Made by a program: the position numbers and the translations under genes. Below, piece by piece: positions 1 to 49,969 of a stretch of DNA of 49,969 nt. The notes under the pieces were generated by a model. That model worked only from the letters and a program-made list of their open reading frames with translations. It did not search any database and was not told where the DNA came from. The DNA comes from Methanobacteriota archaeon (GTDB lineage Archaea; Thermoplasmatota; Thermoplasmata; Methanomassiliicoccales; UBA472): contig JAJFUR010000019.1 of assembly GCA_021372335.1 (NCBI GenBank), positions 1 to 49,969 on the forward strand, read 5' to 3'. Each line of letters starts with the position of its first letter. Positions within the stretch are counted from its first letter, which is position 1.

Positions 1-1
1 C

Positions 2-148
2 GTCTACCGCCTGGACTCCCCGAAGGTCGTCGTCCTGCTGTTCGGCTCCGGCAAGCTGGTGTGCACCGGCGCCAAGCACGTGGAGGACGTGGGCGCAGCG
101 GTCGACAAGATCACCGAGGAGCTGAAGGCGGCGGGCCTGCTGAGGTGA
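2..148 (+). CDS. tbp: TATA-binding protein (TBP), C-terminal fragment
   Basis: The window opens inside this gene; only the last 48 codons are present, ending in TGA. The visible tail (RLDSPKVVVLLFGSGKLVCTG, then a helix with KHVEDVGAAVDKI) matches the last strands and helix of the second saddle repeat of archaeal TBP. TBP binds the TATA box and recruits TFB and RNA polymerase; a tfb gene lies at 31.2 kb. The downstream hydrolase start overlaps this stop by one base, so the two are probably co-transcribed. The 5' part lies outside the window. Confidence 0.9.
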   Translation, partial: VYRLDSPKVVVLLFGSGKLVCTGAKHVEDVGAAVDKITEELKAAGLLR

Positions 149-984
149 TGTTCGAGTTCCCGGTCCTCGACAACCATGTCCACCTTCAGCCGAGAGGGCG
201 GAACGTCGAGGGCGTAAAGGATTTCCTCAAGGCGGGCGGCACCCATCTGATCGTGAGCCATATGCCGTACCAGGAGGCCCCGGTACGGAGCGCGGAGGAC
301 TTTCGTAGCGCCTATGGGATCACGCTGAGGATGGTCGAGGGCGCCCGCTCCGCCGGCGCGGGCGCCTTCGCTACCCTGGGACCGTACCCCGTTCAGCTGC
401 TTGAGCTCGCCGAGGCGATGCCCCTCGAGAGGGCGGTGGAGGTGATGAAGGGGGGGATGGACATCGCCGCGTCCCGGGTCCGGGAGGGGAGGGCGATAGC
501 GCTGGGGGAGATAGGCCGCCCGCACTTTCCAGTTCCCGATGATGTGATGGCCGCCTCGAACGCCATATTGGCGTACGGTATGCAGTTGGCCAAGGAATGC
601 GGGTGCCCGGTGGTCGTCCACGCCGAGAGCGCCACCCCGGCGAGCATGGAGGAGCTGGGGGCGATGGCCGACAGGGTGGGGCTGCCCCGGGAGAGGGTGG
701 TCAAGCACTACTGCGGGCCGTTGGTCGCCCCGCATGAGAGCCGGGGGCTTTACCCCTCCGTGCTGGCCACCAGGCCAATGGTGCAGGAGGCCTTGGCCAA
801 AGGGGACCGCTTCCTCCTGGAGACCGATTTCATGGACGACCTGGAGAGGCCGGGGGCGGTGCTGGCGATCACCACCGTGCCGAAGCGGATGCGGCAATTG
901 GTGGAGAAGGGGACCGACCCATCGGTACTATGGAAGGTCAACAAGGACAACCCGGAGAGGGTCTACGGGATCACGATCGGCTAA
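148..984 (+). CDS. TatD-like metal-dependent hydrolase (COG1099-type)
   Basis: A 278-residue TIM-barrel hydrolase. The ATG overlaps the tbp stop by one base, and that coupling decided the start. Metal-ligand motifs of the amidohydrolase/TatD superfamily are in order: HxH near residue 10 (DNHVHLQ), a GEIG glutamate mid-protein, VVVHAES, VVKHYCGP and an ETD aspartate near the C-terminus. It probably binds two metals and cleaves phosphodiester or C-N bonds. The substrate is unknown; classical TatD enzymes are nucleases, but this archaeal branch is uncharacterised as far as I know. It ends convergently with acyP, sharing bases. Confidence 0.82.
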   Translation: MFEFPVLDNHVHLQPRGRNVEGVKDFLKAGGTHLIVSHMPYQEAPVRSAEDFRSAYGITLRMVEGARSAGAGAFATLGPYPVQLLELAEAMPLERAVEVMKGGMDIAASRVREGRAIALGEIGRPHFPVPDDVMAASNAILAYGMQLAKECGCPVVVHAESATPASMEELGAMADRVGLPRERVVKHYCGPLVAPHESRGLYPSVLATRPMVQEALAKGDRFLLETDFMDDLERPGAVLAITTVPKRMRQLVEKGTDPSVLWKVNKDNPERVYGITIG

Positions 985-1253
985 TGCACTATCTTGAACC
1001 CTTCGAGGCCCTCCGGCTCCTCGACCTTGATGTCCACGGAGGTCACGGTGGCGGCGGGATGTTCTTCCTTAAGCTTTCGGATGATCTCCTGGACCGCCCC
1101 TCGTTGTCCTTCGAAGACGGCTAGGACCGAACCGTCAGGCATGTTCCTTATATACCCGCTCAGAGAGAGCATTTCCGCCCACCGTCGGGCGTATTGGCGG
1201 AAGTAGACGCCCTGCACCTTCCCCCTGAACGTGGCCGATACGCGGTAGACCAT
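981..1253 (-). CDS. acyP: Acylphosphatase
   Basis: A 90-residue protein of normal length for the family. It hydrolyses acyl phosphates. The N-terminal signature is intact (FRGKVQGVYFRQYARRWA, including the catalytic Arg), followed by the GYIRNMPDGSVLAVFEG segment with the catalytic Asn. The ATG at 1253 is preceded by AAGGAG and lies about 29 nt from an AT-rich TATA candidate. The TAG stop overlaps the stop of the convergent TatD-like gene. Confidence 0.93.
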   Translation of the reverse strand: MVYRVSATFRGKVQGVYFRQYARRWAEMLSLSGYIRNMPDGSVLAVFEGQRGAVQEIIRKLKEEHPAATVTSVDIKVEEPEGLEGFKIVH

Positions 1254-1276
1254 GCTCCTTACATTCGTGCGTGGAC

Positions 1277-1289
1277 GTAATAATTTATC
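1277..1289 (-). promoter_or_regulatory. TATA-like element for acyP
   Basis: The minus strand reads GATAAATTATTAC in otherwise GC-rich DNA. Its centre is about 29 nt upstream of the acyP ATG, so the transcript would be leaderless or nearly so. Confidence 0.5.
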
Positions 1290-1464
1290 TTGCAGGGGGC
1301 GAGGGTGACACCCCCTCGTCAAGCTGCGCGCCCTCCGTCCGGTCGCGCATGTCTTGAGATGGCCTTTGCGATCGCCCGCGGCGCCTTCTTCGAGGGCCCG
1401 GGCACATCGACGCCGTAATGCCGCTCGGCCCAACGAACGGCCATTGCACCAGGGAGGAACAACA

Positions 1465-1474
1465 ATATTTAATA
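1465..1474 (+). promoter_or_regulatory. TATA box for first ftsZ
   Basis: ATATTTAATA lies in GC-rich DNA, preceded by a purine-rich BRE-like stretch (AGGAGGAAC). A start of transcription about 26 nt downstream (near 1496) would give a leader of roughly 38 nt before the ftsZ ATG at 1534. Confidence 0.55.
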
Positions 1475-1533
1475 GAGATGGCATATGGGGGGACAAATCG
1501 TGGGAAGTTCGTGGCAAGAGAGTGGGATGGTTC

Positions 1534-2655
1534 ATGAGATCGCTTGTTGAGGAAGCTTTGGCGAAGGATACAGCTCCAGTAAGGGCGGAGCCTGCCCCGA
1601 ATTTCGGATATCAGCAGTTGGACTCCACGGACGCCGAACTCATCGAGCTCCTGCAGAGACTTAAGACCAACATCAAGATCGTGGGCTGTGGGGGCGGGGG
1701 CTCCAACACCATCAACCGCATCTTCGAGGAGAACATCTCCGGCGTGGAGACCTATGCCGCCAACACAGATGCGCAGCATCTGCTCACCACCCGCGCCCAT
1801 CACAAGATCCTGCTGGGGCGGAGGAGCACCCGGGGCTTGGGCGCCGGGGCGCTTCCGCAGGTGGGCGAACAGGCTGCCCGGGAGGCCGAGGAGGAGATCC
1901 GGAAGGCGGTCGCTGATGCCCACATAGTTTTCGTCACCGCCGGCATGGGCGGCGGCACCGGGACCGGTTCCGCTTCCGTGGTCGCCAACATCGCCAAGGA
2001 GATGGGGGCCTTGACCATCGCCGTCACCACCACCCCGTTCAAGGGCGAGGGCAGGATGCGCATGGAGAACGCGGAGTGGGGACTGCAGCGGCTGCGCAGC
2101 GCCGCCGATACCGTCATAGTCATCCCGAACGACAAGCTCATCGAGCTGTATCCCCGGCTGGGACTGAACCAGGCCTTCAAGATGGCCGACGAGGTCCTCA
2201 CCAAGGCCATAAAGGGCATAACCGAACTCATCACCAAGCCTGGTCTGGTCAACCTGGACTTCAATGACGTCCGCACCATCATGAAAGGTGCTGGCGTAGC
2301 AATGATCGGCCTGGGAGAGAGCGACGGCCACGCTGAGGACCGCGCAAAGGAAGCGATCGAGCGCGCCCTCAGCTCCCCGCTGCTGGAGGTTGACATCACC
2401 GAGGCCAACGGCGTCCTGGTGAACGTCATCGGCGGGCCGGACATGACCATCTCGGACGCGGAGTTCATAGCCGAGGAGGTGCAGCGGAGGGTCAGCCCCA
2501 CGGCCAGGATAATCTGGGGCGCCGCGGTCGACCCGACCCTTGAGAAGACCATCCGTGTCATGGTCGTCGTTGCCGGGGTCAAATCCAAGCAGATCCTGGG
2601 CGCCCCGAACGAGACGGACAAACTGAAGAAGGTCGACCTGGACTTCATCCGCTGA
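1534..2655 (+). CDS. ftsZ: Cell division protein FtsZ, paralogue A
   Basis: A 373-residue tubulin-like GTPase that polymerises into the division ring. The G-box (GVGGGGSNT-like GCGGGGSNTI) starts near residue 51, and the tubulin signature GGGTGTG is at 139-145. The synergy (T7) loop NLDFNDVRTIM is intact, so both nucleotide binding and hydrolysis should work. I chose the ATG at 1534 because the N-terminus then parallels paralogue B (MRSLVEEALA against [10 protein letters not shown]). A short acidic tail ends in DLDFIR, like paralogue B. Archaea usually carry FtsZ1 and FtsZ2 with distinct roles; I cannot assign which is which from sequence alone. Confidence 0.95.
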   Translation: MRSLVEEALAKDTAPVRAEPAPNFGYQQLDSTDAELIELLQRLKTNIKIVGCGGGGSNTINRIFEENISGVETYAANTDAQHLLTTRAHHKILLGRRSTRGLGAGALPQVGEQAAREAEEEIRKAVADAHIVFVTAGMGGGTGTGSASVVANIAKEMGALTIAVTTTPFKGEGRMRMENAEWGLQRLRSAADTVIVIPNDKLIELYPRLGLNQAFKMADEVLTKAIKGITELITKPGLVNLDFNDVRTIMKGAGVAMIGLGESDGHAEDRAKEAIERALSSPLLEVDITEANGVLVNVIGGPDMTISDAEFIAEEVQRRVSPTARIIWGAAVDPTLEKTIRVMVVVAGVKSKQILGAPNETDKLKKVDLDFIR

Positions 2656-2679
2656 TACCATGCCGGGGGCAACCCCCGT

Positions 2680-2874
2680 TCATCCTTCGAATTGGAATAT
2701 ATCCTCGATGGCCACCTTGAAGAGCTGCGCCATCTTGAACGCCAGCTCCAGCGAGGGGTCGTACCTCTCCTTCTCGATGGCGATGACGGTCTGCCGGGTG
2801 ACGCCCAGCCTCTCCGCCAGCTCCTCCTGTGTGAGATTGGTCATGGTGCGGTAGATCCTCAATCGGTTCTTCAT
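2680..2874 (-). CDS. Xre-family HTH transcriptional regulator
   Basis: A 64-residue protein that is essentially one helix-turn-helix: LTQEELAERLGVTRQTVIAIEKERYDPSLELAFKMA is the Cro/CI-type fold of the small bacterial and archaeal YozG-like regulators. No effector domain is present. It lies between two ftsZ genes on the opposite strand. A TATA-like element (2894-2903) lies about 26 nt upstream of the ATG, implying a leaderless mRNA. Palindromes just upstream are candidate operators, suggesting autoregulation and possible control of the downstream ftsZ. Confidence 0.88.
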   Translation of the reverse strand: MKNRLRIYRTMTNLTQEELAERLGVTRQTVIAIEKERYDPSLELAFKMAQLFKVAIEDIFQFEG

Positions 2875-2893
2875 ATCGCCCTCTTATGTCAAG

Positions 2894-2903
2894 CTATATT
2901 TAC
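2894..2903 (-). promoter_or_regulatory. TATA box for the Xre regulator
   Basis: The minus strand reads GTAAATATAG. The centre is about 25 nt from the ATG at 2874, giving a leaderless transcript. Confidence 0.5.
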
Positions 2904-2925
2904 ATTTTGAATATTAATCTTTACT

Positions 2926-2953
2926 TTTTGTAAAATACAAAATACATTTTGTA
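2926..2953. promoter_or_regulatory. Overlapping inverted repeats, candidate Xre operator
   Basis: Three half-sites alternate in orientation at exact 10-bp steps: TTTTGTA at 2926, TACAAAA at 2936 and TTTTGTA at 2947 within ATTTTGTA (2946-2953). They form two perfect palindromes, one with 7-bp arms and a 3-nt spacer, one with 8-bp arms and a 2-nt spacer. The position, just upstream of the regulator's TATA box, fits a dimeric HTH operator. Binding is inferred. Confidence 0.55.
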
Positions 2954-2983
2954 ATTTAATATATACATCAAACAAATAAAATA

Positions 2984-3010
2984 TTCTATAAAGAATCTTA
3001 TTTTATAGAA
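2984..3010. repeat. 9-bp inverted repeat upstream of second ftsZ
   Basis: TTCTATAAA and TTTATAGAA form perfect 9-bp arms around a 9-nt spacer. The repeat lies in the 302-bp AT-rich region (2875-3176) between the Xre gene and the second ftsZ. That region also contains TATA-like elements near 3041 and 3089, and short TTGAAT direct repeats at 3015-3065. No gene is visible in it. Confidence 0.5.
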
Positions 3011-3176
3011 AATAATTGAATGGATTGAACGATAAATCCTTACATATATTCATTGAATTGAATTGTAATTCGCTGATGGCACCGAAATGTATTAAAATCT
3101 ACATTGCCTCATGTATTTTAGACGCGGAGCAGCCGAGGGCTTCAGCCGCCAGCCGCTTCCGTTCGAGGCCCCCTCC

Positions 3177-4280
3177 ATGAAGTCATTTATCAGCGACGCC
3201 ATGTCCCGAGCCGGTCCAGCAAGCGAGGCTAGCATGCACACATTCAAGGCCCAGACGGCCGAGGATGAGGAGCTGGAAAAGATCCTGTTGAGCCTGAAGA
3301 CCAACATCAAGATCCTTGGATGCGGTGGTGGAGGCTGCAATACGATAGACCGTCTGTATGCCAGCAGCATCAAGGACGCTGAGCTGTACGCCGTCAATAC
3401 CGACGCGCAGCATCTGCTGATCACTAGGGCCCACAAGAAGATCCTGCTCGGCCGCCGAAGCACCAAGGGCTTGGGCGCCGGATCGCTCCCCCAGGTGGGA
3501 GAGGAGGCCGCCCGGGAGGCCGAGGAGGAGCTGCGCAAGGTGCTGATGGGAGCGGACATAGTGTTCATCACCGCGGGCCTGGGAGGGGGCACCGGCACTG
3601 GCTCTGCCCCCTACATCGCCCAGCTGGCAAAGGAGATGGGGGCCTTGACGATCGCCATCGTCACCTCCCCCTTCAAGGCCGAGGGATCGATCCGCGCGGA
3701 GAACGCCGAATGGGGCATGGAGCGCCTGCGGGCCGTGGCGGATACGGTCATCGTCATCCCCAACGACAAGCTATTGGAGCTCGTGCCCCGCTATTCCATC
3801 AACGCCGCCTTCAAGGTGGCCGACGAGGTGCTCATGCGGTCCATCAAGGGGATAACGGAGCTGATCACCCGGCCCGGGCTGGTCAACCTGGACTTCAACG
3901 ACCTGAAGACCATCATGAAGGGCGGAGGCGTTGCCATGATCGGCCTGGGGGAGGGCGAGGACGAGGACAAGGTCGAACAGGCCATCGACGAGGCGATCAA
4001 CTCCCCGCTGATCGACGTGGACATCACTGGCGCCAATGGGGTGCTCATCAATGTCACGGGCGGTGAGGACATGAGCGTCAGCGAGGCCGAGAAGGTCGCC
4101 GAGGTCATTCAGAGCAAGGTCAATCCCAACGCGAGGATCATCTGGGGCGCTTCCGTCGACCCGGCCCTGGAGAACAAGATCAGGGTGATGGTCGTGATCA
4201 CCGGGGTCAAGTCCAAGTACATCCTCGGACCGAAGGAGACCGCCGCGCCCAAGGGGATGACGGTGGACTTCATCCGGTAA
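3177..4280 (+). CDS. ftsZ: Cell division protein FtsZ, paralogue B
   Basis: A 367-residue FtsZ with the full GTPase core: [10 protein letters not shown] near residue 48, tubulin signature GGGTGTG at 136-142, and T7 loop [11 protein letters not shown]. It is closely similar to paralogue A throughout, so a lineage duplication or conserved tandem pair is likely. The ATG at 3177 aligns the N-termini of both copies. The reading frame continues upstream to 3111 without a convincing start. The C-terminus ends MTVDFIR. A TATA box for the next operon follows the stop almost at once. Confidence 0.95.
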
Positions 4281-4288
4281 AGAAAGGA

Positions 4289-4298
4289 TTATTTATAA
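4289..4298 (+). promoter_or_regulatory. TATA box for the secE-spt5-rpl11 operon
   Basis: TTATTTATAA directly follows the ftsZ stop. Transcription would start near 4321, leaving a leader of about 13 nt before secE. Confidence 0.6.
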
Positions 4299-4333
4299 GG
4301 AAGGATTAGGGCGTAATCCAAGAGTGCGTACAA

Positions 4334-4561
4334 ATGGACATTGTCGACAAATCCTGGGAGGTCCAAAAGAGGATCGAGGAACGGGTCAGACTGCTTGGCA
4401 AGGGCAAGTACGGCCGCGTCCTGAAGATGGCCAGAAAGCCAACGAAGGACGAGTACTCCAAGACGGTCATGATCACCGGCCTAGGCCTCTTCCTCATTGG
4501 CGGCCTTGGCTTCGCCATATACATATTGGTGACCCGGCTTCCGGGATGGCTCGGCCTTTGA
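4334..4561 (+). CDS. secE: Protein translocase subunit SecE / Sec61 gamma
   Basis: A 75-residue single-span protein. The N-terminus is an amphipathic helix with the conserved KPTKDEYSK segment, followed by one transmembrane helix at about residues 45-68 (VMITGLGLFLIGGLGFAIYI). SecE clamps the SecY channel in the cytoplasmic membrane. Its place directly before spt5 and rpl11 is the standard archaeal gene order. The stop is 18 nt before the spt5 ATG. Confidence 0.93.
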   Translation: MDIVDKSWEVQKRIEERVRLLGKGKYGRVLKMARKPTKDEYSKTVMITGLGLFLIGGLGFAIYILVTRLPGWLGL

Positions 4562-4578
4562 TCCCGGGAGGGCTGCAG

Positions 4579-5439
4579 ATGAACGATCAGGAAATCAATC
4601 AATCCCCGCAGTTCGGGAACGCCCCGCTCACCCTTTCAGGGGAGAGCGGCGCCCAGAGGGTGACCGCCGGAAGCAGCGCCGTCTGGAAGCTGGTCCTCAA
4701 GCCCCAGCAGGCGAACAAGATGAAGGTGCGGGTCCTTCTGACCATCGACTACGGCAGCGAGGACTCGCCTGAGTGGGAGGTGAGCATCTCCGACACCTCT
4801 GGAAAGCTGTGGGAGAGCGCCAAGCTGACCCCTCCGGACATCGAGTTCAACATGGAGGGGCTCGGCGGGAAGGAGCTGACACTGGCAGCGGAGGCCCCGC
4901 GCGGGGCGCGTCTGGACGATAGCGTTCACATCAAGATGCAGGTCTTCGCCGAGGGGCAGGAATGCGGCGCCATGGAGTTCTTCGCCAACACCATGCAGTC
5001 CATCCTGATCCTGAAGACCTCCATAGGGCATGAGAGGGCGGTCGTGGACGGGGTGGCCGGCAAGGCCAAGGCCGGGGATAAGGGCATTTTCGCCCTGCTC
5101 GCCCCGGGTAAGCTTGACGGCTACGTGTTCATGGAGGCCATGAACACGGACCTGGTCAGGGAGACCTGCCGGGGGGTGCGTAAGGCCAAGGGGCTCGTGG
5201 CCGGGGAGACCAAGCTCTCAGAGATAGAGCACTTCCTGACCCCCAAGCCCCTGGTCTCTGGGATATCCGAAGGGGACGTCGTGGAGCTGGTCGCCGGCCC
5301 CTTCAAGGGCGAGAAGGCCCGCGTGCAGAAGATCGACGAGAGCAAGGAAGAGATCACGGTGGAGCTTTTCGAGGCCACCGTCCCCATCCCCGTCACCGTC
5401 CGCGGGGACAGCGTGAGGGTCCTCGAGAAGGAGAGATGA
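4579..5439 (+). CDS. spt5: Transcription elongation factor Spt5/NusG with N-terminal extension
   Basis: A 286-residue protein. The C-terminal half is a normal archaeal Spt5: NGN domain from about residue 139 (MQSILILKTSIGHERAV) and a KOW domain near 232-262 (GDVVELVAGPFKGEKARVQ). It binds the RNAP clamp with Spt4 and aids processivity. The first 138 residues are extra. They look like an Ig-like beta-sandwich of the NEW3/CARDB kind (VTAGSSAVWKLVLK, then alternating strands). An internal ATG at 4993 would give canonical length but lacks a Shine-Dalgarno. The frame upstream is open with normal coding texture, so I keep the long form. Confidence 0.88.
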   Translation: MNDQEINQSPQFGNAPLTLSGESGAQRVTAGSSAVWKLVLKPQQANKMKVRVLLTIDYGSEDSPEWEVSISDTSGKLWESAKLTPPDIEFNMEGLGGKELTLAAEAPRGARLDDSVHIKMQVFAEGQECGAMEFFANTMQSILILKTSIGHERAVVDGVAGKAKAGDKGIFALLAPGKLDGYVFMEAMNTDLVRETCRGVRKAKGLVAGETKLSEIEHFLTPKPLVSGISEGDVVELVAGPFKGEKARVQKIDESKEEITVELFEATVPIPVTVRGDSVRVLEKER

Positions 5440-5443
5440 TACA

Positions 5444-5923
5444 ATGGCAGAGACTATCGAAGTGCTAGTGGATGGCGGAAAGGCCACTCCCGGTCCGCCG
5501 CTGGGGCCCGCCCTGGGCCCGACGGGCATAAACGTCGTTCAGGTCGTGAGCGCGATCAATGAGAAGACCAAGGGGTTCGCCGGCATGAAGGTCCCGGTGA
5601 AGGTCATAATCGACCAGAAGACCAAGACCTTCGAGATCAAGGTCGGCACGCCGCCCACCTCGGCCCTGCTGTTCAAGGAGCTGGGCATCGAGAAGGGCGC
5701 TGGGGCCCCCAAGGCCGCCAAGGTCGGTAACATCTCCATCGAGCAGGCCAAGAAGGTCGCCCACATGAAGCAGGACTCCCTGACCGGCGCCGACGTCAAG
5801 GCGAGGGTCATGGAGGTCATCGGCACCTGCGCCTCCTGCGGCATTACCGTGGAGGGCAAGGAGGCCAAGGACATCCAGGCGGAGATCAGGGCGGGCAAAT
5901 GGGATGCCCAGCTGCAGGGCTGA
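5444..5923 (+). CDS. rpl11: 50S ribosomal protein L11 (uL11)
   Basis: A 159-residue protein of usual archaeal length. The N-terminal domain contains GGKATPGPPLGPALGPTGIN. The C-terminal rRNA-binding domain contains SLTGADVKARVMEVIGTCASCGITVEG. uL11 forms the GTPase-associated centre with 23S rRNA and the P0/L12 stalk. AAGGAG precedes the ATG, which comes 4 nt after the spt5 stop. A pyrimidine-rich stretch follows the gene, before a new promoter for rpl1. Confidence 0.97.
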   Translation: MAETIEVLVDGGKATPGPPLGPALGPTGINVVQVVSAINEKTKGFAGMKVPVKVIIDQKTKTFEIKVGTPPTSALLFKELGIEKGAGAPKAAKVGNISIEQAKKVAHMKQDSLTGADVKARVMEVIGTCASCGITVEGKEAKDIQAEIRAGKWDAQLQG

Positions 5924-5965
5924 GATCCCTCCGCCCCAAACGCCTTTCCCCCGTTTTACGATATC

Positions 5966-5973
5966 TTTATAAA
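5966..5973 (+). promoter_or_regulatory. TATA box for rpl1-rpl10-rpl12
   Basis: TTTATAAA is a near-consensus TATA element in the rpl11-rpl1 gap. It predicts a transcript starting at about 5995, immediately before the leader hairpin. Confidence 0.65.
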
Positions 5974-6002
5974 TGGCAGGGTGATTAGGGGGCTTCACCA
6001 AA

Positions 6003-6044
6003 CTGTAGGAGAGCCTTCGTAGGCTCGATGGAACTACAGGAGGG
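6003..6044 (+). promoter_or_regulatory. Candidate L1-binding leader hairpin overlapping the rpl1 RBS
   Basis: CTGTAG (6003-6008) pairs with CTACAG (6034-6039), and GAGCC (6011-6015) pairs with GGCTC (6022-6026). Between the stems is an asymmetric loop: GA on one side and GATGGAA on the other. Two short helices joined by such a loop describe the known L1-binding fold of 23S rRNA and archaeal L1 mRNAs. The closing strand runs into the AGGAGGG ribosome-binding site (6038-6044), so bound L1 would block translation. Autoregulation here is inferred. Confidence 0.6.
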
Positions 6045-6050
6045 ATCGAA

Positions 6051-6689
6051 TTGGCAGATAAAGCAATCGTTACGGCCGTTAAGAAAGCCTTGGAGCGTTC
6101 TCCAAAGCGCAACTTTGTGCAAACGGTCGACCTGTCCATCAACCTGAAGGACGTCGATATGTCCATACCCAAGAACAGGATCCAGGAGGACATCATTCTG
6201 CCGCACGGGAGGGGAAAGCCCATCAAGGTCTGTGTTATCGGCAGTGGAGAGATGCTGCTCAAGGCCAAGGACGTGGCCGACCGGGTCGTGTCCGTGGAGG
6301 AACTGGGCACCATCGCCGATGACAAGAAGCAGGCCAAGAAGATGGCCACCGAGTTCGAGTACTTCATTGCGGAGGCCCCATTGATGCCCACCATCGGTAA
6401 GAGGCTGGGCATAGTGCTTGGTCCCCGCGGGAAGATGCCGAAGCCAATCCCCCCGGGCGCGGACCCCAAGCCCATGATTGACAACCTGCGCAGGTCGGTT
6501 CCGGTCAGGAGCCGGGACAGATTGACGTTCCACACCGCTGTCGGGACCACGGACATGCCGCCAGAGGAGATAGCAGACAACATCGAGCAGATCGTCAAGA
6601 GGCTGTCGACCAAGCTCGAGAAGGGCACCATGAACATCCGGTCCGCCTTCGTGAAGACCACCATGGGACCCTCCGAGAAGGTGATTTGA
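6051..6689 (+). CDS. rpl1: 50S ribosomal protein L1 (uL1)
   Basis: A 212-residue protein of usual archaeal length. It is recognisable by the GPRGKMPKPIPPGADP region and the terminal IRSAFVKTTMGP segment. uL1 forms the mobile stalk that releases deacylated tRNA. It is also a classical translational repressor of its own mRNA in methanogens. The start is TTG, chosen because AGGAGGG lies 6 nt upstream; the ATG at 6028 is out of frame. It leads the rpl1-rpl10-rpl12 unit, with a gap of 13 nt to rpl10. Confidence 0.95.
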   Translation: MADKAIVTAVKKALERSPKRNFVQTVDLSINLKDVDMSIPKNRIQEDIILPHGRGKPIKVCVIGSGEMLLKAKDVADRVVSVEELGTIADDKKQAKKMATEFEYFIAEAPLMPTIGKRLGIVLGPRGKMPKPIPPGADPKPMIDNLRRSVPVRSRDRLTFHTAVGTTDMPPEEIADNIEQIVKRLSTKLEKGTMNIRSAFVKTTMGPSEKVI

Positions 6690-6702
6690 GGAGGCTCCGA
6701 CC

Positions 6703-7698
6703 ATGGCACACGTAGCGAAATGGAAGAGGGAGAGGGTGCAGGGGCTGGTCGACCAGATGGTCAACAGCCAGGTTGTCGGGATAGTCGATCTGCACGGCAT
6801 TCCCGCCGCCCAGATGATCTCCATGCGCGCCGGTCTGCGCGGGAAGGCCGAGGTGAGCATGACCAGGAACACCCTCATGGACCTGGCCATCACCGAGGCC
6901 GCCAAGAAGCGGCCGGGCCTGGAGCAGCTGAGGCGGATGGTGGAGGGACAGTGCGCGATCGTCACTACGGACGAGAACCCGTTCAAGCTGTTCCGCCAGA
7001 TGGAGGGCACCAAGACCCCGGCCCCGGCCAAGCCCGGGGACATAGCGCCGGAGGACATAGTGGTGAAGGCGGGGGAGACCCCATTCAAGCCCGGCCCGAT
7101 CATCGGGGAGCTGCAGAAGGCAGGCATCCCGGCGGCCATAGAGTCCGGGAAGATCATAATCAAGAAGGACAAGGTCCTCGTCCCCAAGGGCGAGCCCGTC
7201 CCCGAGGAAGTGGCGAAGGTACTGGCCAAGCTGGAGATCCTGCCCATGATCGTGGGCATGGACCTCAGGGCCGCCTTCGAGGACGGGGTGCTCTACGGGA
7301 AGGACGTCCTGAACGTCCCGGCGGACTATTACACCAACTTGCTTGGTCTGGCCGCCAGGAACGCTCTGGGCCTGAGCTTGTCAATAGCCTATGTCACGCC
7401 TCAGACCGTCACGCCCTTGCTGTCCAAGGCCTACCGCGAAGCGATGGCCCTGAGCGTGGCGAGCGCGTTCCCCACCAGGGAGAGCATCGGTGCGATCCTT
7501 GCGAAGGCCGACGCGCAGATGATGACCTTGGCCTCGATCATCGGTTTGGAAGATGACCGGATAAAGCACAGGATGGCTGCGGTCCCCGCGGCCAAGCCGG
7601 TGAACGAGCCCAAGGCCGCTGAGGCCAAGAAAGAGGAAGAGGAGGAGCGGGTCAGCGAGGAGGAAGCCGCCGCTGGCCTGAGCTCTCTGTTCGATTGA
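6703..7698 (+). CDS. rpl10: 50S ribosomal protein L10 / acidic stalk protein P0 (uL10)
   Basis: A 331-residue archaeal P0-type protein. The N-terminal rRNA-binding domain starts AHVAKWKRERVQGLVDQM. The middle holds the archaeal/eukaryal insertion and long helices that dock L12 dimers. A charged linker ends in VSEEEAAAGLSSLFD, nearly the same as the tail of L12 next door. That shared tail is the known contact for translational GTPases. GGAGG precedes the ATG, and the rpl12 start follows 12 nt after the stop. Confidence 0.96.
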   Translation: MAHVAKWKRERVQGLVDQMVNSQVVGIVDLHGIPAAQMISMRAGLRGKAEVSMTRNTLMDLAITEAAKKRPGLEQLRRMVEGQCAIVTTDENPFKLFRQMEGTKTPAPAKPGDIAPEDIVVKAGETPFKPGPIIGELQKAGIPAAIESGKIIIKKDKVLVPKGEPVPEEVAKVLAKLEILPMIVGMDLRAAFEDGVLYGKDVLNVPADYYTNLLGLAARNALGLSLSIAYVTPQTVTPLLSKAYREAMALSVASAFPTRESIGAILAKADAQMMTLASIIGLEDDRIKHRMAAVPAAKPVNEPKAAEAKKEEEEERVSEEEAAAGLSSLFD

Positions 7699-7710
7699 GG
7701 AGGTAAGGAA

Positions 7711-8019
7711 ATGGAATACATATACAGTGCTTTGGTCCTTCACGCCGCTGGGAAGCAGGTGTCCGAGGACGCGGTCGCCGCTGTCCTGAAGAGCGCCGGT
7801 GTCGAGCCGGACGCAGCCAGGATAAAGGCCTTGACCGCCTCCCTGGAGGGTGTGAACATCGATGAGGCTATCGCCTCCGCGATGGTCGCCGCCGCGCCAG
7901 TCGCTGCCGCTGCTGCGCCTGCCGCCGCTCCGGCCGCCCCGGCCAAGGAAGAGCCCAAGGAAGAGGAGCACGTCAGCGAGGACGAGGCCGCAGCCGGTCT
8001 GTCCGCGCTGTTCGGCTGA
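7711..8019 (+). CDS. rpl12: 50S ribosomal protein L12 (P1-type stalk protein)
   Basis: A 102-residue protein of the archaeal aP1 family: [22 protein letters not shown] is the typical dimerisation N-terminus. It is followed by an Ala-rich hinge ([19 protein letters not shown]) and an acidic tail ending GLSALFG. Multiple dimers on P0 recruit elongation factors. GGAGG lies 7 nt before the ATG. The operon ends here, with T-rich tracts following. Confidence 0.96.
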
Positions 8020-8071
8020 ACGGGTCAGACAAAGGCCGGTCCCCAGTTGCCGAGCCTTCTCAGGGCCTTAA

Positions 8072-8113
8072 ACCCTTTTTTCTTTCCACATTTTCTGTTC
8101 TTTCCCATTTTAC
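8072..8113 (+). terminator. Oligo-T terminator region after rpl12
   Basis: Several T-runs occur in succession (CCCTTTTTTCTTTCC, then ATTTTCTGTTC, then CATTTTAC). This is how archaeal RNA polymerase terminates without a hairpin. The region ends the ribosomal operon before the promoter of the next gene. Confidence 0.6.
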
Positions 8114-8173
8114 TCGCGGTGCAGGCGTCCGCCGGACGAACAGTTTATCAGCTTACCGGACCTCTCAGTTCCG

Positions 8174-9124
8174 ATGAGGCTAGGAGAGATCTACCGGTTC
8201 GCAGTTGAGGTGGCGAAGGGCAGCGACCCACGGACCGCGGATGAGCTGGAGGACGACCTCCGGCGGACGGAGGAGCGCTATCGGAAGATGGAGGGGGAGG
8301 AGAGGGCGCGCTTCGACCTGGATTCGCTGTGGAACCCCTATCCCGACTCCAGGCTGGTGCATGGCGATCCGGCGACGGAGGTCGGAGGGGTGCTCTGGGG
8401 AATAGACATCTCCACCGGGGAGATGGTCCTGGCCGACCGGTTGAGGGAGAGGGGGATACCTATCGACGCGGTCATCGGCCACCACCCCTTCGGCAGGGCG
8501 AGGCCAGCCTTCGGGGACGCCCTCCACCTCCATGAGCACATCTATGAGCGACTGGGGATCCCGATCAACGTCGCCGAGGACATCATGGCCCCCCGCATCC
8601 GCGAGGTGCACGACATGAGCGCCCCGGCCAACTACGACCGGGCTGTGGATGCCGCCCGTCTCCTGGGCCTGCCGTTGATGTGCCTTCACTCCGTCACCGA
8701 CAACCTGGTCGACAGGCACCTCTCCCGATTGGTGGAGAGGGAGGGGCCCAGGATGGTGGGGGACGTCGTGGACCTGCTCCTGGGCCAACCGGAGCACCAG
8801 CACGCCGCCCGCAACAACAATCCCCCGGAGGTGTACGTGGGGGACAGGAAGCGGCGGGCGGGCAAGGTTGTCGTGCGGATGACGGGGGGCACCTCGGGCC
8901 CCAAGGAACTGTACGAGAAGCTGGCCGACGCCGGCGTGGGGACCGCGGTGTTCATGCACATCCCGGAGTCCCATCTGGAGGAGGCGAGGAAGCATCACAT
9001 GAACGTGGTCATCGCCGGGCATGTGGCCTCCGACTCCCTGGGCATGAACCTGCTCGCCGACCGGCTGGAGGAGAGGGGGGTGGAGGTCACCCCCTGCTCC
9101 GGGTTCATAAGAGTCAGAAGGTGA
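8174..9124 (+). CDS. NIF3-like dinuclear-metal protein
   Basis: A 316-residue protein. Motifs suit the NIF3/YbgI fold: GIDISTGEMVLADRL early, a metal-binding IDAVIGHHPFG pair of His, LPLMCLHSVTDN in the middle, and a C-terminal NVVIAGHVASDSLGMN. NIF3 proteins carry two metal ions in a ring-shaped hexamer; their substrate is debated. TTTATC at 8144 is about 26 nt before the ATG, so the transcript is probably leaderless. The stop overlaps the Shine-Dalgarno of cdc6, so the two genes are likely co-transcribed. The long N-terminal charged helix (residues 1-45) is not typical of bacterial NIF3. Confidence 0.68.
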   Translation: MRLGEIYRFAVEVAKGSDPRTADELEDDLRRTEERYRKMEGEERARFDLDSLWNPYPDSRLVHGDPATEVGGVLWGIDISTGEMVLADRLRERGIPIDAVIGHHPFGRARPAFGDALHLHEHIYERLGIPINVAEDIMAPRIREVHDMSAPANYDRAVDAARLLGLPLMCLHSVTDNLVDRHLSRLVEREGPRMVGDVVDLLLGQPEHQHAARNNNPPEVYVGDRKRRAGKVVVRMTGGTSGPKELYEKLADAGVGTAVFMHIPESHLEEARKHHMNVVIAGHVASDSLGMNLLADRLEERGVEVTPCSGFIRVRR

Positions 9125-9128
9125 GCGG

Positions 9129-10283
9129 GTGCGCCCTCCACGGCTGTTCAAGGACCAATCGAAGCTCTCGTTCGACTACGTTCCAGACGCGCTCTGCCAC
9201 CGCGAGGAGCAGCTGGAACGCCTGTGGATGCTCTTCCGGCCTGTGCTGGAAGGGAGCATGTCCCAGACGGCGTTCCTCATCGGCAGCGTGGGCACTGGGA
9301 AGACGGCAACGTCCAAGCGCTTCTGCCTGGACCTAATGAAGGCCGCCCAGGAGAGGGGCCGGGCAATGGACTTCATCATGGTCAACTGCCGGCAGCGCCC
9401 CACCGAGGTGGCGGTGCTCCGGCGCATCGTCATGCACTTCGACGAGAACTTCCCCGACAGGGGGTTCTCCTCCGAGGAGATGCTGCGCTCCATCCGCCGG
9501 CACCTCGAGAAGCGGAAGGTGCACCTGGTGGTGGTATTGGACGAGGCGGACGTGCTGCTGGCGAAGGGTGCCGGCGACCTCGTCTACCAGCTCACCCGCT
9601 TCGACGAGGAGACGGTGGGCGGGCGCCCGTCGATGTCCGTCATAATGATCTCCCAGAAGAACGTGCTGGACATGCTGGATGCCGCGTCGTCCTCGACCTT
9701 CCGCAGGGCCAACGCCATCCGGTTCGACCGGTACTCCGTGCGGGAGCTGGCCGACATCCTGAGGGCGCGCGCGGAGCTGGCCTTCTACCCGGGGACGGTG
9801 CGCCCGGACTCCCTGGACCTCATGGCCGACCTAGCTGGGGAGTTCGGGGACGCCCGCTTTGCCATCGAACTGCTGGACAAGGCCGGAATGCTTGCGGAGG
9901 AGGAGGGCGCCGAACGCGTCGCCCCCGAGCATGTCAGGGGGGCGAAGGCGCTCACCTACTCAGTGGTCACGGAGAGCAAGCTCGAGGACCTGGACAAGCA
10001 GCACAGGCTTGTCCTGTTGGCCGTCGCCCGGGCGATGAAGGACCAGGCGTACGTGCGGACGCCGGAGGCGGAGGCGATGTACCGGCTTGTGGCCGAGGAG
10101 CACGGGGAGAGGCCGCGCGGGCACACGATGTTCTGGACCTACCTCCAGGACCTGACCAATCAGGGGCTTGTCGGGACAAGGGTCGTCAACGAGGAGGCGG
10201 GCGGCCGCACCACGTACATCTCCCTCCCGGACGTGCCGGCCAAGGTCATCCGGCAACGGCTCGAGGAGGGGTTGGGGGACTGA
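9129..10283 (+). CDS. cdc6: Orc1/Cdc6-type replication initiator
   Basis: A 384-residue AAA+ ATPase with a C-terminal winged helix. Walker A is GSVGTGKT (52-59), Walker B is VVLDEAD (135-141), followed by an ISQKN sensor and an STFRRA segment. It recognises replication origins and loads MCM helicase. The start is GTG, with AAGGTGAG 5-12 nt upstream inside the previous stop region. No origin-recognition-box repeats or AT-rich unwinding region are visible next to the gene, so an adjacent origin is not supported. Other Orc1/Cdc6 copies may exist elsewhere. Confidence 0.9.
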   Translation: MRPPRLFKDQSKLSFDYVPDALCHREEQLERLWMLFRPVLEGSMSQTAFLIGSVGTGKTATSKRFCLDLMKAAQERGRAMDFIMVNCRQRPTEVAVLRRIVMHFDENFPDRGFSSEEMLRSIRRHLEKRKVHLVVVLDEADVLLAKGAGDLVYQLTRFDEETVGGRPSMSVIMISQKNVLDMLDAASSSTFRRANAIRFDRYSVRELADILRARAELAFYPGTVRPDSLDLMADLAGEFGDARFAIELLDKAGMLAEEEGAERVAPEHVRGAKALTYSVVTESKLEDLDKQHRLVLLAVARAMKDQAYVRTPEAEAMYRLVAEEHGERPRGHTMFWTYLQDLTNQGLVGTRVVNEEAGGRTTYISLPDVPAKVIRQRLEEGLGD

Positions 10284-10327
10284 CGGAAAGCTATTGATAA
10301 TCCGCCCGCCATTCAAAAGAGGAGCGT

Positions 10328-11437
10328 ATGAAGAGGACGCCATTGTACCAGAGGCACCTTGCGGCAGGGGCGAGGATGGTGGAGTTCGCGGGGTGGGAGA
10401 TGCCCATCCAGTATTCCGGCATCATCGAGGAGCATAAGCACGTGCGGAAGCGGTGCGGGGTGTTCGACGTGTCGCATATGGGCGATCTGCTGGTCAGGGG
10501 GCCGCAGGCCGCGAGCCAGCTCGATTATCTTCTGACCAATCCGATCGGCAAGGCGCCGGTGGGCAAGGCGGTGTACGGGCATCTGCTGAGCACGGATGGG
10601 CAGATCATCGATGACGTCATTACCTACCACATCGCCGACGGGGCGTACCTCATGGTCCCCAACGCCGCCACCGTGGACCGCGTGCGGGAATGGGTGAGGG
10701 GGAACACCAGGGACCTGGAGGTGCTGGACCTGTCCACCCGGCTGGCGTGCCTGGCCGTGCAGGGGCCCCTGGCCGAGGGAGTGCTTCAGGGCATGTGCTC
10801 CACCGACCTCTCCACCCTGAGGCGGTTCCAGGGCCGCTTCGCCTTCCTCACGGGGAGGAACTCCCCGTTCCTGCCCGACCTCTTTCCAGGCAGGGGGGAG
10901 GGAGTGGGGTGCTACATCGCCCGGACGGGCTACACCGGCGAGGACGGGTTCGAGGTGCTCGTGGAGGACAAGGACGCGGGCTGGCTTTGGGACCGGCTGC
11001 TGGAGGGCGGGGCAGTCAGGCCGATAGGGCTGGGAGCGAGGGACACCCTGCGGCTGGAGATGGGCTACCTGCTGTCGGGCACGGACTTCGACGGGAGCCA
11101 GACGTCCCTGCAGACAGGGCCGCCCTGGGTGGTCAAGATGGACCACCCCTTCATAGGGCGGGACGTCCTTATCCTCCAGCGCGAACGCAAGTACGACGTG
11201 CTGGTCGCGCTGCGGCTCGAGGGGAGGGGCGTGCCTCGCCATGGGTATGCCATCCTGGAAGCGGGCAGGCCGGTCGGCAAGGTCACCAGCGGCACGATGT
11301 CGCCCTGCCTGAGGGTGGGCATAGCCCTGGGCTACGTACCCCAGCGGCTGGCCGCCGTTGGGACCCGATTGGAGGTCCAGGTCCGTGACGAGGCCGTTCC
11401 CGCCAGGGTCGTGGAGCTTCCATTCTATCGCAAATGA
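10328..11437 (+). CDS. gcvT: Glycine cleavage system T protein (aminomethyltransferase)
   Basis: A 369-residue protein of full GcvT length. Hallmarks are TPLYQRHLAAGARMVEFAGWEMPIQY-type N-terminus, GVFDVSHMG, the ARTGYTGEDGFEVLV motif, and GLGARDTLRLEMGYLL. It moves the aminomethyl carbon of glycine from H protein to a tetrahydropterin and releases ammonia. No gcvH or gcvP is nearby, so it works with unlinked partners or in another folate/pterin C1 reaction. GAGGAG precedes the ATG. The M20 peptidase follows after 4 nt. Confidence 0.9.
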   Translation: MKRTPLYQRHLAAGARMVEFAGWEMPIQYSGIIEEHKHVRKRCGVFDVSHMGDLLVRGPQAASQLDYLLTNPIGKAPVGKAVYGHLLSTDGQIIDDVITYHIADGAYLMVPNAATVDRVREWVRGNTRDLEVLDLSTRLACLAVQGPLAEGVLQGMCSTDLSTLRRFQGRFAFLTGRNSPFLPDLFPGRGEGVGCYIARTGYTGEDGFEVLVEDKDAGWLWDRLLEGGAVRPIGLGARDTLRLEMGYLLSGTDFDGSQTSLQTGPPWVVKMDHPFIGRDVLILQRERKYDVLVALRLEGRGVPRHGYAILEAGRPVGKVTSGTMSPCLRVGIALGYVPQRLAAVGTRLEVQVRDEAVPARVVELPFYRK

Positions 11438-11441
11438 TACC

Positions 11442-12494
11442 ATGAACGAACTGGTCCGCAGCCTGATCGAGCTGCTCAGCGTGCGCAGCGATACCCCCGA
11501 GGGCAGGAAGGCCCTGTTCGAGCTGGTGCGCTCGAGGCTGGAGGACCTCGGCCTCTCGGTCGTGACTGGGGGGGCGGCGGACAGCCCGGCCATGCTTGCG
11601 GCCAATGGGGTCGGGGGGGTCGCCTTCGCCGCCCATCTGGACACCGTCCCGGCCGGGGAGGGCTGGACCCGGCGAGACGGGGAGGTCGTGGGGGACCGGG
11701 TCTACGGGCTGGGCGCGGCGGACATGAAGGGCGGGATGGCGGCGATGCTGGCCGCGGCGCGGGCCCTGAAGGAGGAGGATGTGCCGTTCTCCCTGCTCGT
11801 CACCACCGACGAGGAGGAGCTGATGACCGGGGCTGAGTTCCTGGCCAAGCGTCCGGAGGTCCGGCTCGCCAGCGGGATCGTAGTCGGGGAGCCGACCGAC
11901 CTCCGGGTGGCCTGGAAGGAGAAGGGCATCTCCCGTCTCACGCTCACTGCGCACGGCGTGGCCGCCCACGCAAGCATGCCCTGGCAGGGGGACAACGCCA
12001 TCATGCGGATGGTCGGGCTCCTGGAGCGGCTGAGGCCGATGCTGGAGGTCCCCGACGGGCCTACGGAGGGGCTTACGCTCGTCGTCTCCAACATAAAGGG
12101 GGGGACGCGCAGCAACATCATCCCGGACCGGTGCGACGCCCAGCTGAACGCCAGGTTCCCGTTCCCGGTGACGGGGAAGGAGGTACGGGCGCGTCTCGTG
12201 CGCGCGTTGGAGGGGGAGGAGTACGACCTAGCCGTACAGTACGAGCTTCCGGCCTTCGAGACCCCGCCTGGATCGTCGTTGATAAAGGCGCTGTTGGAGG
12301 TCGGCGCCGCAGGTATATTCGCGGTGCCCTATGCGACGGAGGCCGCCATCTACTCGGCCGTCAACCCCCTCGTGGCCGTCTGCGGCCCGGGCAGCCCGGG
12401 CCTCGCCCATAGCAAGGACGAGAACGTGGAGGCCAGGCAGCTGGAGGGGGCGTTCCATCTATACCGTGCCCTAGGAAGACGGCTTCAGGGATAG
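11442..12494 (+). CDS. M20-family metallopeptidase / deacylase (ArgE-DapE-LysK type)
   Basis: A 350-residue zinc amidohydrolase. Metal and catalytic motifs are in order: AAHLDTVPAG, GAADMKGGMAAM, TTDEEELMTG, VGEPTDL, GVAAHASMPW, and the last ligand HSKDENVEA. The family removes acyl groups from amino acids or peptides (acetylornithine, succinyl-DAP or acetyl-lysine); the substrate cannot be read here and no amino-acid cluster is adjacent. The ATG follows the gcvT stop by 4 nt, so it shares that operon. Its 3' end overlaps the convergent asnS by 10 bases. Confidence 0.82.
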   Translation: MNELVRSLIELLSVRSDTPEGRKALFELVRSRLEDLGLSVVTGGAADSPAMLAANGVGGVAFAAHLDTVPAGEGWTRRDGEVVGDRVYGLGAADMKGGMAAMLAAARALKEEDVPFSLLVTTDEEELMTGAEFLAKRPEVRLASGIVVGEPTDLRVAWKEKGISRLTLTAHGVAAHASMPWQGDNAIMRMVGLLERLRPMLEVPDGPTEGLTLVVSNIKGGTRSNIIPDRCDAQLNARFPFPVTGKEVRARLVRALEGEEYDLAVQYELPAFETPPGSSLIKALLEVGAAGIFAVPYATEAAIYSAVNPLVAVCGPGSPGLAHSKDENVEARQLEGAFHLYRALGRRLQG

Positions 12495-13783
12495 GCCCTG
12501 GCCACGGTCCTCGGGTAGGGGATGGCGTCCCGAATGTGCTCCAGGTTGCACACCCATTTCACCATGCGCTCCACGCCCATGCCGAAACCGGAATGTGGGA
12601 CCGAGCCGAAGCGCCGGAGGTCCAGGTACCAGCGGTACGGCTCCTGGGGGATGCCCTGCTCCTCCATCCGCTGCAGGAGCTTGGCGAGGTCCGTCTCCCT
12701 CTCGCTGCCCCCGATGACCTCCCCGAACCCGAAGGGGGCCAAAAGGTCGGCGCATTTGTAGGTGCGCGGGTCGTCCTGGTCCTCTTTCATGTAGAAGGCC
12801 TTGCATTGCTTCGGGAAGTTGGTCACGAAGACGGGGGCCCCCTTGTCCTCCGTGATCGCCCTCTCCTCCGCGGCCCCCAGGTCGGCCCCGAACTCGATGG
12901 CGAAGCCCTTGTCCCTGAGCAGGGCGATCATGTCGGCATAGCGCAGGCGCTCGAAGGGCGGCTGGACCGCCTTAAGGGGCTCGATGTCCCTCTTGAGCAG
13001 CTCCAGCTCCGCCCCCCTTTCCTTCAGCGCCTTGGCCACCATGGCGGACACCAGCTCCTCCTGGATCCGCATGTTGCCCTCGTTGTCCGTCCACGCCTCC
13101 TCGAGTTCGAGATGCCAGTACTCCGTGAGATGCCTGGGCGTCCGGGACTTCTCGGCCCGGAAGGAGGGTGTGATGGAATACACCTTCTCCAAGGCGAAGA
13201 TCAGCGATTCGAGGTACATCTGGGCGCTTTGGCTGAGGAAGACGTCCCGATCGAAGTACCGCAGCTTGAAGAGCGTCACCCCGCCTTCGCACGCGTTCTG
13301 GGTGAGGATCGGGGGGGTCACCTCCGTGAACCCCTGCTCCGCCAGCCATTCCCTCGCCCCCGCCAAGAGCGTGGCCTTCACCTTCATGACGGCGGTCTGC
13401 TCCCTGGACCTTATCCAGAGATGGCGGTTGTCGAGGAGGAGCTCCTCGCTCTGGTACTCCGTGATGGGGAACGGCAGCGCGGGGCCGACCACCTTGAAGG
13501 AAGTGGCCAACACCTCGTACCCGCCAGGCGCCCGGCCGTCCTGATGCATCGTGCCCGTGACCTCCACCGATGACTCTATGGAGGCGGCCACTGCCTCCTC
13601 GAACTGGGCGTCGGGCAGGTTGCCCTTCTTGATGGTGACCTGGATGATGCCCGTGGAGTCCCGCAGCACGGCGAAGACGATCTTGCCGCTGCTGCGCGTG
13701 CGGTAGACCCAGCCCCTCAATGCCACCTGGCCCTCCAGGACCGGGGTGCTGAGCAGGGAACCGATGCTGGTGAATGCGGTCAT
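12485..13783 (-). CDS. asnS: Asparaginyl-tRNA synthetase
   Basis: A 432-residue class IIb synthetase. The N-terminal OB-fold anticodon domain (GWVYRTRSSGKIVFAVLRDSTG) is followed by motif 2 (PSFRAEKSRTPRHLTEYWHLELE) and motif 3 (GFGMGVERMVKWV). The pocket LSQSAQMYLE is typical of AsnRS rather than AspRS. It charges tRNA-Asn directly, so transamidation may be unnecessary for Asn. The ATG has AGGTG just upstream and a TATA-like TTATATC near 13845. An AT-rich element there could also serve the divergent gene at 13908. Confidence 0.92.
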   Translation of the reverse strand: MTAFTSIGSLLSTPVLEGQVALRGWVYRTRSSGKIVFAVLRDSTGIIQVTIKKGNLPDAQFEEAVAASIESSVEVTGTMHQDGRAPGGYEVLATSFKVVGPALPFPITEYQSEELLLDNRHLWIRSREQTAVMKVKATLLAGAREWLAEQGFTEVTPPILTQNACEGGVTLFKLRYFDRDVFLSQSAQMYLESLIFALEKVYSITPSFRAEKSRTPRHLTEYWHLELEEAWTDNEGNMRIQEELVSAMVAKALKERGAELELLKRDIEPLKAVQPPFERLRYADMIALLRDKGFAIEFGADLGAAEERAITEDKGAPVFVTNFPKQCKAFYMKEDQDDPRTYKCADLLAPFGFGEVIGGSERETDLAKLLQRMEEQGIPQEPYRWYLDLRRFGSVPHSGFGMGVERMVKWVCNLEHIRDAIPYPRTVARAYP

Positions 13784-13907
13784 TGTGCACCTGGCTGGTG
13801 AAGAACTGCATCTATGTATTCCATCGTTTCGGTCCTGGGGAACTGATATAAGCCAGGGGGCCGATGCCGGGGCGTGCCCGCCGCTGTCGAGCGAAGGAAG
13901 GGATGAC

Positions 13908-14297
13908 ATGGTCAAGGCAAAGAGGAGCGCCCTGGCGGGAATGGACGGAAAGCGGAACGAACTGGGAGGGCCGAGCTTCTCCCGCTCCGCCCTGGAGACG
14001 CTGATGTCGGACCCGGACTTCGCGGTCCTTGCGGCCGGGGGGTCGGCGGCGGTCGTGCACCATGAGGAAGGGGGAAGGAGCCGGATGCTGCTGCTGATCG
14101 GCCGGCCCACGGCGGCCCTCCTCGAGGAGGCGGAGGCCTCGGCCCGGCAGGCCGGGGCGGTGAGGGTCGCGGTGGAGGTGAGCCCGGACAGCCCGGTCCT
14201 GCCGGCGCTAGAGACGATGGGATATCACAGGGCGGGGGAGGCCGCTGACCACTTCGGGAGGGGGCGGCCGGCGGTGCTCATGGAGAAGCAATTATGA
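13908..14297 (+). CDS. Small protein resembling the C-terminal part of a GNAT acetyltransferase
   Basis: A 129-residue protein. The last half looks like the end of a GNAT domain: VRVAVEVSPDSPVLPALETMGYHRAGEAADHF and a final PAVLMEKQL, as in ribosomal-protein N-acetyltransferases. The acetyl-CoA P-loop (RGxGxG/A) that normally precedes it is absent. The N-terminal half is Lys/Ser/Ala-rich and unrecognised. It may be a decayed or non-catalytic GNAT. GAAGGAAGGG upstream supports the ATG at 13908; the frame is open further upstream. A 12-bp palindrome begins at the stop codon. Confidence 0.5.
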   Translation: MVKAKRSALAGMDGKRNELGGPSFSRSALETLMSDPDFAVLAAGGSAAVVHHEEGGRSRMLLLIGRPTAALLEEAEASARQAGAVRVAVEVSPDSPVLPALETMGYHRAGEAADHFGRGRPAVLMEKQL

Positions 14298-14332
14298 TAT
14301 TGTTATTTTTATAGAAAAAGAAATAACAATAT
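14297..14332. repeat. Perfect 12-bp AT-rich inverted repeat
   Basis: ATATTGTTATTT (14297-14308) and AAATAACAATAT (14321-14332) are exact reverse complements around a 12-nt spacer. The left arm starts on the last base of the preceding TGA stop. As RNA it would form a hairpin in the 3' UTR; as DNA it could be an operator for the promoter about 50 bp downstream. Confidence 0.6.
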
Positions 14333-14377
14333 TTCCAGTCGGGTATCTGGCTGGCCTGCGGCCGCCCTCAAGCCAAC

Positions 14378-14388
14378 TATTATATATG
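14378..14388 (+). promoter_or_regulatory. TATA box for the 55-residue protein operon
   Basis: CTATTATATAT is a strong TATA-like element. It predicts transcription from about 14410 and a leader near 39 nt before the ATG at 14449. Confidence 0.55.
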
Positions 14389-14448
14389 GAACCGTTCATT
14401 CGCCCAAACAGACCAACGCTTATGGATGTTGGACAGGGGTGAACGATC

Positions 14449-14616
14449 ATGGAAGAGTCCCTTTGCAATGTTGAGTTCCTCAAAGACAACAACAATTTCG
14501 TCGCACGTGTGCAAAGCGAGCTCGGAGGCCTCCGGGAATACCAAAGCAACAGCCTGGAGGAGGTCCTGGAACAGGTCATCATCGACCTGCAAGAGGAGTT
14601 CGAGAACGCGATGTGA
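14449..14616 (+). CDS. 55-residue acidic helical protein, unknown function
   Basis: A short ORF with its own TATA box, a Shine-Dalgarno (AGGGGTGA, spacing about 6 nt) and an ATG. The product runs MEESLCNVEFLKDNNNFV and ends QVIIDLQEEFENAM. It is acidic, rich in Leu/Glu/Gln, and probably forms a helix in its second half. I recognise no family. It precedes a RAM-domain protein and UPF0147 on the same strand, which suggests an operon. Confidence 0.6.
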   Translation: MEESLCNVEFLKDNNNFVARVQSELGGLREYQSNSLEEVLEQVIIDLQEEFENAM

Positions 14617-14696
14617 TCGCTTCCATTTTTTCACCGATCTGATGTCCAACAGGGTCGCGAAGGCGGCCCGATTTGAGCGGCCGGGGAGGGTTGCAG

Positions 14697-15017
14697 GTGC
14701 AGCAGAGCGAGAACGATCCGATATTGTCCTCATACTACGGGGACGAGGAGGTCACCGCGATCATAACCCTCAAGGTGGAGGCCAAGGACGCCAATGCGGT
14801 GTGCGAGGCCATATCCATGCAAAAGCCGGCGCTGGACGTGTTCCTGGTCACGGGGGACACGGACATAGTGGTCAAGGCCAAGTTCCGTAGCTACACTCAT
14901 CTCAAGCGGTTCCTGTTGGAGGATCTGTCCACCGTGAAGGGGGTCAAGGACACCAAGACCCTCATGGCGGTGGCAATATACAAGGAGAACGGGGAGCTGC
15001 GGACCGGCGGTGAGTAG
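14697..15017 (+). CDS. Lrp/AsnC-type RAM (ligand-binding) domain protein without HTH
   Basis: About 106 residues. The body (VTAIITLKVEAKDANAVCEAIS, then DVFLVTGDTDIVVKAKF, then TVKGVKDTKTLMAVAIYKENGE) is the RAM/ACT-like beta-alpha-beta domain that senses amino acids in Lrp proteins. The DNA-binding HTH is absent. I chose the GTG at 14697 because GGGGAGGG lies 6 nt upstream; TTG at 14673 or 14691 are alternatives. Stand-alone RAM proteins can modulate full-length Lrp partners. It overlaps no gene and leads into UPF0147 by 31 nt. Confidence 0.8.
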   Translation: MQQSENDPILSSYYGDEEVTAIITLKVEAKDANAVCEAISMQKPALDVFLVTGDTDIVVKAKFRSYTHLKRFLLEDLSTVKGVKDTKTLMAVAIYKENGELRTGGE

Positions 15018-15048
15018 GGACCGCCCCGATCTAGCAGGAAGTGATCGT

Positions 15049-15324
15049 ATGGAGTACGATGCGAAAACTAAGCTCAATCAGGTCATCGATGTCTTGGACC
15101 AGCTCTCGGAGGACACCTCCGTTCCCCGCAACATTCGCCGCGGAGCGACCGAGGCCAAGGCCAGGCTGAGCCAGGAAGGGGATGCCATGGACGTGCGGGT
15201 GGCGAGCGCCATCGGCAAGCTGGACGATCTGGCGAACGACCCCAACATCCCTATGCACGGCCGCACCGTCATCTACAGGATCATCTCCGAGCTGGAGAAC
15301 CTGCTGAGGACGGTCAGCAAGTGA
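15049..15324 (+). CDS. UPF0147 family protein
   Basis: A 91-residue all-helical protein. TKLNQVIDVLDQLSEDTSVPRN and VASAIGKLDDLANDPNIPMHGRTVIYRIISELE are hallmarks of the archaeal UPF0147 family, whose function is unknown. AGGAAGTGA precedes the ATG. It ends 38 nt before a tRNA gene. Confidence 0.9.
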   Translation: MEYDAKTKLNQVIDVLDQLSEDTSVPRNIRRGATEAKARLSQEGDAMDVRVASAIGKLDDLANDPNIPMHGRTVIYRIISELENLLRTVSK

Positions 15325-15362
15325 AAAGCTTTTAACGACATTCTGTTATCTACTAGCCTCAG

Positions 15363-15434
15363 GCGGGCATAGTCTAGTGGTTAGGACTGAAGCTTCCCAA
15401 GCTTCGAACCCGGGTTCGAATCCCGGTGCCCGCA
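15363..15434 (+). tRNA. tRNA-Gly (anticodon CCC)
   Basis: A 72-nt cloverleaf. The acceptor stem GCGGGCA pairs with TGCCCGC, discriminator A. The D arm is GTCTAGTGGTTAGGAC. The anticodon stem GAAGC/GCTTC encloses the loop TTCCCAA, giving anticodon CCC (reads GGG). The T arm is CCGGG-TTCGAAT-CCCGG. There is no intron. The 3' CCA is not fully encoded (ACCT follows). A TTTTAAC element about 30 nt upstream could be its promoter. Confidence 0.95.
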
Positions 15435-15446
15435 CCTATTCTGGGC

Positions 15447-17309
15447 TCACAGCCGCCCCCACCTGTCGTCATCCCCCTTCTCCTCCGTCCGGGCGGCGGG
15501 CGCCGGCCCCCTTGCCGATGGGGGCTCCCCCGGCTCCAGGTCCCATCCCGGGTCAGGGCCCGGGGAGGGGGGCCGGAATTCAGGCTGGAAGGGCCTCTGC
15601 CCTTTCTGAGGGCGGCGCCTGACTGGCCTGGCATCGATGTTCAGGGCGGGCGTCCGGGTGATGCGATAGGCGCTCCATGACAGCCAGAGCACGATGGCGA
15701 AATAGATCGAGAGGATGAGGAGGGAGGAGGCCCACCATATCGGGAAGAGGGCGGCCAACGAGAGGATCGTCACCAGGCTGAGGCTGACGAAGCCGGAGAT
15801 GTACCGGCTTATATGCCCTAGGTCCTTCGTCACTACGCCAAGGTTGTCGTAGTTCACGGTGCGCACGATGGAGTACATGTCGCTCTCCAGGGTCGCATAG
15901 ATGACCGCCACGATGAGGCCGCCCAGGACGAAGGCCAGCATATCGTAGGGAAACTGCAGCGCCATTATGAAGACCAGGTCGATGAAGTAGACCGCGATCA
16001 GCGCCTCCAGCCGGCGGGTCCGCTCGAACAGCCTGATGGTGGATGGTAGGATGACCTTGCCCATTGTCCGGTTGATCAAGGAGCCTCCGTACACCAGGAA
16101 TTTCGGGGTGAGCCTGATGAGGGCGCGGGTGAACCCTGCACTGTGCTTCATGAACGAGGGGGCGACCATGCTCATGATGAAGCAGAAGGCCCCGGCGAAG
16201 GGGTTCAGCTCCGAGCCCTTGGTCACCGCCGGCGAGCTGCTCCCCACGCTCGCGTACATTATGGCCTCGGAGGAGCGGCCGGTCATGGCCGTGCCGATGA
16301 AGGTGGCCGCCTTCGAGGGGAACCCGAGCAGGTAGGAGATGGAGCTGAGCACCACCGACTCGTAGAATAGGGTGACAGGCACGGCGATGAGCAGGATGGG
16401 GACGACGGTGCGCAGCATGCTGAGATCGATCATCATGCCGAACGCTATGAAGAAGACCGCCACCAGGGCGTCCCGGAAGGGGGTGATGCGGTCCTCGATA
16501 CGCTCCGCCAGCCTGGTCTCGGCGAAGACCATGCCCAGGAAGAACGCGCCTATTATCGCCGGGACCCCCGCCGCCTCCGCCAGCGCGGCGGACAGGAACA
16601 CGAGGCCGAGGGCCAGCAGGACGAACAGCTCGTCGCTCTTGATGCTCTCGAAGTACTTGACCGTCCGGGGAACGACAACGATGGCCAGGAAGAGGAAGAA
16701 GCCGTAGAAGGCCAGTATGCCTACTACGAGGCGGGTTATGTTCATGTCGTCGGCGTTGGACTTGAACATGAGGCCGCCGACGATGGTGAGCAGGACCATC
16801 GACAGGAAACTTTCAACTATGACCGTGCCCAGCAGGTATTCGGTCTCCGGGCTGGAGAACCGCCCCTGCTCCTCCAGGGCCTTGCCTGTTATGGCCACGG
16901 AACTCATGGATATAACCCCGGCCAGGAAGACCGTGTCGACGATCGGCCAGCCGAGGGCGTAGCCGATCAGGATGCCGAGGAACATCCCGAGGCCGACGTC
17001 CATCATGGCCAGGATTATCGCTGGGGCCTTGGTCCTCTTCAATTTCGTGATGGAGAAGCCCAGCCCCACGAAGAACATGAGCAGGGTGAGGCCCAGGCTG
17101 GACAGCAGCTGGATGAACTCGGTGTCCTTCACCAGCCCATCGTACGTGTAGCCGAAGAACTCCACGGAGATGTAGGGGCCGATGAGCATTCCCGCAAGGA
17201 TGTACCCGAGGATGACGCTCTGCTTCGCCTTCGAGGCCACGGCTGCGCCGATGAAGGCGACGAGCATTATGATCCCGACCTCGAACATCAGACCGTCAGT
17301 TGCTATCAT
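15447..17309 (-). CDS. CPA2-family cation/proton antiporter (KefB/NapA-like)
   Basis: A 620-residue membrane protein with about 13 hydrophobic segments across residues 8-410, then more membrane helices near 440-550 and a Pro/Arg-rich soluble tail. The core motif in TM5 reads ISMSSVAITGKALEEQG, the SS-type signature of K+/H+ (Kef/TrkH-linked) CPA2 members rather than the ND/DD of Na+/H+ exchangers. I see no TrkA-N domain, which is usual in Kef. The gene ends 12 nt from the tRNA. Upstream, a hairpin of GGTGCATCCC arms lies just before its start. Confidence 0.85.
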   Translation of the reverse strand: MIATDGLMFEVGIIMLVAFIGAAVASKAKQSVILGYILAGMLIGPYISVEFFGYTYDGLVKDTEFIQLLSSLGLTLLMFFVGLGFSITKLKRTKAPAIILAMMDVGLGMFLGILIGYALGWPIVDTVFLAGVISMSSVAITGKALEEQGRFSSPETEYLLGTVIVESFLSMVLLTIVGGLMFKSNADDMNITRLVVGILAFYGFFLFLAIVVVPRTVKYFESIKSDELFVLLALGLVFLSAALAEAAGVPAIIGAFFLGMVFAETRLAERIEDRITPFRDALVAVFFIAFGMMIDLSMLRTVVPILLIAVPVTLFYESVVLSSISYLLGFPSKAATFIGTAMTGRSSEAIMYASVGSSSPAVTKGSELNPFAGAFCFIMSMVAPSFMKHSAGFTRALIRLTPKFLVYGGSLINRTMGKVILPSTIRLFERTRRLEALIAVYFIDLVFIMALQFPYDMLAFVLGGLIVAVIYATLESDMYSIVRTVNYDNLGVVTKDLGHISRYISGFVSLSLVTILSLAALFPIWWASSLLILSIYFAIVLWLSWSAYRITRTPALNIDARPVRRRPQKGQRPFQPEFRPPSPGPDPGWDLEPGEPPSARGPAPAARTEEKGDDDRWGRL

Positions 17310-17323
17310 CTCGCCTACCTACG

Positions 17324-17413
17324 GGGATGCACCGGTCCTGTCCGGAGGTGCATCCCGTTCCTCGTTCAGATATCGAGGGCCTCGCCGACAGAGCGGTGCC
17401 CCTGGTGCATCCC
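17324..17413. repeat. Three copies of GGTGCATCCC between divergent ion transporters
   Basis: Exact copies are at 17324-17333 (inverted), 17347-17356 (direct) and 17404-17413 (direct). The first two form a perfect 10-bp inverted repeat with a 13-nt spacer, placed 15-48 nt upstream of the antiporter ATG. The third lies about 25 bp upstream of the P-type ATPase TATA box. The arrangement suggests a shared regulator, or for the hairpin an RNA element in the antiporter leader. Confidence 0.65.
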
Positions 17414-17437
17414 AGGCCGTTATAGTATTACATCTTA

Positions 17438-17444
17438 TTTATAA
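17438..17444 (+). promoter_or_regulatory. TATA box for the P-type ATPase
   Basis: TTTATAA lies within CTTATTTATAATTG and predicts a transcript from about 17467. Confidence 0.55.
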
Positions 17445-17491
17445 TTGTCCACATCTGGCCTTTTCCATCTGCCCCATTTCCATCAGGGCCT

Positions 17492-20272
17492 ATGGCGTCG
17501 GTTATAATTAATCGAAAGTCCCTGGACTTGAAGGTGGAGATGCCTAGAGACTTCCATGCAATGAGCGGGGAGGAGGCCCTCACCGCCCTGGGCACGAGGA
17601 CCGAGGGGCTTTCGACCGCGGAAGCCCGGGAGCGGCTGGTGCGCTACGGCCCCAACGAGCTTGGCGAGGGACGCGGGCCCTCCCCCCTCCGGCTGTTCTT
17701 GGGCCAGTTCAAGGACCTCATGGTCATCGTCCTCATCATCGCCGCGCTGATCTCCGCCGGCATCGGGGCCTGGAAGGGCTCCGCCGAGGAGTGGCTGGAC
17801 GCCGGCATCATCTTGATCATCGTGATGGTCAACGCGGTCCTGGGCTTTGTGCAGAACTACAGGGCTGAGAGGACCATGCAGGCCCTCAAGGAGATGGCAG
17901 CCCCCAAGGCGACCGTGGTCCGGGACGGGGAGGAGCGGAGCGTGCCCTCGCGGGACCTTGTGCCGGGGGACATAATCATCCTGACGACGGGGGACAGGAT
18001 CTCCGCGGACGCCCGGCTGCTGGAGGCGGTCAACCTCAAGGTCAACGAGGCCCCCCTCACCGGGGAGTCTGCCCCGGTCCGCAAGAGCGCGGAGGCGGTG
18101 CTCCCCCCCGATGCGCCGCTGGCCGAGCGGAGCAACATGGTGTTCTCCGGATGCACCGTGGACCATGGGCGGGGAAGGGCCGTGGTCACCGCCACGGGGA
18201 TGACTACCCAGCTCGGCACCATCGCCCAGATGGTGCGGGTGGAAAGCGAGAGCACCCCTCTCCAGCGGAAGCTGGACCGGCTGGGCAGGCAGCTGGGACT
18301 GATCGTGCTCGGCGTATGCGTGTTCATCTTCGCCGTCGGTTACCTGCGCGGGGTCCCGGTGGAGGAGATGTTCCTGACATCCGTCAGCCTGGCCGTCGCG
18401 GCCATTCCTGAGGGGCTGCCAGCGGTCGTCACGATCTCCCTGGCCCTCGGCCTGCAGCGCATGGCCAAGCGCAAGGCGGTGATGCGCCGGCTCCCCGCCG
18501 TCGAGGCGTTGGGCAGCGCCACCGTCATCTGCACGGACAAGACCGGGACGTTGACCAGGGGAGAGATGAACGTCCGGGAGGTCTACGTCGGGGAGACCAT
18601 AAGCGTGAGCGGGGAAGGGTTCGAGCCTGAGGGGGAGTTCCTTGTGAATGGCAGGCCGATCGCCCCTGCCGAGCGGGAAGATCTGATCTCGCTCTTGATG
18701 GCCGGCGCCCTCTGCAACGACTCCTCCTTGTATCAGGAGGGAGGGAGGTGGAAGGTGCGCGGCGACCCCACAGAGGGCGCGCTGGTGGTCGCCGCCATGA
18801 AGGCCGGCCTGGACGTGGAGGGGTTGGCCAGGAGGAGCCCCCGCCTCTATGAGGTCCCCTTCGATTCGACGAAGAAGCGCATGACCACCGTGCACGAGAT
18901 GGATGGTCGGAGGATCGCCTTCATGAAGGGGGCGGCGGAGAGCGTGGTCCCCCTCTGCACCAGGTATCGGACGAGGGAGGGGGAGCATCCCCTGGACAAG
19001 GCCACGGCGGACGCCATCCTGGCCAAGGACAATGAGATGGCAGGGCGGGCGCTGCGGGTGCTGGCCATAGCGACCAGGGACGTCTCGGACGTGCCCTTGG
19101 AGGAAGCGGCGATAGAACGGGAGATGACCTTCCTGGGCCTGGTGGGCATGATGGACGCCCCGCGGAGCGAGGCCGTGGAGGCGGTGCGGCGGTGCCATGC
19201 CGCCGGCATCCGGGTGATAATGATAACGGGGGACCACGAACTCACGGCCAGGGCCATCGCCTTGGAGTTGGGGATAGCCGGCCCGGGCCGGGACCGGGTC
19301 GTCAGCGGCAAGGCGCTCGAGGCAGCTTCGCCCGAGGAGCTTGCGGAGATGCTGAGGACCACCAACGTGTTCGCCAGGGTGGCCCCGGAGCACAAGATGC
19401 GCATAGTCGAGGCCCTGCAGGCCCAGGGGGAGATCGTGGCGATGACCGGCGACGGGGTGAACGACGCACCGGCGCTGAAGCGGGCGGACATCGGGGTGGC
19501 CATGGGCGTGACCGGGACCGACGTCTCCAAGGAGGCATCCCAGATGGTGCTCATGGACGACAACTTCGCCACCATAGTCAATGCGGTGGAGGAGGGAAGG
19601 GGGGTGTATGACAACATCAGGAAGTTCGTGGCCTTCCTCCTCTCCTGCAACTCCGGCGAGGTCATCGCCATGTTCGTGGCCAGCCTGGTCCTGGTAGGCC
19701 CGGAGTACATGCCGTTCCTGCTGCCCGTGCACCTGCTGTGGATGAACCTTGTGACGGACGGACTCCCCGCCCTGGCCTTGGGAGTGGAGCCTATAGAGAA
19801 GGGCGTCATGCAACGGCCGCCCACCGACCCGAACGAGCCGCCGCTCACGCGGCGGGCGGCGGTCCGCGTCCTGATCATTGGCGGGGTGATCGCCCTCTCG
19901 GCCCTTTTGGCCTTCCAGCTCGCCGACCTCCTTGCCCTCTCCTCTGGCCAGGCGGACAATGTGCGGCACGCCCGGACCGTCGCCTTCTGCACGATGGTGC
20001 TGGCGCAGCTCTTCCTCGGCCTCTCGGCCAGGTCGGAGACGCATACGATAAGGCGGCTCGGCCTGTTCACGAACCGAAAGATGGTCCTGGCCATCGCGGT
20101 GTCGGTGGCGCTCCAGCTGGCGGTGGTCTATGTGCCGGTGCTGAGCGGGGCCTTCCGCACCGCGCCGCTCGGGCTGGCGGAATGGGCGCTGATCCTTCCT
20201 CTCAGCATGCTGGCGCTGGCGGTCAACGAGGCCTGGAAGGTGCTGGCCTCTAGGAGGGAGGGCCGATGCTAG
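17492..20272 (+). CDS. Ca2+-transporting-type (P2) P-type ATPase
   Basis: A 926-residue P-ATPase. It has an N-terminal cation-ATPase domain (15-85), TGES actuator motif (190-193), TM4 PEGLP ion site (306-310), DKTGTLT phosphorylation site (349-355), [18 protein letters not shown] hinge, and TM6 [18 protein letters not shown] plus NxxTD matches SERCA/PMR1-like Ca2+ pumps; Na+ is possible in this class. A second ATG at 17540 has AAGGTGGAG directly upstream and may be the true start. The stop overlaps the rtcA start by 7 nt. It is divergent from an antiporter, hinting at linked ion homeostasis. Confidence 0.9.
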
Positions 20273-21273
20273 AACTGGACGGTTCCCAGGGGGAGGGAGG
20301 GGGACAGACGGTGAGGACAGCGCTCTCGCTGTCCGTGATCACCGGCACCCCCTTCCATATCACCGAGGTCCGGGCAGGAAGGCCGGAGCCGGGGCTCAAG
20401 CCGCAGCATCTGGCCGGGGTTCAGCTCATGCAGCGCCTCTCCTCGGCGGAGGTGGAGGGGGCCAGCATCGGCTCCAGGGAGCTCACCTTCCGCCCTGGAA
20501 CCTTGGCCGGGGGGAGGGTCGAGTTCGATGTGGGGACGGCCGGCAGCCTGACATTGCTGGTCCAGACCGTGCTTCCTGCCCTGGTGGCCTCGTCAAAGCC
20601 CACCGAGCTCGTGCTCACCGGCGGCACCGATGTGCGCTGGTCGCCGCCCGTCGACCATTACCGGATGGTGCTCCTCCCCCTCCTGAGGCGCATGGGCGCC
20701 CACGTGGAGCTGGAGGTGGTGAGAAGGGGGTTCTACCCCAAGGGGGGAGGGCTGGTGCGCCTCAGGGTCGAGGGCGGCCCGCTATCCCCGATGAGGCTCG
20801 AGGAGCGGGGCGGCCTCGTAAGGGTCCGGGGCAGGGCCTGCGTGCAGAACCTGCCGGAGAAGGTGGCGGACCGCATGCTCGCCTCCGCCGCGGCGGAGGT
20901 CCCTGGGATGACGAGGGAGCGGGAGGTGGCCGTCGGGCCGTCCCCCGGGGCGGTGCTTACCCTGGCCGCCGAGTACGAAGGAACGGTCCTGGGAGCGAGC
21001 GCCTTGGGCGAGCGGGGGGTCCCGGCGGAGAGGGTCGGACGGGAGGCCGCGGCCTGCCTGCGGCAGGCCATGGAGGGCGGGGGTACGGTCGATGCGCGCA
21101 CGGCCGATCAGCTGGTGCCGTTCATGGCCTTGGCGGACGGCCCCTCATGCTTCACCGTGGGGCGGATCAGCGGGCACCTGGCCTCCCAGATGGGCTTGCT
21201 CCCCCAGTTCCTGCCTGTGGCCTTCAACGTGGAGGGGGGGCCGCCGTACAGGGTGGAACTCACCCGTACATGA
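20266..21273 (+). CDS. rtcA: RNA 3'-terminal phosphate cyclase
   Basis: A 335-residue protein. The N-terminus DGSQGEGGGQTVRTALSLS and the GTDVRWSPPVDHY motif define the RtcA family. Near the C-terminus, SGHLASQM carries the His equivalent to the adenylated nucleophile of E. coli RtcA. It converts RNA 3'-phosphates to 2',3'-cyclic phosphates using ATP. GGAGGG precedes the ATG inside the end of the ATPase gene, indicating translational coupling. Its end overlaps the convergent PAC2 gene by 14 bases. Confidence 0.93.
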   Translation: MLELDGSQGEGGGQTVRTALSLSVITGTPFHITEVRAGRPEPGLKPQHLAGVQLMQRLSSAEVEGASIGSRELTFRPGTLAGGRVEFDVGTAGSLTLLVQTVLPALVASSKPTELVLTGGTDVRWSPPVDHYRMVLLPLLRRMGAHVELEVVRRGFYPKGGGLVRLRVEGGPLSPMRLEERGGLVRVRGRACVQNLPEKVADRMLASAAAEVPGMTREREVAVGPSPGAVLTLAAEYEGTVLGASALGERGVPAERVGREAAACLRQAMEGGGTVDARTADQLVPFMALADGPSCFTVGRISGHLASQMGLLPQFLPVAFNVEGGPPYRVELTRT

Positions 21274-22036
21274 TGGAACGCTTCTTGGCCAGCTCCTCGC
21301 TCTCCCCCGTCTTCTTCTTGATCTCCTTGAGGGCCTCCTCGATGAGGCCGGCCTCCTCCAATAAAGGCTGGGTGTCCAGGCGGGTATGGAGCAGCAGCTT
21401 GTCGATCGCCTCGGTGGCCGCCGCGGCGGCCCGGGCGTCCGGATAGTCGGAATGGGCCTCCGAGAGGATGGAGACGACATCGAAGTTGCGATTGGCCCCC
21501 TCGTTGAGCAGCACGCCGGCGAGGCCCACTACCACGCCGTTCTCGAAGATGGGGATGTTGTTCTTCACCAGCAGATTCCGTGCCCGGGGGGTGGAGGCCA
21601 CGGCGTACACCTTGAACTCCGTCGTCTCCTCCTCTGGCTCCTCGGCCTCGTCCCCCGCCCTGTTCGCGAGGCCCTCGGGCGAGATGACCATCCTGCAACC
21701 CTTGGCCTCCACCCAGTCCATGATGGTCCAGGCCAGGGGCCTGAGGATCTCCTGGGGGGGCTCGAACTCGGAGACGATGACCACGATCTTGTCGGTCCCC
21801 TTCTCCCCTATCATCCCCGCATAGACGCGCACCGGGGAATAGGGGACGCCATCGCGGACGATGGACACGGACGGGAGGTAAGGGGAGTCGATCACCGCGA
21901 TCAGGTCCAGGTCCAGCAGGTTGACCAGGTAGTTCGCGGTAATGGAACCGACCAGCCCTATGCTGGAGAACCCTTCGATTACGGTAGCGCCCCGGAGGTT
22001 GGACCTGCGCAGCTCGATTATGTCGAAATCGTTCAT
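21260..22036 (-). CDS. PAC2-family proteasome assembly chaperone homologue
   Basis: A 258-residue protein. The N-terminal fold GATVIEGFSSIGLVGSITANYLV, then DSPYLPSVSIVRDGVP and GVVVGLAGVLLNEGA, is typical of the archaeal PAC2 (COG2047) family. Residues 125-140 form an acidic Glu-rich insert, and the C-terminus is a charged helix. Archaeal homologues are proposed 20S proteasome assembly factors. The ATG lies 26 nt from an AT-rich element that also serves the divergent arfC. Confidence 0.85.
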   Translation of the reverse strand: MNDFDIIELRRSNLRGATVIEGFSSIGLVGSITANYLVNLLDLDLIAVIDSPYLPSVSIVRDGVPYSPVRVYAGMIGEKGTDKIVVIVSEFEPPQEILRPLAWTIMDWVEAKGCRMVISPEGLANRAGDEAEEPEEETTEFKVYAVASTPRARNLLVKNNIPIFENGVVVGLAGVLLNEGANRNFDVVSILSEAHSDYPDARAAAAATEAIDKLLLHTRLDTQPLLEEAGLIEEALKEIKKKTGESEELAKKRSIMYG

Positions 22037-22057
22037 CGCCTTGGATATCGGTGTGGC

Positions 22058-22067
22058 GCTATTAATC
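22058..22067. promoter_or_regulatory. Shared bidirectional TATA element
   Basis: GCTATTAATC contains the self-complementary ATTAAT. It lies about 26 nt from the PAC2 ATG on one side and about 26 nt from an in-frame ATG of arfC on the other. One TATA element may therefore direct two leaderless transcripts. Confidence 0.5.
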
Positions 22068-22085
22068 AACCTTCCCATCACCCTT

Positions 22086-22748
22086 ATGGTGATCATTGAT
22101 GATATCCGGTCCATGAGGCCCAAGGTCATCGTGAACTGCGCCATGTCCCCCGACGGGAAGATCGCCGGGACGGAGCGGAGGCAGCTCCGCATCTCCTCCC
22201 CCGAGGACATGGAGCGGGTGAGGCGCCTGCGCTCGGAGTGCCAGGCCATCCTTGTCGGCGCCGGCACCATCGTCGCGGACGACCCCCACCTGACCGTCAA
22301 GGGGCTCCCGCCGGAGCGCCAGCCCCTCCGAGTGATCCTAGACCCCCGGGGCAAGGTGCCCGAGACGGCCATGGTCCTGGACGCCCGGGCGCGCACCCTT
22401 GTGGTCACCGTCCGGGAGTGCGAGCGCACCTATCCGGGGGCGGAGACGGTCCGCCTGGGAACGGGGAGGATAGACCTGGAGGCGCTGCTCGCCCTTCTCG
22501 GGGCCCGAGGCGTCTCCACCCTCCTGGTGGAGGGCGGGGGGGAAACGATCTATTCGTTCTTCCGGGCCGGGCTCGTCGATGTCTACTCGGTCTTCATAGG
22601 GGACTTCATCATCGGGGGGCGGGAGGCGCCGACCCCGGTGGACGGGGAGGGGTTCCGGACAGGAGAGCACATCCCGTTGCGGCTGGTCTCGGTCGAGCGC
22701 CTGGGCGCCGGCGTGCACCTCACCTACGAGGTCCTTCGGAATGGCTGA
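22086..22748 (+). CDS. arfC: 2,5-diamino-6-ribosylaminopyrimidinone 5'-phosphate reductase (RibD C-terminal type)
   Basis: A 220-residue protein of the RibD_C/HTP reductase fold. It has KVIVNCAMSPDGKIAG at the N-terminus, QAILVGAGTIVADDPHLTV in the NADPH-binding region, and LLVEGGGETIYSFFRAGLVD near the end. In archaea this enzyme reduces the ribose side chain in riboflavin/F420 precursor synthesis. The ATG at 22086 is about 26 nt from the TATA element; the ATG at 22113 is the conventional alternative. The stop overlaps the next gene by 8 nt. Confidence 0.87.
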   Translation: MVIIDDIRSMRPKVIVNCAMSPDGKIAGTERRQLRISSPEDMERVRRLRSECQAILVGAGTIVADDPHLTVKGLPPERQPLRVILDPRGKVPETAMVLDARARTLVVTVRECERTYPGAETVRLGTGRIDLEALLALLGARGVSTLLVEGGGETIYSFFRAGLVDVYSVFIGDFIIGGREAPTPVDGEGFRTGEHIPLRLVSVERLGAGVHLTYEVLRNG

Positions 22749-23217
22749 GCCGCGCTTCCTCCTGGACGGGATGCTGGGGTCCCTGGCCCGGTGGCTGAGG
22801 ATCATGGGCTACGATGCCCTGTACGTGAGGGACGCCTCGGACGCGGACATGCTGGCGCGCCTGGTGGGGAACGATAGGACGCTGCTCACCCGGGACAGAC
22901 AGCTGGCCGACCGGGCCGGGGGGAGGGGGCTGTACCTTGAGGAGGGGGAGCTGGAGGGGCAGCTCCTGACCGTCGTCGAGCGGTTCGGGCTTTCCACGGA
23001 GGGGAGGATGGCCCGCTGCTCGGCCTGCAACGGGGAGCTGGAGGCCGTCGGGAAGGAGGCCGTCGCGGGCCTTGTGGAGGCCGGGACGCTCTCCGGCCAT
23101 GCCGAGTTCTGGCGATGCCGGGACTGCGGGAAGATCTTCTGGCAGGGAGCGCACTGGAGGACGATAAGGGACCGCCTGCAGCGGGTCAGCAGAGGTCCTG
23201 GAAGTGGTCCTCGCTGA
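22741..23217 (+). CDS. Mut7-C RNase-domain protein with zinc ribbon
   Basis: A 158-residue protein. The N-terminal PIN-like domain (FLLDGMLGSLARWLRIMGYDALY, then LLTRDRQLADRAG) carries the conserved acidic residues of the Mut7-C family. The C-terminal half has two Cys pairs (CSACNGEL and CRDCGKIFW) forming a zinc ribbon, ending WQGAHW as in relatives. It is a predicted RNA nuclease (COG1656). The ATG lies inside the end of arfC. The 3' end overlaps the convergent unknown gene by 32 bases. Confidence 0.87.
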   Translation: MAEPRFLLDGMLGSLARWLRIMGYDALYVRDASDADMLARLVGNDRTLLTRDRQLADRAGGRGLYLEEGELEGQLLTVVERFGLSTEGRMARCSACNGELEAVGKEAVAGLVEAGTLSGHAEFWRCRDCGKIFWQGAHWRTIRDRLQRVSRGPGSGPR

Positions 23218-24109
23218 GCACCCTGCCGGTGCTGGCGTCGAGGACCATCACTCCCTTGGTGCCCTCCACGCACCATATGGGGACGTAGTACAGGCCGAGG
23301 GGCCTTACCAGGCCCAGGTCCAGCCGGGGGTGCACCGTAACCCGCTCGGTCATCGTGACCTGCCCGTTCTCCCTCACCATGTCCCGCTCGGAGGTGTGCT
23401 CCCTCTCCACGTGCGCCCTGACGAGGGAGAAGGCCTCTTCCTCCTCCAGTACGGGCTCCAGCCGCTTGTGCCCTTGCTCGAGGCGGGGCACCGTTCCCGG
23501 CACCTCGGGCCAGCCCTGCACCTCCTTGGTGAGGGCGTTCACCGCCACTATGCCCTCCTTGCTGCCTATGCGCCCCTCCCCGACGTAGAGGGGGACCTCG
23601 TAGCTGAAGAGGTAATGGGGCACCAGCTCCAGTCGGTGGCTGAACCCCCCTATGGCCTTGGCGGAGAGCCCCACGACCTCCTGAAGGGACAGGCACAACG
23701 GGACGATCCGCTCCTCCTCGCCGCCTTCCGGGGTCTCCGAGGGAGGGACCGGCACGTCGTCCGCATAGAGGTCGTCGATCAGTCCGTGGTCCTCCTCCCC
23801 GACCAGTCGCTCGATGCGGGTGCGTCCGACCTCGTGCTCCACCGCCTCCCGGTCCCAGACCACCACGCCTGACGGGAGGTTCGCCAAGGAGGACTCCGCC
23901 AATGGCACGAGCGCGGCCAGCACGACCTTGCCCTGGAGGCCCTTGGCGGTCCTGGCGATCTCCTCCATGGCCGCAGGGGAGTGCCTGGGGTAGGGGTAGA
24001 AATAGAGCGCTATGTCCTCCCGGCGCCCCCTGACGTAGGGGCCGACCTGGTCCACAAGGAAGCCCCTGGCCTCCATGATCTCCTTGAGCACCTCGTTGAG
24101 CGTGGTCAT
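23186..24109 (-). CDS. Conserved protein of unknown function with possible nuclease-like N-terminal domain
   Basis: A 307-residue soluble protein I cannot assign. Residues 1-100 have an alpha/beta pattern (DIALYFYPYP, KVVLAALVPLAESS, GVVVWDREAVEHEVG) suggestive of a restriction-endonuclease-like or related fold. Residues 170-300 contain two similar beta segments ending in VNALTKEVQGW and LDASTGRVLSEDHF, a 'domain ending in T-G-x-V' pattern. Together they suggest a duplicated beta domain. A TATA-like ATTAATAG about 30 nt upstream fits a short leader. Its neighbours do not indicate a role. Confidence 0.6.
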   Translation of the reverse strand: MTTLNEVLKEIMEARGFLVDQVGPYVRGRREDIALYFYPYPRHSPAAMEEIARTAKGLQGKVVLAALVPLAESSLANLPSGVVVWDREAVEHEVGRTRIERLVGEEDHGLIDDLYADDVPVPPSETPEGGEEERIVPLCLSLQEVVGLSAKAIGGFSHRLELVPHYLFSYEVPLYVGEGRIGSKEGIVAVNALTKEVQGWPEVPGTVPRLEQGHKRLEPVLEEEEAFSLVRAHVEREHTSERDMVRENGQVTMTERVTVHPRLDLGLVRPLGLYYVPIWCVEGTKGVMVLDASTGRVLSEDHFQDLC

Positions 24110-24207
24110 TCTCGGGACAGGGATCGCGCCGAGCGGATTAATAGCTTATCGGCCTCGCCGAAGGGTTGGGGACGGGGACCACCGAGGGCGGCGTATGATG
24201 CCGGGCG

Positions 24208-24426
24208 CTACCGCCCCTCCGTGACGGCCTCGACGGCCTTCCACGGGGGCAGCCCCCTCCTTCGGGCCGTCTCCCGGACCGCCTCCATCGCCTCGAGGTA
24301 GTCCTGGTACCCCAGGCCCATGCGGCGCATCTCGCGGCCGACCGCCATCTCCACCGTGTCATCCCGACGGCGCTTTTCCAGCGCGGCCGCCAGCGCCGAC
24401 CGGAGTTCCTCCCTCAGCGGCGCCAT
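24208..24426 (-). CDS. Small helical protein linked to guaAA
   Basis: A 72-residue charged helical protein (EELRSALAAALEKRRRDDTVEMAV, then GLGYQDYLEAMEAVRE). Its ATG lies 13 nt inside the end of guaAA, with GGTGGAGGA directly upstream, so it is translationally coupled. I recognise no family. The overlap and its position argue for a real gene associated with GMP synthesis or simply co-expressed. Confidence 0.6.
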   Translation of the reverse strand: MAPLREELRSALAAALEKRRRDDTVEMAVGREMRRMGLGYQDYLEAMEAVRETARRRGLPPWKAVEAVTEGR

Positions 24427-24989
24427 TCCTCCACCGCCCTCAGGAAGTTACGGAATATGTCCGTTCCGAAGGCGGTGTTCTCCACCTCGGGATGGAACTG
24501 CACGGCGTACAGCGGGCGGCGGAGGGAGCGCATCGCCTCCACCGCGCATGTCTCAGAGTGCGCCAGTGCCTGGAACCCCTCCGGGACGTCCTTCACCTCG
24601 TCGTTGTGGGACTCCCAGACGTCGAACTCCTTTGGGATGCCGACGAACAGCTGGTCCTCCTCGTCCACGTACAGCCGGGTGCGCCCGAACTCGGCGCGCG
24701 CGGCGGGGCCGGTCCGTCCCCCGAAGTGGGCGGCCATGAACTGCATGCCAGCGCAGATGCCGAGGATGGGGCAATCGGCCCTGTCCAGGTATTCCCCGTT
24801 GTTGCCCATCCGCGCGGCCTCTGAGGCCACATCCGGGGCGCCCCCCGAGAGGACCAGCGCGTCCACCTGGCCCAGGTGGTCGAAGGGGGTGGTGTTCGGG
24901 ACGATCCTCGCCTCCACCCCGAGGTCCCTCAGGACGCGCCATTCGCGGTGCGTCCATTGCCCCCCGTTGTCCACGACGTAGACCCGCAT
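24414..24989 (-). CDS. guaAA: GMP synthase, glutamine amidotransferase subunit
   Basis: A 191-residue class I glutamine amidotransferase. The catalytic triad is visible: the nucleophile Cys in LGICAGMQF and the His-Glu pair in VQFHPEVENT. It makes ammonia from glutamine for GuaAB. Two-subunit GMP synthetase is typical of archaea. A TATA element (25013-25020) lies 26 nt before the ATG, so the mRNA is leaderless. Its partner guaAB is 0.8 kb away in a different operon, separated by a HAD gene. Confidence 0.95.
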   Translation of the reverse strand: MRVYVVDNGGQWTHREWRVLRDLGVEARIVPNTTPFDHLGQVDALVLSGGAPDVASEAARMGNNGEYLDRADCPILGICAGMQFMAAHFGGRTGPAARAEFGRTRLYVDEEDQLFVGIPKEFDVWESHNDEVKDVPEGFQALAHSETCAVEAMRSLRRPLYAVQFHPEVENTAFGTDIFRNFLRAVEEWRR

Positions 24990-25012
24990 CGGGGCCGAAT
25001 CGTCGGTGCGCG

Positions 25013-25020
25013 GTATAAAA
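25013..25020 (-). promoter_or_regulatory. TATA box for guaAA
   Basis: The minus strand reads TTTTATAC, centred about 27 nt upstream of the guaAA ATG. Confidence 0.55.
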
Positions 25021-25084
25021 CGATGGGTCGGGGCCGGAACGGCCCGGGAAACGATTATTTCCGGCCTGCTCGTTATCCACTACC

Positions 25085-25798
25085 ATGAAGGCCGTGCTAT
25101 TCGACCTGGGGCACACCCTGATCGACTACTACCACGACTGGTCGGGGCCGGAGGAGCGCATAGTCAGCCGCCTCCACAGGCTGGCCATGGAGGCGGGGGG
25201 GCGCATGCAGGAGCCGGAGTTCCGGCGCTCGGTCCTCGAGATCCTGCGGCAGAACCGGGACCGCAAGGCCCAGGACATGGTGGAGATCCCTCTGGAAAGG
25301 GTCTTGGAGAGCATATTCGGCTCCGCGGGGTGCGATTGGGACGAAAGCCTCGTGCAGGACGGTCTGGAGCTATTCTACGAGGCGCTGAGGGAGGACCGGT
25401 CCCTCGTGCCCGGGACCGTGGAGATGCTCGAGAGGGTCAGGGAAAAGGGATATTCCATCGGCCTGATCTCGGACGTGGCCTGGGGGCTCCCGTCCGAATA
25501 CCCGCTCCGCGACATCCGGCATTTCGGTCTGGACAGGTACTTCGACGATATGATCTTCTCCAGCGATGTCGGGCTTCGCAAGCCGAACCCGCGCATGTTC
25601 AAGATGGCAATGCTCAACCTCGGCGTCGGAAGGGACGAGGCAATGTACGTCGGCAACTCCCTGCAGGCGGACATCAGGGGGGCGAGGGCAGTGGGGATCA
25701 GGGCTGTGCTCAAGCGGAGCGGCTACTTCCAGCCGGACGACTCCATCGTCCCCGACCACACCGTGGACGATTGGAAGGAGCTCGACGGGCTGCTGTGA
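25085..25798 (+). CDS. HAD-superfamily hydrolase
   Basis: A 237-residue HAD protein with a helical cap at residues 15-85. Motif I is LFDLGHTL: the nucleophile Asp is kept, but the usual second Asp (DxDxT) is Gly, as in some HADs. Motif II is LISDVA, motif III the Lys in GLRKPNP, and motif IV is GNSLQADIRGA. It is probably a small-molecule phosphatase with altered acid-base chemistry. GATTATTT (25053-25060) lies about 27 nt before the ATG (leaderless). It ends one base before the convergent guaAB stop. Confidence 0.83.
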   Translation: MKAVLFDLGHTLIDYYHDWSGPEERIVSRLHRLAMEAGGRMQEPEFRRSVLEILRQNRDRKAQDMVEIPLERVLESIFGSAGCDWDESLVQDGLELFYEALREDRSLVPGTVEMLERVREKGYSIGLISDVAWGLPSEYPLRDIRHFGLDRYFDDMIFSSDVGLRKPNPRMFKMAMLNLGVGRDEAMYVGNSLQADIRGARAVGIRAVLKRSGYFQPDDSIVPDHTVDDWKELDGLL

Positions 25799-26746
25799 TC
25801 ACTCCCACTCTATCGTCGCCGGCGGCTTGTTGGTGATGTCGTAGACCACGCGGTTCACGTTGGCCTTCATCTCGTTGGTTATGCGGAGGGAGATGCGCTC
25901 CAGCACGTCGTAGGGGACCCGGGAGAAGGCCGCGGTCATGGCGTCCACCGATTCCACGGCCCGGATGGCGATCGTCCTGCCATAGGCGCGCCGGTCCCCC
26001 TGCACCCCCACCGACTGCACGGGGAGGAGCACGGCGAAGTACTGCCATGGCCGGACCATGGAGCCGTTCCTTGCGGCGGCCTCTAGCTCCTCCTCCACGA
26101 TGGCGCACGCCTCGCGGACGACGCCCACCGACTCGGGGTTGGCCTCCCCGATGACCCTGATGGCCAGGGCCGGGCCGGGGAAGGGCTGGCGCTCAGAGAC
26201 CTCCACGCCGAGGAAGCGCGCGACGGCCCTCACCTCGTCCTTGTAGAGGTCCCAGAGCGGCTCGACCAGCCTCAGGGCCATGTCCTTGGGCAGCCCCCCG
26301 ACGTTGTGATGGGACTTGATGGTGTCCCGGACCCCGTCCCCGCTCTCTATCCAATCCGGGGCGATGGTCCCCTGCACCAGGTACTCGGCCCCGAACTCCC
26401 TGGCCTCCCGCTCGAACACCCGGATGAAGCGCTCCCCGATGGCTTTGCGCTTCCTCTCCGGGTCCACCTGCCCCTTCAGCGCGGCGAAGAACTCCCCCGA
26501 GGCGTCGACGATCCTGTAGTGCACCCCCAGGCGGTCGAACATGCGCCGAACCTCCTCGGTCTCGCCCTTCCTCATGAGCCCGGTGTCCACGTACACCGCC
26601 CGCAGCCTCTCCCCGATGGCCCGGTCCACCAGGACCGCGGCGACCGTGCTGTCCACGCCCCCGGAGCAGGCGATGATCGCCTTCCCTGTGATCGTTCTCC
26701 TGAGCTCGTCGACCTTCTCCTCGACGAACGCCCTGGGGTCGAACAT
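25799..26746 (-). CDS. guaAB: GMP synthase, ATP-pyrophosphatase subunit
   Basis: A 315-residue protein. The PP-loop ACSGGVDSTVAAVLVDRAIG, YVDTGLMRKGE, and the C-terminal dimerisation domain (QPFPGPALAIRVIG, ending YDITNKPPATIEWE) are all present. It adenylates XMP and aminates it to GMP using ammonia from GuaAA. The ATG overlaps the purE stop (ATGA), giving a purE-guaAB operon for purine synthesis. Confidence 0.96.
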   Translation of the reverse strand: MFDPRAFVEEKVDELRRTITGKAIIACSGGVDSTVAAVLVDRAIGERLRAVYVDTGLMRKGETEEVRRMFDRLGVHYRIVDASGEFFAALKGQVDPERKRKAIGERFIRVFEREAREFGAEYLVQGTIAPDWIESGDGVRDTIKSHHNVGGLPKDMALRLVEPLWDLYKDEVRAVARFLGVEVSERQPFPGPALAIRVIGEANPESVGVVREACAIVEEELEAAARNGSMVRPWQYFAVLLPVQSVGVQGDRRAYGRTIAIRAVESVDAMTAAFSRVPYDVLERISLRITNEMKANVNRVVYDITNKPPATIEWE

Positions 26747-27213
26747 CAGGCCTGCACCTCGTTGGAATCGCGCTCGACCCTCTCCGCCAGCTCCCGGCGG
26801 TAGAAGGCGAGCTTCTCGGCCAGCCTTTCATCGGCAAGGGAGAGGATAGCCACCGCAAGAAGCGCCGCGTTGTCCCCGCGGTCCAGGCCCACGCAGGCGA
26901 CCGGGACGCCGGGGGGCATCTGCACTATGGACAGGAGGGAGTCCAGGCCTAGCTTGCCGGCCACCGGGACACCGATCACCGGCCGGGTGGTGAAGGCCGC
27001 CACCATCCCCGGGAGGGCGGCCGCCAGCCCGGCGATGGCGATGAAGACGTCCGCTCCGCTCCCTTCGACCAGGGCCTTCACCCGGTCCGGGGTGCGGTGG
27101 GCGGAGGCGACCACCATCTTGGCCTCCACCCCGAAGCGCCCTAGAACGTCCATGGACCTGCGCCCTACCTCCGCGTCGCTCTTGCTGCCGAGAATGACGA
27201 GTACCGAAGCCAT
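26746..27213 (-). CDS. purE: N5-carboxyaminoimidazole ribonucleotide mutase / AIR carboxylase
   Basis: About 155 residues. The start [13 protein letters not shown] and [15 protein letters not shown] are the PurE active-site motifs, followed by [19 protein letters not shown]. It catalyses the carboxylation step to CAIR in purine biosynthesis. The ATG at 27213 is chosen over the GTG 9 nt upstream because a TTTTTTATT TATA element is centred 26 nt away. Residues after 110 form a charged C-terminal helix. Confidence 0.93.
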
Positions 27214-27234
27214 CGTGGCCACTGACAGAGTTCG

Positions 27235-27243
27235 AATAAAAAA
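27235..27243 (-). promoter_or_regulatory. TATA box for purE-guaAB
   Basis: The minus strand reads TTTTTTATT, centred 26 nt before the purE ATG, implying a leaderless transcript. Confidence 0.5.
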
Positions 27244-27282
27244 GGATTTGCCCTCGGAAGGGCGATGAAAGGGGAGGGGGTT

Positions 27283-27576
27283 TCAGCTCTTCATGATGGC
27301 CAGCAGGAACGCGCCGACCGCCACAAGGGCTCCGATGAGGGCTGCCAGGATGTTGACGAAGGCGACCCAGATGACCTCGGAGAGGTCCACTGTTATCAGC
27401 TCATCGGCGTAGCCCAGGTAGGCCCAGAGAAGGCCCACGATCAGGCCAATGACCAACAGCACGACACCGATCATCCTGCTCTTGCCGCTTCCGAAGTAGG
27501 CCGTGAAGGCCCCGGCCAGCAACATGACCAGGCTGAAGGTAAGCAGGAGCACCGTCAGGAAACCAATCCAATCCAT
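27283..27576 (-). CDS. Small three-helix membrane protein, unknown function
   Basis: A 97-residue very hydrophobic protein with three predicted membrane spans: residues about 4-28, 35-55 and 68-94. Short charged loops separate them. There are no motifs I recognise. AAAGGTGATAAAG just before the ATG is a good Shine-Dalgarno. The upstream gap 27577-27815 (239 nt) holds a TATA-like TTATAATAA near 27735 on this strand but no other gene I can support. Confidence 0.72.
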   Translation of the reverse strand: MDWIGFLTVLLLTFSLVMLLAGAFTAYFGSGKSRMIGVVLLVIGLIVGLLWAYLGYADELITVDLSEVIWVAFVNILAALIGALVAVGAFLLAIMKS

Positions 27577-27815
27577 TCTTTATCACCTTTCCATGATATT
27601 CATTCGAGGATATTGGTGCCGATGACCGGTGGGCGCGCCCCCTTCCCCGCGGATGCCGAACACATCGGAAGGACAGGGGCCTTTTCCCATGCCATGCGTT
27701 CACCTTGGGCCTCCTAGAGGTTATTTCAGTTATTATAATTTTGCTCCGTTCATGCATTTGAGCCGGTGGCATCCAGATAGCGAGCGTGCCTTCGTTTCGC
27801 ACCCCTGGGGGGCGG

Positions 27816-28727
27816 TCACATGAGGGCCCTGGCCCTTTCCTCCACCATCCCCCAGTCCGGGATGGACGTCAGGGAGCCTGGGGAGGCCACCACGAACGAG
27901 GCCGCGGCGCATCCCAGGGCGCCGCACTCCGCCCAGCCCTTACCGTGATAGAGCCCGGCGTAGAACCCCGCCCTGAAGGCGTCCCCGGCCCCCGTCGGGT
28001 CCACGACCCTCACCCTGTACGCCGGGACGTCCAGGGTCTCGTCCCTCGTGAAGATGCGGACCCCCTCCACGCCCCGGGTGCTGACGATCACGGGCACGTC
28101 GGCCAGCAACTCCTCCGGGCCGCCCCTTCCTGTGTACCTCAGGGCGGTGGCGAGCTCGTTGCGGTTGCAGAACAGCATGTCAACGCTCCCCAGGGCCTTG
28201 ACGAACCGGGGAGCGTCCCACACGTGGTGGATCTCCTGGGCGGGGTCCAGCGCACGGCGCTTCCTGAGCAGGCAGGGCTGGGAGAGCAGCCGCAGGTAGT
28301 AGTCGGGGGAGCCGGTCATCAGGTGGACGGCCAGGGCTTCCTCGGCGCCCTTGGTCCGCAAGGGATAGGAGGCCATGTCGGCCATGGCCCCCTGGAAGAT
28401 GAGCGCGACCTGGTCCTCCCGCTCGTCCGTTGCTATCCATACCGTGGGGGTCTCCTGGCCCTCGACCTCGACCAGTTCGTCCAGGACCACCCCCTTCGCC
28501 TCCATGAGCCCACGGAACTCGGGCGGCATGTCCCTCCCGACATAGGAGACCAGGGCGGTCGGCACGCCCAAGGCCGAGGCCATGGTGGCCATGTTGGCGC
28601 CCGTGCCCCCGAAGAAGCTCCGCTTGCTCAGGACGTTGGCGGAGGTGTTGCGCTCCGGCAGCTCCCTGAGGGCGAGCAGATGGTCCACGTTGGTGTGCCC
28701 ATAGACGCACAGGAACGGCCTCACCGC
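27816..28727 (-). CDS. PfkB-family carbohydrate/nucleoside kinase, probable adenosine kinase
   Basis: About 303 residues. PfkB motifs are the N-terminal FFGGTGANMATMASALG and the C-terminal VVDPTGAGDAFRAGFYAGL with the catalytic Asp. The GTG at 28727 has GGAGGG 6 nt upstream and is favoured over the ATG at 28742, which has no Shine-Dalgarno; both overlap the end of ahcY. Directly following S-adenosylhomocysteine hydrolase, it most likely phosphorylates adenosine to pull that equilibrium forward. Ribokinase-like activity cannot be excluded. Confidence 0.82.
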   Translation of the reverse strand, partial: AVRPFLCVYGHTNVDHLLALRELPERNTSANVLSKRSFFGGTGANMATMASALGVPTALVSYVGRDMPPEFRGLMEAKGVVLDELVEVEGQETPTVWIATDEREDQVALIFQGAMADMASYPLRTKGAEEALAVHLMTGSPDYYLRLLSQPCLLRKRRALDPAQEIHHVWDAPRFVKALGSVDMLFCNRNELATALRYTGRGGPEELLADVPVIVSTRGVEGVRIFTRDETLDVPAYRVRVVDPTGAGDAFRAGFYAGLYHGKGWAECGALGCAAASFVVASPGSLTSIPDWGMVEERARALM

Positions 28728-29965
28728 GTGCCCTCCCGCCATTCGCAGAGATACCTCGCCTGCTCTGGGGTCAGTTGGTCGATGGCTATGCCCATGGACC
28801 GCAGCTTGGTCCGGGCCACCAGCTCGTCCATCTCCGCCGGGATGGGGTAGACCTTCGTCTCCATGGCGGCGTGGTTGCGCACCAGGTGCTCCAATGCCAG
28901 CGCCTGGATGGAGAAGCTCATGTCCATGATCTCCACAGGATGGCCCTGCCCGGCGGCCAGGTTCATCAGCCGGCCTTCGGCCACGAGGTACACCCTGCGC
29001 CCGTCCATGAGGTCATAGCGGTCCACGTGCTCCCTCACGCGCTCCTTGCGGGAGGCCAGCGACTCCAATGCCCTCTTCGACACCTCGTTGTCGAAATGCC
29101 CGGCGTTCCCCAGGACGCAGCCGTCCTTAATGACCTTCAGGTGCTCCTCCCGCACCACGTCCTTGCAGCCAGTCACGGAGATCACCACGTCCGCCTGCCG
29201 GACGGCCTCGATCATGGGCATGACCTGGAAGCCGTCGAGCCTGGCCTCGATGGCCCGGATGGGGTCCACCTCGGTGACGATGACGATGGCGCCGAGCCCC
29301 TTGGCCCGCATCGCCACCCCCCGCCCGCACCAGCCGTAGCCTGCGACCACGACCGTCTTGCCGGCCACTAGTAGGTTGGTGGCGTTCATGAAGCCGTCGA
29401 ACGTGCTCTGCCCCGTGCCGTAGCGGTTGTCGAAGAGGTACTTCATCCGGGCGTCGTTGACCGCCATGACCGGGAACCTCAGCTGGCCCTCGGCGGCCAT
29501 GGCCTTGAGGCGGATGACCCCGGTCGTCGTCTCCTCGTTCCCTCCCTTGACCTCCCCCAGCAGCTCCCGGCGGGAGGTGTGCAGCATTGTGATCAGGTCC
29601 GCCCCGTCATCGATGACGAACTCCGGCCTGAGGTCCAGGACCGCATTCAAGTTCTCATAGTACTCCTTGCTGCTCTCCCCCTTTCGGGCGAAGACCTCGA
29701 TGCCCCTTTCCTCCCTGAGCGCCAGGGCGACCGAGTCGTCCGTGGACAGGGGGTTGCAGCTGGCAAGGCGGACCTTGGCGCCCGCCCGGGAAAGGGTGAC
29801 CGCCAGCATCCCCGTCTTGGCCTCCACGTGGAGGGCCATGCCCACCCTCACGCCCCTCAATGAGCCTTCCTGGCGCATCCGCTCCCCCACCTCCCTCAGC
29901 ACCGCCATGTGCGCCTCCGCCCATCCAAGGCCGCGCGATCCCTTGATCAGCAGTTCACTGTCCAT
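28721..29965 (-). CDS. ahcY: S-adenosylhomocysteine hydrolase
   Basis: A 414-residue NAD-dependent enzyme. It has HVEAKTGMLAVTL and CNPLSTDDSVA at the substrate site, the Rossmann motif KTVVVAGYGWCGRGVA, and SVTGCKDV / GNAGHFDNEV further on. It splits S-adenosylhomocysteine to homocysteine and adenosine, regenerating methylation capacity. Some methanogen homologues prefer S-inosylhomocysteine; the kinase next door suits either nucleoside. GAGGGAAGGG precedes the ATG, 15 nt after the upstream stop. Confidence 0.94.
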   Translation of the reverse strand: MDSELLIKGSRGLGWAEAHMAVLREVGERMRQEGSLRGVRVGMALHVEAKTGMLAVTLSRAGAKVRLASCNPLSTDDSVALALREERGIEVFARKGESSKEYYENLNAVLDLRPEFVIDDGADLITMLHTSRRELLGEVKGGNEETTTGVIRLKAMAAEGQLRFPVMAVNDARMKYLFDNRYGTGQSTFDGFMNATNLLVAGKTVVVAGYGWCGRGVAMRAKGLGAIVIVTEVDPIRAIEARLDGFQVMPMIEAVRQADVVISVTGCKDVVREEHLKVIKDGCVLGNAGHFDNEVSKRALESLASRKERVREHVDRYDLMDGRRVYLVAEGRLMNLAAGQGHPVEIMDMSFSIQALALEHLVRNHAAMETKVYPIPAEMDELVARTKLRSMGIAIDQLTPEQARYLCEWREGTR

Positions 29966-29980
29966 TGCCCTTCCCTCATG

Positions 29981-30730
29981 TCATTGCCGGAGCGGGGCCT
30001 CGAGCCCGCGGCAGATCCGTTCCCTCACCGCTCTCAGCCCCTCCGCGTTGTCGAAGGAGGCGAGCGTGCCCTGGGCCTCCTCCGGCCTCCCCCTGAACCT
30101 TTTAGCCCAGGCGGTGATGTTGGGCACCGCGCGGGTGAGCTCGTCCACCACCGTCACCTCGGCCGCCAGGGCAGTCCTGGACAGGGGGTTCAGGTCGATG
30201 GCGATCACCCTCTTCCCGGCCCTGGCCATGGCCTCCGCCCGGTCACCGTCCTCCAGCGGGATGAGGACGACGTCCGCGGCGAGCAGCCCCTGGCTCGTGC
30301 ACCGCGCCCTGTCCGAGGCGATGCCCGCGAGCGTCGCGTCCTGGTCCCTTCCCAGGACCTTGAGCCCCGTCTCTTTTTCCACGAAGGCGCACACCCGCTC
30401 CATGCGCTGGTCGGTGCGGTGGAACAGGTTGACCTCAATGGGTGCGCCCACCACCCTGGCCAACTCCCCGACCTCCTTGGCGGCCAGGGCGGCCGTGTTG
30501 CCGTTCACGGTGATGACCGGTCTCTCCGCCAGCACGAGAAGGGCTGCAGCAGCGGCCTCCGCGGCCTCCGCCTCCGGGACGGTCCTCTCCCCCAGCAGGT
30601 AATCGAAGGCCTCCCCCCGGCCGTGGGCGATGAGCCCGGTGGGGGCCACTATGCCCTCCTCGACCATGGCCGCCATGCGCTCCCTGGTGACCAATGACCG
30701 ATATCTAGGATGGTCCTTGGATATCTTCAC
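29981..30730 (-). CDS. 4-phosphopantoate--beta-alanine ligase (archaeal PPS)
   Basis: About 249 residues. KISKDHPRYRSLVTRERM, then GLIAHGRGEAFDYLLGE and ERPVITVNGNTAAL, are signatures of COG1701, which replaces bacterial PanC in archaeal coenzyme A synthesis. The GTG at 30730 is chosen: a TTTATG element is centred 26 nt upstream (leaderless), and homologues start at this point. The frame stays open to an ATG at 30820, which lies upstream of that element. First gene of an operon with ahcY and the kinase. Confidence 0.9.
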   Translation of the reverse strand: MKISKDHPRYRSLVTRERMAAMVEEGIVAPTGLIAHGRGEAFDYLLGERTVPEAEAAEAAAAALLVLAERPVITVNGNTAALAAKEVGELARVVGAPIEVNLFHRTDQRMERVCAFVEKETGLKVLGRDQDATLAGIASDRARCTSQGLLAADVVLIPLEDGDRAEAMARAGKRVIAIDLNPLSRTALAAEVTVVDELTRAVPNITAWAKRFRGRPEEAQGTLASFDNAEGLRAVRERICRGLEAPLRQ

Positions 30731-30883
30731 GGGCGGTAGAGGGCATGCCCCGACATAAAGTGTGCGCCCGGCCACGGGCGCCGATTTGGGGCTGGGTATG
30801 ATAGGGTTAAATATCATCAAGAAAGGACGGCCTGAGCAAAGATTATATCCAATAAAGTGCTCTATTATATAGCTTTGCGTAAC

Positions 30884-30893
30884 CTATATATAG
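30884..30893 (+). promoter_or_regulatory. TATA box for gar1-tfb
   Basis: CTATATATAG predicts transcription from about 30914, with a leader near 35 nt before gar1. The 218-nt divergent gap 30731-30948 otherwise holds only the opposing TATA element and AT-rich sequence. Confidence 0.6.
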
Positions 30894-30948
30894 TTGATTC
30901 ATAATCCTCTTTCTCAACACCGGTTAATATCGGCGCATAGGGCTCAAC

Positions 30949-31212
30949 ATGCAGCTTCTTGGGAACGTGCAGGAAGTGACCGTGGACGGACGGCTGGTGG
31001 TACGTGCGACCTTCACCCCCAAGCTCAAGGAGGCGGTCTTCGACAACCGCAAGCGCCCGCTGGGCAGGATCGTGCGGATCTTCGGCCCGGTGGGCTCTCC
31101 CTACGTGACCGTCGAACCGACCGGGGACGCCGGCCTGCTCTCCGCTGTCGGAAGGCAGGTGTACATCGGAGGGGTCGAGAACCATGGCAAGCAAAAAGGA
31201 AGCGGCAGATGA
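30949..31212 (+). CDS. gar1: H/ACA RNP component Gar1
   Basis: An 87-residue Gar1/Naf1 core domain ([19 protein letters not shown], then [29 protein letters not shown]). It helps H/ACA guide complexes pseudouridylate rRNA with Cbf5 and Nop10. The basic C-terminus (HGKQKGSGR) may contact RNA. It overlaps the tfb start by 29 nt; this pairing is conserved in many archaea. Confidence 0.9.
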
Positions 31213-32116
31213 GGTGACCCGATGCCCGGAGTGCAACAGCGGGCATCTGGTCAGGGACTATGAGCGGGGCGAGCTGATCTGCGAGGAATGCGGATTGGTC
31301 ATCGACGACCAGTTCATAGACCTGGGCCCGGAGTGGCGGGCGTTTGATGTGGAGCAGGGGGAGAAGCGGGCGAGGACCGGCGCGCCGATGACCTACACCA
31401 TCCATGACAAGGGGCTTTCCACCGAGATCTCCTGGAAGAACAAGGACTCCTATGGCAAGAGCATCCCCACCAGGAACCGCGCCCAGCTGTACCGCCTCCG
31501 GAAGTGGCAGCGCCGGATCAGGGTGTCCAACGCCACCGAGAGGAACCTGGCCTTCGCTCTCAGTGAGCTGGACCGCATGGCCTCGGCGATGGGGCTGCCC
31601 CGGAACGTCCGGGAGACCGCGGCGATGATCTATCGCAAGGCGGTCAACAAGAACCTGATCCGGGGGCGCAGCATCGAGGGCGTGGTCGCCGCATCCCTCT
31701 ACGCCGCCTGCCGCCAGTGCAACGTGCCCCGCACGCTGGACGAGGTGGCGAGCTCCAGCCGGGTCGGCCGCAAGGAGATCGGCCGGACATACCGCTTCAT
31801 GACCCGGGAGCTGTCCCTCAAGCTGATGCCGACCAAGCCGCAGGACTACGTCCAGCGGTTCTGCTCCGAGCTGAAGCTGAGCGGGGACGTCCAGGCGAAG
31901 GCCGCGGACATCCTGAAGGACGCCAACAAGAAGGAGCTTACCTCCGGCCGGGGCCCCACCGGGGTCGCGGCGGCCGCCATCTACATTGCGAGCATCCTGT
32001 GCAACGAGCGGCGCACCCAGCGGGAGGTGGCGGACATCGCCGGCGTGACCGAGGTCACCATCAGGAACCGCTACAAGGAGCTGACGGACAAGTTGGGCAT
32101 AGAGATACAGCTCTGA
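31184..32116 (+). CDS. tfb: Transcription initiation factor B (TFB)
   Basis: A 310-residue TFIIB homologue. The zinc ribbon uses Cys14, 17, 33 and 36. It is followed by the B-reader region ([11 protein letters not shown]) and two cyclin repeats (about 120-205 and 215-310). The second repeat carries the BRE-contacting HTH ([22 protein letters not shown]). With TBP it forms the pre-initiation complex. No intein interrupts it. Confidence 0.96.
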
Positions 32117-32181
32117 CCCGCAAACCTCTTATTCCCTTAACATTTTAATGGAATGCGCGCTGGCGCCAGAAGAGGTGTCCG

Positions 32182-33108
32182 ATGAAGCTCAAGAAGCCCG
32201 TGTTGCTGCTACCGTCCGTTGGCCTCATATTCGCTGGCCTTGTCCTTATACTGTCCCCCGTGACGGCCATATTCCTCTTCAGGTCCGTGAACACGGTCGT
32301 GGGCATCATCCTCATGCTGCTCTTCACCGTGGTGGGCGCCTGGGAGATGGCACTGTCCCGGACCATCGCCGCCACCCAGGTGGGGGAGTGGAAAGGGATC
32401 GTGCGGACCCTGCTGATCGCCCTGGTCATGCGCCTGATCGCGCTCCTCCTCACCGAGGACCTGGTCCTCACTCTCAACCTCGCGGCCATGTGCCTGGAGC
32501 TGCTGGCCTTGGGGATGGTCTACGTCTACCGCGCCTCGTTCATGCCTAGCGAGGAGGAGGTGGAGGCGGCCTTGAAGCGCTTCGCCACGGTGACGGTCAA
32601 GACCGCCGCCCAATGCCCCAAGTGCTCCGCGGTCGTGGAGGCCGACTGGAGCCTCTGCCCGGACTGCGGCACACGTCTCCCGAAGTACTGCGCCAATTGC
32701 GGAACGGAGGTCAAGGAGACAGAGACCGTGTGCTGCAAGTGCGGCACCAAGATGGAGGTGCCCGCCTCGCTCCTGAGGACCGTGGAGACGCTGCGCCAGA
32801 CGGCCGAGCTTGAGGCCGCCCCCGAGACCCGCTCGGCCCGCTACGCCCGCCTGGGCGACGGGTTGCTGAAGATCGGGCAGCTGGATGAGGCGGTGGAGGC
32901 CTTCAAAGCCGCGATTCAGTATACCCGGTTCCCCCGGAAGCGCACGAACTTCATGGTCAAGCTGGCGGTGGTCATGGCCAACAAGGGGCGGCTGCAGGAG
33001 GCCGACGAACTACTGGACATGGCCCTCAAGCTGGACCCTGAGGACGTCGCCGGCGCGCGGAAGGTCCTGACGGAGCTGCGCGGCCCCGGGGAAGGGGCCT
33101 GCGCCTAG
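32182..33108 (+). CDS. Membrane protein with zinc ribbons and TPR-like tail
   Basis: A 308-residue protein with three parts. Residues 1-115 contain four transmembrane helices. Residues 140-190 hold four CxxC-type pairs (CPKCSAVVEADWSLCPDCG, then CANCGTEVKETETVCCKCG), a double zinc ribbon. Residues 220-300 look like TPR helices (ARLGDGLLKIGQLDEAVEAFKAAI and NKGRLQEADELLDMALKLDPED). It is probably a membrane-anchored adaptor or scaffold; partners are unknown. It ends convergently with endA, the two TAG stops sharing one CTAG. Confidence 0.78.
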   Translation: MKLKKPVLLLPSVGLIFAGLVLILSPVTAIFLFRSVNTVVGIILMLLFTVVGAWEMALSRTIAATQVGEWKGIVRTLLIALVMRLIALLLTEDLVLTLNLAAMCLELLALGMVYVYRASFMPSEEEVEAALKRFATVTVKTAAQCPKCSAVVEADWSLCPDCGTRLPKYCANCGTEVKETETVCCKCGTKMEVPASLLRTVETLRQTAELEAAPETRSARYARLGDGLLKIGQLDEAVEAFKAAIQYTRFPRKRTNFMVKLAVVMANKGRLQEADELLDMALKLDPEDVAGARKVLTELRGPGEGACA

Positions 33109-34148
33109 GGCCTCACCCTGGTCAGCTTGATGTAGCTAAGTTCCTGCCCGGAGCTGGCGAAGAGGATCTCCTTCTTGACCCCGTGAGCGAGCCTGACCGC
33201 ACGGGAGATCTCGGCCCAGACGGTGGAGTAGTCGTCCGGGACCACGTGCACGAGGTAGCGGGAGTGATGCTTCGCCGGGTCCCCCTCGTACACCCGGAAG
33301 TGCGTGCCGTACTTGAAGCCGGTCTTGACCACCATCCCCCGGGACCTCAGGTCCTTGTAGGCCCGCATGCGCATGTCGAAGTCGGGCTGGGCCCTCCGTG
33401 CGCTGCTCAGGAAGCCCTTCTCCCCCATCCTCTGTCCGGAGCGGAGGGAGCGCACCTCGAGCGCGCCCCTCTCCATGAGATACGCGGTCTCGAGCAACGA
33501 GAGCTGGAGCATGGGGCCGATCCTCTTTCCATAGTAGCCGTTCTCGTAGAGGCGGTCCGCGTCCTCCCCCAGCACCAGGACGGAGGAGTCGATGAGGGCG
33601 CCCTCGGCCTTGGTCGGGACCTCTGAGGCAAGCCCATGCGGCTCAGCCCCCTCGACCGTGTAATAGGTGATGTCCCCCTCCTCGTCCACCACCCCCAGCA
33701 GGAGGTCCTTGCGGGTGCGCTGTGAGGTCTCGCTCTTCTCCAGCAGGGAGGCGATGTTGAAGACCTCCCGCTCCGAGATGGCCAGCACCCAGTGCTTCGC
33801 CTGCGAGTTGTGCGGCGCGGACCCCCTCTGGTACACCCGGAAGTGGAAGTCCCCCTGGTCCAGCTTGACGATGTATCCGCGCTGCTTCAGGTCCCGGTAC
33901 ACGAGGTAGCGGGCCTGCAGGCCGTTCACCGAGCGGGCTGCGCGCCGGTAGAGGGCGGCGTGGTCCAGCGTTTTACCGTCCAGGCACACCTGGAGCTTGG
34001 CGCACTCCACCAGGTAGAGCGCCTCCAGCAGCTCAAGCTCGAGCCCTCCCCCCGGCCTTGGGTAGCCGTAGTAGCCCTTGTTATAGAGCTGGCTCCCCTC
34101 GGTCATGTCGGGGACGATGACGCTGTCGCCGACCAGCTCACCCGCCAT
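33105..34148 (-). CDS. endA: tRNA-splicing endonuclease, two-repeat form
   Basis: A 347-residue EndA, about twice the length of the homotetrameric form. Each half has an N-terminal domain and a nuclease-like domain. The C-terminal half keeps catalytic features: FKYGTHFRVYEG, HHSRYLVHV and VRLAHGVKKEILFA. The N-terminal half (DFHFRVYQRGSAPHNS) looks structural. Such fused enzymes act as dimers on bulge-helix-bulge introns, as known from Archaeoglobus and Thermoplasma. The single tRNA in this window has no intron. Confidence 0.9.
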   Translation of the reverse strand: MAGELVGDSVIVPDMTEGSQLYNKGYYGYPRPGGGLELELLEALYLVECAKLQVCLDGKTLDHAALYRRAARSVNGLQARYLVYRDLKQRGYIVKLDQGDFHFRVYQRGSAPHNSQAKHWVLAISEREVFNIASLLEKSETSQRTRKDLLLGVVDEEGDITYYTVEGAEPHGLASEVPTKAEGALIDSSVLVLGEDADRLYENGYYGKRIGPMLQLSLLETAYLMERGALEVRSLRSGQRMGEKGFLSSARRAQPDFDMRMRAYKDLRSRGMVVKTGFKYGTHFRVYEGDPAKHHSRYLVHVVPDDYSTVWAEISRAVRLAHGVKKEILFASSGQELSYIKLTRVRP

Positions 34149-34300
34149 GCCCCTTGAAGGGCGTTCGTCAGTTAAATGTTCCCGCCCGGCCTCCGCGGCG
34201 CGCTCTGTCCCGTGCAGGGATCGGGAGGGGCACCCCGTGCCCGGCCCGGAGGGCGATGTTCGAGGGCGCCCGCGTGGGTCAGCGCAGACCCTGCGCTAAT

Positions 34301-34310
34301 TATTTATACA
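34301..34310 (+). promoter_or_regulatory. TATA box for the winged-helix regulator
   Basis: TATTTATACA predicts a transcript from about 34331, which excludes the upstream ATG at 34326 and supports the ATG at 34362. The gap 34149-34300 is GC-rich with no gene I can support. Confidence 0.55.
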
Positions 34311-34361
34311 GATAGTTTACAATTTATGGATGTAAACAGATGGTTGAATAGTTGTGGGAAC

Positions 34362-34988
34362 ATGGACGAGCTCGACGTACTGCTATCGGTCATTGAGAAC
34401 CCCACCCGGCGGAAGATACTGGAGGCGCTCGTGCGGGAGCCGCAGTACCCCCTCCAGCTGTCCAGGGAGCTGGGGCTCAGCCAGCAGGGCATAATGAAGC
34501 ACCTGAGGATGCTGGAGGACCTGGACCTGGTCCGCTCCTTCTCGGAGGAGAGCGACCAGGGAGGTCCCGCCCGTAGACGGTACTTTCCGACCATGGGCTT
34601 CACCATGGTGGTGGACATCGGTCCCGGCCTGTTCAATGCCGAGGTGGCGACGCGGCCCTTCGAGGAGCGGGCGACCGAGAGGGAAGGGACGGGCAGGAGG
34701 CTGATGGACCTCCGCAAGGACATAGAGGCGCTCGACCGCGAGCTGGAAGAGCTTGGGCAGAGGCGGGCCCAGCTCATCGCGGAGAAGGAGAGGCTGCTGG
34801 AGGAGGCGGGGCATTTGGTGGAGGAGGCCGTTCCGGACTACCGTAGCCGGAGGGTGGCGTACGAGTACATCCTACACCCGGAGATGGACGTCAAGGAGCT
34901 GGCGAGCGAGCTGGGGATGCGGGACGATGTGGTCGAGGACATCATCTCATCCTTGGAGGACGATAACGATGGAGAGCGATCTGGATAG
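34362..34988 (+). CDS. ArsR-like winged-helix transcriptional regulator, candidate heat-shock regulator
   Basis: A 208-residue protein. The winged helix is at about 8-75 (VIENPTRRKILEALVREPQYPLQLSRELGLSQQGIMKHLRMLEDLDLV). A long coiled-coil (about 105-155) and a second short HTH-like segment near the C-terminus (DVKELASELGMRDDVVEDIISSLE) follow. Its family (ArsR/Phr-like) includes the Pyrococcus heat-shock regulator Phr, which represses hsp20 and an AAA ATPase gene. Here hsp20 and cdc48 start 350 bp downstream, which suggests an equivalent role. The end overlaps the coiled-coil gene. Confidence 0.85.
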   Translation: MDELDVLLSVIENPTRRKILEALVREPQYPLQLSRELGLSQQGIMKHLRMLEDLDLVRSFSEESDQGGPARRRYFPTMGFTMVVDIGPGLFNAEVATRPFEERATEREGTGRRLMDLRKDIEALDRELEELGQRRAQLIAEKERLLEEAGHLVEEAVPDYRSRRVAYEYILHPEMDVKELASELGMRDDVVEDIISSLEDDNDGERSG

Positions 34989-35262
34989 ATACGTGAAGGA
35001 GATTAGGCGCATCGGGGGGGACCTGGAGAGGGCCCTGCGTGCCGCCGCTCAGGACCTGGACCGGTTGGGGCGGGAGGCGCTCACCGAGGCGGCGATGAAC
35101 GCCAAGCAGGGAGGGAAGGAGGCCGAGCAGGCCCTACTGCGGCTTGAGAGGGAACTCAGGGAGGGCGGGCCGAACATCCGCCGGGGGATGGAGGAGCTGC
35201 AGCGGCGCATGAACGAGGCCGCGGCCAAGCTCGAGGAGGAGCTTAAACGGTCTTCTAAGTAA
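34969..35262 (+). CDS. Small coiled-coil protein
   Basis: A 97-residue, almost wholly helical, charged protein (SDLDRYVKEIRRIGGDLERALRAAA, then GMEELQRRMNEAAAKLEEELKRS). Heptad-like Leu/Ala spacing suggests a coiled coil. The ATG overlaps the regulator gene by 20 nt, with GGAGGA about 9 nt upstream, so the two are co-translated. There is no assigned family. It sits immediately before the hsp20 promoter. Confidence 0.68.
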   Translation: MESDLDRYVKEIRRIGGDLERALRAAAQDLDRLGREALTEAAMNAKQGGKEAEQALLRLERELREGGPNIRRGMEELQRRMNEAAAKLEEELKRSSK

Positions 35263-35263
35263 A

Positions 35264-35273
35264 GTATATATAG
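35264..35273 (+). promoter_or_regulatory. TATA box for hsp20-cdc48-hsp20
   Basis: GTATATATAG is a strong TATA element. Predicted transcription start is near 35294, immediately before the palindrome at 35297. Confidence 0.65.
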
Positions 35274-35296
35274 AAGTTTAAACACTATAGTATTGC

Positions 35297-35319
35297 ACTA
35301 AGAGTATACAACTCTTAGT
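35297..35319. promoter_or_regulatory. Palindromic candidate heat-shock operator
   Basis: ACTAAGAG and CTCTTAGT form perfect 8-bp arms around a 7-nt spacer. The site covers roughly +3 to +25 of the predicted hsp20 transcript, where a bound repressor would block initiation. A leader RNA hairpin is the other reading. Confidence 0.6.
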
Positions 35320-35342
35320 TAACATGTTGGAGGTGATGCAAC

Positions 35343-35831
35343 ATGGCAATAATGAAGAGAGAGAGGAAAGAGCCGGTGGACCTTAGTCCCCGTGCTTGGG
35401 CCTGGAGCCCCGTCTCCATGTTCGAGGAGATGGACCGGCTGTTGAACGACCTGCGCTCTGGGCTAGTCATGCCTGGGTATGACGTCTTGCCAATGGAGGG
35501 GGCCAGGGTGCCTACCTTGGACCTCAAGGAGGAGGCCGACCGCTTCCTGGTGCAGGCCGAGCTGCCCGGGATGACCAAGGATGACGTGTCCATAGAGATG
35601 GACGATGAGGTCCTGGTGATAACGGCGAACAAGGAGCAGGAGCGCGAGGAGGAGGAAGGCGGGTACATCCGGAGGGAGAGGGGCTGCATGCGCTTCTACC
35701 GCCAGCTGCGCCTGCCAGAGAACGTGGACCGTGGCGGGATCAAGGCCAAGATGGAGAACGGGGTCCTAGAGGTGGTCCTGCCCAAGGTGAAAGCGAGCGA
35801 GGAGAAGAGGAGCAAGATCGAGGTGGAGTGA
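35343..35831 (+). CDS. Small heat-shock protein, Hsp20/alpha-crystallin family (first copy)
   Basis: A 162-residue sHSP. The alpha-crystallin domain spans about 52-150 ([30 protein letters not shown], then [10 protein letters not shown]). A variable N-terminal arm ([15 protein letters not shown]) precedes it. The C-terminal IxI motif is weak (SKIEVE). It is an ATP-independent holdase that prevents aggregation. GGAGGTGA precedes the ATG. First gene of an operon with cdc48. Confidence 0.93.
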
Positions 35832-35841
35832 TCTCCACCTC
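35820..35841 (+). promoter_or_regulatory. 9-bp hairpin at the hsp20 stop codon
   Basis: GAGGTGGAG and CTCCACCTC pair perfectly around TGAT, which contains the hsp20 stop codon. The hairpin ends 3 nt before the cdc48 Shine-Dalgarno AAGGAGG, so it may tune cdc48 translation or stabilise the hsp20 portion of the mRNA. Confidence 0.5.
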
Positions 35842-35859
35842 ATAAGGAGGAACGATAAC

Positions 35860-38043
35860 ATGAGCGCGTCCGACAAGGTATTGAAGGTGTCCGAGGCCAA
35901 ATCCAAGGACGCTGGTAGGGGGATAGCCAGAGTGGACCCCGCGGTCATGGAGGCCTTGGGCCTGAACGCGGGGGACGTCGTGCAGATCGAGGGCAAGAAG
36001 AAGACCGTGGCGCTGGTATGGCCTGGGTACAACGAGGATGCCAACCGCGGAGTGATCCGCATCGACGGAACGATAAGGCGGAACGCCCAGACCAGCATCG
36101 ATGAGAAGGTGTCCATCCGGAAGGTGACCGTCAAACCGGCCCAGAAGATCACCTTCGCTCCCACAGAGGAGCTCCGCATCATGGGCGGGGAGGAATACCT
36201 GGCCCAGATGATGGAGGGGCGGGTCTTCACCCGCGGGGACGTGGTCGAGCTGAACGTGATGGGCCGGCGCATAGACCTGGTGGTGATGGCGCATTCCCCC
36301 GCGGCGGACGCGGTGCTGCTGACCAGGGACACTGAGATCAAGCTTAGCGACAAGCCTACTAAGGAGGCCCCATCTGGCATTCCGAAGGTCACCTACGAGG
36401 ACATCGGAGGCCTGGGAGATGAGGTCAGGAAGGTTCGGGAGATGATCGAACTCCCGCTCAAGCATCCGGAGCTGTTCGAGCGCCTGGGCGTCGAGGCGCC
36501 GAAGGGCGTGCTCCTGCACGGCCCGCCTGGAACGGGCAAGACCCTCTTGGCCAAGGCCGTAGCGGGGGAGACGAGCGCCAACTTCGTTTCCATTAGCGGC
36601 CCGGAGATCATGAGCAAGTTCTACGGGGAGAGCGAGGAGCGCCTGCGGGAGATCTTCAAGCAGGCGGAGGAGAACGCCCCGTCCATCATCTTCATCGATG
36701 AGATCGATTCCATCGCCCCCAAGAGGGACGAGGTGTCGGGGGAGATGGAGCGGAGGATAGTGGCCCAGCTCCTGGCGCTGATGGACGGCCTGGAGGCGCG
36801 CGGGAAGGTGGTGGTCATAGGCGCCACCAACCGGCCGAACGCCCTGGACCCCGCGCTGCGCCGCCCCGGCAGGTTCGACCGGGAGATCGAGATCAACATC
36901 CCCAACCGGGAGGGCCGCCTGGACATCCTGCAGATCCACACCCGCGGGATGCCCCTGGCGGAGGACGTGGACCTCGAGCGCCTGGCGGACCTCACCCACG
37001 GGTACGCCGGGGCGGACCTGGCGGCGCTGTGCAAGGAGGCCGCGATGCACTCCCTCCGGAGGATCCTGCCCGACCTGGACCTGGAGGCCGACAGCATCCC
37101 AGCCGAGGTGCTGAACCGCATCACCGTGCAGAAGGACGACTTCTTCGCCGCCCTGCGGGAGATGTCTCCGTCCAGCATGCGCGAGGTGCTGGTCGAGTCG
37201 CCGAACCTCCATTGGGATGACATCGGCGGGCTGGACGACGTAAAGGCGGAGCTGAAGGAGGCGGTGGAGTGGCCGCTCAAGTACGCCAAGCTGTTCGAGC
37301 ACATGAACGCCGAGCCTCCGAAGGGGGTGCTGCTGTACGGGCCCCCTGGAACGGGCAAGACCATGCTGGCGAAGGCGGTGGCCACGGAATCGGAGAGCAA
37401 CTTCATCAGCATCAAGGGGCCCGAGTTCCTGAGCAAGTGGGTGGGCGAAAGCGAGAAGGCGGTGCGCGAGACGTTCCGCAAGGCTAGGCAGGCGGCGCCG
37501 TGCGTCATCTTCATGGACGAGATCGACTCGATAGCGCCCACCCGTGGCGGGGACTCTGACTCCCACGTGACGGAGAGGGTGATCTCCCAGCTGCTGACCG
37601 AGCTGGACGGCCTCGAGGCGCTGCACAACGTGGTGGTCATCGCCGCCACGAACCGGCCGGACATAATAGACCCGGCGCTGCTGCGCCCCGGGCGCTTCGA
37701 CCGGCTTATCCAGGTGGGAGCGCCGGACCTTGAGACCAGGAAGGCCATCCTGGAGGTCCACTTCAGGCGCAAGCCCCTGGCGGACGACGTCGACCTGAAG
37801 GACATAGCGCTCCGGACCGACGGGTACACCGGCGCTGACCTGGCGGCCATCGCCAACGAAGCGGTCATGGCCGCGATCCGGGAGGCCGTGGCGTCCGGCA
37901 AGGGCGAGGACAAGGAGGCGCTGAAGGACCTGAAGGTGCAGATGAGGCACATACTGGGGGCGGTGGAGAAGCACCGCCCCCTCTCCCTTCAGGAGCTGAG
38001 CAAGTTCCAGAAGATTGCCAAGGATTTCGAGTACGTGAGGTGA
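35860..38043 (+). CDS. cdc48: Cdc48/VCP (p97) AAA+ ATPase
   Basis: A 727-residue unfoldase. The N domain (1-175) has the double-psi barrel start [20 protein letters not shown]1 has Walker A GPPGTGKT at 221-228 and DEID at 280-283. D2 has Walker A at 494-501 and DEID at 553-556, and both rings keep arginine-finger regions (RRPGRFDR and LRPGRFDR). It extracts and feeds substrates to the 20S proteasome. The C-terminus ends FEYVR and lacks a clear hydrophobic-Tyr-X end. It lies between two hsp20 genes. Confidence 0.96.
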
Positions 38044-38047
38044 TAGT

Positions 38048-38557
38048 ATGAGGAGGATGCGACGTGATGATGATTGGAGCGGGCTGTTCCGTTCCTTTGA
38101 CGAGGAGTTTGATGCGATGCGCGAGCGCATGGACCGGCTGATGGAGGCAGCCTTGCGCGGCACCGGGGAGAACCCCCTGGTGTACGGGTTCTCCATGCGC
38201 ACCGGGCCCGACGGGAGGCCGATGGTGCAGGAGTTCGGTAATGTGCCCCGAGGGGGCGGTCTCCCTCCGGACACCAGCTACCGCGAGCCGCTCACGGACG
38301 TGGTGGAGGAGGAGGGGCGGGTGAAGGTGATCGTCGAGCTCCCGGGCGTGGAGAAGAAGGACATCGACCTCAGGGCGGAGGACCGCCAGCTCACCATCTC
38401 CGTGGACACGGAGCGCAAGCGGTTCAACAAGACCCTGGAGCTGCCGTGCGAGGTCCGCCCGGAGAGCGCCAGCGCGGAGTACCGCAACGGGGTGCTCACC
38501 GTGTACCTGGACCGGGTGCCCTCCGTGCCGAAGGGCCGGAAGATCGACATCAAATGA
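38048..38557 (+). CDS. Small heat-shock protein, Hsp20 family (second copy)
   Basis: A 169-residue protein. It starts with a basic and acidic arm (RRMRRDDDWSGLFRSFDEEFDAMRERMDRLM). An alpha-crystallin domain at about 85-165 follows (EPLTDVVEEEGRVKVIVELPGVEKKDIDLRAE, then NGVLTVYLDRV), ending PKGRKIDIK. The domain is shorter than in the first copy and has low similarity to it. It starts 4 nt after the cdc48 stop, so it shares the operon. T-rich TTTACCTTTTT follows as a likely terminator. Confidence 0.88.
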   Translation: MRRMRRDDDWSGLFRSFDEEFDAMRERMDRLMEAALRGTGENPLVYGFSMRTGPDGRPMVQEFGNVPRGGGLPPDTSYREPLTDVVEEEGRVKVIVELPGVEKKDIDLRAEDRQLTISVDTERKRFNKTLELPCEVRPESASAEYRNGVLTVYLDRVPSVPKGRKIDIK

Positions 38558-38591
38558 ACGGGGCCTGGCCCCTTTACCTTTTTGATAATCA

Positions 38592-38599
38592 TTATATAG
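38592..38599 (+). promoter_or_regulatory. TATA box for the COG1395-type regulator
   Basis: TTATATAG is centred 26 nt before the GTG at 38621, predicting a leaderless transcript. Confidence 0.55.
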
Positions 38600-38620
38600 A
38601 AGTTATAGCGAATTACATCC

Positions 38621-39580
38621 GTGCAGCGCGAAGAGCTCATCCGGTCCGTGCGGGAGCTGTTGCTTCGCTCCGGCTTCCGCGCCTCGATGCCCCTTAGGCT
38701 GAGGAGCATCGCCTTCGATATAGTCGCACGAAGGGACCGCAGCCTGCTGCTCGTGAAGGTGCTCACCAACATCGACGCGTTCTCGAAGGAGAACGCCGAG
38801 GAGCTCAAGGTCCTGGCGGAGGCGTTGGAAGGGTCGATCGTGCTCGTCGGGGAGCGCTCCGGCTCTGGCGACCTGGAGCCGGGCATCGTCTATTCGCGCT
38901 TCGACATCCCGATCATCGCGTACGATACGATGAAGGCCCTGCTCCTGGAGGATGAGCCTCCGTTCATCTTCGCCGCGCCCGGTGGGCTGTACGTCCGCCT
39001 TGACAGCGACCTCCTGCACCGCATCCGGGAGGACCGGGGGCTCAGCCTCGGCACCCTGGCGGAGGTGGCGGGGGTGTCCCGCCGCACCATCCAGATGTAC
39101 GAGGCCGGCATGGGGGCGATGATCGACGCCGCCCTGCGGCTGGAGGAGTACCTCGAGAGGCCGCTGGTGGTCCCGGTGGACCCCATGGGGTATCGCCCCC
39201 CGCCCCGGGAGCCGCGTCCGCTGGAGATGGAGAGGTACGACGAGTTCAGCCGCAACATCTACACCATGCTGACCCAGCTGGGGCTGGTGGTGAGGCCGAC
39301 GGAGAAGTGCCCCTTCGAGGCGCTGACGGGCGACCGGGACCTCCTTCTCCTCACTGGCCTGGGGAAGGACGAGGCCAGGTTGGCGGACAAGGCTAAGGTG
39401 GTGGCGGACGTCGCGCGCATCACCGGCAAGGAATCGGTTATATTCATCGAGAGGCTACGCACCAGGCAGAGCATCGAGGGCACCGCGCTCATCGGACGTG
39501 ACGAGCTGCAGAAGATAAAGGAGTCGGAGCGCCTGCGCAAGATGGTCAACGCCCGGAGCGAAGTGGATGCAAAGGATTGA
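38621..39580 (+). CDS. Putative HTH transcriptional regulator (COG1395-type)
   Basis: A 319-residue protein. The N-terminal region (about 1-120) resembles a restriction-endonuclease-like fold (LRSIAFDIVARRDRSLLLVKVLTNIDAFSKENAEELK). A Cro/CI HTH (IREDRGLSLGTLAEVAGVSRRTIQMYEAG) is at about 130-160. The C-terminal part contains a second alpha/beta domain (RDLLLLTGLGKDEARLADKAKVVADVARITGKESVIF). This architecture is the archaeal COG1395 family, function unknown. The start is GTG at the predicted transcript 5' end. It overlaps the next gene by 14 nt. Confidence 0.86.
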   Translation: MQREELIRSVRELLLRSGFRASMPLRLRSIAFDIVARRDRSLLLVKVLTNIDAFSKENAEELKVLAEALEGSIVLVGERSGSGDLEPGIVYSRFDIPIIAYDTMKALLLEDEPPFIFAAPGGLYVRLDSDLLHRIREDRGLSLGTLAEVAGVSRRTIQMYEAGMGAMIDAALRLEEYLERPLVVPVDPMGYRPPPREPRPLEMERYDEFSRNIYTMLTQLGLVVRPTEKCPFEALTGDRDLLLLTGLGKDEARLADKAKVVADVARITGKESVIFIERLRTRQSIEGTALIGRDELQKIKESERLRKMVNARSEVDAKD

Positions 39581-40190
39581 GCTGAACGGTTCGAAGGTGT
39601 ACGTCCTTCCGGTGATCAAGGGATTGGTCAGTGAGGGGGAGAAGGTCCGCGCGGCCATCCTCGAGACCCGACCGGAGGCGGTGGGCGTCTCGATATCGAG
39701 GGAGGAGCTGGAGGGGCTGCGTTCCTACCAGGGGGAGGAGATCGGCCTGAGCGCCCTTGAGGAGGCGTACCGGGCAGGGCTGGAGGAGTTCGGGGAGGTG
39801 CAGCTGCCCCCGCCGTGCTACCTAGAGGCACTCCGGACGTGCGAGGAACTCGGGATCCCGCTCATCCCGCTCGACATGAACGAGGAGCTCTTCTCCGAGA
39901 GGTACTGCGAGCTGGTCGGAGGGTTGGAGCTGGTGAAAGAATCGTTCTTCTCCCGCCGGATCGCCCGGAAACGGTTCGACATGGCGAGCGCCGAGGCGTT
40001 CGTGCTGGACTATGACCGGAAGGTGAACGGGGGGAGGGGGATCGCGGCACTCAATGCGGAAAGGGAGGGGCATATTGCCGATGTCGCCAAGGGATTGGCG
40101 GCGGGACGGTCGCATCTGCTGCTACTGATAGAGCTGGAGAGATGCGGGGGGGCGGTCAGAGGCATGGCCTTGGATGCGAGTGATTTATAG
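39567..40190 (+). CDS. TraB/Tiki-like fold protein lacking the usual His motif
   Basis: A 207-residue protein. The pattern KVYVLPVIKGLVSEGEKVRAAILETRPEAVGVSISREELEGL, a later EELGIPLIPLDMNEELF and a terminal helical segment recall the TraB/GumN/EreA-like fold (VGTAHVS...EKPDxVxxELxxxR). Here the GTAH motif is replaced by LPVIKG, so metal catalysis may be lost. The family call is tentative. The ATG overlaps the previous gene, which suggests functional pairing. Confidence 0.5.
   Translation: MQRIELNGSKVYVLPVIKGLVSEGEKVRAAILETRPEAVGVSISREELEGLRSYQGEEIGLSALEEAYRAGLEEFGEVQLPPPCYLEALRTCEELGIPLIPLDMNEELFSERYCELVGGLELVKESFFSRRIARKRFDMASAEAFVLDYDRKVNGGRGIAALNAEREGHIADVAKGLAAGRSHLLLLIELERCGGAVRGMALDASDL
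40181..40189 (+). promoter_or_regulatory. TATA-like element for the UbiA-type gene
   Basis: TGATTTATA at the end of the previous gene is centred about 26 nt before an in-frame ATG at 40212. Confidence 0.4.
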
Positions 40191-40229
40191 AGAGAAAGCT
40201 GCTTGATGGCCATGGAGGGGAGCGGTCCG

Positions 40230-41870
40230 ATGGGCAAGCGCATTGGAGGGAGAATCGATTCCTTGCTGGCGTTCCTGGAAAAGGATCGCCTGAACCTTTG
40301 GCAGACCTTCGCCTATGTGCTGATCCTCGCCTTGGCCAGGGACATGCTGGAATACTATCTGCTGGATGAGGCCTTTGTAACGACCGCCCATCCCTGGATC
40401 TTCAGCATAGCCCATCATGTCTCGTTCTTCGTGCTCACCTATCTGGGGCTCGTCCTCATACTAAAGGTCTTCTCGGGCTCCAGCCTCAGGAAGTGCATCA
40501 ACTACACCAACTGGTATTATTGGATCATCCTTCTTCCCCCCCTCATCGACAGGTTCCTTTTCGGTCAAGATACCAATTATGCCTATTTCTCGTGGACCGA
40601 CTTCCTCACCGCCTTCTTCAAGTTCGAGGGAACGTCCTTCCACCCAGGCCAGGCGGTTGAGGTGCTTACGGTCCTCTTCGCCCTCTTCGCTTATGTGATC
40701 TGGCTCCATCGGGATGAGATGTACGACCTGCCCGGGAGGGCGGTGCTGGCCGTCCGGCTGGGGCTGATGGCCGTCTTCACCTTTGCGGCCATGTTCACCC
40801 TGGGAACCCCCGGGGCCTATCTACCGGTTGGCTCTGAGAACGGCGTTCCAGTGTTCCCGAGCTTTGATAGCACCAAGTATGTCCAATATCACCTCTTCAT
40901 CTTCGCGTACTATTACCTGGCGGCGGTGGTCCTTGTCCTTGCCCTCAGTTACATCGCCCTGAGAGGACGGTTCCGTCGAGAGCTGTGGGCCCTGCGTCCC
41001 TATCAGACCGCGTTCTTCGGCGGAATCGTGCTCGCTGGGACGGCCATGGCCTGGCGGGGATGGGGCGGACCGGAATTGATCAGCAGGATATTCGAGCCCC
41101 CATACTGGGTTAACCTGGCCTATGTCGTGCCGACCGTGCTCTCGGCCGTTCTCGCCTGGCAGGCCATCGTTCTTTGGAATGATATCAGCGACCGCGAATG
41201 GGATTCTCCGACCAAGGAGGGGAGGGTGATCGCCTCGGGCCTCCTTCCGGTCGGGGTGTTCAAGGAGGCTTCGGGGGTCCTCGCCTTCGTGTCCTTGGCC
41301 GTATCGCTGCTGCTGAGCGTGCAGCAGTTCCTCATAATGGCGGGGATACTTGTATTGGCCTTCGTGTACTCCTTCCCTCCGGTGAGGTTCAAGAACGCCC
41401 TGCTGAGCCCCATTCTCATGGGCGCGGGGGCGTTCCTGGCGTTCCTCTACGGGGCGGCGACACCCTTCAGCGTGGTCAGCTCCGTTGTCGATGCCCCATA
41501 CCTTACTGGGGAGGTGTTCCATCCTTCGCTTTATCCGGAGATCGTGATGGTGGGGCTGTTCATGTTCATCGGGCTGGTCGTCGGATCGATCATAACAGAT
41601 GTCGACGGTTATGAGGAGGACCGTGTCGGAGGGGTGAGGACGGTCTACACCGTCCTGGGCCTGGAACGGGGGGTGGACTGCGTGGCCGTCCTCATCTTCC
41701 TGACCTCCCTGACCCCCCTGGTGCTGTTCCATTCCGCACCGGACCTCGTTGCATTTCCAGCCCTGGGATTGGCGGCTGCCCTGTGGTTCCGTAGGGCCAG
41801 GCGGTCGAGGCCGGTGATGTCCATCGCCATGGTGGGGCTGCTCTACGCCGCCCTGCGGTTCCTTCTGTAG
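40230..41870 (+). CDS. UbiA-family prenyltransferase with long N-terminal membrane domain
   Basis: A 546-residue integral membrane protein. The C-terminal 290 residues are a UbiA domain: first Asp motif NDISDREWDSPTKEGR and second motif ITDVDGYEEDRVGGVRT, which bind prenyl diphosphate through Mg. The first 270 residues add about seven membrane helices not found in normal UbiA (about 300 residues). ATG at 40230 has GGAGGGG 9 nt upstream; an in-frame ATG at 40212 could serve a leaderless mRNA. The acceptor substrate is unknown; lipid or quinone/heme-like roles are possible. It converges with a geranylgeranyl-reductase-like gene. Confidence 0.85.
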   Translation: MGKRIGGRIDSLLAFLEKDRLNLWQTFAYVLILALARDMLEYYLLDEAFVTTAHPWIFSIAHHVSFFVLTYLGLVLILKVFSGSSLRKCINYTNWYYWIILLPPLIDRFLFGQDTNYAYFSWTDFLTAFFKFEGTSFHPGQAVEVLTVLFALFAYVIWLHRDEMYDLPGRAVLAVRLGLMAVFTFAAMFTLGTPGAYLPVGSENGVPVFPSFDSTKYVQYHLFIFAYYYLAAVVLVLALSYIALRGRFRRELWALRPYQTAFFGGIVLAGTAMAWRGWGGPELISRIFEPPYWVNLAYVVPTVLSAVLAWQAIVLWNDISDREWDSPTKEGRVIASGLLPVGVFKEASGVLAFVSLAVSLLLSVQQFLIMAGILVLAFVYSFPPVRFKNALLSPILMGAGAFLAFLYGAATPFSVVSSVVDAPYLTGEVFHPSLYPEIVMVGLFMFIGLVVGSIITDVDGYEEDRVGGVRTVYTVLGLERGVDCVAVLIFLTSLTPLVLFHSAPDLVAFPALGLAAALWFRRARRSRPVMSIAMVGLLYAALRFLL

Positions 41871-41871
41871 G

Positions 41872-43047
41872 CTAGGCCAAGGAGCGGAAGAAGAGCCGGT
41901 GGAAGCGCGGGATGGTCATCATCAGGAGGCGCTGCCATGTTTCCTCTCCGAGCGCCATCTCGGTCCAGGCCCTTATGTATTCCTCCTCCTTTCCGACGGC
42001 CCGGAAGAAGGCCCCCGTGTCAACGACCCCCAGGAGCCAATGCAGGACCGGGGAGATGATCGCGGCAGCCTTGATGTCCCTGATGATGGTGGAGGCCACC
42101 GCATCCTCATAGGCGAGGATGGCCCCCTTATCTCCGGAGGCCAGTTTAATCGCTGCCTCCGCCGCCAGGATGGAGCTTGCCAACCCGTGCGACAGCCCTT
42201 CCCCGCTGAGCGGGCTGACCAGCCCCGCGCTGTCCCCAATGAGCATCGTCCTACGCGTGGCCACCTTCGGCCGTGGGATGATGGGGATGGGGTGGGCGGA
42301 GGGGGGCCCTGGCGCACTGGCCACCCTCACCGAGGTATGCCTTAGGACGTGGTCCATCCCTGCCATGAGCTGCGCCTTGGAATAGCCATGCCCTCCCACA
42401 CCCAGGTTGGCCATTCCACGATAGGGGAACATCCAGCCCATCAGGGGGAACATGGGGGGACGGCGGATGCCCCTTGTCGGGCTGTCGATGAAGAAGACCT
42501 CTATCTCGTCCTCAGGCCCCTCAATGGTCGGGCAGATGGAGCGCAGGCCCATGGCCATACCGTCCTTCGGCGGCGGCCCGAGCAACCGGTGGGCGTTCCC
42601 GCTGCCCGCCCCCTCCGCGACCACTGCGCATCTGGCCCTGACGGTGGAGCTTCGGAGATGGAGCTCCACGTCGCTCCCTTCGTGGATCACCTTGACCTCG
42701 TCCCCGAGCATCAGCTCCGCCCCTGCCCTCTCGGCCATACCGAGCAGGTGCGTGTCGAGGTTGGGCCGGTGGACCGTGTAGGCCAGGCCACGGTCGAACC
42801 GGAAGCGCTCCCGAAAGCCCTCGCCCGCCACCAGGAGGCCGCGGACCTCCTTCTCGATGATGGCTGAGGGAAGCGGGAAATCCAGCCTGGAGGCCGCCCG
42901 CAGCAGCACCCCGCCCGCGCAGACCTTGGTCCAGGGAGGGACGCGTCTCTCGATCAGAACGGTCGAGAGGCCCGCCTGGGCGCAGCGGTAGGCGCAATAG
43001 GACCCCGAGGGTCCCCCGCCGGAGATGGCCACGTCGTACAGGGGCAC
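41872..43047 (-). CDS. Geranylgeranyl reductase family flavoprotein
   Basis: A 391-residue FAD protein. Rossmann motif YDVAISGGGPSGSYCAYRCAQAG is at the N-terminus, followed by FAD motif MLIGDSAGLVSPLSGEGLSHGL. The family hydrogenates isoprenoid chains of archaeal ether lipids or quinones. Its neighbour is a UbiA-type prenyltransferase, which supports an isoprenoid substrate. The N-terminus starts right at the Rossmann strand. It begins 7 nt after the giant surface protein stop, so the two may share one minus-strand transcript. Confidence 0.86.
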   Translation of the reverse strand: MPLYDVAISGGGPSGSYCAYRCAQAGLSTVLIERRVPPWTKVCAGGVLLRAASRLDFPLPSAIIEKEVRGLLVAGEGFRERFRFDRGLAYTVHRPNLDTHLLGMAERAGAELMLGDEVKVIHEGSDVELHLRSSTVRARCAVVAEGAGSGNAHRLLGPPPKDGMAMGLRSICPTIEGPEDEIEVFFIDSPTRGIRRPPMFPLMGWMFPYRGMANLGVGGHGYSKAQLMAGMDHVLRHTSVRVASAPGPPSAHPIPIIPRPKVATRRTMLIGDSAGLVSPLSGEGLSHGLASSILAAEAAIKLASGDKGAILAYEDAVASTIIRDIKAAAIISPVLHWLLGVVDTGAFFRAVGKEEEYIRAWTEMALGEETWQRLLMMTIPRFHRLFFRSLA

Positions 43048-43054
43048 GCGGGGG

Positions 43055-46000
43055 TCACCTGCGCTTGCGGCCCGCCCTGGCCATCCAGCCCTCCACTGCC
43101 ACCAGGCCCAATATCCCGAGGAGGGGATATAGGACGGTCAGGTCCACATTGCCCGCCTGGATGTTGATCGCGGAATCCCCGGTCGCCAATGCGTTCAGCA
43201 CCTGTTCCCCCCATTGCCCGACCGATGGGTCGTTGCGGTACAGCCAGATCGATGGCGCCGTGCCCCCGCTCCTCCCAGGCGCGAAGCCTATCACTATGGC
43301 GATGTCCAGATAGCCGTCGCCGTTGAAGTCGCCAAGCGCTATGCTCTTGGTGTCATAGATGGCATTGTTCCCGCCGACGGCGGCCGAGAGGCCGGAGGTC
43401 GCTAATGACTCCGGGGCGCTGAAGGAGTTGCCGTTGCCGTAGGATAGCATTAGGGTGGATGTGGACGAGCCGCTTCCGACGAAGGACGTTCCGACGATAA
43501 TATCGGGATAACCGTCGGGCAGTTTGTTGAGTGTGGACCCGACATCCCCTACGGCCAGGCATGTAATGTACTCGGCACTGTTCTGCATGGTCATGCTGAC
43601 GGTCCTAAGGTCTGCTGAGGGCCATTGCACGGTCGGCGATATGTGCCTTATCCCGATGATGTCGATCACCAGGGAATCGTTCTGCACATCGGTCGTGGAG
43701 GCGTCGGCCGCGGAGACCTTGATGTAGTATACGGAATTGGTGGTGTGCGGCAGCTGGACCTGCTTGACCGTTTCAACGGTCTCGTTGAAGGCGAACGCAT
43801 CGTACCAGATGGTGCCGTCCGTGGAGTATTTCACGGTGAACGTCTCTCCCGTTGTATAGGCGGACATGCCAAGCTGGTGGGTGACCTGGGTGGCGACGTT
43901 CGGCACCTCGTACACCCACTCCATCCAACGGCTCTCCGCGAACCTGACCTCCAGCCGGACGTAGTCGAACTGGACGGTACCGTTTATCCCGTTGTGCTTG
44001 AACATGACCCTGAGCGAATGGAGCTCGGACCAGGTGTCGATGCCCATGGCCTTCAGGTCGAAGGTCAGGTTCACGTTCCATGAGGAGGAGGTCGGTCTCA
44101 GGGTCGTGTCAACGAACGTGCTGCCATCCAGGGAGTACTGGATGTAGTTGTTGCCGTTGTAGTTGTCCGTGACGGAGTATTTGACCCTCAATATGGCCTG
44201 GGTCACGGGCTCGCTGGAGTATGTGCTGTCCAGGGCGAAGCTCCGGATGTGCATCGTCTTCAGCGCTTCGACGTTGTACATCATCCCGTCATCATACCTG
44301 AGGTCGGCCAGGTCCTGCCCTGTGTCATCTATGTTGGGCGATGAGGCCTGGGTCTGATCGGGAAGGCCTAGCATGATGGGTGTGTTCTTGTATACCTCGC
44401 TCAGGGTTTCGAAGGACCCGTCGTTCGCCGTAAGGTTGGCGATCGACCCGGTGGTCTTGGCGCTGACCTCGGACTCCGGGGAATGCTCCGATGATGGGGT
44501 CCTGAGTATGTCCGAGGGCGTGGAAGGCATCGTCCTGATAACGGTGACGGTCCTGGATGTGCCAGAGGCTGCGGTGCTTGTCCGGATGATGTCCGGGTAT
44601 CCATTTAGGTCGACGTCCGCTATGGCGACCGTTGGGAACCTCTGTGTGTGGTCCCAGGGGTTGGTCCCAGTGACCGTTGGCACGTTCGCTGCCGGCACGG
44701 GCGAGCCCGTGCCGAAGGCATCGGCCTTGGGGTCGGAGGAGATCCCGATGACCTGCCTCCACTGGTTGAGCCAGATCTTTGTGACGCCGGTCTCGTACAC
44801 GGCTACGATGTCGTCCACCCCGTCCTGGTTGAGGTCGGCGACCGCTAGGTCCAGGGCGGCGGGGTTGTCATTTCGATTGGTATATACATTGGTACCGTAT
44901 ACCTGGGTCTTGGTCCAGCTCCCATCGTTCCAGAACACGTAGATGCCCCGGTTGAAGAACATGCCGTAAGAATTGCTATAATCTGCATCGTCTGGATCGG
45001 TAGCTGTAGAATAAACGACCGTGTGAAGGAAGGAAGCGACGAGGTCCAGATCCCCGTCGCCGTCGAAGTCCCCGGCCTTGATGGCCCCCACGATCTCATT
45101 GGTCGAGATGAAATACTCGCCATACCTCGACACAAAGCTGCCCCTGTCCTCAGACCATACCGTGACGTCCTCGTTCGCGGTTCCTTTGTCCGAGCTGCCA
45201 TACCATTTCACACCCCAATCCGAATGGTAGGTCATGTCCGCCTGTTGGTCTGGGAGGGCGTCGAAGGCGCTGCAGATGATGTACGGCAATGTGGACCATT
45301 CGCTGCCATCGGTCTTCTCGTTCTTGTACCAGGCCATGGAGACCGTGGAATCCTGAAACCCGACCACCAGGTCCGAATACCCGTCGTTGTCGATGTCGGC
45401 AAGCTCCATCCCGATCGGCCCCTTGTACGTGTCGCCATCGATGACCGTGGCGTCCCACTGGTCGAACCTCTCCCCGTTCTTATACCAGACGAGCTTGTTG
45501 TCCGTCCAACTGGCTCCCGAGGCGCTCCAGGTGAAGGAGCCGGAGCCGACGCTGGCCACGAGGTCCGTCGTGCTGCGGGGCGCGGTGACGTTGAACTGAT
45601 AGTTCAGGTTGTAATATGTCTCACCGGTGCCATAGCTCCCACCGTCGGTCAGCACCGGGATGAACAGCGTATAGGAGTTCTTCCCGGACAGCCACCAGCC
45701 GTAATTGGGCCTCAGCAGGTCTATCTTGACCGTGTAGACGGCATCGCCCACCTTGCTATCGAGGACCCTGGAGGAACTGGACCCTGTCTTCAAGGTCTTG
45801 AAGAGTTGGGAGAGGGGCGGATTGCTGGTCATGACCGGTTCTGAACCTGAGATCCATGTGTTGGGCGCGGGCAGGGTCTGCTTCACGATATACTTTCCTG
45901 AGTAGGCATTGATCTGGATGTCGTTAAGCGTTACAGTGGTCAAACTCAGGTCCACATCCTTTGTGAAGATCTTCAAGTACACCGTGTCGGTGTGGTTGAA

Positions 46001-47287
46001 AGATGTGCAAAGCACCAGTTCGTTGGTGGTGGTGTTGAGCTTGTAGGTCTTGATGATCGGGTACGTGGCGCCGACCACGGAGATGGAGTCGGCGATGTTT
46101 GCTACCGTTCCAGTATTGTCCCTGAGGGAGATCTGAAGCGGGAAGTAGAGGGGCTGCGTGGGCGCGGTCAGGTTGATGTAGTACCGGTTGAACGTGGCAT
46201 ATATCCCGCCGTAGGAGAACGCATTGATCAGTTTTGTGGGCGGGGTCAGCAGCGCACCGGTGGCGGGATTGTACAGGGAGAAGGAGTTCTCCAACGCCAG
46301 GTTGATCAGCTTGTTGCTATAGATCTCGATGTACAGCGCTTCGCCGGGCTGGAAGGTGCGCGTTATTTTATTGTCCGAGGCCCTCCGAATATAATAGAAG
46401 GTGGTCCCCAGGGAGCCGCCGCTCTCCCCGCCGCTGGCATCTGGGGGGTATGTGCCGTTCACAAGATAGCTTTCATATTCGTAGAACGGCCCTATGTTGG
46501 TGGTGTTCTGTGAACCTCCGCCGGCCTGCTGGGCGGAGAGCGTGAACCTAGAGGAGGCCCCCCTGTTGGTCAGGTCCTTTGCCGTGATCATGACCTCCTT
46601 GTCGTTGTAGGCGATGTTGCCGTTTAAGGGAGCGCTCAGGAACACACCGTCATTGTCCTCATCGGTGAGCTGCACTAGGCCTAGCCCTATGGATGTGGCG
46701 TTGACGTAGATGCTGGCGGGATCAAGGTCCCCGTTCGGGTCCACCACTGTGGCGAAGAACCGGAAGGCGGTGCCGTGGATGATCGTGGCCGGCTTGGTCC
46801 CCCGGGATGTGATGATGGGGGCGTATAGGGCTGACGCCTGCCCGCCCACCATTTCCGCCTCCCAGACTATGTTGTTATGGGCTGTATCGATTATCATCAC
46901 GCTCAACGGCGTGTCAGAGTTGATGCCTTCCAGCTTGTACTTCCATACCTCCCCGGGGCTCCAGGCATCTCCTAGGGGGTTGACGGAGTCGTTCATCTTC
47001 AACGAGAGCAGGGTGCTGCCGTATGTGAAGATGTATATGTTCGTACTCCCGTTCATTAGTTCCTGGCCGCCTTTATGGGTGATATACACCCATCGAGCGT
47101 TGCCCTCCAAATCCGACAGATCATAGTCGAACTCCGCATAGGTCTGCTCCTCCGGCGACGGGATGGTTGCCACGTAGAACATGATACTGGAGAACAGGGT
47201 CACCGTGATGGCCAGGATGAGAAGGTTCCCTATTATCTCCGACACCGCCTTGCGACACTTCCTAAGCTGTTTCCGGAATCGGACCAT
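43055..47287 (-). CDS. Very large pilin-like, FG-GAP repeat surface protein
   Basis: A 1410-residue protein. Residues 10-40 (KCRKAVSEIIGNLLILAITV) are a class III/type IV archaeal pilin N-terminus with a predicted prepilin-peptidase site before VSEIIG. A Thr/Ser/Asn-rich beta-sheet body follows. FG-GAP/VCBS-like Asp-rich motifs occur at about 631 (DIDNDGYSDLV), 740, 818, 891, 1256 and 1320 (DFNGDGYLDIA), likely Ca-binding beta-propeller blades. A CBM/discoidin-like stretch spans about 1000-1120. A single hydrophobic helix at about 1382-1400 and a basic RAGRKRR end anchor it. GAGAGGAAAAG precedes the ATG. It is probably an adhesin or S-layer-associated protein. Confidence 0.86.
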   Translation of the reverse strand: MVRFRKQLRKCRKAVSEIIGNLLILAITVTLFSSIMFYVATIPSPEEQTYAEFDYDLSDLEGNARWVYITHKGGQELMNGSTNIYIFTYGSTLLSLKMNDSVNPLGDAWSPGEVWKYKLEGINSDTPLSVMIIDTAHNNIVWEAEMVGGQASALYAPIITSRGTKPATIIHGTAFRFFATVVDPNGDLDPASIYVNATSIGLGLVQLTDEDNDGVFLSAPLNGNIAYNDKEVMITAKDLTNRGASSRFTLSAQQAGGGSQNTTNIGPFYEYESYLVNGTYPPDASGGESGGSLGTTFYYIRRASDNKITRTFQPGEALYIEIYSNKLINLALENSFSLYNPATGALLTPPTKLINAFSYGGIYATFNRYYINLTAPTQPLYFPLQISLRDNTGTVANIADSISVVGATYPIIKTYKLNTTTNELVLCTSFNHTDTVYLKIFTKDVDLSLTTVTLNDIQINAYSGKYIVKQTLPAPNTWISGSEPVMTSNPPLSQLFKTLKTGSSSSRVLDSKVGDAVYTVKIDLLRPNYGWWLSGKNSYTLFIPVLTDGGSYGTGETYYNLNYQFNVTAPRSTTDLVASVGSGSFTWSASGASWTDNKLVWYKNGERFDQWDATVIDGDTYKGPIGMELADIDNDGYSDLVVGFQDSTVSMAWYKNEKTDGSEWSTLPYIICSAFDALPDQQADMTYHSDWGVKWYGSSDKGTANEDVTVWSEDRGSFVSRYGEYFISTNEIVGAIKAGDFDGDGDLDLVASFLHTVVYSTATDPDDADYSNSYGMFFNRGIYVFWNDGSWTKTQVYGTNVYTNRNDNPAALDLAVADLNQDGVDDIVAVYETGVTKIWLNQWRQVIGISSDPKADAFGTGSPVPAANVPTVTGTNPWDHTQRFPTVAIADVDLNGYPDIIRTSTAASGTSRTVTVIRTMPSTPSDILRTPSSEHSPESEVSAKTTGSIANLTANDGSFETLSEVYKNTPIMLGLPDQTQASSPNIDDTGQDLADLRYDDGMMYNVEALKTMHIRSFALDSTYSSEPVTQAILRVKYSVTDNYNGNNYIQYSLDGSTFVDTTLRPTSSSWNVNLTFDLKAMGIDTWSELHSLRVMFKHNGINGTVQFDYVRLEVRFAESRWMEWVYEVPNVATQVTHQLGMSAYTTGETFTVKYSTDGTIWYDAFAFNETVETVKQVQLPHTTNSVYYIKVSAADASTTDVQNDSLVIDIIGIRHISPTVQWPSADLRTVSMTMQNSAEYITCLAVGDVGSTLNKLPDGYPDIIVGTSFVGSGSSTSTLMLSYGNGNSFSAPESLATSGLSAAVGGNNAIYDTKSIALGDFNGDGYLDIAIVIGFAPGRSGGTAPSIWLYRNDPSVGQWGEQVLNALATGDSAINIQAGNVDLTVLYPLLGILGLVAVEGWMARAGRKRR

Positions 47288-47367
47288 GAGCTTTTCCTCT
47301 CTAAAGCTAGCGCTCCAGGACGTTATCTATGAGATGAATGAATATTCAATGTTTTGCATGGTTTGGC

Positions 47368-47895
47368 TCAATATTCGATGCCCTTCCTGGCGCCGAGCCC
47401 GTCATCGTAGGGATGCTTCTGCACGGTCATGACCGTCACCAGGTCCGCCTCCTCCAGAAGCTCGTCCGGGGCGTTCCGGCCGGTGCATATCACCTCGACC
47501 CCGGGCGTCCGGGCGCGCAGGGCGGCCAGGACGTCCGCGCAGTCGACAAGGCCGAAGTAGATGGCCACGTTGACCTCGTCGAGGACCACCAGGTCGTACT
47601 CCCCCGAGGCCAGGACGAGGCGGGCGAATTCGAGGGCGCGGCAGGCGCAGTCCAGGTCCTCCTGGCAGTGCCCGCCTTTTATTATTAGCCTGCCGGAGCC
47701 GAACTGGAAGACATCGACCTCCATCCTTCGTAGCGCTCGGATCTCCCCGTAGTCCTCCCCTCTCTTCATGAACTGGACCACGCACACCCTCAGGCCGTGC
47801 CCCCAGGCCCGCAGGGCCAGCCCGAGGGCGGCGGTCGTCTTCCCCTTCCCCTCGCCGGTATAGACGTGCAGCAGCCCCAGCTCGTTCCCTTCCAT
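47368..47895 (-). CDS. cobO: Cob(I)alamin adenosyltransferase (CobO/CobA/BtuR type)
   Basis: A 175-residue P-loop protein. HVYTGEGKGKTTAALGLALRAWGHG is the ATP-binding start, followed by VVQFMKRGEDYGE and LVVLDEVNVAIYFGLVD. It transfers an adenosyl group to reduced corrinoids for B12-dependent enzymes. The end (VQKHPYDDGLGARKGIEY) is the usual CobA tail. The TATA element at 47933-47945 gives a short leader; the same AT-rich stretch faces the divergent CYTH gene. Confidence 0.92.
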   Translation of the reverse strand: MEGNELGLLHVYTGEGKGKTTAALGLALRAWGHGLRVCVVQFMKRGEDYGEIRALRRMEVDVFQFGSGRLIIKGGHCQEDLDCACRALEFARLVLASGEYDLVVLDEVNVAIYFGLVDCADVLAALRARTPGVEVICTGRNAPDELLEEADLVTVMTVQKHPYDDGLGARKGIEY

Positions 47896-47932
47896 CGTAT
47901 CCTCGTCCGTCCATACCTCATTCGGCTCCGGG

Positions 47933-47945
47933 TTTTTATATATTG
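47933..47945. promoter_or_regulatory. AT-rich TATA element shared by divergent cobO and CYTH genes
   Basis: TTTTTATATATTG lies in a 68-nt gap. It is centred about 26 nt before the CYTH ATG (leaderless) and about 43 nt before the cobO ATG. Confidence 0.5.
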
Positions 47946-47963
47946 CAATCCCTAGTGAGGGGG

Positions 47964-48482
47964 ATGATCGAACTGGAGGTCAAGGCGCCCTGCCGCGACC
48001 TCGTCGGGCTCGAGGGGCGGCTGAGGGCGATGGGCGCCAGGCGAATCGAGGAGCTGGAGCAGGTGGACGTCTATTATTCCCACCCCGCCCGCAACTTCGC
48101 GGCCTCGGACGAGGCGCTGCGGCTGCGGCGGGAGAACGCCCGCTCCATGATCACGTACAAGGGTCCGAAGCTTGATCGGGACACCAAGATGCGGGAGGAG
48201 GTCGAGCTGGAGGTGGAGGACCTGGAGCGCATGGCGCTTCTGTTAGAGCGGGTCGGCTTCCGCCCTGTCAGGAGGGTGGCCAAGCGCCGGACCGTCTACG
48301 CCGTCGGGCTCGTCCATATCTGTCTCGACCGGGTGGAGGGGCTGGGGGACTTCGTGGAGATGGAGTACACGGGGGACGACCTGGACGCTGGGAAGGGTAA
48401 GATACTGGAGTTGAAGCAGGCGCTCGGACTGGAGGGGAACGAGCGCCGCTCCTACCTGGAGCTGCTCATGGAAAAGGGATAG
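47964..48482 (+). CDS. CYTH-domain protein (CyaB class IV adenylate cyclase / triphosphatase-like)
   Basis: A 172-residue protein. The N-terminal IELEVKAP gives the ExExK-type catalytic motif. Lys/Arg/Glu-rich tunnel strands follow (DEALRLRRENARSMITYKGPK, KMREEVELEVEDLE, VEGLGDFVEMEY). CYTH enzymes bind triphosphates with Mg2+ inside a beta tunnel; CyaB makes cAMP, others hydrolyse triphosphate or thiamin triphosphate. The substrate cannot be read from sequence. The ATG at 47964 is at the predicted transcript start. Confidence 0.84.
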   Translation: MIELEVKAPCRDLVGLEGRLRAMGARRIEELEQVDVYYSHPARNFAASDEALRLRRENARSMITYKGPKLDRDTKMREEVELEVEDLERMALLLERVGFRPVRRVAKRRTVYAVGLVHICLDRVEGLGDFVEMEYTGDDLDAGKGKILELKQALGLEGNERRSYLELLMEKG

Positions 48483-48485
48483 GGC

Positions 48486-48737
48486 TCAGATCGTGCGGAT
48501 CTTGTCGATCACGAAGTCCTTGATCTTGGGATCGTCCGGGATCGTCACGGACTTCTTGAACCGCTCGGTGCCGTCCGGGAGGTAGTAGCCGCGGGACAGG
48601 GAGATGAACTCGTTCTCCCCCTCCTTGGTGATGGCCTTCTTCCGCGCCACCTCGATGAAGTTGTTGCGGCCGAAGGGTATTTTCTCGGAGCTCAGTGTGA
48701 CAAAATCCACGTTCTTTCCTGGCGCATCTTCGTCCAT
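48486..48737 (-). CDS. Small conserved protein, possibly PC4-like ssDNA-binding
   Basis: An 83-residue protein. Strands such as EKIPFGRNNFIEVARKKAITK and EFISLSRGYYLPDGTERFKKSVTIP, then a final helix KIKDFVIDKIRTI, resemble the PC4/Whirly-like transcriptional coactivator fold. I recall similar small proteins in other archaea, but the PC4 link is inference. The ATG at 48737 has CGGAGG 9 nt upstream. A TATA-like TTTATAATT near 48784 fits a leader of about 20 nt, and rules out the in-frame ATG at 48770. Confidence 0.62.
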   Translation of the reverse strand: MDEDAPGKNVDFVTLSSEKIPFGRNNFIEVARKKAITKEGENEFISLSRGYYLPDGTERFKKSVTIPDDPKIKDFVIDKIRTI

Positions 48738-48873
48738 TGCGGTTGCCTCCGTTTTGTAGAGATGCAACATTCGGGAAAATTATAAAGGTTTGCCTTATTG
48801 ATATATCATGCTGGCCGAGCCGCGCCCATCCTGAGCGGGGGTGATGCCACTAGGGGGAAGGGGAGCGACAGGC

Positions 48874-48881
48874 GTAAATAG
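48874..48881 (+). promoter_or_regulatory. TATA-like element for the CPBP protein
   Basis: GTAAATAG is centred about 26 nt before the ATG at 48904, implying a leaderless transcript. Confidence 0.4.
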
Positions 48882-48903
48882 AACGGCCGGGATGGATGGA
48901 GGC

Positions 48904-49969
48904 ATGGAGGACGACGCCCCGGACCGCCCCTGCCCCCGATGCTCGGCCAAGCTCCCGCCGGACGCCGCCTTCTGCCCGCAGTGCGGGCTTCCGGTGGGCG
49001 GGGGGGAGGAGGCCTCCAAGCAGTACGCCCTCTACGCCCCGCCGCCCCGGCCAATAAGGGAGAAGGGCACCCTTCAGACGGCGAGGGAGCTGATGCGGGG
49101 GATCGGAGCGGTGATGGCGCTCCTCGTGCTCGTGCTCGTGACCGTCAACGTCGGGATCATGCTCTGGGGGATGCATCTGGTCATCCCGGAAGCCCTGGAG
49201 GAGGCGACCTCGTTGTTCGTGGTGCTCCCGTGGCTGGTCAGGTTCCTCGAGCTGCCGGGCCTGGCCTTCGTCGGCTATTACCTTTTGCTCATCGTAGCCG
49301 TGCTGCTCTCCTACGCGTTCATGCTCTACAAGGGCGGGGCGCGGTTCCGGAAGGAGCTGCGCTTCCAGCCCACGGAGCATTCCCCCATCTACGCCATCTT
49401 CACCCTCTTCATGGCCGTGCTGGCCCTGAACACCGCCTATTATCTCCTGCTCGCCCTCGCGGGCATCGAGCCCTCCTCCGGGGGGGCGGCCGGGGAGCTG
49501 TGGGAGATGCTGTACAGCCTGCTCCGCGCCTCCGTCTGGGAGGAGGTGATCTGCCGCATCCTCTACATCGGCCTGCCGCTGGGCGCGGTCTACATCCTCA
49601 AGGGGGAGGGCGCCCCCTACCGCCGCTATATCCTCGGGGGCAACTTCCGGATCGGGCGCTGGGAGAAGCTCTTCCTGGTGCTGTCGTCCGCCATCTTCGC
49701 CCTGGCCCATGTCTTCAGCTGGGACCTGTACAAGGTCCCCCCGACGTTCCTGGCCGGTCTGGCGCTGGGCTACCTCTTCCTGCGGTACGGGGTGTATGCC
49801 AGCATAATGCTTCACTTCACCATCGACTACCTGAGCCTGCCGATGGAGGTGTGGCCGGGCGCCGGGACGGAGCTGGTCATGGGGCTCTTTGTCCTGGTGC
49901 TCAACGTCGTCGGCGCCGTGTACCTCGTCTATTATTCCGTCCGGGCGGTGGAGCTGTTCAGCGGCCGCA
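48904..49969 (+). CDS. Zinc-ribbon CPBP-family intramembrane metalloprotease (3' truncated by window)
   Basis: At least 355 codons, open at the window edge. An N-terminal zinc ribbon uses Cys10, 13, 24 and 27 (CPRCSAKLPPDAAFCPQCG). Several transmembrane helices follow. CPBP/Abi catalytic motifs are EEVICR (the EExxxR motif), FALAHVFSWD, and a His in HFTIDYLSL near the end. CPBP proteases include the CAAX-prenyl protease Rce1. A zinc ribbon on such a protease is not usual. An in-frame ATG at 48892 is the alternative start; 48904 fits the TATA spacing. No stop is reached. Confidence 0.82.
   Translation, partial: MEDDAPDRPCPRCSAKLPPDAAFCPQCGLPVGGGEEASKQYALYAPPPRPIREKGTLQTARELMRGIGAVMALLVLVLVTVNVGIMLWGMHLVIPEALEEATSLFVVLPWLVRFLELPGLAFVGYYLLLIVAVLLSYAFMLYKGGARFRKELRFQPTEHSPIYAIFTLFMAVLALNTAYYLLLALAGIEPSSGGAAGELWEMLYSLLRASVWEEVICRILYIGLPLGAVYILKGEGAPYRRYILGGNFRIGRWEKLFLVLSSAIFALAHVFSWDLYKVPPTFLAGLALGYLFLRYGVYASIMLHFTIDYLSLPMEVWPGAGTELVMGLFVLVLNVVGAVYLVYYSVRAVELFSGR

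Follow-up and report, generated by a model that had tools for sequence, protein, structure and literature searches.

The sequence that we analyzed (the window) is a 49,969-nucleotide stretch of contig JAJFUR010000019.1 (assembly GCA_021372335.1) from an archaeon of the order Methanomassiliicoccales, phylum Thermoplasmatota. The element of interest lies directly upstream of a gene for ribosomal protein uL1, in the following arrangement.

3111-4280: ftsZ
4334-4561: small ORF where secE usually lies, no Pfam match
between this small ORF and uL11: spt5/nusG
5444-5923, + strand: uL11, the gene upstream of uL1 (Pfam PF03946/PF00298)
5966-5974, + strand: TTTATAAAT, predicted from sequence as the archaeal TATA box for uL1-uL10-P1 transcription
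6051-6689, + strand: uL1 (L1), TTG start, the proposed repressor (Pfam PF00687, E 8e-54)
6703-7698, + strand: uL10, downstream in the same presumed operon (Pfam PF00466/PF17777)
7711-8019, + strand: P1 (archaeal L12), the acidic stalk protein (Pfam PF00428)

The uL11-uL1 spacer is 127 nt long and holds the TATA-like TTTATAAAT, followed by a hairpin at 6003-6039. The uL1 product closely resembles archaeal L1 chains of known structure. Elsewhere in the window, a tRNA gene at 15363-15434 was the sole Rfam match at the gathering level.

A sequence-only reading had placed an L1-site mimic at 6003-6044, and the sequence is found exactly there. It reads, in succession, CTGTAG, GA, GAGCCT, TCGT, AGGCTC, GATGGAA, CTACAG and GAGGG, and is divided as follows.

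6003-6008, + strand: stem 1, 5' arm CUGUAG (sequence, RNAfold, covariation)
6009-6010, + strand: asymmetric loop, 5' side GA (NA in all relatives having a site)
6011-6016, + strand: stem 2, 5' arm GAGCCU (RNAfold, covariation)
6017-6020, + strand: hairpin loop UCGU (variable, and tens of nucleotides longer in some families)
6021-6026, + strand: stem 2, 3' arm AGGCUC (RNAfold, covariation)
6027-6033, + strand: asymmetric loop, 3' side GAUGGAA (7 nt with a final A in most class relatives)
6034-6039, + strand: stem 1, 3' arm CUACAG, which shares AG with the Shine-Dalgarno
6038-6043, + strand: Shine-Dalgarno AGGAGG (a GAGG-type element after CUAC is kept in the order)

RNAfold returned the two-stem structure as both the minimum free energy (MFE) and the centroid fold of 6000-6060 (-16.6 kcal/mol), and the structure also formed within the longer segment 5985-6090. 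The asymmetric GA/GATGGAA loop that had been proposed appears in both folds. Of the two perfect stems claimed, stem 1 has the expected 6 bp, whereas stem 2, which had been counted as 5 bp, has 6 bp in the fold. The closing strand runs, as had been noticed, into AGGAGGG (6038-6044), which is followed by ATCGAA and then by the TTG at 6051. The start codon is thus 6 nt from AGGAGGG, 7 nt from the Shine-Dalgarno AGGAGG and 11 nt from the 3' end of the hairpin, which places the site in the translation initiation region of the uL1 operon transcript. The fold pairs only 2 of the 6 bases of the Shine-Dalgarno. The folding energy was unexceptional when compared with dinucleotide shuffles (z of -1.91 for 6000-6060, where 10 of 200 shuffles folded as well, and -1.21 for 5985-6090). 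Folding energy alone is therefore weak evidence for the element, and conservation is decisive.

We searched for the uL1 gene in 60 relatives and read 57 leaders, including that of the window. All 57 leaders from the order display GUAG, NA, stem 2, a loop and CUAC, followed by a GAG(G)-type Shine-Dalgarno, and by direct reading the 3' loop is 7 nt in every one of them. The covariation alignment comprised 47 distinct order-level leader sequences. Pairing was retained in 97.1% of its cells, as opposed to 90.7% in shuffles and only 24-49% when the register was slid, and the covariation score was 0.281 as opposed to 0.162 in shuffles. The sequence-only reading had made its proposal depend on compensatory changes in relatives, and these are abundant: compensated two-sided changes, which affect both stems, occupied 36 cells versus 9.8 +/- 2.4 in shuffles, where cells count sequences rather than independent events. 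For this reason, we gave more weight to how many different pairs are compensated in unrelated families than to the counts. In one family, a whole base pair has been inserted into stem 1, converting CUG/CAG to CUUG/CAAG or CUCG/CGAG. The core of stem 1 (GUAG/CUAC) is invariant within the order. The bases of the 3' loop vary freely (often GNNNGCA), and only the final A is conserved. RNAalifold recovered the identical structure unprompted from the order leaders. Thus, the fold and the covariation agree on two helices separated by an asymmetric internal loop.

The predicted promoter shows a similar regularity. Of 92 order and class leaders, 73 have a TATA-like element whose first base is 28-41 nt ahead of the stem, and this placement indicates that the uL1-uL10-P1 mRNA probably begins just before the hairpin. 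In the window, transcription would start at about 5996-5998, a few nucleotides ahead of the stem, and the leader would probably consist of essentially the operator and the Shine-Dalgarno. At class loci of families f18 and f22 (L105-L118), the TATA-like element is inside the last uL11 codons (CTTATAAAG), so that the promoter overlaps the coding sequence.

The uL1 gene starts with TTG in 56 of the 57 order leaders, a weak start that may widen the range of control. Unusual codons were seen at other uL1 starts. At three loci (L128, L203 and L215), the codon at the proper distance from the Shine-Dalgarno is ACG, ATA or ATC, and there is no in-frame ATG, GTG or TTG close by; two loci (L103 and L118) have CTG. 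These could be near-cognate codons used for control; assembly or alignment error is also possible.

We evaluated how widespread the element is with a covariance model built from the order leaders, which was run on 300 class genomes at E <= 0.01. The model matched 152 of the 300, with exactly one match in each listed genome. We fetched 40 matches from other orders, selected to span many families, and all 40 directly precede uL1. Inside the order, the model missed a single genome, and no uL1 gene was detected in that genome either. A variant site, such as CUGUAG-UA-GGGG (L166-L168), is present in several class genomes that the model did not match. The core of stem 1 is swapped with compensation in distant lineages, giving AUAG/CUAU, GCAG/CUGC and GCGG/CCGC, and a compensated GUGG/CCAC core occurs in two leaders of the wider phylum (L188 and L206). 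Compensation of the core pairs thus extends across the phylum and beyond it, the AUAG/CUAU core being found in one group of Halobacteria's phylum.

The model found no match in two haloarchaeal genomes owing to a shorter stem 2 and 3' loop; the haloarchaeal leaders were therefore read directly. All 80 that were fetched in a single scan have the form CCGUAG-NA-G...C-short loop-CUACGGAGGU immediately before ATG. They resemble the leader of the window in their position directly before uL1, in the GUAG/CUAC core, in the NA 5' loop and in the run of the closing strand into the Shine-Dalgarno (CUACGGAGGUG), but differ from it in a stem 2 of about 3 bp, a 3' loop of mostly 3 nt rather than 7 and an ATG rather than a TTG start. 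Most of the other sampled members of Halobacteria's phylum show the same Shine-Dalgarno-overlapping design. Overall, a fixed structural descriptor of the site fitted 212 of 257 real uL1 leaders as opposed to 35 of 2,570 dinucleotide-shuffled ones, and among the 45 misses are several recognizable variants shut out by the strictness of the descriptor.

Some leaders carry additional structure. An extra hairpin on the 3' side of the loop, with the look of a three-way junction, was found in several Thermoplasmatota families (L179, L186, L189, L192, L193, L199 and L203). Most of the haloarchaeal leaders L216-L295 have another conserved inverted repeat, GACAGGC...GCCTGTTTCACTGA, which precedes the uL1 site by about 20-45 nt.

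Some Thermoplasmatota, including family f14 and part of f22, have no leader site, so control by the element is dispensable in evolution. The loci without it are L165, L169-L175, L177, L187, L201, L205 and L207-L209. Some of the lineages without a site look leaderless, with a TATA element about 25-30 nt before the ATG; in others, uL1 abuts uL11. We also considered relocation into the coding region for 27 uL1 genes without a site. The descriptor was matched within 150 nt of the start in 2 of these 27, compared with 6 of 167 others, which gives no clear sign of relocation. The missing sites look like losses.

Autogenous control by L1 through mimicry of its rRNA site is textbook knowledge. The 23S rRNA gene had no match in the incomplete assembly of the source genome, and the comparison was therefore made with the 23S rRNA of relatives, whose L1 site (H76-H78) reads GGCGG-GA-GAC...GUC-NACGAUGAAACA-CCGCC, with GAUGAAACA before the final CCGCC. 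It has in common with the leader the G-C closing pair, the 5' GA, the G-C pair that opens stem 2 and the A preceding the closing C. It is unlike the leader in the sequence of stem 1, in the long H77-H78 arm carried on stem 2 and in a 3' loop of 12 nt rather than 7. The leader thus has a 23S-like structure and key bases, with a likeness that is partial, since the length of the 3' loop and most of its bases differ. We dropped the idea that GAUGGAA is a base-for-base copy of the 23S GAUGAAA, because relatives vary this loop freely and do not keep the likeness. As judged from sequence, fold and covariation, the hairpin with its asymmetric loop reproduces the shape of the 23S site of uL1, and the apparent mimicry is one of shape and a few bases.

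Other L1 targets have the same general shape, as the sequence-only reading had held. The operator of Methanococcus vannielii and M. jannaschii lies inside the coding region, at about codons 10-22; its stem is GUGAAG/CUUCAC and its 3' loop has 6 nt. It follows the same plan as the leader (stem, GA, a stem opened by a G-C pair, a loop ending in A, closing stem). The operator sequence fits the descriptor, and its translation, VKEARELAKPRNF, occurs in chain 1cjs of M. jannaschii L1; structure entry 1u63 is also listed for a Methanococcus L1 chain. The site in the window precedes the start codon, so the contrast in position that had been drawn with Methanococcus is real, but the leader location proved to be widespread (80 of 80 haloarchaeal leaders and many others) rather than a peculiarity of this genome. 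In Halobacterium and Haloarcula, the L1e-L10e-L12e leader reportedly contains a copy of the L1 site, as Shimmin and Dennis are said to have described in 1989.

Mimicry sites for L1 have been reviewed for bacteria and archaea, and their binding is weaker than that of rRNA (PMC10931766). Like the leader, the bacterial operators before rplK or rplA are irregular stem-loops with an internal bulge that mimic 23S rRNA, and they serve autogenous translational repression; they belong to other lineages and another gene order, and several precede uL11 (PMC10931766). The archaeal r-leaders of Eckert and Weinberg (2020; PMC7247131) were likewise found by comparative genomics and include S15, eL15 and L4 types; their list contains no L1 leader. 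Rfam release 15 gave no match at the site with the gathering threshold, nor when 5900-6150 was searched at E <= 10, and a search of the literature available to us found no paper on a Thermoplasmatota L1 leader.

The protein that binds the hairpin might be other than uL1. Both uL10 and P1 share the presumed operon, and the bacterial L10(L12)4 complex represses its own leader (PMC4538822), so one could envisage the archaeal uL10-P1 stalk complex acting likewise. Such a role is very unlikely, given that the element adjoins the uL1 start throughout and that its asymmetric loop and bases match the 23S L1 site (H76-H77), not the stalk-base site. The extension of stem 1 into the Shine-Dalgarno would also suit a hairpin that needs no protein and hides the Shine-Dalgarno as a temperature or folding switch. 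With just 2 of 6 of these bases paired, we regard such a switch as highly improbable; it would have no need of the NA loop, the G-C pairs or the A before the closing C, yet these are kept across two phyla, both where the descriptor requires them and in the order and haloarchaeal leaders that were read directly. The chance that a fortuitous, functionless hairpin occupies the uL11-uL1 spacer is negligible: shuffled sequences can fold as well, but the covariation already refutes it, and conservation over two phyla and the excess of descriptor matches in real leaders also speak against it.

The element is, with high confidence, an autoregulatory uL1 operator in the 5' leader of the uL1-uL10-P1 mRNA, to which uL1 itself would bind. 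According to this model, uL1 in surplus over free 23S rRNA would bind the leader hairpin and cover the Shine-Dalgarno, whose first two bases are part of the closing strand, so that loading of the 30S subunit at the weak TTG would be blocked. Repression would lower uL1, uL10 and P1 together. By analogy with known L1 systems, fresh 23S rRNA, the tighter binder of uL1, would lift it. Since the Shine-Dalgarno is mostly unpaired, the hairpin alone should not stop translation; the free hairpin should permit it, and shut-off would come from the bound protein.

The likeness between the Thermoplasmatota and haloarchaeal leaders suggests common descent. We lean somewhat toward a single ancestral uL1 leader overlapping the Shine-Dalgarno, uncatalogued in Rfam and inherited by Thermoplasmatota and Halobacteria's phylum alike. 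It would have disappeared from a few lineages (a Thermoplasma-like family and some families whose uL1 genes are apparently leaderless), elaborated with hairpins in others, and paired with weak starts, TTG throughout the order and apparently ACG, ATA or ATC elsewhere.

What is new here is a well-supported and apparently uncatalogued r-leader in Thermoplasmatota. Established archaeal cis-regulatory RNAs are few, and the uL1 leader is compact, covaries strongly, occurs in two phyla and is missing from Rfam. An operator within the coding region, as in Methanococcus, is not the norm for the archaea of these two phyla. The natural variants of the leader, with their core-pair swaps, different loop lengths, extra hairpins and losses, are suited to testing how uL1 tells mRNA from rRNA.
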